Below are positions 1 to 43,844 of a stretch of 43,844 bases of DNA, in pieces. Source of the stretch: Crocinitomicaceae bacterium (GTDB lineage Bacteria; Bacteroidota; Bacteroidia; Flavobacteriales_D; Crocinitomicaceae); NCBI GenBank assembly GCA_029247685.1, contig JAQWKT010000017.1:1-43844 (forward strand). The letters run 5' to 3'. A model generated the notes under the pieces. That model did no database searches, was not told the origin of the DNA, and was given only the letters and a program-made list of their open reading frames with translations. The number at the start of each line of letters is the position of its first letter. Within the stretch, counting starts at the first letter, position 1. A program made the translations under genes and the position numbers.

Positions 1-278
1 GTATTTAGGCTATAAATATCGTCTACTGTTTTGATTTTGCTAGTAGCATGACGCTTAAAACACAAAAGTGCATCCGTTTGGCTCATTCCAGAACCATTGT
101 CAATTACTTGAATAAGGGTTTTCCCTGCATCTTTAATGAAAACTTTAATTGAAACGGCTCCAGCATCTATCGAGTTTTCTATTAATTCTTTAATTACCGA
201 TGCAGGTCTTTGAACGACCTCTCCGGCGGCAATTTGATTAGCAATATGCTCTGGCAATAACTCTATAATCCCTTTCAT
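1..278 (-). CDS. mutL: DNA mismatch repair protein MutL, N-terminal part (runs off window edge)
   Basis: Reverse strand from CAT at 276-278 reads [41 protein letters not shown]...DNGSGM, the GHKL ATPase N-terminus of MutL. Confidence 0.95.
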
Positions 279-610
279 TAAAATAAAATGTGAATTACTT
301 TTTCAATATGATTTAATCCATTAAATACAAAATACCCTAAAACCAAGATTGCCAAAATAAGAATGATGGTTCTGGAGTTTGCTGCATTTTTTTGTTTGTT
401 TAAATCAGCTGTTCTATTCCATCGATTTTGAATTTGATCTCTAAGAACGTCTTTTCTTTCTTGATTAGAAAGATTAGTTAAGTTTTGATACATTGCTTTT
501 TTCTTTTCCAAACGTTCTTTTCTTTCATCGTAATAACGTGGAGTATAAAAAAACTTCCTATGTTTTGTTTCCTTGAAAAAAAACTTAATCTTCATAATAT
601 TTGTCAACAT
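278..610 (-). CDS. Small conserved Bacteroidota membrane protein with one C-terminal TM segment; start probably at the internal MKIKFFF
   Basis: 110 aa ORF, basic N-terminus with [24 protein letters not shown]-terminal hydrophobic helix; stop overlaps the mutL start by 1 nt. Confidence 0.75.
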
Positions 611-729
611 ACAAATTTACTGATTTATTCAGCATTTATCTAATTTTAGATAAAATGAAAATTGAATTATTCCTGCAAATAAAATAAATGGATAAAAATT
701 CTTTTTTATCTTCGTAAAAAGATTTTAAA

Positions 730-1869
730 ATGCGTGTTTATCTTGACAATGCTGCAACAACTCCAATTGCACCAGAAGTAACAAAAGCGATTACCGAAGT
801 GTTAGCAAATGACTTTGGAAATCCTTCTTCCACTCATTCTTTTGGAAGGCATGTTAAAGCCCATATTGAAACCTCTAGAAGAAACATTGCTAAACATATC
901 AATTGTAGTCCTAGTGAAATTGTTTTTACATCGGGTGGCACAGAAGCTGATAACATGGCATTAACCAGTTCTATATGCAATTTGGGAATCCAAAGAATTA
1001 TTACTTCATCCATAGAACATCATGCGGTTGGTCACACAGTGGAATTTCTTCGCGAACAAGGTAGAGTTAAGTTAGACATTGTTAATCTTGATGAAAAAGG
1101 ACATGTAGATTTACTTCATCTTGAAGAACTTTTAGAAGCAAAAGAGAAAACCTTGGTTTCTTTAATGCATGCGAATAATGAAATTGGAAATTTATTACCG
1201 CTTCATAAAGTTTCAGAAATATGTAAAAAGCACAATGCTTATTTCCATTCAGATACTGTTCAAACGATGGGGCATTATGCCTTTGATCTTCAAAAAATTG
1301 ACATTGATTTTATTACCTGTGCTGCTCATAAATTTCATGGTCCTAAAGGAGTTGGTTTTTTATATATTAATCGTAAAAACAAACCACATGCGTTTATTCA
1401 TGGAGGATCACAAGAAAGACAAATGCGAGGAGGAACTGAAAATGTATATGGAATTGTTGGCCTTTCTAAGGCAATGGACCTTGCATACGAAGACCTTGAA
1501 AGTCATCAAAAACATGTTTTAGGCTTAAAACAATATATGATTAAAAAGTTTAAAGCGTTTTCCAATGAAATTACCTTCCATGGAGATATTGATTCTGAAA
1601 AATCACTTTACACCGTTTTAAATGTCTGTTTTCCAAAAACCGTAAAAAGTGGAATGTTGTTATTTACGCTTGACTTGAAAGGAGTTGCTGTTAGTGGAGG
1701 AAGTGCATGCACTTCTGGCGCCACCTCGGCTTCTCATGTTTTAGAAGGAATCAAAGCTGATACTAGTAGGCCAAACGTTCGATTTTCTTTTTCAAGGTAC
1801 ACCACACAACAAGAATTGGATTATGCGCTTGAACAAATTGAATGTGTATTTTCCAAAATATTGGTATAA
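730..1869 (+). CDS. Cysteine desulfurase family protein (NifS/IscS-like, PLP-dependent)
   Basis: YLDNAATTP start, AAHKFHGPKGVGFLY PLP lysine motif, SGGSACTSG catalytic cysteine. Confidence 0.93.
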   Translation: MRVYLDNAATTPIAPEVTKAITEVLANDFGNPSSTHSFGRHVKAHIETSRRNIAKHINCSPSEIVFTSGGTEADNMALTSSICNLGIQRIITSSIEHHAVGHTVEFLREQGRVKLDIVNLDEKGHVDLLHLEELLEAKEKTLVSLMHANNEIGNLLPLHKVSEICKKHNAYFHSDTVQTMGHYAFDLQKIDIDFITCAAHKFHGPKGVGFLYINRKNKPHAFIHGGSQERQMRGGTENVYGIVGLSKAMDLAYEDLESHQKHVLGLKQYMIKKFKAFSNEITFHGDIDSEKSLYTVLNVCFPKTVKSGMLLFTLDLKGVAVSGGSACTSGATSASHVLEGIKADTSRPNVRFSFSRYTTQQELDYALEQIECVFSKILV

Positions 1870-1885
1870 ATAAAAGAACTAACAC

Positions 1886-3049
1886 TTGGCTGACCTCAAA
1901 TCTTTAAAGATTTTATTTTTATGTTCTTGGTATCCAAACAGAACAAACAAAACTCTTGGAAATTTTATTCAAAAGCACGCCGAAGCAATTTCTCAATTTC
2001 ATGAAGTCACTGTGCTATGTTTGATTAGTGATCAAAACACAAAACAAATTGAGTGCGTAATTAATGATAATAATGGCCTACGAGAAATTTTGGTCTATTA
2101 TCCAAAAATAAAGTACAAAATACCAATTTTTGGAAGTTTTATTAAGGCAATAAGACAATACAACGCGTTTAAAACCGGCTGGAAAAAAATAAGTGAAAAA
2201 GGAAAACCAGAAATAACCCACTTAAATGTCACCTATTCAGCAGGAATATGGGCTGTTTTCATAAAAAAAATAAAGCGAATTCCTTTTGTAATTACCGAGC
2301 ACTCCTCTGGATTTCACTCCAAAGAAAATGGCTACAGTAAATTTATTTTAAAACTGTGTAAAATCATTCTTAAAAACGCTTCCTTTATTATGCCTGTTAG
2401 TGAAGATTTGAAATCACATCTAATAAAAATACACCCAAAAGGAAAGTATAAATCGATATCCAATGTCGTTGATAAATCTATTTTTAAAATCAACGATGAA
2501 AAACAAAAAGAAAATAACTTTATTCATGTTTCAACAGCTTATGAAGCTGCAAAAAATTTATTAGGGATAATACGTGTTATAAAGGAACTTTCTGAAATTA
2601 GAAAAGATTTTAAACTTCATATTGTTAGTGATGGAGATATTAAAAAGGCGCATGAGTTATCTAGAGAACTTGGGGTTTTAAACTCGTATGTAATTTTTCA
2701 TGAAACAAAAACCACTCTTGAAATATCAAAAATGTATCAAGGAAAAAAAGCATTGATTCTTTTTAGTAATTTCGAAAATTTCCCTTGTGTTATTCCTGAA
2801 GCATGGATGTCGGGTGTCCCGGTTATTGCAACAAATGTTAATGGCATACCTGAATACCTTAACAAACAAAACGGCATCTTGGTAGAGCCTAAAAATGAAA
2901 AAATGCTATTAGAAGCAATGAATAAAATTTTAGATAACCAAGCAACATTTGATAAAAATAAAATGAGGGAATTTGCAATTAAGCATTTTAGCTATAACGC
3001 TGTTGCTAAAAAATATAGCGAAATCTATAGCAAAGTAATTCCTTCTTAG
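1886..3049 (+). CDS. Glycosyltransferase family 4-like protein (TTG start in the ORF call)
   Basis: N-terminal ILFLCSWYPNRTNKTLGNFIQKHAEA; C-terminal FENFPCVIPEAWMSGVPVIATNVNGIPEYL motif. Confidence 0.9.
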   Translation: MADLKSLKILFLCSWYPNRTNKTLGNFIQKHAEAISQFHEVTVLCLISDQNTKQIECVINDNNGLREILVYYPKIKYKIPIFGSFIKAIRQYNAFKTGWKKISEKGKPEITHLNVTYSAGIWAVFIKKIKRIPFVITEHSSGFHSKENGYSKFILKLCKIILKNASFIMPVSEDLKSHLIKIHPKGKYKSISNVVDKSIFKINDEKQKENNFIHVSTAYEAAKNLLGIIRVIKELSEIRKDFKLHIVSDGDIKKAHELSRELGVLNSYVIFHETKTTLEISKMYQGKKALILFSNFENFPCVIPEAWMSGVPVIATNVNGIPEYLNKQNGILVEPKNEKMLLEAMNKILDNQATFDKNKMREFAIKHFSYNAVAKKYSEIYSKVIPS

Positions 3050-3075
3050 AAAAAGATATTAATTAATTTTACACC

Positions 3076-4143
3076 ATGGCTGGATCTTCTTTAGGAACAA
3101 TATTTAAGCTCGTAACTTTTGGAGAATCACATGGAGATTGTATTGGTGGAATTATTGAAGGACTGCCACCGAATCAAAAAATTAATTTACTTGCTATTCA
3201 AAACGAGTTGAATAAAAGAAAACCAGGGCAATCCGAGATTTCTTCTTCACGAAAGGAAAGTGACAAAGTGGAACTTCTTTCTGGAATATTTGATGGGTAT
3301 TCTACAGGTACCCCTATCGGGTTTATTATTCGAAATAAAGATGTTAAAAGTGGCGATTATTCGCACTTAAAAAACACATTTAGACCTTCGCATGCAGATT
3401 TAACTTACCAAAAAAAATATGGCATTCGAGATCATCGAGGTGGTGGCCGATCGAGTGCAAGAGAAACTGCATGTAGAGTCGTTGCTGGAGCCATTGCAAA
3501 ACAAGTATTGAATCAAATTGGTATTTCCTTTATAACCTATGTAGATCAAATTGGTGACCTGCAATTAAAAAAAGTGATAACTGTTACTAAAGAAGAAATT
3601 GAAAAAAATAGTTGTAGATGCCCAGATAAAGAATTAGCAGCTGAAATGGAGGAGCTAATTTTAAATGTAAAATCAAAAGGAGATACAATTGGTGGGTGTA
3701 TTCAAGGAATAATTAATGGAGTTCCTATTGGTCTTGGAGAACCAGTATTTGACAAATTAAATGCCGAGCTAGGAAAAGCAATGCTAAGCATTAATGCCGT
3801 TAAAGGATTTGAAATTGGAAGTGGATTTAAAGCTGCTTCCATGAAAGGAAGTGAGCATAATGATTTAATAAACCAAGACTTCACCACAAAAAGCAATAAT
3901 TCTGGTGGAATTCAGGGTGGTATTTCTAATGGAATGCCAATTTGTTTTCGAGTAGCATTTAAACCGGTGGCAACTTTAATGCAAAATCAAAAAAGCGTTA
4001 CCAAAGATGGCAAAGAACAAATACTAGAAGGAAAAGGAAGGCATGACCCATGTGTGGTCCCTCGAGCAGTTCCAATTGTAGAGGCAATGGCAGCCATCGT
4101 TATTCTTGACTTATATCTACGTCAAAAAGCAATTTCCATATGA
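3076..4143 (+). CDS. aroC: Chorismate synthase
   Basis: [62 protein letters not shown] motifs. Confidence 0.97.
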
Positions 4144-4616
4144 TACAACGAGTTCAAAGCATCTATCTTATTTTAAGTATGATTTCTCTTACTATTTTAT
4201 TAAGTGGCATGAACTTAATTGTTTTTTCCGGTCAGAAATACATGGCAAGTCTTAATGTATTTGGAATTAATAAAATAGAACTTTTAAAAAATCAAACGGT
4301 TTCCGATAGTACCTATCCTATATACCTTTCTATTATCGGTTTAGTTCTTTATGTTTTTATTTTATTAATGCGTTATAAAAATCTTCAATTGCAATTGAAA
4401 ATGATTAGACGTTTATTTTTTATGTATTTTTTAATTGTCTTGGCTTTTTTACTTTTTTCCGTTTATGGATCTCAACTTATTGGAGAAAAAGAAATAAGCA
4501 CACAAATAGGTTGGGGATTTGTATTTTTCATTCTTCCATTTCCTTTTATTTTTCTTGCGCAAATTGCCATAAAAAGAGACAAACAACTACTTGAATCCTT
4601 GAATAGATTACGTTAA
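4140..4616 (+). CDS. DUF4293-like four-TM integral membrane protein
   Basis: [12 protein letters not shown] start typical of the family; four hydrophobic segments; 4-nt overlap with aroC. Confidence 0.8.
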
Positions 4617-4617
4617 A

Positions 4618-6465
4618 ATGAATTATTTATCTGTTGAAAATCTAACAAAATCATTTGGGGAAAGAATTCTTTTTTCGAAGCTAACCTTTGGAATAAACCA
4701 AGGACAAAAGATTGCCATTGTAGCAAAAAACGGTAGTGGAAAGACGACACTTTTGAAATGCTTGATGGACAGAGAATCAATCGATGAAGGACGCATCGTT
4801 TATCGAAATGGAATTCGAATATCTTTTATGGAGCAGAGTGATAAATTTGATGCAGAATCATCCATATACGAAGTACTTCTTGATCATGACCTCCCCGAAA
4901 TGAAGGCAATTAAAAAATACAAAGAAGCAGAGATAAAAAAAGATGAAATTTTATTACAACAAAGCTATAATGAACTCAGTGAATTAAATGCTTGGGATTT
5001 TGAATCCAAATTAAATCTTGTATTAACAAAACTAGATATAAAAAATCCAGAACAAAAAATAAAAACCTTATCTGGAGGACAAAAAAAACGTATCGCACTT
5101 GCTAAAGTTATTTTATCCGACGCCGATCTTTTATTTCTTGACGAACCAACAAATCACTTGGACTTAGACATGATCGAATGGCTTGAATCGTATCTTTCAA
5201 GTTCTAATTCCACTATTTTAATGGTTACACACGACCGATACTTTTTAGAAGTGGTTTGTGATGCTATTTTTGAGTTATCCAATAAAACACTTTTTAAATA
5301 CAATGGTAATTTCTCTTACTATTTAGAAAAAAAAGCAGAAAGAGAAGAACAATTAAAGTCTACTATTGAAAAAGCTAAAAACACCTTCAGAAAAGAATTA
5401 GATTGGATTCGAAGACAACCTAAAGCTAGAGGAACTAAACAAAAAGCAAGGATAGAGTCTTTTGAGGTTACAAAAAAAGTAGCTTCTCAAAAAACCCAAA
5501 GCAAAGAACTTGAACTTTTGGTTAAAATGAACCGACTTGGATCAAAAATAATCGAATTACATAAAATTGGAAAGGCATTTGGAGATAAACGAATATTAGA
5601 TAATTTTTCTTACAATTTTCAACGTAAAGAACGCTTAGGAATAGTTGGAAACAACGGTGCTGGAAAAACCACGTTTCTAAATTTAATTTTACAGAAAGAA
5701 GAAGTTGACAAAGGGAAAATAATCATTGGAGATACCATTGTTTTTGGATACTATAGCCAAGAACTTATTAAAGTTTCCGACCAAAAAAGAGTTATTGAGG
5801 TGATCAAAGACATTGCCGAATATATTCCGCTTGAAAAAGGAAAAGAATTATCCGCAGCACAATTACTCGAACGATTTTTATTTCCAAAAGAAATGCATTA
5901 CCAATTAGTAAAAAAACTTAGTGGTGGTGAAAAAAGAAGACTGAAGCTACTTACCGTATTAATGAGTAATCCAAACTTTCTAATTTTAGATGAACCAACG
6001 AATGACTTAGACATATTTGCTATGGCAGTGCTAGAGGATTACCTTAGAGCTTTTCAGGGGTGTTTAGTGGTTGTTTCTCACGATAGATATTTTATGGATA
6101 AAATGGTCGATCATCTTTTTGTGATGAATGGAAATGGACAAATAAAAGATATCGTAGGGAATTACACGGTCTATAGAAAGGAACAAAAAGAGCTAAGTAA
6201 AAAAACAAAAAACACCAACATAAAAAAGGAAAGCACTGTTATTAAAGAAAAAAACAAGTTGTCCTTTAAGGAGAAAGAAGAGTTTAAAACTTTGGAAACC
6301 GAAATTGAAGTGTTAGAAAAAGAGAAAAAAGAAATTACCAACAAGCTATCGGATTCGTCTTTTAATGGGGAAGAATTAAATGCAATGGGGAAAAGATTGT
6401 CTAAAATTGTAGATGAAATTGAAATAAAATCAGACCGGTGGTTAACGCTTTCTGAATACAATTAA
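4618..6465 (+). CDS. ABC-F family ATP-binding protein (Uup-like)
   Basis: Two ABC domains, each with Walker A (GSGKTTLL, GAGKTTFL), LSGGQKKR/LSGGEKRR signature and LDEPTN; C-terminal coiled coil. Confidence 0.95.
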   Translation: MNYLSVENLTKSFGERILFSKLTFGINQGQKIAIVAKNGSGKTTLLKCLMDRESIDEGRIVYRNGIRISFMEQSDKFDAESSIYEVLLDHDLPEMKAIKKYKEAEIKKDEILLQQSYNELSELNAWDFESKLNLVLTKLDIKNPEQKIKTLSGGQKKRIALAKVILSDADLLFLDEPTNHLDLDMIEWLESYLSSSNSTILMVTHDRYFLEVVCDAIFELSNKTLFKYNGNFSYYLEKKAEREEQLKSTIEKAKNTFRKELDWIRRQPKARGTKQKARIESFEVTKKVASQKTQSKELELLVKMNRLGSKIIELHKIGKAFGDKRILDNFSYNFQRKERLGIVGNNGAGKTTFLNLILQKEEVDKGKIIIGDTIVFGYYSQELIKVSDQKRVIEVIKDIAEYIPLEKGKELSAAQLLERFLFPKEMHYQLVKKLSGGEKRRLKLLTVLMSNPNFLILDEPTNDLDIFAMAVLEDYLRAFQGCLVVVSHDRYFMDKMVDHLFVMNGNGQIKDIVGNYTVYRKEQKELSKKTKNTNIKKESTVIKEKNKLSFKEKEEFKTLETEIEVLEKEKKEITNKLSDSSFNGEELNAMGKRLSKIVDEIEIKSDRWLTLSEYN

Positions 6466-6504
6466 TATTTAACCACAAAATAGTACTTTTATCAATATTC
6501 AATT

Positions 6505-7905
6505 ATGTACCATAAAGTAAGTTCTGAAGATATTGATTTTTTTGTCGATTTGTTAGCCGATCGATGCCTCTTTTCTCAAGAAAATAAAGAAAAATATTCT
6601 AGAGATGAAACGGAAGATTTGTCTTATCCTCCTGAACTTGTTTTAAAACCTAAAACAAGCGAAGAGATTTCTAAAATACTATCGTATTGTAATCAAAAAT
6701 TAATTCCCGTAACTCCTGCTGGAGCTAGAACTGGTTTAAGTGGTGGTGCTTTAGCTATACATGGAGGGGTTCTTCTTTCCATGGAGTTATTTAATAAGAT
6801 TTTAAAAATTGACGAAGAAAATTATCAAGTAATCACCGAACCAGGAGTAATTACGGAAGACCTTCAAAATACCCTCAAAGAAAAAGGTCTTTTTTACCCC
6901 CCTGATCCAGCAAGTAAAGGAAGTTGTTTTATTGGAGGTAATGTTGCTGAAAATTCTGGTGGACCAAAAGCAGTAAAGTATGGAGTAACTAGTGATTATG
7001 TGCTTAACCTCGAAGTGGTTCTTGCCACAGGAGAAATTATTTGGACTGGTGCAAATGTGCTAAAAAATGCAACTGGATATAACCTAACTCAATTAATGGT
7101 AGGTTCTGAAGGGACATTGGGCATCGTTACAAAAATTGTTTTAAAATTAATTCCTCATCCAACAAGAGACATGCTTATGCTTGTGCCATTTTTTGAGGCA
7201 GAAGAAGCATGTAAAGCAGTTGCGGCAATATTTAATGCGGGAATCACTCCAAGTGGACTCGAATTTATGGAAAGAGATGCTTTGCTTTTGTCGCAACAAA
7301 TGATCAACAATTCCACCATTAGCATCAAAGATAAACATCAGGCACATTTACTAATAGAATCGGATGGCTTTGAAGAAGGAATAATTATGGCAGAATGTGA
7401 AAAAATTATGCATGTTCTTGAAAATTTTAATACCGATGAAATTTTATTTGCAGAAAGCGAAGCACAAAAAAGCGCCTTATGGGCATTACGTCGAAAAGTT
7501 GGAGAAGCTGTAAAAAGCAAATCCATCTATAAAGAAGAAGATACCGTTGTTCCTAGATATGCTTTACCCGAACTACTTAAAGAAGTTAAATCTATTGGAA
7601 ACGATTTTGGCTTTGAATCTATTTGTTATGGACATGCAGGAGATGGTAATTTACATGTCAATATTCTAAAGGGAGATCTTTCTGATGAAAAATGGGAAAA
7701 AGAACTTCCTACAGCAATTAAAAAACTTTTCATCAAAGTTAAATCCCTTGGTGGGACTCTTTCAGGGGAACATGGAATTGGGCTTGTTCAAAAACAATAC
7801 ATGGAAATATTTTTCTCAAAAAGCACCATTCTGATGATGAAAAACATTAAAAAAATATTTGATCCAAATCTTATCTTAAATCCTGGGAAAATTTTCCCAG
7901 ATTAA
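6505..7905 (+). CDS. FAD-binding oxidoreductase, GlcD/D-lactate dehydrogenase family
   Basis: PVTPAGARTGLSGGALA FAD-binding motif, MVGSEGTLGIVTKIVLKL, C-terminal GTLSGEHGIGLVQ and FDPNLILNPGKIF. Confidence 0.94.
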   Translation: MYHKVSSEDIDFFVDLLADRCLFSQENKEKYSRDETEDLSYPPELVLKPKTSEEISKILSYCNQKLIPVTPAGARTGLSGGALAIHGGVLLSMELFNKILKIDEENYQVITEPGVITEDLQNTLKEKGLFYPPDPASKGSCFIGGNVAENSGGPKAVKYGVTSDYVLNLEVVLATGEIIWTGANVLKNATGYNLTQLMVGSEGTLGIVTKIVLKLIPHPTRDMLMLVPFFEAEEACKAVAAIFNAGITPSGLEFMERDALLLSQQMINNSTISIKDKHQAHLLIESDGFEEGIIMAECEKIMHVLENFNTDEILFAESEAQKSALWALRRKVGEAVKSKSIYKEEDTVVPRYALPELLKEVKSIGNDFGFESICYGHAGDGNLHVNILKGDLSDEKWEKELPTAIKKLFIKVKSLGGTLSGEHGIGLVQKQYMEIFFSKSTILMMKNIKKIFDPNLILNPGKIFPD

Positions 7906-7928
7906 TTTTAATTTTGCAAAAAAAAATT

Positions 7929-9050
7929 ATGCTTATAAAATTTAAACTTTCTGTTTTTTCACTTTTTTTCATTTTTGCTATTACTTCTTGTAATAACGAT
8001 AGTAAAGACTTATACAAAGACGATGAAAACCCCTCAAAAAAAATTAAAAAAAGTCAAGAGCCAAACAACAAGGAAATAAATCAAGATACAATTAAACAAA
8101 ACAACAAGCCTTTTTCCTATGCTAATGATGGCATGTATGCTGACTTTTATACTTCTAAAGGAAAAATAACCTGTGAATTGGAATATCAAAAAACGCCAAT
8201 GACAGTGGCTAATTTTGTTGCATTAGCAGAAGGAAAAAAGAAAAACAATAGAAAAGAAATTGGAAGCCCATTTTATGATGGACTAAATTTCCATCGAGTA
8301 ATGAACGACTTTATGATACAAGGGGGGTGTCCAGATGGCAATGGAATGGGAGATCCAGGTTATAAATTCGCTGACGAGTTTCACCCTGAATTAAAACACA
8401 ATAGTCCTGGTATTTTATCCATGGCCAATTCTGGCCCAGGAACGAATGGAAGCCAGTTTTTTATTACCCACAAAGAAACTTCTTGGCTAGATAATAAACA
8501 TTCCATTTTTGGTCATGTTGTAAATGGGCTTGATAAAGTCTATAGTATTGTTCAAAACGATAAAATAGACTCTGTAAGAATTATAAAAGTTGGCGAAAAC
8601 GCAAACAGCTTTAATGCGCTTCAAGTTTTTGAAACAGAACAAGAAAAAATTAAACAACAAAAAGAAATTGCAAAAAAGATGCAAGCTGAATTATTAAATA
8701 AATTAAACTCAGGCATGAAAAAAACAAAAAGCGGATTAGCATATAAAGCCCTTAAAAAAGGAAAAGGAAAAGTGCATCCAAAAGCCAGTAGCACCGTAAC
8801 TGTTCATTATACCGGAAAACTATTAAATGGGAAAGTATTTGACAGTTCTTTAAAAAGTGGAAAACCTGCAAATTTTGCTCTCAACCAAGTAATCCCAGGT
8901 TGGACCGAAGGCATTCAATTAATGGTTGTTGGAGATAAATTTACTTTTTTAATCCCATCTAATCTTGCTTATGGAGATAGAGGGGCTGGTGGCGTAATAC
9001 CTCCAAATGCAGATTTAATTTTTGATGTCGAATTATTGGATATAAAATGA
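7929..9050 (+). CDS. Dual-family peptidyl-prolyl isomerase lipoprotein: cyclophilin domain fused to FKBP domain
   Basis: Lipobox-like FAITSC; cyclophilin FHRVMNDFMIQGGCPDGNGMG, SMANSGPGTNGSQFFIT; FKBP VTVHYTGKLLNGKVFDSS, IPSNLAYGDRGAGGVIPPNADLIFDVELL. ORF track starts at a TTG at 7914. Confidence 0.95.
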   Translation: MLIKFKLSVFSLFFIFAITSCNNDSKDLYKDDENPSKKIKKSQEPNNKEINQDTIKQNNKPFSYANDGMYADFYTSKGKITCELEYQKTPMTVANFVALAEGKKKNNRKEIGSPFYDGLNFHRVMNDFMIQGGCPDGNGMGDPGYKFADEFHPELKHNSPGILSMANSGPGTNGSQFFITHKETSWLDNKHSIFGHVVNGLDKVYSIVQNDKIDSVRIIKVGENANSFNALQVFETEQEKIKQQKEIAKKMQAELLNKLNSGMKKTKSGLAYKALKKGKGKVHPKASSTVTVHYTGKLLNGKVFDSSLKSGKPANFALNQVIPGWTEGIQLMVVGDKFTFLIPSNLAYGDRGAGGVIPPNADLIFDVELLDIK

Positions 9051-10057
9051 TTAAAATTATAACAATCTTTAGTTTAGCTATTTTACTTATTTCTTGTGAA
9101 AACTCAAAAAATAAATCACAACCAAAAAAGAGAGAAATAAGTGGGAGCTCTGAACAGAAAACACCCACAGTAAATTCTAATTCTACAAAAGGTGACATCT
9201 CTTCTGAATATTTAGGTGCTTATCCAAAAAAAGATAGCATCTCTTATTCTCTAGGGGTAAATCAAGCCGAAATGATGCTTAATAAAAGTAACCTTGACAC
9301 TAGAGATTTTGATCAAAAAGAACTGATCAAAGGATTTAAGGAAAACTTATACACTTCTCCAATTTTAGATTCGATTTGTAAACTTAATATGGAACTTTTT
9401 CTAGGAGAAAATGGCCAAAGCTTAAATTCGGATTTTGCAGCAAGTGGATCGTATTGTATCGGAAAATTATATGCACATAATTTTCTAACAATTTGGTCAA
9501 AATCTGAAGGAATTAATAGGCTAAATTTGAAAATGGTTGTTCATGGTTTTGAAGACATTATTAAAAAAAATATCATTGCAATTACTTCTGAAAGAAGAAA
9601 AGACTTAATAAAAGTCTTTTATGAAAACTTGGTAAACGATGTTTCAAAAGTGATGATCGATGCCTTGAATGAAAGATCAAATGTTGAAGAAATCATAGTT
9701 GAAGACAGAAAAAATGGAATTATTGACTCTGCAATAATTTATATCGAATCGATTAAAAAAGGAACAGGTCCATTTCCAACAGATTCCTCTAATGTCAGTA
9801 TAGACTACATCTTGACTTCTCCTTTTATGGATACTCTTGAAAACACGTATAAAAGTTATTCGAATCAAAAACCTCCTTTTGTAAATATTAAATCTTTTTA
9901 TCCTGGTATGCGTATAGCTATTCCCAAAATGCAAAAAAATGGAATTTATCAAGTTTTCTTGCCATTTGAAATGGTGGAAGACGAAAGACTTCCTTTTCCG
10001 TATATTTGTTTTTATATTGAACTTTTAGATTTTAAAGAAACAAGCACCAATGATTAA
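9047..10057 (+). CDS. FKBP-like lipoprotein, degenerate C-terminal PPIase-like region
   Basis: Lipobox LLISCEN; FKBP N-domain-like SISYSLGVNQAEMM; C-terminal layout resembling FKBP without YGxxG/IPPN; ATGA overlap with upstream PPIase. Confidence 0.7.
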   Translation: MIKIITIFSLAILLISCENSKNKSQPKKREISGSSEQKTPTVNSNSTKGDISSEYLGAYPKKDSISYSLGVNQAEMMLNKSNLDTRDFDQKELIKGFKENLYTSPILDSICKLNMELFLGENGQSLNSDFAASGSYCIGKLYAHNFLTIWSKSEGINRLNLKMVVHGFEDIIKKNIIAITSERRKDLIKVFYENLVNDVSKVMIDALNERSNVEEIIVEDRKNGIIDSAIIYIESIKKGTGPFPTDSSNVSIDYILTSPFMDTLENTYKSYSNQKPPFVNIKSFYPGMRIAIPKMQKNGIYQVFLPFEMVEDERLPFPYICFYIELLDFKETSTND

Positions 10058-10241
10058 ATTAATATTACTTAGCATCGGTCTACTTGCTCTTGCATTTGCT
10101 GGAATTGCCATAAAAATTCTTTTAAAAAAAGATGGGCAATTTGCTGGAACTTGTGCAAGTAACAATCCCTACTTAAACAAAGAAGGAGAAGCCTGTGGAA
10201 TGTGTGGTGCTATGCCAGACGAAAAATGCAAAAGTGACTAA
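10050..10241 (+). CDS. Small membrane-anchored protein with conserved-looking cysteines
   Basis: 63 aa, one TM helix then CASNNPYLNKEGEACGMCGAMPDEKC; start overlaps the end of the 9047 gene by 8 nt. Confidence 0.75.
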   Translation: MIKLILLSIGLLALAFAGIAIKILLKKDGQFAGTCASNNPYLNKEGEACGMCGAMPDEKCKSD

Positions 10242-10287
10242 ATATTGCTTAGCAAATTTATAAACCATCACTAAAATCAATATATTT

Positions 10288-10935
10288 CTGAAAAAAGCAG
10301 TGTTAATTGGGGCATCGGGTTTAGTTGGCAGTAAATTGCTTCAACAACTTTTAACTTGGGATCAACTAGAAGAAATCGTATTATTAAATAGAAAAAATTT
10401 AGAGCTATCGCATCCCAAAATAAAACAATTTGAAATCGATTTTGAAGACCAAAGCATCTATTTGGACAAAATCAAAGGAGACCTTGTTTTTTGCTGCATT
10501 GGAACCACCAGAAAAAAAACACCAAATACGGATACATATCGAAGAATTGATGTAGGAATCCCTAAAAAAGCAGTTTATGCTGCGCAAATAAATAAAGTAA
10601 AACAATTTCACTTAATTTCTGCAATTGGAGCAGATAAAAATGCAAAAGTAAGCTACAACAAAATTAAAGGGGAGTCCGAAGAAGTCTGTTTAAAATCAAG
10701 CATTCCAAGCATTCATATTTATCGACCTGGACTACTAATTGGAAAAAGAAACGAAACAAGAATAGGAGAATCTATTTTTCAAAAAATCGCTCCCTTTTTT
10801 GATCTTTTTTGTAGAGGAAAACGTGCAAAATACCATAGTATATCTGCTTCAAAACTTGCCGAATTCATGTTAAAAAACGCTTTAAATAATGGAGAAGGAA
10901 AACTCATCCACTCCTACCCTTTCTCTAAATTTTAA
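10288..10935 (+). CDS. NAD(P)H-binding short-chain/atypical SDR family protein (HTATIP2-like)
   Basis: Rossmann motif KKAVLIGASGLVGSKLL; FCCIGTTRKK; YNKIKGESE; IYRPGLLIG. The ORF track starts at GTG 10300, but the first strand begins upstream with CTG AAA AAA GCA. Confidence 0.88.
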   Translation: MKKAVLIGASGLVGSKLLQQLLTWDQLEEIVLLNRKNLELSHPKIKQFEIDFEDQSIYLDKIKGDLVFCCIGTTRKKTPNTDTYRRIDVGIPKKAVYAAQINKVKQFHLISAIGADKNAKVSYNKIKGESEEVCLKSSIPSIHIYRPGLLIGKRNETRIGESIFQKIAPFFDLFCRGKRAKYHSISASKLAEFMLKNALNNGEGKLIHSYPFSKF

Positions 10936-13087
10936 TAAAGCGTTTCATTTGAACCTTGGAATCATTATTGATTTTAATCCAATAAACTCCCGATTGAAGA
11001 TTTTTTATGGAAATATTTGACTTAGAATTAATTTTCTTTAATAATTTTCCATGAATCGATAAAACTTGCACTGAAGAATCAAAAGAAGAAGGTAAATTGA
11101 TTAAAGAAATATAATCACTAGCTGGATTTGGATAAATATTCCATGAAATTGGAGCATTTTGTTCAGAAAGCCCCCAAACATTAAATGATTCAAAAACTGC
11201 TTTGTATGCATTTACCTTTCCATACCCCCACTGAGCATCGCCAGGCCAAGAAATGTTACCAGTATAATTATCTTGCCTTGATGTTTGTTTTAGGACTTCT
11301 TTAACAGTTCTTGCAGACAAGGCTGGATTTGCTTCCAAAATTAATGCTGCAACACCAGCAACCATTGGAGAAGCCATCGACGTACCTGAAAATTTTGCAA
11401 AATGATAGGTTCTGCCATTAAACGGAATCGATCCAACAGAAGTATAGGAATTATCGGTAAATGAAGATATTGCAGAAGCAACCGCAACTCCAGGTGCAGA
11501 AATATCAGGTTTCATAAGGCCATCTATTCTTGGTCCTTTACTTGAAAAAGAGGCTATTTGACCACCAACAACACTTCCACCCGCTGTCGTATATTGAGAA
11601 TTATATGCTGCGACACTAATTACATCATCTGAACAAGATGGCTCACTTATCCCATAATCGGAGTCGCCACTAAGCGAATTTCCTCCAACATAAGAAAAAG
11701 GCATTCCCCAATTTCCAACATCATTACTTAATTCGGTTACGTTCCAATAATGAACTTCTCCTGTATTGCTTCTTGATTTTAAAACTACACGCAGAGAGGT
11801 ATTGGTGTTTTTTACTCGAAGTCTCATTTGAGCTCTCCCATTCAGAGGATGTGCACTATCGGCAGAAATATTATACCATATGGTATCGTTTCCTGTAACC
11901 AAAAATGTATCTATATAAGACAATGTCGTAGCTGTCGAATAATATGGACTTTCCGTTAATAAGGAATTTGACGTATTGGTTACCTGAATTCCATTTTCAA
12001 AAGAATTCCCCCATTGATCGCCCCATGCATGTACACTTTGTCCCCACATATAGGGATGGGAATTATAAGAATAAAAATTAATCTTGGATCTTAAGGTATC
12101 GTTATTAAAGTCTTTTTTGAGATGAAAGTTTGCATTTCCATTATTTCCCCCGGAATTAACAAATAAAACGTCTAAATCCGTATAGGCGAAAATCGATTGA
12201 CTCAGAAGAGACGTTCCATCAAGGGTTCCAACATGATAAAGTCCCCAGCTCATATTGATGACAAGCCTTTTCCCATCGGCAAGTGCTTTTTGATACATCC
12301 ATTCCCAAGCATCTAAAACAGCCGCAGTATTAATTAAAAAGGTAACAAACAAAAAATTTGACTCAAATGCGACCCCTCTATACGATGTTCCTGCCCCACT
12401 TCCACCAGCTATATTTGACACATGCGTCCCATGAGTTGCATAACTATAAATATTTGAAGTATCACATTCTGCAGCCAATAATTCGGAGGCAGTATCATAT
12501 TCTGTTCCATAAGGAAAAACAGAAGGGCTTGGGCCGCTCGTTTTATATTGATCCCAGGCAGCAACAATTCTTGTTTGTGCTAAGGAGGTATCATAAAAAA
12601 CTGGAGAAGTATAGTCAAAGCCCCAGTCCGTTACACCTATGTATACATTTTTTCCTGTATACCCCTGCCCATTAGGAAGATTAGTGCCTGCATACACACT
12701 ATCTACATGCATGTCCAAAATAGCTTTATCCAAAGTTGGTTTTATTTTTTGAGCTATTTCTAAATAAACCCCATTAAAATCTGTAGAATGAATTTTATAA
12801 AGCTGGTCCATTGGAATTCGAATACTTGTAATATTTGTTCTCGTGGAACCAAGATAATAACCCATCGATTTTAATTCTTCTAGCTTTAAAATACTTGCCT
12901 TGCACAACATCGAAAGACAATTTTCTCCGTTAAAAGAATGGATAGGATATTTAGATAACAAAATGGAGTCTTTGGTATTGGATATTTTTTCTATTTCTAC
13001 CCGATTGTTCGCATCCAAAATAGCTTGGCTATTTAAAAAAAATGAACATTGAAATAGAAAAAAACAAAGGATTATTTTTTTTAGCAT
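10925..13087 (-). CDS. Secreted S8 (subtilisin-like) serine protease with T9SS type A sorting domain
   Basis: Asp region IGVTDWGFDY, His region YATHGTHVSNIAGG, Ser region FSGTSMASPMVAGVAALI; C-terminal NIYPNPASDY...MKRFIKI. Confidence 0.95.
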   Translation of the reverse strand: MLKKIILCFFLFQCSFFLNSQAILDANNRVEIEKISNTKDSILLSKYPIHSFNGENCLSMLCKASILKLEELKSMGYYLGSTRTNITSIRIPMDQLYKIHSTDFNGVYLEIAQKIKPTLDKAILDMHVDSVYAGTNLPNGQGYTGKNVYIGVTDWGFDYTSPVFYDTSLAQTRIVAAWDQYKTSGPSPSVFPYGTEYDTASELLAAECDTSNIYSYATHGTHVSNIAGGSGAGTSYRGVAFESNFLFVTFLINTAAVLDAWEWMYQKALADGKRLVINMSWGLYHVGTLDGTSLLSQSIFAYTDLDVLFVNSGGNNGNANFHLKKDFNNDTLRSKINFYSYNSHPYMWGQSVHAWGDQWGNSFENGIQVTNTSNSLLTESPYYSTATTLSYIDTFLVTGNDTIWYNISADSAHPLNGRAQMRLRVKNTNTSLRVVLKSRSNTGEVHYWNVTELSNDVGNWGMPFSYVGGNSLSGDSDYGISEPSCSDDVISVAAYNSQYTTAGGSVVGGQIASFSSKGPRIDGLMKPDISAPGVAVASAISSFTDNSYTSVGSIPFNGRTYHFAKFSGTSMASPMVAGVAALILEANPALSARTVKEVLKQTSRQDNYTGNISWPGDAQWGYGKVNAYKAVFESFNVWGLSEQNAPISWNIYPNPASDYISLINLPSSFDSSVQVLSIHGKLLKKINSKSNISIKNLQSGVYWIKINNDSKVQMKRFIKI

Positions 13088-13181
13088 AAGATAAATTTAC
13101 TTATTTAAAATCGATATAAGAATTATATCTTTTGAGTCATATTAAAGATATAATAAATAAATTTGCTTTAATAATTAAACC

Positions 13182-14006
13182 ATGAGCATTACCCATAAAA
13201 AAAGATTCTTTTTACACTTCCTATTTACTGGACTATTTTTTCTTTATTCATGCAATGAAAAAACAAGTATTAAAGAGGAAAAAAACTCCTTAAAACAAAA
13301 AGAAACAGTAGACAAGCCGGTAATGAATTCAAAAATAATTACCCTCTCAGCAGAAGAAGTAAAAAAACACATTGAAAAAGTTTTAAAAATAAAGAACAAC
13401 GAAATCTACAATTATGAAATTACAAAGGGACATCTTAATAACGATCAAATAGAAGACGCCGTAATTATAGTTAACCGATATGAATTTGCAAAACAAGAAG
13501 CAGCAAATTCTAACAACCCAGCTAAGCGATATGATATTGGGCTTATAGGCTCTTATAATTTTTTGTTTATTTATGACGGAAAAAGCAAAAACATAAGTGC
13601 TTTCCCTACAACGGTTCGTTCAAGTCCAATGGTTCCACTTAAAATAAAGTTAAAAAAAATAACCGCTAAAGACAAATCCGATATTCTTGTGGAATACCGA
13701 ATAAGAAATAGTGCTTTCACAAACTTGTATTCTGTGAAAAACTTAGCAGCAAATTTAATTTTTGCTTGGAAAAAATACGATGGTTTTGGAACGAAAAAAC
13801 AAGAAGCATTTTGTTTTAACTATTCGGAAATTGCAGATGGTTTTCCTTTAAAAATAACCATTACAAAAGGAGAAATTACTAATAATAATTCTCTAGAAAT
13901 TAAAGATCATAATATCGAAAATGCTGAAATAAAAAACCTAAATGAAGACATCTACACCTTTTTCTTTAATAGAAAAATAAATAAATACGCAACAAAAATT
14001 GATTAA
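13182..14006 (+). CDS. Hypothetical lipoprotein
   Basis: 274 aa ORF with signal peptide and lipobox-like LFFLYSCNEK; family not recognised. Confidence 0.75.
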   Translation: MSITHKKRFFLHFLFTGLFFLYSCNEKTSIKEEKNSLKQKETVDKPVMNSKIITLSAEEVKKHIEKVLKIKNNEIYNYEITKGHLNNDQIEDAVIIVNRYEFAKQEAANSNNPAKRYDIGLIGSYNFLFIYDGKSKNISAFPTTVRSSPMVPLKIKLKKITAKDKSDILVEYRIRNSAFTNLYSVKNLAANLIFAWKKYDGFGTKKQEAFCFNYSEIADGFPLKITITKGEITNNNSLEIKDHNIENAEIKNLNEDIYTFFFNRKINKYATKID

Positions 14007-14920
14007 TGAATCTTTTGTCTTTTTAAAAGGTATGTTAATAAAACTTCATTGAATCCCTCATTGATATCGGCTGTCATAAATTCAATTTGCTGATCAATAC
14101 TCTTCATTTCTATTTCTTTAAAATACGCTTGTATAGATTTTTTATAGACTTCTCTTATTTGGGAAGGTTGTATTTTCATCTCTTCTCCAGATTCCATATC
14201 AACTAAACGATAAGGCCTATTACCAAGTTCAAAATTTAATTCCATTTTATTATCCAAAACATGAAATAGAATTACTTCGTGTTTATTATGACGCATATGT
14301 TCTAAAGCTTGAAATAAATCATTAATTCGGTCTGGATTATCCAAAAAATCAGAAAAAATAACAAACAAACTTCTTCGTGGAGTAATTTCGGCTAAATCAT
14401 GCAGAGCATCAACAAGATTTGTTTCTTTTTTTTGTTTTGGATTATAGGCATATAACTTTTTTTCAAGTTCACTTAACAAATATCTCAAATGAGGCAAAGA
14501 AGATTTAGATTTTGTATGAAGTTCAATCTCATCAGAAACAAAAGATAAACCCATCGCATCTCTTTGGCGTTTTAATAACTCCATTAAACATAAAGAAGAT
14601 AAAATAGAGAATTCTAACTTATTTTGATTGGCATCTTCAGGAAAATACATGGAACTTGAAGTATCAACAACGAACTGACATCTTAAATTGGTTTCTTCTT
14701 CATATTTTTTGGTAAATAATTTTTCTGTTCTTGCAAATAACTTCCAATCAATGTGTTTGGTAGATTCTCCTGTATTATAGAGTCTGTGTTCTGCAAATTC
14801 AACAGAAAAACCATGAAAAGGGCTTTTGTGTAATCCAGTTATAAAGCCTTCCACAACTTGTTTTGCCAACAATTCAAGATTGCCATATTTAAAATTGCCC
14901 TCAAGAGAAAGTTTAGACAT
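14003..14920 (-). CDS. DUF58 domain-containing protein (vWA-like); start at MSKLSLEGNF
   Basis: YNTGESTKHIDWKLFARTEKLFTKKYEEETN and FVVDTSSSMYF typical of DUF58. ORF track extends upstream to 14974. Confidence 0.92.
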   Translation of the reverse strand: MSKLSLEGNFKYGNLELLAKQVVEGFITGLHKSPFHGFSVEFAEHRLYNTGESTKHIDWKLFARTEKLFTKKYEEETNLRCQFVVDTSSSMYFPEDANQNKLEFSILSSLCLMELLKRQRDAMGLSFVSDEIELHTKSKSSLPHLRYLLSELEKKLYAYNPKQKKETNLVDALHDLAEITPRRSLFVIFSDFLDNPDRINDLFQALEHMRHNKHEVILFHVLDNKMELNFELGNRPYRLVDMESGEEMKIQPSQIREVYKKSIQAYFKEIEMKSIDQQIEFMTADINEGFNEVLLTYLLKRQKIH

Positions 14921-15082
14921 ACAGTTTATTAAAATATTACGCAATTTATACAATAAAAATAGAATTAAAAACACAAACTGCCTATGAAAAAATCATAAAC
15001 TATTAGTTTTCTTTTTATTACGACTTAAAAACCTTATATTGACTTAATTATGTATTAAATAAATCCGACTTAACTTCTATCT

Positions 15083-17689
15083 ATGAAAAGCATTTATACT
15101 ATCTTTTTCTTATTCTTTTTTGTTATTTGCGCAAAATTTAATTCCATAAAATCTCAAGCAAGTATGTTATGTACCTTTGTCAATCTTGATTGCAACAACG
15201 ATGGAATTATTGATTCAATTATAAGTGGTGGGGTTCCTTTAATATTTAGCAATCCAAGTTCTAGCTTTAATTATACTACCACTAATGTTGCATGCGATAC
15301 AAATGCTTTGTCTGGTATAGGCCCAGCAAATTATTCTGTAGCAATTGATTCGAATTGGTTAATGGCAAATGGATATACCGTTAACAATATTACTCCAAAT
15401 GCAATTGCTACCTTTTTACCAACAGCCCATACTATAACTATTCTATTAAATTGTATACAACAACAAAGTAACATGTGCCTTTCTGGACAAGTTTATTGCG
15501 ATACAGATAGTAGCGGATCATTTACTCTAGGAGATACTCCGATAGATTCGGTTCCAATTGTTTTAACTACACCTCAGGGGCAATTTAATGCCTTAACTAC
15601 TTTTTCTGGGAATTACAGTTTCGCTTATTTGGGTATTACCGGTCAAGGATCTTCAGTCTCAATTGACTCTACATGGCTTGCAACAAACTCATTCTCCACA
15701 AATACTAATCCTGTTGGGTTTAACAACGCTGCTTGCCTTTCTATTTCTGGACCCAATATCATTGATTTTCCTATTCTTGGATGCAATCCAATTCAACCTC
15801 CAAGTAACATGTGTTTATCGGGTCAAGTTTATTGCGATATCGATAGTAGTGGAACATTTAATCTAGGCGATATTCCTCTTGATTCTGTACCAGTATTTAT
15901 AACCACACCACAAGGACAAATTACTGCGTATACAAATATGATGGGGAATTATAGTCTAAGTTATTCTGGAACAGCTGGACTTCCAACTGTTGTTATGATT
16001 GACCCTGCATGGCTTACTCAAAATGGAATTACTGGATTTTCTCCTGTAACTATTCAAAATGCTCCATGTGGTCAAGTTGGTGCACTAGCTAATTTCCCAT
16101 TAACTGGATGCAATCCTATTCAACCGCCAAGTAACATGTGTTTATCGGGCCAAGTTTATTGCGATACCGATAGTAGTGGAACGTTTAATCTAGGGGATAT
16201 TCCATTAGATTCCGTTCCAATTTTAATTACGACACCTCAAGGCCAACAAACTGCATATACTAACTTATTAGGTAATTATAATTTTACCTACACTGGGATT
16301 GTTGGAACCCCGACAGTGGTAGTAATTGACCCAGCTTGGCTTGCTCAAAATTTTATTACTGGATTTGCTCCAGTAACTATTCAAAATACAACATGTAGTT
16401 CAGCAGGTAATGGAGCAGTTGCTAACTTCCCATTAACTGGATGCACTATTTCACCTCCACAATTAGACATGTGTGTAACTGGAATTATTTATTGTGATGT
16501 AGATACAAATGGCCAATTTGGTTTTGGAGATATTCCCTTGGATTCTGTTCCTATTACTATCATTACATCCACAGGATCTGTACTGAATATATATACCAAT
16601 TCAAGTGGAATTTATTCATTAACCTATCAAAGTACTGCAGGATTACCAACAATAGTTAGCATTGATCCTGTTTGGTTAATTCAAAATGGTTTTCTTGGAA
16701 ATGGAGTTACAAATGTATTAAACACCCCTTGTATTCTAGGTGGTTCTATTGCCGACTTTCCTTTATCAGGATGTAATCAAAATAACAACACCATGTGTGT
16801 ATCGGGACAAGTTTTTTGTGATGTGGATAGCAATGGAGTATTTAATATAGGAGATACTCCACTTGATTCTGTACCAATTACATTAACCGCCGGATTTGCT
16901 GGTAATTTTAATACCATAACTGATTCTAACGGAATGTATACGATTACTTATCAAGGAGTAGCTCAAAATCCAGCGCTAATAAGTGTAGACAATGCATGGC
17001 TATTAAGTAATGGATACACCACTTTTGGATTTAATCCAACTACTGTTAATAATACCCAATGCAATGCAAGTGGATCCGGAGGAGCAAACGTTAATTTCCC
17101 TATTAATTGTAGTTTCTTTCCTAATCCAAATGACATGTGTATTTCGGGACAAGTTTTTTGTGATGTAGATTCAAATGGGATTTTTTCTCCTTGGGATATT
17201 CCTATTGCACAAGCTCCCATAATTCTTTCACAATCAACTAATCCAGCAATGGTTGTTTACACCGATAATTCTGGTTTTTACAATGCTATTTATCAAGGCA
17301 ACATCCTCTCTGCTGAACTTGATTCAAGTTGGTTAGCAAACAACGCTTACACGACAAATAACAATTCGGTTAATGTAACAAATACTTCTTGTCTCGCTGG
17401 AGGTTTTAATGTGAACTTCCCTCTTTATGGATGCTCCACAACTGAAGTTCTAAATAATTCACCTTTAACTATCCAATTATATCCCAACCCATTTACAGAA
17501 ACACTTCACATTATTTCTAACACATCTATAAAAGGCATACAAATAATTGATTTGAGTGGGAGATTGGTTAAAAATATTGAAAATGATAACGGTTTAAGTA
17601 TTCCGCTAGGAACTTTAGAAAATGGAAATTATCTAATTAAACTAATAAGTAATAAAGGAACTATAATAAAAAAGATTCAGAAAATATAA
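15083..17689 (+). CDS. Secreted tandem SdrD_B-like repeat protein with T9SS sorting domain
   Basis: Signal peptide; six clear repeats starting MC(L/V/I)(S/T)G(Q/I)(V/I)(Y/F)CD plus one degenerate N-terminal copy; C-terminal LYPNPFTETLHI...IIKKIQKI. Confidence 0.93.
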   Translation: MKSIYTIFFLFFFVICAKFNSIKSQASMLCTFVNLDCNNDGIIDSIISGGVPLIFSNPSSSFNYTTTNVACDTNALSGIGPANYSVAIDSNWLMANGYTVNNITPNAIATFLPTAHTITILLNCIQQQSNMCLSGQVYCDTDSSGSFTLGDTPIDSVPIVLTTPQGQFNALTTFSGNYSFAYLGITGQGSSVSIDSTWLATNSFSTNTNPVGFNNAACLSISGPNIIDFPILGCNPIQPPSNMCLSGQVYCDIDSSGTFNLGDIPLDSVPVFITTPQGQITAYTNMMGNYSLSYSGTAGLPTVVMIDPAWLTQNGITGFSPVTIQNAPCGQVGALANFPLTGCNPIQPPSNMCLSGQVYCDTDSSGTFNLGDIPLDSVPILITTPQGQQTAYTNLLGNYNFTYTGIVGTPTVVVIDPAWLAQNFITGFAPVTIQNTTCSSAGNGAVANFPLTGCTISPPQLDMCVTGIIYCDVDTNGQFGFGDIPLDSVPITIITSTGSVLNIYTNSSGIYSLTYQSTAGLPTIVSIDPVWLIQNGFLGNGVTNVLNTPCILGGSIADFPLSGCNQNNNTMCVSGQVFCDVDSNGVFNIGDTPLDSVPITLTAGFAGNFNTITDSNGMYTITYQGVAQNPALISVDNAWLLSNGYTTFGFNPTTVNNTQCNASGSGGANVNFPINCSFFPNPNDMCISGQVFCDVDSNGIFSPWDIPIAQAPIILSQSTNPAMVVYTDNSGFYNAIYQGNILSAELDSSWLANNAYTTNNNSVNVTNTSCLAGGFNVNFPLYGCSTTEVLNNSPLTIQLYPNPFTETLHIISNTSIKGIQIIDLSGRLVKNIENDNGLSIPLGTLENGNYLIKLISNKGTIIKKIQKI
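15473..17445 (+). repeat. In-gene tandem repeat array, six units of about 324-342 bp (starts 15473, 15809, 16136, 16469, 16793, 17135)
   Basis: Direct comparison; units 2 and 3 begin with near-identical DNA (agtaacatgtgtttatcggg[t/c]caagtttattgcgata[t/c]cgatagtagtggaac[a/g]tttaatctagg). Confidence 0.93.
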
Positions 17690-17702
17690 AAAGTATTTCT
17701 TA

Positions 17703-19868
17703 TTAAATATTTTCAATAATATAATTTAACATCATTTGAAATAAGTGATTCCTAGTGTTCCCTCCATATATGCCATGATTTTTATTGGGGTAAACAAATA
17801 AATCAAATTGCTTGTTTGCTTTCACTAAGGCATTGACCATTTCCATTGAATTTTGAAAATGAACATTATCATCTGCCGAACCATGGATTAACAAATAATT
17901 CCCTTTTAATAGATTTACAAAATTTATCGGAGAATTGTCATTATAACCTGCTGGATTTTCTTTTGGGGTTCTCATAAATCTTTCTGTATAAATATTGTCA
18001 TAATATTTCCAATTTGTAACAGGAGCAACAGCAATAGCAGAACAAAAATAATCTGCCCCTTTGGTTATAGCCAATGAAGACATAAATCCGCCATAACTCC
18101 ACCCTTGAATTCCGATTCTATTTTTATCAATATAAGAAAAACCACCTAGTTCTTTAGCCGTATTTATAACATCTTGGGTTTCTAATTTCCCTAATTGAAG
18201 GTACGTGGATTTTTTAAATTTTTCCCCTCTAAACATGGTGCCTCTTGGGTCTACAGAAACAACAATATATCCTTTTTGAGCCAAGAGCTGAAAAAACATA
18301 TATTTTAACCCTCCCCATTTATCTAGAACTTCATTGTGGCCTGGCCCACCATAAACCGTCATAAAAACTGGATATTGTTTTGTAGAATCAAATTGAGGTG
18401 GCCTTAACATCCAAGCATTTAACAAAACAGAATCTGATTTAATTTTAAAAAAATCGAATGCAGATATTTTTTGTTTGGAAAGTATTTTTTTAAGTCTTTT
18501 ATTGGACTCTAAAACTCTTATTTTTACTCCTTTATTTGAACAAAGGGTATATTCAGGAGGGGTATTTATGGTAGAATGATTAAGCACAAAACATTTCATT
18601 CCTTTAGTGAAACTTGCCTGGTTATAGCCATTTATAGGACTCAATAACTCCTTGTCTTTATTGTTTATTTTTTTTCTAAAAATAGATTTGTTTAAGGGCG
18701 AATTAGCTGCCGCTGAAAAATATAAATATTCATTTTTATTATCTATTCCATAAAATTCAATTACATCGAAGGCACCAAAAGTTATTCGTTTTTCGATCCC
18801 TGAAAAATCTACTTTATAGATATGATTAAATCCATTTTTCTCGCTTGTTCTTAAAATAGAATTCCCATCGTTTAGAATTAATAAATTATCATCTATTTCG
18901 ACATACGTTCTTGATTTTTCTTCATGAAAAACACTTACAGAAACCTTTTTCTTGCTAAGTAATTCGACCAAATGATATTTCAGATGATTTTGGTGTCTAT
19001 TTAAAGTTAGAACCACTAATTTATTTGTTGTCGGAGACCATTTTAGTCTTGGAATATATTCACAATCTCCTAAATCAATTTCTTTTAATTTAGAACAATT
19101 AAGATTGGAAATATGCAAAGTAACCCTACTGTTTTGTTCTCCTGCTTTAGGATATTTAAATTTATAATTATCGGGATATAGGTCATTATAAAGCGTCATC
19201 GAAAACTTTTTGACTTTCTTTTCATTAAACCGAAGAAAAGCAATGTTTTGACTATCGTATGACCACCCATACGCTTTGGTTATTCCAAATTCTTCCTCAT
19301 AAACCCAATCTGTTGTTCCATTGATTATTTTATTTCTTTTCCCATCTTCAGTAATTGCCTTTATTTTTCCACTTTTAAGTTCTTTAACATAAAGATTGTT
19401 CTTAAAAATATAAGACACTTTTTTTCCATCCGGAGAATATTCCGCAAGTGTTTGTGGAGAATGTTTTTCATCAAGAGGAACTAATTTTTGAGTAACAATG
19501 TCAAATAAATAATGAATAGCTGTATAGCTTCTTCTGTAAATAGATTTTTTATTACAAAATAAAAGAACTTTTGTTTCGTCTTTATTGAATTCATATTCAT
19601 CAATCAATATAGGAGTATTTTCCATGGTAAAATATTCTCCATTTATTAATACTGTTCCTGTATCTTCAGGATTAGTAATGGAATACTTTACGATAGATTG
19701 ATTGGCAGACATTTTTGTGTAAGACACCCCATCATTCATTGATCGAAAACCTTTAACTCTAGCTGAAAGAAACTTATAATCTTTCCAAATATCTTCCACA
19801 GTAATGTTCTGTGAAAAACATGGAAAAAAGAAAGCAATGATAAGAAAGGAAATAAAAAATTTATACAT
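17703..19868 (-). CDS. S9 family peptidase, dipeptidyl-peptidase IV-like
   Basis: N-terminal beta-propeller (TDWVYEEEFGITKAYGWSYDSQNIAFLRFNE) and C-terminal hydrolase with GWSYGGF, GSADDNVHF and NKNHGIYG catalytic regions. Confidence 0.95.
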   Translation of the reverse strand: MYKFFISFLIIAFFFPCFSQNITVEDIWKDYKFLSARVKGFRSMNDGVSYTKMSANQSIVKYSITNPEDTGTVLINGEYFTMENTPILIDEYEFNKDETKVLLFCNKKSIYRRSYTAIHYLFDIVTQKLVPLDEKHSPQTLAEYSPDGKKVSYIFKNNLYVKELKSGKIKAITEDGKRNKIINGTTDWVYEEEFGITKAYGWSYDSQNIAFLRFNEKKVKKFSMTLYNDLYPDNYKFKYPKAGEQNSRVTLHISNLNCSKLKEIDLGDCEYIPRLKWSPTTNKLVVLTLNRHQNHLKYHLVELLSKKKVSVSVFHEEKSRTYVEIDDNLLILNDGNSILRTSEKNGFNHIYKVDFSGIEKRITFGAFDVIEFYGIDNKNEYLYFSAAANSPLNKSIFRKKINNKDKELLSPINGYNQASFTKGMKCFVLNHSTINTPPEYTLCSNKGVKIRVLESNKRLKKILSKQKISAFDFFKIKSDSVLLNAWMLRPPQFDSTKQYPVFMTVYGGPGHNEVLDKWGGLKYMFFQLLAQKGYIVVSVDPRGTMFRGEKFKKSTYLQLGKLETQDVINTAKELGGFSYIDKNRIGIQGWSYGGFMSSLAITKGADYFCSAIAVAPVTNWKYYDNIYTERFMRTPKENPAGYNDNSPINFVNLLKGNYLLIHGSADDNVHFQNSMEMVNALVKANKQFDLFVYPNKNHGIYGGNTRNHLFQMMLNYIIENI

Positions 19869-19981
19869 GAACTTCTATTTGGATGTTGAATTTAGCAAAT
19901 GTTATAAAAATAGACACTAATATTTAAAAAATTGTTCACAGAGATTAACAATTTGATCCTATTTTCAGTTAAAAAAATATG

Positions 19982-19989
19982 TATTTTTG
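19982..19989 (+). promoter_or_regulatory. Candidate Bacteroidota -7 element (TATTTTTG) upstream of the lamin-tail gene
   Basis: Matches TAnnTTTG 28 nt before the ATG at 20018; no clear -33 TTG at standard spacing. Confidence 0.4.
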
Positions 19990-20017
19990 AGAAAACAAAA
20001 TTTTAATAAACGATATT

Positions 20018-21064
20018 ATGAAGAAAACACTACTTGTTCTTAGCTTATGCATTTCTTTTATTTCCTTTTCACAAGATTGCAGCAACCTATTTATTTCTGA
20101 ATATGTGGAAGGATGGTCAAACAATAAAGCAGTTGAAATATATAATCCGACTAGTTCTGCTGTCGATTTAAGCAATTATTTCATTGCTCGTTATTCCAAT
20201 GGGGCAAGCGTAGCAACCAATGCAAACGCAATTCAATTATCCGGAACTATTGCTGCTCATGATGTTTATGTTGCTGTAATTGAAAAACTAGATTCTACGG
20301 GGCAAGGGCAAGAAGCTCCTGTTTGGGATTCTCTTCAGGCTAAAGCAGATGGATATTATTGTCCGGATTATAACGTATCTAACGCTTTCTATTGGAATGG
20401 GAATGATGCCATTTTATTAGGTGCGGGAGTATTAGGATCAACACCAGGTGACGATATAACTACGGCATCCAACTTTGCGATTATAGATATCTTTGGAAAA
20501 ATTGGTGAAAATCCAGCAAATTCTGCAGGAGCTGCAGGTGGAACAGGAGCTGGATGGTCCACAGATTTCCCATACAATACTGGAGCCGGAACAATTGTTA
20601 CTACGGATCATTCCTTAATTCGTAAATCTTCGGTTAAAAATGGAGAAGCTGCACCGGTATCCTTTTTTAATCCATTAGACCAATGGGACTCTATCCCAGC
20701 TGTTGTTGTTCGTTTAGATGCAAATGGCGATACTCTTTTTGGGACAAGTGGAAATCCAATACTAGATGGAAACTGGAATAGCCTTGGGATACACGCTTGT
20801 GACTGTAATCCTGCTGCTGTTTCTTCTCTTGAAAACAAACTGCTTTCCGTTTATCCTAACCCTTCTAACGGAGATTTTTTCATTAAACACGAAGGCCAAA
20901 TAAATTCGGTTGTTGTTTTAAACGCTTTGGGACAAAAGATTTATTCCATAGATTTAAATAACCATCTTACAACGATAAACATTGGAAATAAAAAGGGGCT
21001 TTATTTTTTGAAATTCAAAACTAATAAAGAAACATATTCCACTCGTAGAGTTATTATTAAATAA
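20018..21064 (+). CDS. Lamin tail domain (LTD) secreted protein with T9SS sorting domain
   Basis: Signal peptide, then CSNLFISEYVEGWSNNKAVEIYNPTSSAVDLSNYFIARYSNG (LTD); C-terminal LSVYPNPSNGDFFI...RRVIIK. Confidence 0.92.
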   Translation: MKKTLLVLSLCISFISFSQDCSNLFISEYVEGWSNNKAVEIYNPTSSAVDLSNYFIARYSNGASVATNANAIQLSGTIAAHDVYVAVIEKLDSTGQGQEAPVWDSLQAKADGYYCPDYNVSNAFYWNGNDAILLGAGVLGSTPGDDITTASNFAIIDIFGKIGENPANSAGAAGGTGAGWSTDFPYNTGAGTIVTTDHSLIRKSSVKNGEAAPVSFFNPLDQWDSIPAVVVRLDANGDTLFGTSGNPILDGNWNSLGIHACDCNPAAVSSLENKLLSVYPNPSNGDFFIKHEGQINSVVVLNALGQKIYSIDLNNHLTTINIGNKKGLYFLKFKTNKETYSTRRVIIK

Positions 21065-21071
21065 TCTTTTT

Positions 21072-21094
21072 AAAAGGCCCGTGGGCCTTTTTTT
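21072..21094 (+). terminator. Rho-independent terminator hairpin
   Basis: AAAAGGCC-CGTG-GGCCTTTT followed by further T's; ends about 12 nt before the next gene's ATG (21107). Confidence 0.9.
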
Positions 21095-21106
21095 ATTTAA
21101 TTCGCT

Positions 21107-23839
21107 ATGAAATTATTAAGTTCTCTTTTCTTTTTGTTCTTTATGGGTAATTGTTTTGCCCAATCCACTAATACCGGTACTATTTCAGGTATCATTACCG
21201 ATGATATCGCTAAAGAACTTATTGTAGGAGCAAAAGTAAATATCAATAATAAATACCGAACATTATCGGATTATGATGGAAAATACACGCTAAAAAATGT
21301 TCCATATGGGAAGCACAAAATAGTGGTTAGCATTTTATCTTTCGATACCCTCATCGTATTTATTGATCTAAAAGAACCAACTCTAAACCAAAACCTAATT
21401 TTAGGAGGAAGTGTAGAACTGGAAGAAGTGAAAATAATAGGGAATTTAGTACGGGGCAATAATGTTCCTATTGCGGTTACAACAATCTCTACAAAAAAAA
21501 TCACCGAAGAGCTTGGATCTAGAGACCTTCCTATGTTATTAAACGGAACTGCTGGAGTATACGCTACTCAACAAGGTGGTGGAGATGGAGATGCTAGAAT
21601 TAATGTAAGAGGATTTGACCAGAGAAATGTTGGGGTAATGATTGATGGTGTTCCTGTTAATGACATGGAGAATGGAGCGGTTTATTGGTCTAACTGGTTT
21701 GGATTAGATGCCATTACTTCTACCATTCAAGTGCAAAGAGGTCTTGGTGCAACAAAAATTGCAATGCCTTCTATAGGAGGAACTATTAACATTATAACCC
21801 AAGGAATTGGAAGTAAAAAAGGAGGCCGATTTAAGCAAGAATATGGCACAGGTAATTTTTTAAGGTCCTCATTTTCATACAATACCGGAATGACTAAAAG
21901 TGGATGGGGACTTACTTTTTCAGGATCCTATAAAAGAGGAGATGGATGGGTAGACGGAACACAAACCGAAGGTTTTTTTGGATATCTTAAACTTTCTAAA
22001 CGAATTAAGAATCATTTATTTACCTTGTCTGCATTTGCTGCCCCTCAACAACATGGACAACGATCTTATAGCCAACCCATACAATATTGGAGTGCGGATC
22101 AAGCGCTGAATCTTGGGCTAACTATCGATTCTTCTCAAAACTATTATAATCAAGGGGTTCAATTTAATCAACATTGGGGATACCGAACCATTGATGGAAA
22201 AAAAGAAGTTTTTAACGAGCGTTTAAATTATTACACCAAGCCTCAAATAACCCTTAAAGATTTTTGGAAAGTAAACGACAAACTATCTATTTCTAATCTT
22301 GCGTACCTTTCCATTGCTAGTGGTGGTGGAACTCGAATCTTTAATTCTAGCTCTCTTCAACGAGACAGCATTGGTCTTATCGATTGGGATAGAGTCATTG
22401 AAGACAATCAAGTAAACTCCTTATTTGGAACGCCAAATGTGGATGCGGCATATCATCCCACATTAATTAAATCCAATAATGTTTTGCTTGCGAGTGTCAA
22501 CAAACATTTTTGGGTAGGTTATCTTGGTCAATTTAATTATGAAGTCACTGAAAAAGTCTCTTTTTCTGGAGGAATCGATTATCGATTTTATAAAGGAGAG
22601 CATTACCAAGAAATAAAAGATTTGCTTGGAGGAGATTACTTTGTTAGTACGGCAAATCAAAACTCTACTACTGCGATGATGGTAGAAGGAGATAAAGTAG
22701 CCAAAAACACATACAATGCATATCGCGATGGTTTAGTAAACTGGATTGGTTCTTTTGCCCAAATGGAATACACCGGCGACAAATGGTCTACCTTTATTAA
22801 TGTTTCTGGTATTATAAACTCCTATAAAGGAATCGATTATTTTCAGAAAAGAGAATTGGATTTAGGCGATACCATTTTACAAATAGGTGCAAACGATACG
22901 ATAAATTATAATGGAGAGGAATACACCTCAAATTCGTCAGGATTAACACATGTCCAAACCGATTGGAAAACTATTCCTGGCTTTACCTTAAAATCTGGAG
23001 CAAGCTACGCGATAAATGACCATTCGAATGTTTTTATGAATGTCGGGTATTTATCTAGAACTCCTCAGTTTAGTAATGTCATTGATAACAACACCAATAC
23101 GTTTTTTAAAGAAATTGTAAACGAAAAAATAGTAGCGCTTGAAGGAGGATATAATTTGGCTGGAAAGTCATTTGGAATTAATTTAAACGGATATCTTACC
23201 AATTGGAAAAACAAACCTTTTCCATATGGGGTATCGGTTCCAGATCCACAAGACCCAACGGAAACAATTCGAATTAATATTAATGGAATGGATGCCATTC
23301 ATGTTGGGGGAGAATTTGATTTGGCATGGAAAATAAACAAAATATTTTCTACAGAATTAATGTTTTCCTATGGAGATTGGTTTTGGAATTCAAGTAAAAC
23401 AGTGTTTATTCCGCAATACGACTCCTTAGAAATAAATTTTGATGCCAAAGGAGTGCATGTTGGTGATGCCGCACAAACTGCCTTATCTGCTGCACTAAGA
23501 ATTCAACCCTTAAAACAATTATACTTCAAAATACAGTATCAATTTTTTGATCGCTATTATGCAAATTTTGATCCTTTTAGTCTTCAAGGGGAAAACGGAG
23601 GAAGAGAATCTTGGATGATCCCCTCCTACTCCATGGTTAATCTTTTTGCTGGATATCGATATAAATTTAAATCTTTTGTGCTATTCTGTAATGGCACTAT
23701 CACCAATATGTTAAACAACATTTTTATTACAGATGCAAGAAATAACTATAACGACCCATTCAATTTTGATGCACAATCTGCAAACGTAATGTTTGGACAA
23801 GGTTTTCGTTTTAATGTATCTTTAGGAATTCAATTTTAA
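21107..23839 (+). CDS. TonB-dependent outer membrane receptor with N-terminal carboxypeptidase-like (CarboxypepD_reg-like) domain
   Basis: GTISGIITDDIAKELIVGAKVNI...YDGKYTLKNVPYGKHKIVV; plug INVRGFDQRNVGVMIDGVPVNDMENGAVYWSNW; terminal aromatic GFRFNVSLGIQF. Confidence 0.95.
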   Translation: MKLLSSLFFLFFMGNCFAQSTNTGTISGIITDDIAKELIVGAKVNINNKYRTLSDYDGKYTLKNVPYGKHKIVVSILSFDTLIVFIDLKEPTLNQNLILGGSVELEEVKIIGNLVRGNNVPIAVTTISTKKITEELGSRDLPMLLNGTAGVYATQQGGGDGDARINVRGFDQRNVGVMIDGVPVNDMENGAVYWSNWFGLDAITSTIQVQRGLGATKIAMPSIGGTINIITQGIGSKKGGRFKQEYGTGNFLRSSFSYNTGMTKSGWGLTFSGSYKRGDGWVDGTQTEGFFGYLKLSKRIKNHLFTLSAFAAPQQHGQRSYSQPIQYWSADQALNLGLTIDSSQNYYNQGVQFNQHWGYRTIDGKKEVFNERLNYYTKPQITLKDFWKVNDKLSISNLAYLSIASGGGTRIFNSSSLQRDSIGLIDWDRVIEDNQVNSLFGTPNVDAAYHPTLIKSNNVLLASVNKHFWVGYLGQFNYEVTEKVSFSGGIDYRFYKGEHYQEIKDLLGGDYFVSTANQNSTTAMMVEGDKVAKNTYNAYRDGLVNWIGSFAQMEYTGDKWSTFINVSGIINSYKGIDYFQKRELDLGDTILQIGANDTINYNGEEYTSNSSGLTHVQTDWKTIPGFTLKSGASYAINDHSNVFMNVGYLSRTPQFSNVIDNNTNTFFKEIVNEKIVALEGGYNLAGKSFGINLNGYLTNWKNKPFPYGVSVPDPQDPTETIRININGMDAIHVGGEFDLAWKINKIFSTELMFSYGDWFWNSSKTVFIPQYDSLEINFDAKGVHVGDAAQTALSAALRIQPLKQLYFKIQYQFFDRYYANFDPFSLQGENGGRESWMIPSYSMVNLFAGYRYKFKSFVLFCNGTITNMLNNIFITDARNNYNDPFNFDAQSANVMFGQGFRFNVSLGIQF

Positions 23840-23845
23840 ACTATT

Positions 23846-26113
23846 ATGAAATATTTATTTAGCTCTTTTTCACTTCTTTTATCGTGTTTTGCTTTTTCTC
23901 AAGCAAATATTGGAGATGCAAGAAACATGTCTGTTGGTTCTACAGTAACGGTTACCGGAGTGGTTACCAATGGACCCGAACTGGGAAACATTCGATATAT
24001 TCAGGATGCTACGGGTGCAATTCCTGCTTATGGCTCCATGTTGAGTAGTGTTTCGCTTGGAGATTCCATAACGGCAACTGGCGATTTATTTGATTTTAAT
24101 GGGCTACTTGAAATTTCTCCTACGACCAATTTCACAAATCATGGACAAGGCACACTCCCCCAACCTCTTAATATTCCACTAACCAGTGCTGGCGAGTCCT
24201 TAGAATCACAACTTGTAAGAGTAGACAATATTAGTTTTGTACAAACGGGATCGTTTTCCTCAGGAAATAGTACGGTTCAAGTAACAGATGGAACAAACAC
24301 CCTGGATGTGAGAATCAATGGAGGAACAAATCTTACTGGAGCAGCTATCCCAACAGGACAAATTAGCATGATTGCTTTAATGGGGCAATATGGCTCAAAC
24401 TATCAGCTAATTCCTCGAAGCTTAAGCGATATTTTTCCATATGTAGCACCAGATAAAGAAATAAACATAAAACTTGATGGAGTAGATGTCCTTAACAACA
24501 CGTCGTATTTCATCGGAAACAACGCAAGCACTCAGCTAATTGTTGAAAATTCTGGAACTCAAAATTTAAGCGTTTCCGGAACTACTTTTTCAGGGATAAA
24601 TGCAGTAGACTTTTCTACCAATTTGACAACTGCAAGCATTTCTGGTGGAACAAGCGATACATTTGACATCCTTTTTAATCCTACTGGAAATGGATCTTAT
24701 TTTGCTACCATTAGTATTAGTAATGACGATGTAGATGAAAATCCATATGTTATTAATCTATCCGCAATAGGGTTAAATAATTTAGCTACAGAGCCAAGCA
24801 ATAACCCAAGCAATCTTAGTTTTCCATTGGTTAAGACCTATACCTTAGTTGGCGATTATGATGCCGTTTCAAGTGCAGAAAACTATATTGTCCTATGGGG
24901 TAATGGAAATGCCATCATGGATGAACCACTCGATGGAACTTCGTATAAAAGAGGCGATGTAATCGGAAATTCTAAAGTTGCATATGTTGGAAGTGGTACT
25001 TCTTTTACTCCTCGTGGAATCATTGCAAACCAAAGCTACTATTTTAAAGTGTTTACTTTCAATGGATCTAATGGCTACGAAAATTATAATACCACTTCTC
25101 CAGCTTCTGGATCCGCATCGAGCTTAGGCTCACAAATGGGCACTTATTACAACTCGATAAGTACCTCCTCCCCTACATTTTTATCCGACTTGTCGGCCCT
25201 TATTAATCCGCATAACGCCATTACCTACTTTAGTTATAAACAAACGATGATGAGTCAGTTTGAAATAAAAGACACTACCAATGGACAATCCTATGTAGAA
25301 TGTGTATACTCGGGAGAAAGAAAAGTTTTTGATTATCCATTTGATTGGACCGCTACCGGATATTCTAGAGAACATACTTTTGCGCACTCATGGATGCCAA
25401 GTTATCCAGCAAATTCTCCTGAATTACCAGAATACAACGATCAACACAACTTATTTCCAGCAAACCTCAGCAATGCTAACTCTCCGAGGAGCAACTTGCC
25501 TTTAGAGAATATCACTGGAAATGTAGTCTTTAGTTACTTAGAAGGAAGCGTTGGTTACAATGGACAACAATTGGTCTATGAGCCAAGAGATTCGCACAAA
25601 GGAAATGCTGCTCGAGCTATTTTATACATGGCCACCTGTTATAATGGACAGCAAAATTGGCAAATTCCAGGAAATCAAAGCCAAGAATCTTTAAAAAGTT
25701 GGCACTTTAACGATTTGCCCGATAATCAAGAAATCGCTAGACATGAATACATTGTTGATTTACAAAACAATAGGAATCCTTTTATTGATTCGGTAAATTT
25801 TGCCTGTTATATTGACTTTTCGAACATGGCTTATCTACCAGATGGCTGTTTAACAAGCATTCCTGAATATTTAAGCAATAATCTCTCTGTTTTTCCTGTG
25901 CCTTCCTCTGGAAAAGTTTATGCACAAATTAATGGCTTAACAATAAAGGAATACAAAATCACAAATATTCAAGGGAAAGTCATTAAGAAGGAAAAGGTAA
26001 ACGCTCTACCACTTCTTGTTTTAAATACCAAAACAATGAATAATGGCGTGTATATTCTAGAGTTAAATACGAGCATGGGAGTGGTTAAAAGCCGATTTAT
26101 CGTTCAAAAATAA
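23846..26113 (+). CDS. Secreted endonuclease I (EndA/NucM-like) with N-terminal OB-fold-like and choice-of-anchor-D-like regions and T9SS sorting domain
   Basis: YSREHTFAHSWMPSYPANSPELPEYNDQHNLFPANLSNANSPRSNLPL is the endonuclease I core; upstream GTVTVTGVVTNGPELGNIRYIQDATGAIPAYG; C-terminal LSVFPVPSSGKVY...SRFIVQK. Confidence 0.92.
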   Translation: MKYLFSSFSLLLSCFAFSQANIGDARNMSVGSTVTVTGVVTNGPELGNIRYIQDATGAIPAYGSMLSSVSLGDSITATGDLFDFNGLLEISPTTNFTNHGQGTLPQPLNIPLTSAGESLESQLVRVDNISFVQTGSFSSGNSTVQVTDGTNTLDVRINGGTNLTGAAIPTGQISMIALMGQYGSNYQLIPRSLSDIFPYVAPDKEINIKLDGVDVLNNTSYFIGNNASTQLIVENSGTQNLSVSGTTFSGINAVDFSTNLTTASISGGTSDTFDILFNPTGNGSYFATISISNDDVDENPYVINLSAIGLNNLATEPSNNPSNLSFPLVKTYTLVGDYDAVSSAENYIVLWGNGNAIMDEPLDGTSYKRGDVIGNSKVAYVGSGTSFTPRGIIANQSYYFKVFTFNGSNGYENYNTTSPASGSASSLGSQMGTYYNSISTSSPTFLSDLSALINPHNAITYFSYKQTMMSQFEIKDTTNGQSYVECVYSGERKVFDYPFDWTATGYSREHTFAHSWMPSYPANSPELPEYNDQHNLFPANLSNANSPRSNLPLENITGNVVFSYLEGSVGYNGQQLVYEPRDSHKGNAARAILYMATCYNGQQNWQIPGNQSQESLKSWHFNDLPDNQEIARHEYIVDLQNNRNPFIDSVNFACYIDFSNMAYLPDGCLTSIPEYLSNNLSVFPVPSSGKVYAQINGLTIKEYKITNIQGKVIKKEKVNALPLLVLNTKTMNNGVYILELNTSMGVVKSRFIVQK

Positions 26114-26820
26114 TGCGCATGAAAAGATCTTTATTTCTACTTTCTGTAGTTTTAATTTCTTGTTCCAAAAACATTATTATTCTTACGGATAAAAGCTCTC
26201 TTCCATTACATGAATCCATTGCCTCTTCCAAAGACATTGATTCGATAATTAAACCCTATAAGGATTCAATGGAAAAGGAAATGACAGCGCTAATTGCGAT
26301 GTCTGATTACGATTTCATTGCAAAAAAACCTTCTTCAAACTTGATGAACTGGGTTGCTGATGCAACATTTACCAATGTTATAGGGAAGCAAAAATTAGAT
26401 GCCCCAGTATTTTGCCTATTAAACTTTGGTAGCCTAAGATCAACGATAAATAAAGGAAAGGTGACTCGAGGAGATTTATTTACCTTGATGCCCTTTGACA
26501 ATCAAGTGGTGATTGTACAATTGCCCTCTACCATTATTATGGATATAGAAAATTACATTTTAAATACTGGCGGCGAACCCATTTCCAATGCAATCATTGA
26601 AAATAAAAAACTTGTCATTAAAGATTTTATGCCAAATAAAAACAAGTATTTTTATGTAATAACCTCGGATTATCTTCTTAATGGTGGAGACCGAATGACT
26701 TTTTTTGAAAAAAAAATAAAGGTCATTGATCCAAATATTTTACTCAGAGATGCATTAATCGAAGAGGCATTCAAACAAAAAAAACTGCTTAAAAGCATTG
26801 ATTTAAGAATAAAAGAATGA
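26113..26820 (+). CDS. 5'-nucleotidase C-terminal domain lipoprotein
   Basis: Lipobox VVLISCSK; NLMNWVADATF, LNFGSLRSTINKGKVTRGDLFTLMPFDNQVVIVQL, SDYLLNGGDRMTFF. Confidence 0.92.
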   Translation: MRMKRSLFLLSVVLISCSKNIIILTDKSSLPLHESIASSKDIDSIIKPYKDSMEKEMTALIAMSDYDFIAKKPSSNLMNWVADATFTNVIGKQKLDAPVFCLLNFGSLRSTINKGKVTRGDLFTLMPFDNQVVIVQLPSTIIMDIENYILNTGGEPISNAIIENKKLVIKDFMPNKNKYFYVITSDYLLNGGDRMTFFEKKIKVIDPNILLRDALIEEAFKQKKLLKSIDLRIKE

Positions 26821-27722
26821 ATAGAAGTTTATTTATAAAAAATACCGTTTTAGGAAGTTCTGCATTGGTGCTTTCTAGACCTGTTTTTTCAAAAAACAAT
26901 CTTTCAAGCTTAAAATCAAAAAAAATAACCATTCTTCATACCAACGATACCCATTCCAACATTGATGCCTTTCCGGATAACCATGCTAAATACCCAGGTT
27001 TGGGAGGGGTTTCCAAACGACACGCTTTAATTCAAAAAATAAGAAAGGAAGAAGAAAATGTGCTCCTTTTGGATGCGGGAGATGTTTTTCAAGGAACTCC
27101 ATATTTTAACACCTTCAAAGGAGTTTTGGAGATGAAATTAATGAGCAAACTTGGTTACGATGCATGCACCATGGGAAACCACGATTTTGATGCTGGTTTA
27201 GAGGGTTTTTACAAGGCCAAAAAATATGCAAATTTCCCTTTTTTGTGCAGCAATTATGACTTTTCTCAAACCATCTTAAATAACAGTACGCAAAAACATA
27301 CTATTATTAAACGAGGAGGCATTAAAATTGGAATTTTTGGAATTGGGGTGGAACTAGCCGGTTTGGTCCCAAAAGACAAATACGGAAATAGTAAATATTT
27401 AGATCCTATAGAATGTGCTAATAAAGAGGCGCTTATCTTAAAAGAAAAAAAATGCGATTTAATCATTTGTCTTTCTCACTTGGGATATGAACAAAAAGGA
27501 GAAAAAATCTCCGATTTAAAACTGGCCAAGTACACCGAAAACATTCATCTTATCATTGGTGGTCATACGCATACTTTCCTTAACAAACCAACCATTGAAA
27601 AAAACAGCCGAAACGAAGCTGTACTTATCAATCAGGTAGGTTGGGCAGGCGTTAATTTAGGCAGAATTGACATCGAAATTGAAAGTGGATATTTTAGTGG
27701 AAAGCCACTAGAAATTAGATAA
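26817..27722 (+). CDS. 5'-nucleotidase N-terminal metallophosphoesterase domain protein with N-terminal signal-like segment
   Basis: ITILHTNDTHSNID, LLLDAGDVFQGTPYF, TMGNHDFDAG, LSHLGYEQ, IIGGHTHTFL metal-binding motifs; 4-nt overlap with upstream gene. Confidence 0.94.
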   Translation: MNRSLFIKNTVLGSSALVLSRPVFSKNNLSSLKSKKITILHTNDTHSNIDAFPDNHAKYPGLGGVSKRHALIQKIRKEEENVLLLDAGDVFQGTPYFNTFKGVLEMKLMSKLGYDACTMGNHDFDAGLEGFYKAKKYANFPFLCSNYDFSQTILNNSTQKHTIIKRGGIKIGIFGIGVELAGLVPKDKYGNSKYLDPIECANKEALILKEKKCDLIICLSHLGYEQKGEKISDLKLAKYTENIHLIIGGHTHTFLNKPTIEKNSRNEAVLINQVGWAGVNLGRIDIEIESGYFSGKPLEIR

Positions 27723-27786
27723 CTCCATCTTGCACTTCCTTTTTGTTGTAAATCTTTTTTACTACTTTGTAGAAAAAAAGGTTATT

Positions 27787-28179
27787 ATGAGAAAAATTAT
27801 TTATCCATTATTTGTTTTCGTGTTTTTGTTGGGATTGGTTTCTTGCTCTGAAACTTCAGAAGCTTCCATGACAGTAAAAAATTCAAAAGAAAAAAAATCA
27901 GAATCAGATAAAATAATAGTAGATAAGGTAGCAAAGATTAAAACAATTACTTGGGATGAAGCTAAAAAATATAAAAAGTTAAAAGAAAAAGACTTTTTAG
28001 CACATGAATTATTTAACAAACCAGATAAAACCAAAATTGATACAACCCATTTCGAAACTATTCATACCTATTATTACAAAAAGAAACTCGATACCGGATA
28101 CGAGAAAAGAGATTGGTATTTTTCTTTTACACAAGGCACTTGTTTTAGTCATGGATGGGCAATGAATACATTTAAATAA
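27787..28179 (+). CDS. Small lipoprotein; start at MRKIIYPLFVFVFLLGLVSCSE
   Basis: Lipobox LGLVSC; intact ORF. ORF track starts upstream at 27730. Confidence 0.75.
   Translation: MRKIIYPLFVFVFLLGLVSCSETSEASMTVKNSKEKKSESDKIIVDKVAKIKTITWDEAKKYKKLKEKDFLAHELFNKPDKTKIDTTHFETIHTYYYKKKLDTGYEKRDWYFSFTQGTCFSHGWAMNTFK
27808..27834 (+). repeat. 27-bp direct repeat in signal-peptide coding DNA, copy 1
   Basis: ttatttgttttcgtgtttttgttggga, identical to 28230-28256. Confidence 0.95.
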
Positions 28180-28220
28180 ACTTCCTTAGCTATTGATTTA
28201 ACTTACTTAAAATTATTATC

Positions 28221-28977
28221 ATGAGATTATTATTTGTTTTCGTGTTTTTGTTGGGACTTTTTCTTGTGGAGAAAAAAATGATCAACCTAAATGTGAAGAA
28301 ATTAAAGGGATTGGTTTTGTTTGGTATGAAGATGGTGTATTTAGGCTACCTCGTGATTGTGGAGAACTCAAAGATGAAGGAGGTCGATATGTGCATCCTA
28401 AATTAAAAAATACAAGAATTACACAGGAATTCTTAAAATGTGCGATGAAAATGGATCTATTATTGAGTATGCAAATTATAAAAATGGTAAAAAAGAGGGG
28501 GGAAATTATGAATATGGCACCTATTTATCATCAGGGACGTGCGGTAAAAAGGACCCTATTCATTCGTGGAACTTTTTTGATTTTTTTGCAAAAATTAAAT
28601 TATCAAGGGTAGACACATACAAAAATGGAAAACGAATTAATAAAAGAACTACTTTTCCTTGTGAAGGAGACTCGGAACGTCTTTTTAAAACTGAAGTATC
28701 TAAAAATCAAATAAAAAAATGGCATGACAATGGACAATTAGCTTACCGTACAATCATAGTTCCAAATAGAAATATTAGATTAAATGAAAGTTTTTGGGAT
28801 GAAAATGGAAATAAAATTACAGGTACAGAGTTTAAAAAGATAGAAAAGTCTATTCTGAGTAAAAGAAGGTTTAATAGACAAATGGGAAAAAGTATTGTTC
28901 CATTTACGCTAAGTATACTATTAATTATTTTCTTCATAAGAAGACGCAAAAAGAAAAAGCTAAAAAAGACAAGCTAA
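28221..28977 (+). pseudogene. MORN-repeat-like (YwqK-like) lipoprotein gene disrupted by two -1 frameshifts
   Basis: Reading phase 0, then phase 2 after T5 at 28258-28262, then phase 1 after A6 at 28405-28410, rebuilds MRLLFVFVFLLGL/FSCGEKNDQPKCEEIKGIGFVWYEDGVF...YVHPKLK/KYKNYTGILKMCDENGSIIEYANYKNGKKEGG...KKWHDNGQLAYRT... Confidence 0.8.
28230..28256 (+). repeat. 27-bp direct repeat in signal-peptide coding DNA, copy 2
   Basis: Identical to 27808-27834. Confidence 0.95.
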
Positions 28978-29017
28978 TTCCCTTATCTAACTATTTATTA
29001 TCTTGAAAAAAATTAGA

Positions 29018-29706
29018 ATGATGAGATTCCTCTTTATTTACACGCTTTTGTCGAGCGTTGTATTTGGACAAAAAACTGCCAAACAACCCAATTGTGAAGA
29101 ACTTAAAGGCTTGCAAATTGATGACCTATCTACTGATGCTTGGTTTGGTGGATGGCCACCAGCACCAAATCAACAATATAATGGGGTTTTAAAAGAATGT
29201 AAAAAAGGAAAAATAATTGAATATGTAACATGCAAAAATGGAAAGTTATCCCTAATAGATTGGAGTACTAATGGAGATTCAGATAGTTCTATTTATTATT
29301 ATTATTCAAAAAATGGAAATTTAAATCGAAAAGGAATTTATAAAAAGGCGCATTTGAATCAAAAATTTATGACCACAATGGTAAATTAAAGGTCCATTTA
29401 GAACTTAAGGAAAGTGATTCTGGTTTTCTTATAGGAATAAAAAAAGAATATAGTAATGGGATTTTGCAAATTGAATATCATAATCTAAATAAAAAAAGAG
29501 GGCTTAAAAGTGACGATCTTGGTTATGGTCTAATTACATATAAACGTAATGATGATGACCAAGTAATAGATATTTTTGTTACTTCGAATGTGGTCTGGGA
29601 TGAAACAATAGAGCAACACTTTTACGATAATGGTCAATTGAAACTCAAGCTAACTTTCAAGAATGGTATTCAAACAAGTGCTAAAAAGTATGATAAAAAA
29701 GGCTGA
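29018..29706 (+). pseudogene. MORN-repeat-like (YwqK-like) secreted protein gene disrupted by one -1 frameshift
   Basis: ORFs 29003-29389 and 29464-29706 join as ...GNLNRKGIYKK/GAFESKIYDHNGKLKVHLELKESDSGFLIGIKKEYSNGILQIEYHNLNKKRG...; shift at A5 near 29342-29346. Confidence 0.8.
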
Positions 29707-29710
29707 TTAA

Positions 29711-31150
29711 CTATTTAATAATTTTAATCGCTTTGGCACTTCCTTTTTTATCTAAAAGGTAATAAACCCCTGACTTTAGGTGTCCTAAATTTAACACGCC
29801 AGACTGTTTAAGAGAAAACTCCTCCAAGACTTTGCCAAAGGCATCCGTTAATAATAAATTCATTGGTTGATCAAGTTTAATGTTTATTTGATCCGTAAAC
29901 GGATTTGGATAAACAACAAGACGATTGCTTTGCATTTCATGGAGATTAACCAAGGGAATAGTAACAGAAACGGTACTGCTAGGAAAAACATCGTTAGAAT
30001 CAATCTTTACCACAAAAATATTACTCCCTCCATTTACCGGATATTTATTATATCCAACCGCAATTAATCCACCATCGGAAGTTGGAACCAACTCTTCTAT
30101 TTTTTCTTCCATTGGATTATTAATAACCATTGCATGATTATCCCAAAACATCCCAAACGTAAATCTTGCCAAAGAAAGATCATAGCCATCCTGAAAAGAA
30201 GATGCGTCTTGGTATCGATATGCAATAAATAAAGAAGTTTGATTTCCATTTAGCCCAATCTGATCAAATACGGTATTGCCAGGACTCTGGTAAGTATCTT
30301 CATTTAATAAATTTCCATTTAAATCCATTCGGGCTTTGTAGTTATCCCCACTATTCAAACTATTGTCATAGCGACATCCGATAATATTTATCCCGGTTTG
30401 CATCTCCACCAGATCATTTATCTCATATGGGCCAAATGAGTCGCCAATCGTGTCCGACCACTGTACTACTCCAAAATCATTTATTTTGCAGACATACCCC
30501 ATGGAAAAACCAGAATCGGCAACATGCACAGCACCACCTACCACATACATAGAATCTTGAACACGTATTACCGAGGTAGCCTTATCCTCCCCTTGAGATC
30601 CGATGTTTTTTGTCCATAAAGTATCGCCAAATTTATTGGTTCTTACCATGTATATATTCATGGACAAAGATGCAGTATCGTAAATTTCTCCAACCATCAT
30701 CACGCCGGTATCTCTGGTTAAAACCGCATCATGTATTCGATCCCATCCTACATTTCCATAGGATTTTTGCCATTCCAAAACGCCATTCTGATCGACTTTC
30801 ATTAATAAAGCATCAAAAGATCCATTCCCAAAAGAATTGGTGGTTCCGGCAAGAAAAAATCCAAAGCCTGGTTTGTAGAGTACTCGCTTAATAATATCCG
30901 ATTCGGATCCGCCATAATTGGTACTTGAAATAAAATTACCAACCGAATCGATGTGCAATAAAAACCCTTGAGAATTATTTTGAAAACTACTAGAGCTACC
31001 CGTAACCATGTAAGAGGAATCTTCCAGCTGAACAATTCCAAATCCCTTATCATATCCATTGGAAGAATAAATGTTATGAAAAGTGACTTGCCCCAAGATT
31101 AAATTTGGCGCCAAAAAAAAACAAAGGAAGATAAAAACTAAAATGCGCAT
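29711..31150 (-). CDS. Secreted repeat/beta-propeller-like protein with T9SS sorting domain
   Basis: Repeated GYDKGFGIVQLEDSSYMVTGSS / GWDRIHDAVLTRDTGVMMVGE / EEKIEELVPTSDGGLIAVGYN units; C-terminal LVVYPNPFTDQINI...AIKIIK. Confidence 0.9.
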   Translation of the reverse strand: MRILVFIFLCFFLAPNLILGQVTFHNIYSSNGYDKGFGIVQLEDSSYMVTGSSSSFQNNSQGFLLHIDSVGNFISSTNYGGSESDIIKRVLYKPGFGFFLAGTTNSFGNGSFDALLMKVDQNGVLEWQKSYGNVGWDRIHDAVLTRDTGVMMVGEIYDTASLSMNIYMVRTNKFGDTLWTKNIGSQGEDKATSVIRVQDSMYVVGGAVHVADSGFSMGYVCKINDFGVVQWSDTIGDSFGPYEINDLVEMQTGINIIGCRYDNSLNSGDNYKARMDLNGNLLNEDTYQSPGNTVFDQIGLNGNQTSLFIAYRYQDASSFQDGYDLSLARFTFGMFWDNHAMVINNPMEEKIEELVPTSDGGLIAVGYNKYPVNGGSNIFVVKIDSNDVFPSSTVSVTIPLVNLHEMQSNRLVVYPNPFTDQINIKLDQPMNLLLTDAFGKVLEEFSLKQSGVLNLGHLKSGVYYLLDKKGSAKAIKIIK

Positions 31151-32364
31151 CGAAATCTAAATATTATGGATTCGCCCCTAGCACTATTTATAAAAATACC
31201 CGAGATATTTTCGGTAGACATGCCAATAGAAATATTTTTATGATGGAAAGAAGTGTATAAACCACCTGAAAAAGCAGAGAAACCTCCATAGCTTAATGAA
31301 CCACCAAGGTTGATTTTTTTTCCTAGTTTAAAATTTAATCCCGCAAAAACTAATGGAGTATATGCCGATGAAAAAAACATCCTTAGTCCATAAAACTCTT
31401 GAATAGAGCGATCTGAAGATTCATTAACAAGTTTAGACATCTGAATATACCCAGGTAAAAAAACCGTTCGTTTTACCGGATTTTGTTGAACATCCAAACT
31501 ATCTAAAACAGAAAATCCGCTATTAAGAATGTTTTGTCCATCCAATGCACTATTTACATCAATGCCCGTATATGGAACCTCTTTATTCATGTCGTATCTG
31601 GATACCTCATTGATCAAATGGGCAAAGCCAAAATTACTTAACTTAAATTGAAAGAGGATGGTATCTTCTTTTGGGGTTAAAACCGGAATTCTAAAATCTG
31701 CATCGATACTTGCCCCTATCCCACTAAAAAAAGATGGAGAATTCATTAAATATCCAGAACCTGTTAAATTTAAGTTTAAGGAATCAAAAGCATTGCTCTG
31801 AAACAAAGAGGCATCTGAAATATTTATGGACGCATAATTCGTTAAATTGACCAAATTTAAGGAGACACTCGAGTTGCTTTGTTTATGGATTAAACCAAAT
31901 CCAATTTTTTCAAATAAAAATGCAGAAGCCCTAAGACCAGACAAATCAATTTCTTGGCCACCAAAATTGGAATTACCATAAAAACATAAATCATATAATC
32001 CTTTGGGATAAAGCACATCTAAATAACTATATGCGCCTGCTTTTATTAAAAAGCCAAATTTGGGATTTTTAAAAAAGTTTGCTTGACGGTTTCGGTATTC
32101 GATCTCCGAATTTAAATACATGCCAAAGCGATTAATTGAACGATGATTTATTGCAGATGCATCCATTAAATCTTGTCCAATATCGCCTCCATAAAGCAAT
32201 TTTTTAGCAAGATCTATTCGGATGGAACTGCTTGAATAATCGGCAATACCATCAATAATTAATTCATGATTATGAGAAACCGTATCATGCATAATAGGCA
32301 TGAAGTGCTGACCAACAAAAGAAAAAGGAATTAGTATAAAAATGAATCTAAATCTTCGCATCAA
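31138..32364 (-). CDS. Probable outer-membrane beta-barrel protein (DUF5723-like)
   Basis: Signal peptide, alternating beta-strand pattern, terminal IIFRFRCAF; family call tentative. Confidence 0.7.
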   Translation of the reverse strand: MMRRFRFIFILIPFSFVGQHFMPIMHDTVSHNHELIIDGIADYSSSSIRIDLAKKLLYGGDIGQDLMDASAINHRSINRFGMYLNSEIEYRNRQANFFKNPKFGFLIKAGAYSYLDVLYPKGLYDLCFYGNSNFGGQEIDLSGLRASAFLFEKIGFGLIHKQSNSSVSLNLVNLTNYASINISDASLFQSNAFDSLNLNLTGSGYLMNSPSFFSGIGASIDADFRIPVLTPKEDTILFQFKLSNFGFAHLINEVSRYDMNKEVPYTGIDVNSALDGQNILNSGFSVLDSLDVQQNPVKRTVFLPGYIQMSKLVNESSDRSIQEFYGLRMFFSSAYTPLVFAGLNFKLGKKINLGGSLSYGGFSAFSGGLYTSFHHKNISIGMSTENISGIFINSARGESIIFRFRCAF

Positions 32365-33944
32365 TAAGAGTTAATTAAGTTGAAATTTCCTGTTAATTTA
32401 AAAGAAATAAATGCATCCACAGGTATTAAAACCGAAGAATTTAAATTAGTTTGGGGATCGATGGAATTAAAAACGGCATCAACTTCTACATATTTGACCT
32501 TATTTAGATCTTTAACCATTTCTTCAGAGACATAAAACTGCACAACGGATTCCTTTTTTTGGATTCCATCTGTTGGGTCAATGATTCCATATAAAGAGGA
32601 AATTATAGAGTCTGTGGAAACTACCGAGTAAAGAAGGTTTTTATTTTCATCTAATAAGGAAATAACGGGTCTACATGAAAAAGGAAACGCATTCATTGTT
32701 TTTAAATTCAAAACCGCATCTTTTAATTCGAATGGATTAATTTTTGGGTCCATTTTAAAAGAAAAAGTGTCTTTTAATTGCAAATTATTTAGGCCAATAT
32801 TTAAGGGCATTTGCACACTTAAATCCAAATTAATTTTACTGGTAGAAAATATTTCATCCCAACCACCATTGGTGTTTCCCCAAGGATTTAATTCATAGGA
32901 CATCGAAATATTTTGCTGATGCCCTAAGTTTTCCATAAAGGATTCAATATTGCTATTTGAAGAATTAAAAAACAAAGAAGAAGAGGAAGGAGTTATATTA
33001 TTCCAGCTTCCTGTTGCTGGCGCAAGATAAATAGGGTTGGAAATATAATTGCTTTGAAGGTTTAATAAAGAATTGGAGTAATTAATATTACTCACATTAT
33101 CAATTGTTGAAGAAAACCCCACTTTCATCGAATTATCAATTTTAAGTTCAATCGAAGTGGAAGGAAAATCAACTAAACCACCAACGATTTTATTTAAATA
33201 AGGAACCTCGTAAGAAATCGAATCAGAAAATACTTGATTGCCAAAATAACCTTGTGCATAGTCAATTAATAAATTATTAATGGATGCTTCCACTTTAAAC
33301 TCAAAGGAAGGATCTACAGAAACTGAACTTCCATTAGCATCTGTCATTACCACCAATTTTGATTGAAGTTTGTTATAAGAAATACCATCCTTTCCTTTTA
33401 AATCAATTTCATATCCACTCAAGTCAATGGATTCCGAAACCAAAGAAGGACTAGAAGAAGTTCCTGGAGGAAGGAGATATGAATTGGAATATTCAATCCC
33501 ATTTTTACTAACTCCAGGTAAATAAACGGAGTATGAAGTTGGGGTGGATAAAGGATTATAAACGTCGATATCAATTGTTCCATTAGATACCCTTATTTTT
33601 TTTAATTCAACGCCAGGAATTTCAATCGTGTGTTCTTCGATTTCATTAACAATATTAAATCCTGGAGGGATGGTTAAACTAAGTGCTGGAGATACCGTTT
33701 GATTTATCGTGGTATCTGGAATAGAAATTAAATCTTGCAAACCAACACTTATTATGGTTCTATTAAAATCTAAAGATAGATTAGATCCATTGGAAGAAAT
33801 AGTCGAATCATTGACCCATTGATTCATGGAAAGTTCGCCATGTGCTAAAGGAGCAGTCCATGAGGATTGCCAAGTGGTTGGTTTCTTTTTACAAGAAAAG
33901 ATTACTAAAAAAAATATAAAAAATATATACGTTGTTTTTTTCAA
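32361..33944 (-). CDS. Large hypothetical lipoprotein
   Basis: Lipobox FLVIFSCKKK; 527 aa, Ser/Asn-rich beta-type sequence; ATGA-type overlaps on both sides. Confidence 0.8.
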   Translation of the reverse strand: MKKTTYIFFIFFLVIFSCKKKPTTWQSSWTAPLAHGELSMNQWVNDSTISSNGSNLSLDFNRTIISVGLQDLISIPDTTINQTVSPALSLTIPPGFNIVNEIEEHTIEIPGVELKKIRVSNGTIDIDVYNPLSTPTSYSVYLPGVSKNGIEYSNSYLLPPGTSSSPSLVSESIDLSGYEIDLKGKDGISYNKLQSKLVVMTDANGSSVSVDPSFEFKVEASINNLLIDYAQGYFGNQVFSDSISYEVPYLNKIVGGLVDFPSTSIELKIDNSMKVGFSSTIDNVSNINYSNSLLNLQSNYISNPIYLAPATGSWNNITPSSSSLFFNSSNSNIESFMENLGHQQNISMSYELNPWGNTNGGWDEIFSTSKINLDLSVQMPLNIGLNNLQLKDTFSFKMDPKINPFELKDAVLNLKTMNAFPFSCRPVISLLDENKNLLYSVVSTDSIISSLYGIIDPTDGIQKKESVVQFYVSEEMVKDLNKVKYVEVDAVFNSIDPQTNLNSSVLIPVDAFISFKLTGNFNLINSY

Positions 33945-35155
33945 AATAAAGTTCTTTCAATAATTGTAGCATACCCCTGCCCTACACCAATACACATTGC
34001 TACTAATGCATAACGTTTATTAGATGCCTGAAGTTGTCTTGCAGCAGTTAATAAAATTCTTGAACCACTCATTCCAAGTGGGTGACCTAAAGCAATTGCT
34101 CCTCCATTTGGATTAATTCTTGGGTCATTATTTTCCACATTCATCTCTTTAAGACAAGCCAATACTTGTGCAGAAAAAGCCTCATTCAATTCTAAAATAT
34201 CCATGTCATCCAAACTAAGATTAGCTCTTTTTAATGCTTTATTAGATGCCAATACCGGCCCTATCCCCATAATGGATGGAGGCACACCAGCTATTGCTGA
34301 ACTTACAATCCTAGCAATTGGTTTTAAATTTTGAGTTTTTACAGCATTTTCTGAGGCAATTAAAAGTGCAGCTGCACCATCATTCAATCCAGATGCATTT
34401 CCAGCGGTAACACTTCCATTTTTTTTAAACGCAGGTTTTAATTTTGCTAAAGAATCCATAGTCGTTTTTGGTCGGTTAAATTCGTCTTTTGCAAAAACAA
34501 TACTTTCTTTTTTTCTTTGAGGAATTTCAACAGCACATATTTCTGGATCAAAAAAACCAGATTCTTGGGCTTTTAATACTTTTTGTTGCGACCATAAAGC
34601 AAATTCATCTTGTTCTTCTCTGGATAAATTATACTTTTCAACCAAGTTTTCTGCGGTTACTCCCATCCCTTCAGTTCCGTATATTTCGTCTAATTTTGGA
34701 TTGATAAAACGCCATCCAAACGAAGAATCATGCAATTTGGAATCTCTTCCAAATGCTTTAGAGGCCTTTGACATAACCCATGGCCCCCTTGTCATGTGTT
34801 CGACCCCACCAGAAATAAACAATTCTCCTGAATCATCTTTAATGGCTCTTGCTGCATTTATAACTGCTGCCATTCCAGAAGCACATAATCTATTTACCGT
34901 TTCTCCACCAACACTAATTGGCAGACCCGCTAATAAACCAGCCATTCTTGCAACATTTCTATTATCCTCTCCAGCTTGATTAGCACACCCAAAAATAACG
35001 TCTTCAACTAACTCCAAATCCAAATTTGGATGTCTTGCCATTAATGAAGCGATAGAATGAGCTGCTAAATCATCTGTTCTAATACTAGACAATGTTCCAC
35101 AAAAATTTCCAATTGGAGTTCTGATTCCATCAACTATATATACCTCTTTTGACAT
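33941..35155 (-). CDS. Acetyl-CoA C-acyltransferase (thiolase)
   Basis: VNRLCASGMAAVINAARAI active-site Cys, NPNGGAIALGHPLGMSGSRI His motif, CIGVGQGYATIIE C-terminal Cys. Confidence 0.96.
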   Translation of the reverse strand: MSKEVYIVDGIRTPIGNFCGTLSSIRTDDLAAHSIASLMARHPNLDLELVEDVIFGCANQAGEDNRNVARMAGLLAGLPISVGGETVNRLCASGMAAVINAARAIKDDSGELFISGGVEHMTRGPWVMSKASKAFGRDSKLHDSSFGWRFINPKLDEIYGTEGMGVTAENLVEKYNLSREEQDEFALWSQQKVLKAQESGFFDPEICAVEIPQRKKESIVFAKDEFNRPKTTMDSLAKLKPAFKKNGSVTAGNASGLNDGAAALLIASENAVKTQNLKPIARIVSSAIAGVPPSIMGIGPVLASNKALKRANLSLDDMDILELNEAFSAQVLACLKEMNVENNDPRINPNGGAIALGHPLGMSGSRILLTAARQLQASNKRYALVAMCIGVGQGYATIIERTLF

Positions 35156-35239
35156 AATTAAATCTTTTTACCAAAGATACCATTTTAATGACATCTTAAA
35201 AAGGATAATTATAGCAAAAGAAATGCCCGTAGAAAGACA

Positions 35240-35770
35240 TTATTTTAATTGATCCGAAAAAACTTTTTTAAACTTTTCAAACTTGGGCCTTACAATAGCC
35301 TGGCAATATCCATTTTGAGGATTATTTAAAAAATAGTCCTGATGGTATGATTCAGCAGGAAAAAAATTATTTATCGGACTAATTTCTGTGACAATTTTTG
35401 AATCCCAAACTTCATTTTCAATTAATTTATTTTTGTAAAAAATGGATTTCTCTTTTTGAGAATCGTCATGAAAAAAAACAACCGAACGATACTGAGTTCC
35501 TATATCATTCCCTTGTCTATTGAGTTGTGTAGGGTCATGAACAAACCAAAAAACCCGCAATAATTCCTCATAAGAAATAATTGATTCATCATAAATAATT
35601 CTAATCACTTCAGCATGCCCAGTTTGACCAGTACATATTTCTTCATAGCTTGGGTTTTGGGTATTTCCACCAGCATACGCTGGAAAAACATCTTGAACTC
35701 CTTTTAGAGTTTTAAAGCAGGCTTCTGAACACCAAAAACACCCAGTTCCAAATGTGGCTAATGATTGCAT
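35240..35770 (-). CDS. msrA: Peptide-methionine (S)-S-oxide reductase
   Basis: ATFGTGCFWCSEACFKTLKGV; YRSVVFFHD; FFPAESYHQDYF. Confidence 0.97.
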   Translation of the reverse strand: MQSLATFGTGCFWCSEACFKTLKGVQDVFPAYAGGNTQNPSYEEICTGQTGHAEVIRIIYDESIISYEELLRVFWFVHDPTQLNRQGNDIGTQYRSVVFFHDDSQKEKSIFYKNKLIENEVWDSKIVTEISPINNFFPAESYHQDYFLNNPQNGYCQAIVRPKFEKFKKVFSDQLK

Positions 35771-35891
35771 TTTAAAAAAATTTATCTAAAAATAACAAAT
35801 GAAAAAAGGAAGAGTTTAATTTATTTAAAATAATGTTCATTTTTTGTTTATAACGCAATTTTATTTAGGATAATAATTCAATGAATTACAT

Positions 35892-35899
35892 TAAATTTG
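35892..35899 (+). promoter_or_regulatory. Candidate Bacteroidota -7 element (TAAATTTG) upstream of carB
   Basis: Exact TAnnTTTG match 41 nt before the carB ATG. Confidence 0.45.
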
Positions 35900-35939
35900 C
35901 AATCGTATTTTTATTTAAAAATCTTTATATAATTCAATT

Positions 35940-38756
35940 ATGCCAAAAGATACTTCTATAAAGTCAGTTTTAATAATCGGTAGTGGACCAATTGTGATTG
36001 GCCAAGCATGCGAATTTGATTACTCTGGATCTCAAGCTTCTAGATCTCTTCGTGAAGAAGGTATCGAAGTGACCCTAATAAATTCAAATCCTGCAACCAT
36101 TATGACCGATAAAGTTGTTGCAGATAATATTTATTTATTGCCATTAGAAGTAAGTAGCATTAAACAAATTTTGGAAAAACATCAAATTGATGCAGTTCTC
36201 CCAACAATGGGTGGTCAAACAGCACTTAACCTATGTATTGAATGTGAAAAAACTGGATTATGGGAAGATTATAACGTAAGAACTGTTGGGGTAAATACAG
36301 ATGCAATTGAAATTACAGAAAACAGGGAGGCATTTAGAGACTTGATGACTGAAATTGGGATTCCAATGGCACCTCAAGAAACTGCTAAATCCTTCTTAGA
36401 AGGAAAAGAAATCGCTCAAAAATTTGGTTTTCCTTTATGCATTAGACCTTCGTATACACTTGGTGGATCGGGTGCATCTATTATTTATGATAAAGCTGAC
36501 TTTGACAACTTGCTTGAAAGAGGATTAAAACTTTCTCCCATTCATGAGGTAATGATAGATAAAGCATTGCTAGGATGGAAAGAATTCGAATTAGAACTAT
36601 TAAGAGATGCAAATGACAATGTGGTTATTATTTGTTCTATTGAAAATTTTGATCCCATGGGAATTCATACTGGAGATTCTATTACTGTTGCTCCTGCTAT
36701 GACTCTATCCGATACAACTTTTCAACGAATGAGAAACATGGCCATTAAAATGATGCGTTCTATTGGAGATTTTGCAGGAGGATGTAACGTTCAATTTGCC
36801 GTTTCTCCAGATGACAACGAAGATATAATTGCTATTGAAATAAATCCAAGAGTATCTAGATCTTCTGCTTTAGCTTCAAAAGCTACAGGATACCCTATTG
36901 CTAAAATAGCTTCTAAACTAGCTATAGGTTACCATTTAGATGAATTAAAAAATCAAATAACAAAAACTACATCTGCTCTTTTTGAACCAACTCTAGACTA
37001 TGTAATCGTTAAGATTCCAAGATGGAACTTTAATAAATTTCATGGAACTAAAAGAGAACTTGGTCTACAAATGAAATCGGTTGGAGAAGTAATGGGAATA
37101 GGCAGGTCTTTTCAAGAAGCACTTCAAAAAGCATGTCAATCTCTTGAAATAAACAGAAATGGTTTAGGTGCTGACGGAAAAGAATTAACCAATCAAAATG
37201 AAATTCTTCACTCTTTATCTAATCCAAGTTGGAATAGATTGTTTCATATCCATGATGCTATAAAGCTTGGAATACCGTTTAAGACCATCATGGAAAAGAC
37301 CAAAATTGACATTTGGTTTTTAAAACAAATTGAAGAGCTAATTAATTTAGAAAAAGAGATTGAACAATATCACATCGGAAACATTCCAAAAGATTTATTC
37401 TTCAATGCCAAACAAAAAGGATATGCAGATAGGCAAATAGCGCACATGTTGAGATGCTTAGAATCCGAAGTGTTTAAGAAAAGAAATGAGTTAAATATCA
37501 AGCGAGTTTATAAATTGGTCGATAGTTGTGCTGCAGAATTTGCTGCAAAGACCCCATATTATTATTCCACATTTGAACTCGAAAATGAAAGCATTGTATC
37601 CGATAGAAAAAAAGTGGTTGTTTTAGGATCAGGCCCTAATCGAATTGGCCAAGGAATTGAATTTGATTACAGCTGTGTTCATGGAGTTTTAGCCGCAAAA
37701 GAATGTGGATACGAAACCATTATGATTAATTGCAATCCAGAAACTGTTTCTACGGATTTTGATACTGCCGATAAACTATATTTTGAACCGGTTTTCTGGG
37801 AACACATTTACGATATAATTCTTCATGAAAAACCAGAAGGAGTTATTGTACAATTAGGAGGACAAACAGCACTTAAACTTGCCGAAAAACTGAATAGATA
37901 TGGCATAAAAGTGCTTGGAACAAGTTTTGATGCTTTAGATTTAGCAGAGGATCGAGGACGATTTTCCCATCTTTTAGAAAAAAACGATATCCCATTTCCA
38001 AAATACGGAGTAGTGGAAAGCGCTGAACAAGCCATTGAGTTGTCTAATGATTTAGGTTTTCCACTTTTGGTGAGGCCCTCTTATGTTCTTGGTGGACAAA
38101 AAATGAAGATTGTTATTAACAAAGAGGAATTAGAACATCATGTCGTAGATATTCTTGCTGAAATGGGAGACAATCAAATTCTGCTAGATCATTTTTTATC
38201 TGGAGCTATTGAAGCAGAAGCAGATGCTATTTGTGATGGAGAAAATGTCTACATTATTGGGATAATGCAACACATTGAACCTGCCGGGATTCATTCTGGG
38301 GATTCATATGCCGTTCTTCCCCCATATAATTTAGGCGATTTTGTAATTCAACAAATTGAAGATATTACCACCAAATTAGCTTTAGAATTAAATACTGTAG
38401 GCCTAATTAATATTCAATTTGCTATAAAAGATGACCAAGTTTATGTTATTGAAGCAAACCCTAGAGCTTCTAGAACAGTTCCATTCATCGCTAAAGCATA
38501 CAATGAGCCTTACGTTAATTATGCGGCAAAAATCATGTTGGGAGAGAAAAAAGTAAGCGACTTTAACTTTACCCCTAAAAAGGAAGGGTATGCAATAAAA
38601 ATACCTGTTTTTTCATACGAAAAATTTCCAGATGTTAAAAAAGAACTTGGACCCGAAATGAAGTCTACTGGAGAAGCTATTCGATTTATTAAAAACTTGA
38701 AAGATCCTTTTTTCAGAAAAATTTATTCTGAAAGAAACATGCATTTATCAAAATAA
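35940..38756 (+). CDS. carB: Carbamoyl-phosphate synthase large subunit
   Basis: VLIIGSGPIVIGQACEFDYSGSQA; two ATP-grasp halves; VLGSGPNRIGQGIEFDYSCVH; EANPRASRTVPF. Confidence 0.98.
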   Translation: MPKDTSIKSVLIIGSGPIVIGQACEFDYSGSQASRSLREEGIEVTLINSNPATIMTDKVVADNIYLLPLEVSSIKQILEKHQIDAVLPTMGGQTALNLCIECEKTGLWEDYNVRTVGVNTDAIEITENREAFRDLMTEIGIPMAPQETAKSFLEGKEIAQKFGFPLCIRPSYTLGGSGASIIYDKADFDNLLERGLKLSPIHEVMIDKALLGWKEFELELLRDANDNVVIICSIENFDPMGIHTGDSITVAPAMTLSDTTFQRMRNMAIKMMRSIGDFAGGCNVQFAVSPDDNEDIIAIEINPRVSRSSALASKATGYPIAKIASKLAIGYHLDELKNQITKTTSALFEPTLDYVIVKIPRWNFNKFHGTKRELGLQMKSVGEVMGIGRSFQEALQKACQSLEINRNGLGADGKELTNQNEILHSLSNPSWNRLFHIHDAIKLGIPFKTIMEKTKIDIWFLKQIEELINLEKEIEQYHIGNIPKDLFFNAKQKGYADRQIAHMLRCLESEVFKKRNELNIKRVYKLVDSCAAEFAAKTPYYYSTFELENESIVSDRKKVVVLGSGPNRIGQGIEFDYSCVHGVLAAKECGYETIMINCNPETVSTDFDTADKLYFEPVFWEHIYDIILHEKPEGVIVQLGGQTALKLAEKLNRYGIKVLGTSFDALDLAEDRGRFSHLLEKNDIPFPKYGVVESAEQAIELSNDLGFPLLVRPSYVLGGQKMKIVINKEELEHHVVDILAEMGDNQILLDHFLSGAIEAEADAICDGENVYIIGIMQHIEPAGIHSGDSYAVLPPYNLGDFVIQQIEDITTKLALELNTVGLINIQFAIKDDQVYVIEANPRASRTVPFIAKAYNEPYVNYAAKIMLGEKKVSDFNFTPKKEGYAIKIPVFSYEKFPDVKKELGPEMKSTGEAIRFIKNLKDPFFRKIYSERNMHLSK

Positions 38757-39007
38757 TGATAGAAGCCAGTTTAGTCGGGGTAATTAAAACAGTTTTAATT
38801 ATTTTAGGTTTTTTTGTTATCCTAAAGTTTGTTGGAAAGATATTAATTCTTAAAAGAAATCTTGCAGAGGAAGAAAGCTTTGTAAAAGAAAAGAAAAACC
38901 AGGAAGCTAAAAAAAAATATATAAATAAAAATTTGGGGAAAACAACTATTTTAAAATCTACAAAAAGTAAGGATGTCCAAGATGTTGAACACGAAGAATT
39001 ATCATAA
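38756..39007 (+). CDS. DUF4834-like small membrane protein
   Basis: 83 aa, one N-terminal TM then a charged tail; start overlaps the carB stop by 1 nt. Confidence 0.75.
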   Translation: MIEASLVGVIKTVLIILGFFVILKFVGKILILKRNLAEEESFVKEKKNQEAKKKYINKNLGKTTILKSTKSKDVQDVEHEELS

Positions 39008-39008
39008 A

Positions 39009-40769
39009 ATGAAAATTTACCATAATCCAAGATGCACAAAAAGTAGAATTGCCTTAAAAGCGATAACAGATAGAGGGCTACAAGTAGAAATTGTAGAATA
39101 TTTGAAAACTCCTATTGCAGAAGAAGAATTAGCAAATATATTGCGCATTTTAAAAGTGGATATTCAAGAAATAATTAGAAAAAACGAAAAAATATTTAAA
39201 GAAAGTTTTAAAGGGAAAACCTTAACTAAAAAAGAATGGATTACCGTTTTATGTGCAAATCCTAAATTAATTCAAAGGCCAATTTTAATATCAGATAATG
39301 TTGCTAGTATTGCAAGAGATGAGCTAGAACTTAATTCCTTTTTAAACAATTTAGAGCACAAACCCTTAATGCAAACAAAATATATTGATCTTATAGAACA
39401 AACATTCGATTTTCCTCAAGACGAATTTAAATTGGTTGATCACTGCCTTAGGTTTCATAAACTTAATTTAATGGAATTAATTAAAAAGCATGGCACACCA
39501 TTAAAATTCAATTATTTACCAAAAATTTCAGAAAATATAAACTCCTGTATACAATGGTTTAATAATTCTATTAAAAAAACAAATTATACAGGAAATTACT
39601 TTTACTCCTATTGTACTAAAAGCAGTCATTTTTCTTTTGTTATCGAGGAGGTTTTAAAAAACCAAGTTCATATTGAAACCTCATCTGCCGTTGACATATC
39701 TATTATTCAACATTTATATAAAGATGGAAAGATAAAAAAAGGAACTTATATTATATGTAATGGCTATAAACCAAAAGATTACATTTCTAAAATAGGCGAA
39801 TTAATTGATCAAACAGACCTTTTTGTTATTTCAGTAATAGATAACACCGAAGAACTTAGCCAGTTACTTCAAACAACGGATAAAAAAATTAACATCGGAA
39901 TTAGAATTGCCTCTGAAGAATCTCCACAATTTACTTTTTATACTTCCAGACTTGGAATTCGATATAAAGACATTATCCCTTTTTTCAAGAAGGAGATTAA
40001 ACCAGATCCGCGAGTTAATTTAACTATGCTTCACTTTTTCATTAATACTGGAATCAATGATAATTCGTATTATTGGAGCGAATTAACTAAATGTCTAGAC
40101 GTCTATTCAGAATTAAAAAAAATAAACCCTGAATTAAAATCACTAAACATTGGCGGAGGTTTTCCTATAAAGAACTCTCTTGGATTTGACTTTGATTATC
40201 AATATATCATTACAGAAATCATTGAAAAAATAAAAAAAACATGTGATAAACATAAAATTAAGGAACCCGATATTTTTACAGAATTTGGCTCATTTACGGT
40301 TGGAGAAAGTGGCGGTGCTATCTTTGAGGTCATTCATCAAAAGCAACAAAATGATCGTGAAAAATGGAACATGATTGATTCATCATTTATGACCAATCTA
40401 CCTGATACGTGGTCAATTAATAAACGATTTATTATGCTTCCCATTAATCGATGGAACAAAGACTACGAACATGTTTTACTAGGAGGACTTACTTGTGACA
40501 GCGATGATTTTTATAATTCGGAGCAACATACTAATTCAATATACCTACCAAAATATGTAAAGGAAGAACCATTATTTATTGGATTTTTTAATACTGGAGC
40601 TTACCAAGAAAGCATTGGAGGGTATGGTGGACTTAAACATTGTCTAATTCCAGAACCAAAACATGTAATTATAAAGAAAGATTCCACAGGAAATATTACC
40701 ACAGAAGTTTTTAATGAAGAACAAAGTCCACAAAATTTTTTATCCATTTTAGGTTATAATAATTCTTAA
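39009..40769 (+). CDS. speA: ArsC/Spx-like thioredoxin-fold domain fused in frame to SpeA-type biosynthetic arginine decarboxylase (586 aa from the ATG at 39009)
   Basis: N-terminal MKIYHNPRCTKSRIALK...RPILISDNVASIARDELELNSFL (ArsC-like), then from Met at 39369 MQTKYIDLIEQTFDFPQDEF...YSYCTKSSHFSFV...LNIGGGFPIKNS...TEFGSFTVGESGG...WNMIDSSFMTNLPDTW...GGLTCDSDD (arginine decarboxylase). No stop between domains. ORF track extends upstream to 38973. Confidence 0.92.
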   Translation: MKIYHNPRCTKSRIALKAITDRGLQVEIVEYLKTPIAEEELANILRILKVDIQEIIRKNEKIFKESFKGKTLTKKEWITVLCANPKLIQRPILISDNVASIARDELELNSFLNNLEHKPLMQTKYIDLIEQTFDFPQDEFKLVDHCLRFHKLNLMELIKKHGTPLKFNYLPKISENINSCIQWFNNSIKKTNYTGNYFYSYCTKSSHFSFVIEEVLKNQVHIETSSAVDISIIQHLYKDGKIKKGTYIICNGYKPKDYISKIGELIDQTDLFVISVIDNTEELSQLLQTTDKKINIGIRIASEESPQFTFYTSRLGIRYKDIIPFFKKEIKPDPRVNLTMLHFFINTGINDNSYYWSELTKCLDVYSELKKINPELKSLNIGGGFPIKNSLGFDFDYQYIITEIIEKIKKTCDKHKIKEPDIFTEFGSFTVGESGGAIFEVIHQKQQNDREKWNMIDSSFMTNLPDTWSINKRFIMLPINRWNKDYEHVLLGGLTCDSDDFYNSEQHTNSIYLPKYVKEEPLFIGFFNTGAYQESIGGYGGLKHCLIPEPKHVIIKKDSTGNITTEVFNEEQSPQNFLSILGYNNS

Positions 40770-40771
40770 AA

Positions 40772-40804
40772 TTGGTTTCCATTTAATACATTAAACTATC
40801 TTTG
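40772..40804 (+). promoter_or_regulatory. Candidate Bacteroidota promoter: -33 TTG at 40772-40774, -7 TATCTTTG at 40797-40804
   Basis: Exact TAnnTTTG with an upstream TTG at 22-bp spacing, 24 nt before the ATG at 40829. Confidence 0.6.
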
Positions 40805-40828
40805 CATTGTTTTTTATATTCATTATAA

Positions 40829-41200
40829 ATGAAAGTTGACACAATATATTTACGATCGAGCACCATTTTCTCAAAAAAAGTTAGCAAATGGCTAAACAAT
40901 AAAGGAATTGATCCACTTTCTCTTGATGAAGACAAAAGAAATAATGCTATTTCCACTCTTGACGGATTAGTTATTTTCAATGAAAATCAGCACCTTCCTA
41001 AAGATATTGAATATTTAAAAATCCAATTTGATCAAAATCAAAAACCCGTCTACAAGGTTGACATAAATGGCACCCTTCGAGTTGGAGTTTCTAACTTCGC
41101 TCTATGGATTGAACAGAACAAATGCAAAAAAATGATGCTTGCTGGGTCGGATCAATTAGCAGATAACCCAAATTTAGAAAGATACCTTTTAAACATGTAA
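40829..41200 (+). CDS. Hypothetical protein (123 aa)
   Basis: Intact ORF between a candidate promoter and a terminator hairpin; no recognisable family. Confidence 0.75.
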   Translation: MKVDTIYLRSSTIFSKKVSKWLNNKGIDPLSLDEDKRNNAISTLDGLVIFNENQHLPKDIEYLKIQFDQNQKPVYKVDINGTLRVGVSNFALWIEQNKCKKMMLAGSDQLADNPNLERYLLNM

Positions 41201-41247
41201 AAAATATATTTATGAATCTTTCTATTCATAAATATATTTTCTTTTTT
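41201..41247 (+). terminator. AT-rich intrinsic terminator-like hairpin (perfect 17-bp inverted repeat, 6-nt loop, T-rich tail)
   Basis: AAAATATATTTATGAAT-CTTTCT-ATTCATAAATATATTTT then CTTTTTT, directly after the stop of the 40829 gene. Confidence 0.8.
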
Positions 41248-41263
41248 ATTACTTTCACATTCC

Positions 41264-42745
41264 ATGAAAAATTTTGTTATTAATGGCCAACATATATCTC
41301 TCAAAGAGATTGAAAAGGTTATCAATTCAGACCTGCGTATTGAACTTGGAAAAAATGCGCAAAATGCCATTATTGATTGTCGAAATTATTTAGAAAATAA
41401 AATTGCTACTTCCAAAGAACTTCACTATGGAATAAACACTGGATTTGGCGCCTTATGTAATACTGCTATTTCCAATGAAGACTTAGCGAAACTACAGCGA
41501 AATCTTGTTCTATCTCATGCATGTGGAATGGGAGAATTCATTCCTAAAAGAATTGTTCGATTGATGATGCTTTTAAAAATTATTAGTTTATCTCATGGAC
41601 ATTCTGGCATCCAAAAAGAAACAGTAGATCGTCTTATTTTTCTTTACAATGAAAAAATAACGCCATTAGTTTTTGAACAAGGAAGCTTAGGTGCATCTGG
41701 AGACCTTGCTCCTTTAGCTCATCTTTCTTTGCCACTTATTGGAGAAGGAGATGTAATTTTTAAAGAAAAAAGAGTATCCTGTATATCTGTTCTTAAACTA
41801 TATGATAAAAAACCTTTAGTTCTCGGCGCAAAAGAAGGACTTGCTTTATTAAATGGAACACAATTTATGTGTGCATTCGCTATAGACTGCATAATTAAAT
41901 CCAATAAATTATGGCACAATTGGAACAAAATTGCTTCTTTATCCTTAGATGCATATGCCTGTAAATCTGAATCCTTTTTACCGCATCCAAATGAAATAAG
42001 AAAACAATCTGGACAAATTCAGACCGCTAAAGAAATCTCCTCCATTTTAAAAGGAAGCGACTTATTTACTAATAAAAAAGAACATGTTCAAGACCCATAT
42101 TCTTTTAGATGTATTCCACAAGTTCATGGAGCAACAAAAGACAGCCTTAATCATTTTGCAACTATCATTGAAAATGAGATAAATGCAGTAACTGACAATC
42201 CTACCATATTCGTTGAACAAGATCAAATTATATCGGGTGGAAATTTTCATGGACAACCTCTTGCATTAATATTAGATTTCATGGCTATTTCGATGGCAGA
42301 AATGGGCAACATTTCTGAAAGAAGAATCTTTAAATTAATTTCAGGAACTAGAAATTTACCTCCATTTTTAATTTCAAATCCTGGGCTAAATTCAGGTTTT
42401 ATGATCTCGCAATACACATGTGCTTCTATTGTGAGTCAAAACAAGCAACTTTGCACCCCTGCATCTATTGACAGTATTGACTCAAGTAATGGACAAGAAG
42501 ATCATGTTAGTATGGGGGCAAATGCAGCCACCAAACTGTTTAAGGTTATTGACAATTGCCATACAATCGCAGGAATTGAACTATTTATTGCTGCCCAAGC
42601 AATCGAATACCGAAGACCGGAGAAAAGTTCAACAATCATTGAAGATTTATTAAAAGATTTTCGAAAATTAGTGCCAATTGTTGAAGAAGACGTATTAATG
42701 GCAAGTCTACAAAGAAAAGCAAAGAGTTTTGTTGAGAAACTCTAA
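41264..42745 (+). CDS. hutH: Histidine ammonia-lyase
   Basis: [17 protein letters not shown] motif [39 protein letters not shown]. Confidence 0.93.
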
Positions 42746-42755
42746 TCATAAATCC

Positions 42756-43430
42756 ATGAGAATTGATATTTTAACCATATTGCCTCAATTGATTGAGAGT
42801 CCCCTTTCTGACTCAATAATGCAAAGGGCACAAAATAAAGGTTGTATTGAAATTCACCTTCATGATATCCGAAATTATAGTGTCGATAAGCATAATCGTG
42901 TTGACGATTACCAATATGGAGGTGGAGCTGGAATGGTAATGAGTATAGAACCAATTGCAAGTTTAATTGATAAACTACAGCAAGAAAGGTCGTACGATGA
43001 AGTAATTTACATGTCACCCGATGGAGATCTTTTAAATCAAACAATGTGTAATCAATTATCTCTCTACAAAAACCTAATTATTTTATGTGGACACTATAAA
43101 GGGGTAGATGAAAGAATTAGAGAGCATTATATTACTAAAGAAATATCCATTGGATCGTATGTTTTGTCTGGTGGAGAATTAGCTGCTGCTGTTCTAACAG
43201 ACGCTATAACAAGACTTTTACCTGGGGTACTTAATAATGAAACTTCTGCGTTAACGGATAGTTTTCAGGATAATTTATTATCTCCACCAATCTATACACG
43301 ACCACCAAAATTTAAAGACTGGGAAGTTCCTCCAATTTTATTATCTGGGAATCAATCAGAAATAGAAAAGTGGAGAGAAAACAAAGCACTTGAACGAACA
43401 AAAAAAAGGAGACCCGATTTATTGGATTAA
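42756..43430 (+). CDS. trmD: tRNA (guanine-N1)-methyltransferase; start at [10 protein letters not shown]
   Basis: [49 protein letters not shown] motifs. ORF track starts upstream at 42729. Confidence 0.97.
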
Positions 43431-43486
43431 GGAATATAAATCATTCATGAACTTTAGTTAATTTCGCAATAGATATTTAGTAGCAG

Positions 43487-43844
43487 ATGAAAATTTCATA
43501 TAAATGGCTTAAAGAGTTTATCAAAACGGATTTACCCGTAGATACAATAAGTGATATTTTAACCCAAACCGGACTTGAAGTTGAAGGGGTCAATAAAATA
43601 GAGGCGATCAAAGGTGGACTTGAAGGAGTTTTAATTGGGGAAGTCATTAACTGTGAAAAACATCCCGATGCGGATAGATTAAAAGTAACAACCGTTGACA
43701 TTGGTAATGAAAAGCTACAAATTGTTTGTGGTGCACCAAATGTAAAAGCAGGTCAAAAAGTTCCTGTAGCAACAGTTGGATGCATTCTATATCCAAATCC
43801 AGAAGAAGCATTTAAAATTAAAAAATCTAAAATAAGAGGGATTG
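43487..43844 (+). CDS. pheT: Phenylalanine-tRNA ligase beta subunit, N-terminal part (runs off window edge)
   Basis: MKISYKWLKEFIKTDLPVDTISDILTQTGLEVEG...VINCEKHPDADRLKVTTVDIG...IVCGAPNVKAGQKVPVATVG. Confidence 0.96.
   Translation, partial: MKISYKWLKEFIKTDLPVDTISDILTQTGLEVEGVNKIEAIKGGLEGVLIGEVINCEKHPDADRLKVTTVDIGNEKLQIVCGAPNVKAGQKVPVATVGCILYPNPEEAFKIKKSKIRGI

What the first reader, a model, noticed from the sequence alone, without database searches (positions are those of the whole stretch)
39009..40769. In-frame fusion of an ArsC/Spx-like thioredoxin-fold domain to SpeA arginine decarboxylase
The ORF runs without a stop from an ArsC-like domain (HNPRCTKSR with the catalytic-type Cys; downstream Arg in RKNE, RPIL and ARDEL) into a full-length arginine decarboxylase of the Bacteroidota type. 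ArsC-like proteins and SpeA are normally separate proteins; I do not know of a described fusion. Inference: the redox domain could sense thiol/disulfide state or modify the PLP enzyme, linking redox stress to agmatine/polyamine synthesis. The Met at 39369 matches the usual SpeA N-terminus, so an internal start could also give a free decarboxylase, making two isoforms.
Basis: partly seen in the sequence, partly recalled or inferred. Interest (0 to 1): 0.75.

Follow-up and report, generated by a model that had tools for sequence, protein, structure and literature searches.

The report
Lone fusion of two neighbouring genes
In one uncultured Crocinitomicaceae-type bacterium, two genes that its relatives keep side by side but separate (an arsenate-reductase-like protein and an arginine-decarboxylase-like enzyme) read as one continuous protein; no other genome checked shows this, so it is either a one-off fusion or a one-base sequencing error, not a new regulatory system.

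Summary
The ORF is real as assembled: 39009-40769 (+), 586 aa, no stop, ArsC domain (residues 4-108) followed by a Bacteroidota-type arginine/ornithine-family decarboxylase (from Met121, coordinate 39369). The fusion is unique in everything searched. In the genus (86 genomes), family (240), a draw from the order (399) and a draw from the class (395), no second stop-free fusion was found. arsC and the decarboxylase gene (adc) are usually direct neighbours in this genus: about 38 of 60 genomes with a full-length adc hit. Thirty pairs are already in the same frame, five of them with one stop between. The nearest relative (EAC53; ArsC 57%, decarboxylase 74%) has the same gene order, with a TAG stop and an 11-nt spacer. 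The fusion is best explained as a lineage-specific stop loss or 1-nt frameshift in a conserved gene pair. Almost any single-base deletion near the junction would separate the genes, so a 1-nt error cannot be excluded without reads. Both domains keep their catalytic residues and the decarboxylase start Met is invariant, so a free decarboxylase may still be made. Nothing supports redox sensing: the ArsC motif is CTKS, not the CxxC of Spx.

The parts
39009..40769 (+). fused ORF, ArsC-like domain + short Bacteroidota-type arginine/ornithine-family decarboxylase, 586 aa
   Evidence: open frame without stop, Pfam ArsC and Orn_Arg_deC_N, single copy in its genome
39009..39353 (+). ArsC-like domain (C9, R58, R91, R104 kept; CTKS motif), homologous to the separate arsC of relatives through ...FLNNL
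   Evidence: predicted well folded, block mean pLDDT 82-89 for residues 1-110
39354..39368 (+). fusion junction (EHKPL), former stop and intergenic spacer; relatives have a stop here; TAATG lies in the +1 frame at 39367-39371
   Evidence: low-confidence segment, residues 118-137
39369..40769 (+). decarboxylase, 466 aa, starting at the conserved Met; PLP Lys204, GGG382-384, C496/D497 all present
   Evidence: best fold and sequence matches are SpeA structures 3n2o, 3nzp, 3nzq
40829..41200 (+). orf123, conserved small protein directly downstream of adc in the family
   Evidence: found beside adc in about 75 distinct loci; no family above cut-off
38756..39007 (+). 83-aa small protein just upstream of arsC (43% identical counterpart in EAC53)

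Best explanation
It is a lineage-specific fusion of two neighbouring genes. The ancestral family module was arsC, then adc, then orf123, with arsC ending a few bases before, or overlapping, the adc start codon (shown by relatives). In this genome the stop of arsC is gone, by stop loss or a small indel at its last codons, and the frame matches adc (shown as assembled). Ribosomes that start at 39009 should make a 586-aa protein whose two domains each fold and work as their separate counterparts do, joined by a short flexible linker (inferred). The old adc start at 39369 is intact, so some free decarboxylase is probably also made (inferred). Each activity, ArsC-type thiol chemistry and arginine decarboxylation, is inferred from homology and retained residues, not shown.
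For: No stop in 586 codons. Adjacent separate arsC and adc in about 50 distinct loci, gaps -11 to +63 nt, thirty in the same frame and five with one stop between. Nearest relative EAC53 has the same order (carB, small ORF, arsC, adc, orf123, hutH), ArsC 57%, decarboxylase 74%, ending FLNQLI-stop where this one reads FLNNLEHKPL. Catalytic residues of both domains kept. Both regions look constrained against EAC53: dN/dS about 0.2 for ArsC and 0.1 for the decarboxylase, dS near saturation. No broken conserved gene noticed elsewhere in the window, so indel errors are not common here. ArsC domain and much of the barrel predicted folded, junction of low confidence.
Against: Only one genome has it. 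The +1 frame holds stops just before the start codon, including TAATG as in some relatives, so a 1-nt error would produce this picture. The ArsC region scores slightly under the arsC equivalog cut-off (100.5 of 106.05 bits) while the two relatives tested pass (118 and 128.3 bits), which could mean weaker constraint.
Confidence: 0.65

Rival explanations
1. Artefact: a 1-nt assembly or sequencing error near the junction hides a normal arsC stop, and the two genes are separate as in every relative.
For: Unique among all genomes searched. Deleting almost any single base (50 of 51) between 39318 and 39368 separates the genes; deletions at 39353-39367 give TAATG at the adc start, as in L007, L023 and L046, and an ArsC of a length seen in relatives.
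Against: The other conserved genes of the 43.8 kb window look unbroken, and flanking gene order matches EAC53, so neither frequent indels nor a false join is indicated. The junction holds only short homopolymers (TTTTT, AAA, CCC).
Confidence: 0.25
2. Functional redox- or arsenate-sensing fusion: the ArsC domain regulates the decarboxylase and links thiol stress to agmatine synthesis.
For: ArsC catalytic residues kept. The arsC-adc neighbourhood is conserved in the family, which suggests some functional link.
Against: CTKS instead of the CxxC of Spx. Fusion not conserved in any relative. Junction predicted with low confidence and no sign of a defined interface. No measurement exists.
Confidence: 0.05
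3. The fusion fixes an existing complex: ArsC and the decarboxylase already interact as separate proteins in the family, and fusion merely joins them.
For: Tight, often overlapping arsC-adc arrangement in about 38 of 60 genomes of the genus with a full-length adc hit (hand count) and in further genera.
Against: Many family members have adc and orf123 without a neighbouring arsC, so arsC is dispensable for the decarboxylase. No co-evolution or interface evidence.
Confidence: 0.05

Closest known systems
Separate arsC-adc neighbour pair of Crocinitomicaceae-type genomes (nearest: EAC53, NZQU01000092.1)
   Same: Same two genes, order, flanking genes and catalytic residues.
   Different: There the arsC stop and a short spacer separate the genes; here the frame is continuous.
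SpeA biosynthetic arginine decarboxylase (3n2o, 3nzp, 3nzq)
   Same: Best matches by sequence and by fold; PLP Lys, GGG loop and TCDSD motif present.
   Different: About 466 aa, far below SpeA equivalog cut-offs, plus the N-terminal ArsC domain here.
Glutaredoxin-dependent arsenate reductase ArsC (1i9d, 3rdw)
   Same: Single catalytic Cys and three Arg in place, same fold; 3rdw TM-score 0.86 by target length.
   Different: Fused to a decarboxylase; 100.5 bits against the 106.05 cut-off.
Published fusions of polyamine-pathway decarboxylases: F. nucleatum ornithine decarboxylase-arginase homologue, and decarboxylases with an N-terminal REC domain (PMC8503589)
   Same: A decarboxylase of amine synthesis joined to another domain; in F. 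nucleatum the decarboxylase domain alone is similarly active to the fusion.
   Different: Those are aspartate-aminotransferase-fold enzymes with other partners, and the fusions recur across their clades; this one is of the alanine-racemase-type fold, with ArsC, and is a singleton.

Membership tests
ArsC arsenate reductase | Pfam ArsC PF03960 above its cut-off | tested here: met
   43.4 bits against 24
ArsC arsenate reductase | NCBIfam arsC equivalog TIGR00014 above its cut-off | tested here: not met
   100.5 bits against 106.05; two relatives pass with 118 and 128.3
ArsC arsenate reductase | catalytic Cys and the three Arg (C12, R60, R94, R107 in E. coli plasmid ArsC numbering, from general knowledge) | tested here: met
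   C9, R58, R91, R104 aligned with relatives and with 3rdw; the last Arg lies outside some of the other PDB alignments
ArsC arsenate reductase | arsenate reductase activity | not testable with these tools
   needs an enzyme assay
Spx/MgsR regulators | TIGR01617 above its cut-off | tested here: not met
   47 bits against 75.05
Spx/MgsR regulators | N-terminal CxxC redox switch | tested here: not met
   motif is CTKS
SpeA arginine decarboxylase | TIGR01273 or NF003763 above cut-off | tested here: not met
   161.9 of 624.1 and 167.6 of 369 bits
SpeA arginine decarboxylase | PLP-binding Lys and active-site motifs of alanine-racemase-fold decarboxylases | tested here: met
   K204, GGG382-384, C496/D497, GAYQE invariant in 40 rows; SpeA structures are best matches
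SpeA arginine decarboxylase | arginine as substrate | not testable with these tools
   needs an enzyme assay
Conserved fused architecture | same fusion in more than one species | tested here: not met
   no second stop-free hit in genus, family, order draw or class draw

The most novel reading that the evidence does not exclude
A true bifunctional ArsC-arginine decarboxylase in which the thiol domain modulates agmatine synthesis, or an existing ArsC-decarboxylase partnership of this family made permanent by fusion.
Probability: 0.07. Interest if true: 0.55.

Novelty: new variant of a known kind. Interest (0 to 1): 0.22.

Why it matters
If real, it shows how a tightly packed gene pair becomes a two-domain enzyme by one small mutation, with the intermediate states (same frame, one stop) still visible in relatives. 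It also points to the unexplained family-wide neighbourhood of arsC, a polyamine-type decarboxylase and a small unknown protein, which is the more general question. As a redox sensor it is not supported.

Tried and rejected
Second fusions: candidates with long open frames or extended matches (G123, G222, G367, G259, G301, G058) were fetched and read; none is a fusion. Spx-type regulator: rejected on motif and score. Start-context scoring for the internal start: not informative, real starts scatter as widely. A first mixed alignment (A1) put ArsC rows on the decarboxylase and was dropped; an alignment of read-through frames (A3) was used instead. Literature searches for an ArsC-arginine decarboxylase fusion or link gave only whole-genome or regulon papers that mention both.

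Full report
The frame from 39009 to 40769 has no stop and gives 586 aa. Pfam places an ArsC domain at residues 4-108 and the PLP domain of an ornithine/arginine-type decarboxylase at 196-431. The genome has one copy.

The second domain is the short decarboxylase common in this class. SpeA structures are its best matches by sequence and by fold, but it is far below the SpeA equivalog cut-offs, so arginine as substrate is an inference. The first domain is ArsC-like: Cys9 and Arg58, Arg91 and Arg104 are in place. It carries CTKS and not the CxxC of Spx, and scores 47 of 75 bits for Spx/MgsR.

The fusion is unique in what was searched. The genus (86 genomes), the family (240), a draw of 399 from the order and one of 395 from the class contain no other stop-free hit covering both domains. 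Instead the two genes are neighbours. In the genus, a hand count gives 38 of 60 genomes with a full-length decarboxylase hit in which arsC lies directly upstream (the window's genome included). In about 50 distinct loci, drawn from several genera, the end of the arsC stop lies from 11 nt inside to 63 nt before the decarboxylase start. Thirty of these pairs share the reading frame, and L042, L125, L129, L114 and L115 have one stop between them.

The nearest relative, EAC53 (L043, L142; 57% in ArsC and 74% in the decarboxylase), has the same neighbours on both sides: carB, a small ORF, arsC, adc, orf123, hutH. Its ArsC ends FLNQLI-TAG, 11 nt before ATG. The window reads FLNNLEHKPL and then the same Met. 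The homology in frame through FLNNL suggests that the change lies in the last few codons or the spacer.

Real or error? Nearly every single-base deletion between 39318 and 39368 would end ArsC before or at the decarboxylase start, and ten single substitutions would too. The +1 frame carries TAATG at the start codon, as in some relatives. This fits a recent 1-nt insertion, in the organism or in the assembly. The other conserved genes of the window look intact and the gene order is that of EAC53, so I put a real fusion at about three in four.

How it would work. AlphaFold2 on an alignment of read-through frames gives a confident ArsC domain, a partly confident barrel, a poor C-terminal domain and a low-confidence junction at residues 118-137 (mean pLDDT 68.6, pTM 0.52). 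Two domains on a flexible linker, each acting as its separate counterpart, is the simplest reading. Met121 is invariant across the aligned relatives, so internal starts may still give free decarboxylase. Start-context scoring could not decide this. Against EAC53 both parts look constrained, dN/dS about 0.2 and 0.1 with dS near saturation.

Downstream pathway. The genome has an arginase-like protein (206.7 of 227.6 bits for arginase) but no agmatinase over its cut-off, no deoxyhypusine-synthase-type protein and no PAD_porph protein. At 94% completeness this does not prove absence. EAC53 does have an agmatinase.

Compared with what is known: published fusions of polyamine-pathway decarboxylases exist, such as the ornithine decarboxylase-arginase homologue of Fusobacteriaceae, whose decarboxylase domain alone is similarly active to the fusion (PMC8503589). 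I found no paper on an ArsC fusion of this kind. The finding is therefore a singleton variant of a known kind of event, the fusion of a gene pair, with modest interest.

Noticed in passing
window 40829-41200 (+): orf123, a 123-aa protein with no family above cut-off (only a weak hint to the circularly permuted YpsA SLOG family, E = 0.041), sits directly downstream of adc in about 75 distinct loci, also where arsC is absent.
   Followed up: partly
G000 genome, L147: Decarboxylase present but no agmatinase, deoxyhypusine-synthase-type or agmatine-deiminase-type (PAD_porph) protein found; the only PF00491 protein is arginase-like. The fate of agmatine is unclear, or genes lie in the missing 6%.
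   Followed up: partly
L042, L125, L129, L114, L115: Relatives in which arsC and adc are in the same frame with one stop codon between them, one substitution away from the fused state.
   Followed up: yes
ArsC of many relatives, e.g. L111, L031, L025: Their motif reads CSKSRC, a second Cys five residues after the catalytic one; the window protein has CTKSRI. A possible disulfide pair in relatives, not tested.
   Followed up: no
L069, L037, L047, L055, L040: Public records titled Glaciecola, Kuenenia, Chryseobacterium, Planktophila or Chitinophaga carry this Crocinitomicaceae-type decarboxylase (all but L055 also an arsC upstream); the titles look misassigned.
   Followed up: no
window 15083-17689 (+): 868-aa secreted protein with repeated SdrD_B-like domains and a Por secretion tail.
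   Followed up: no
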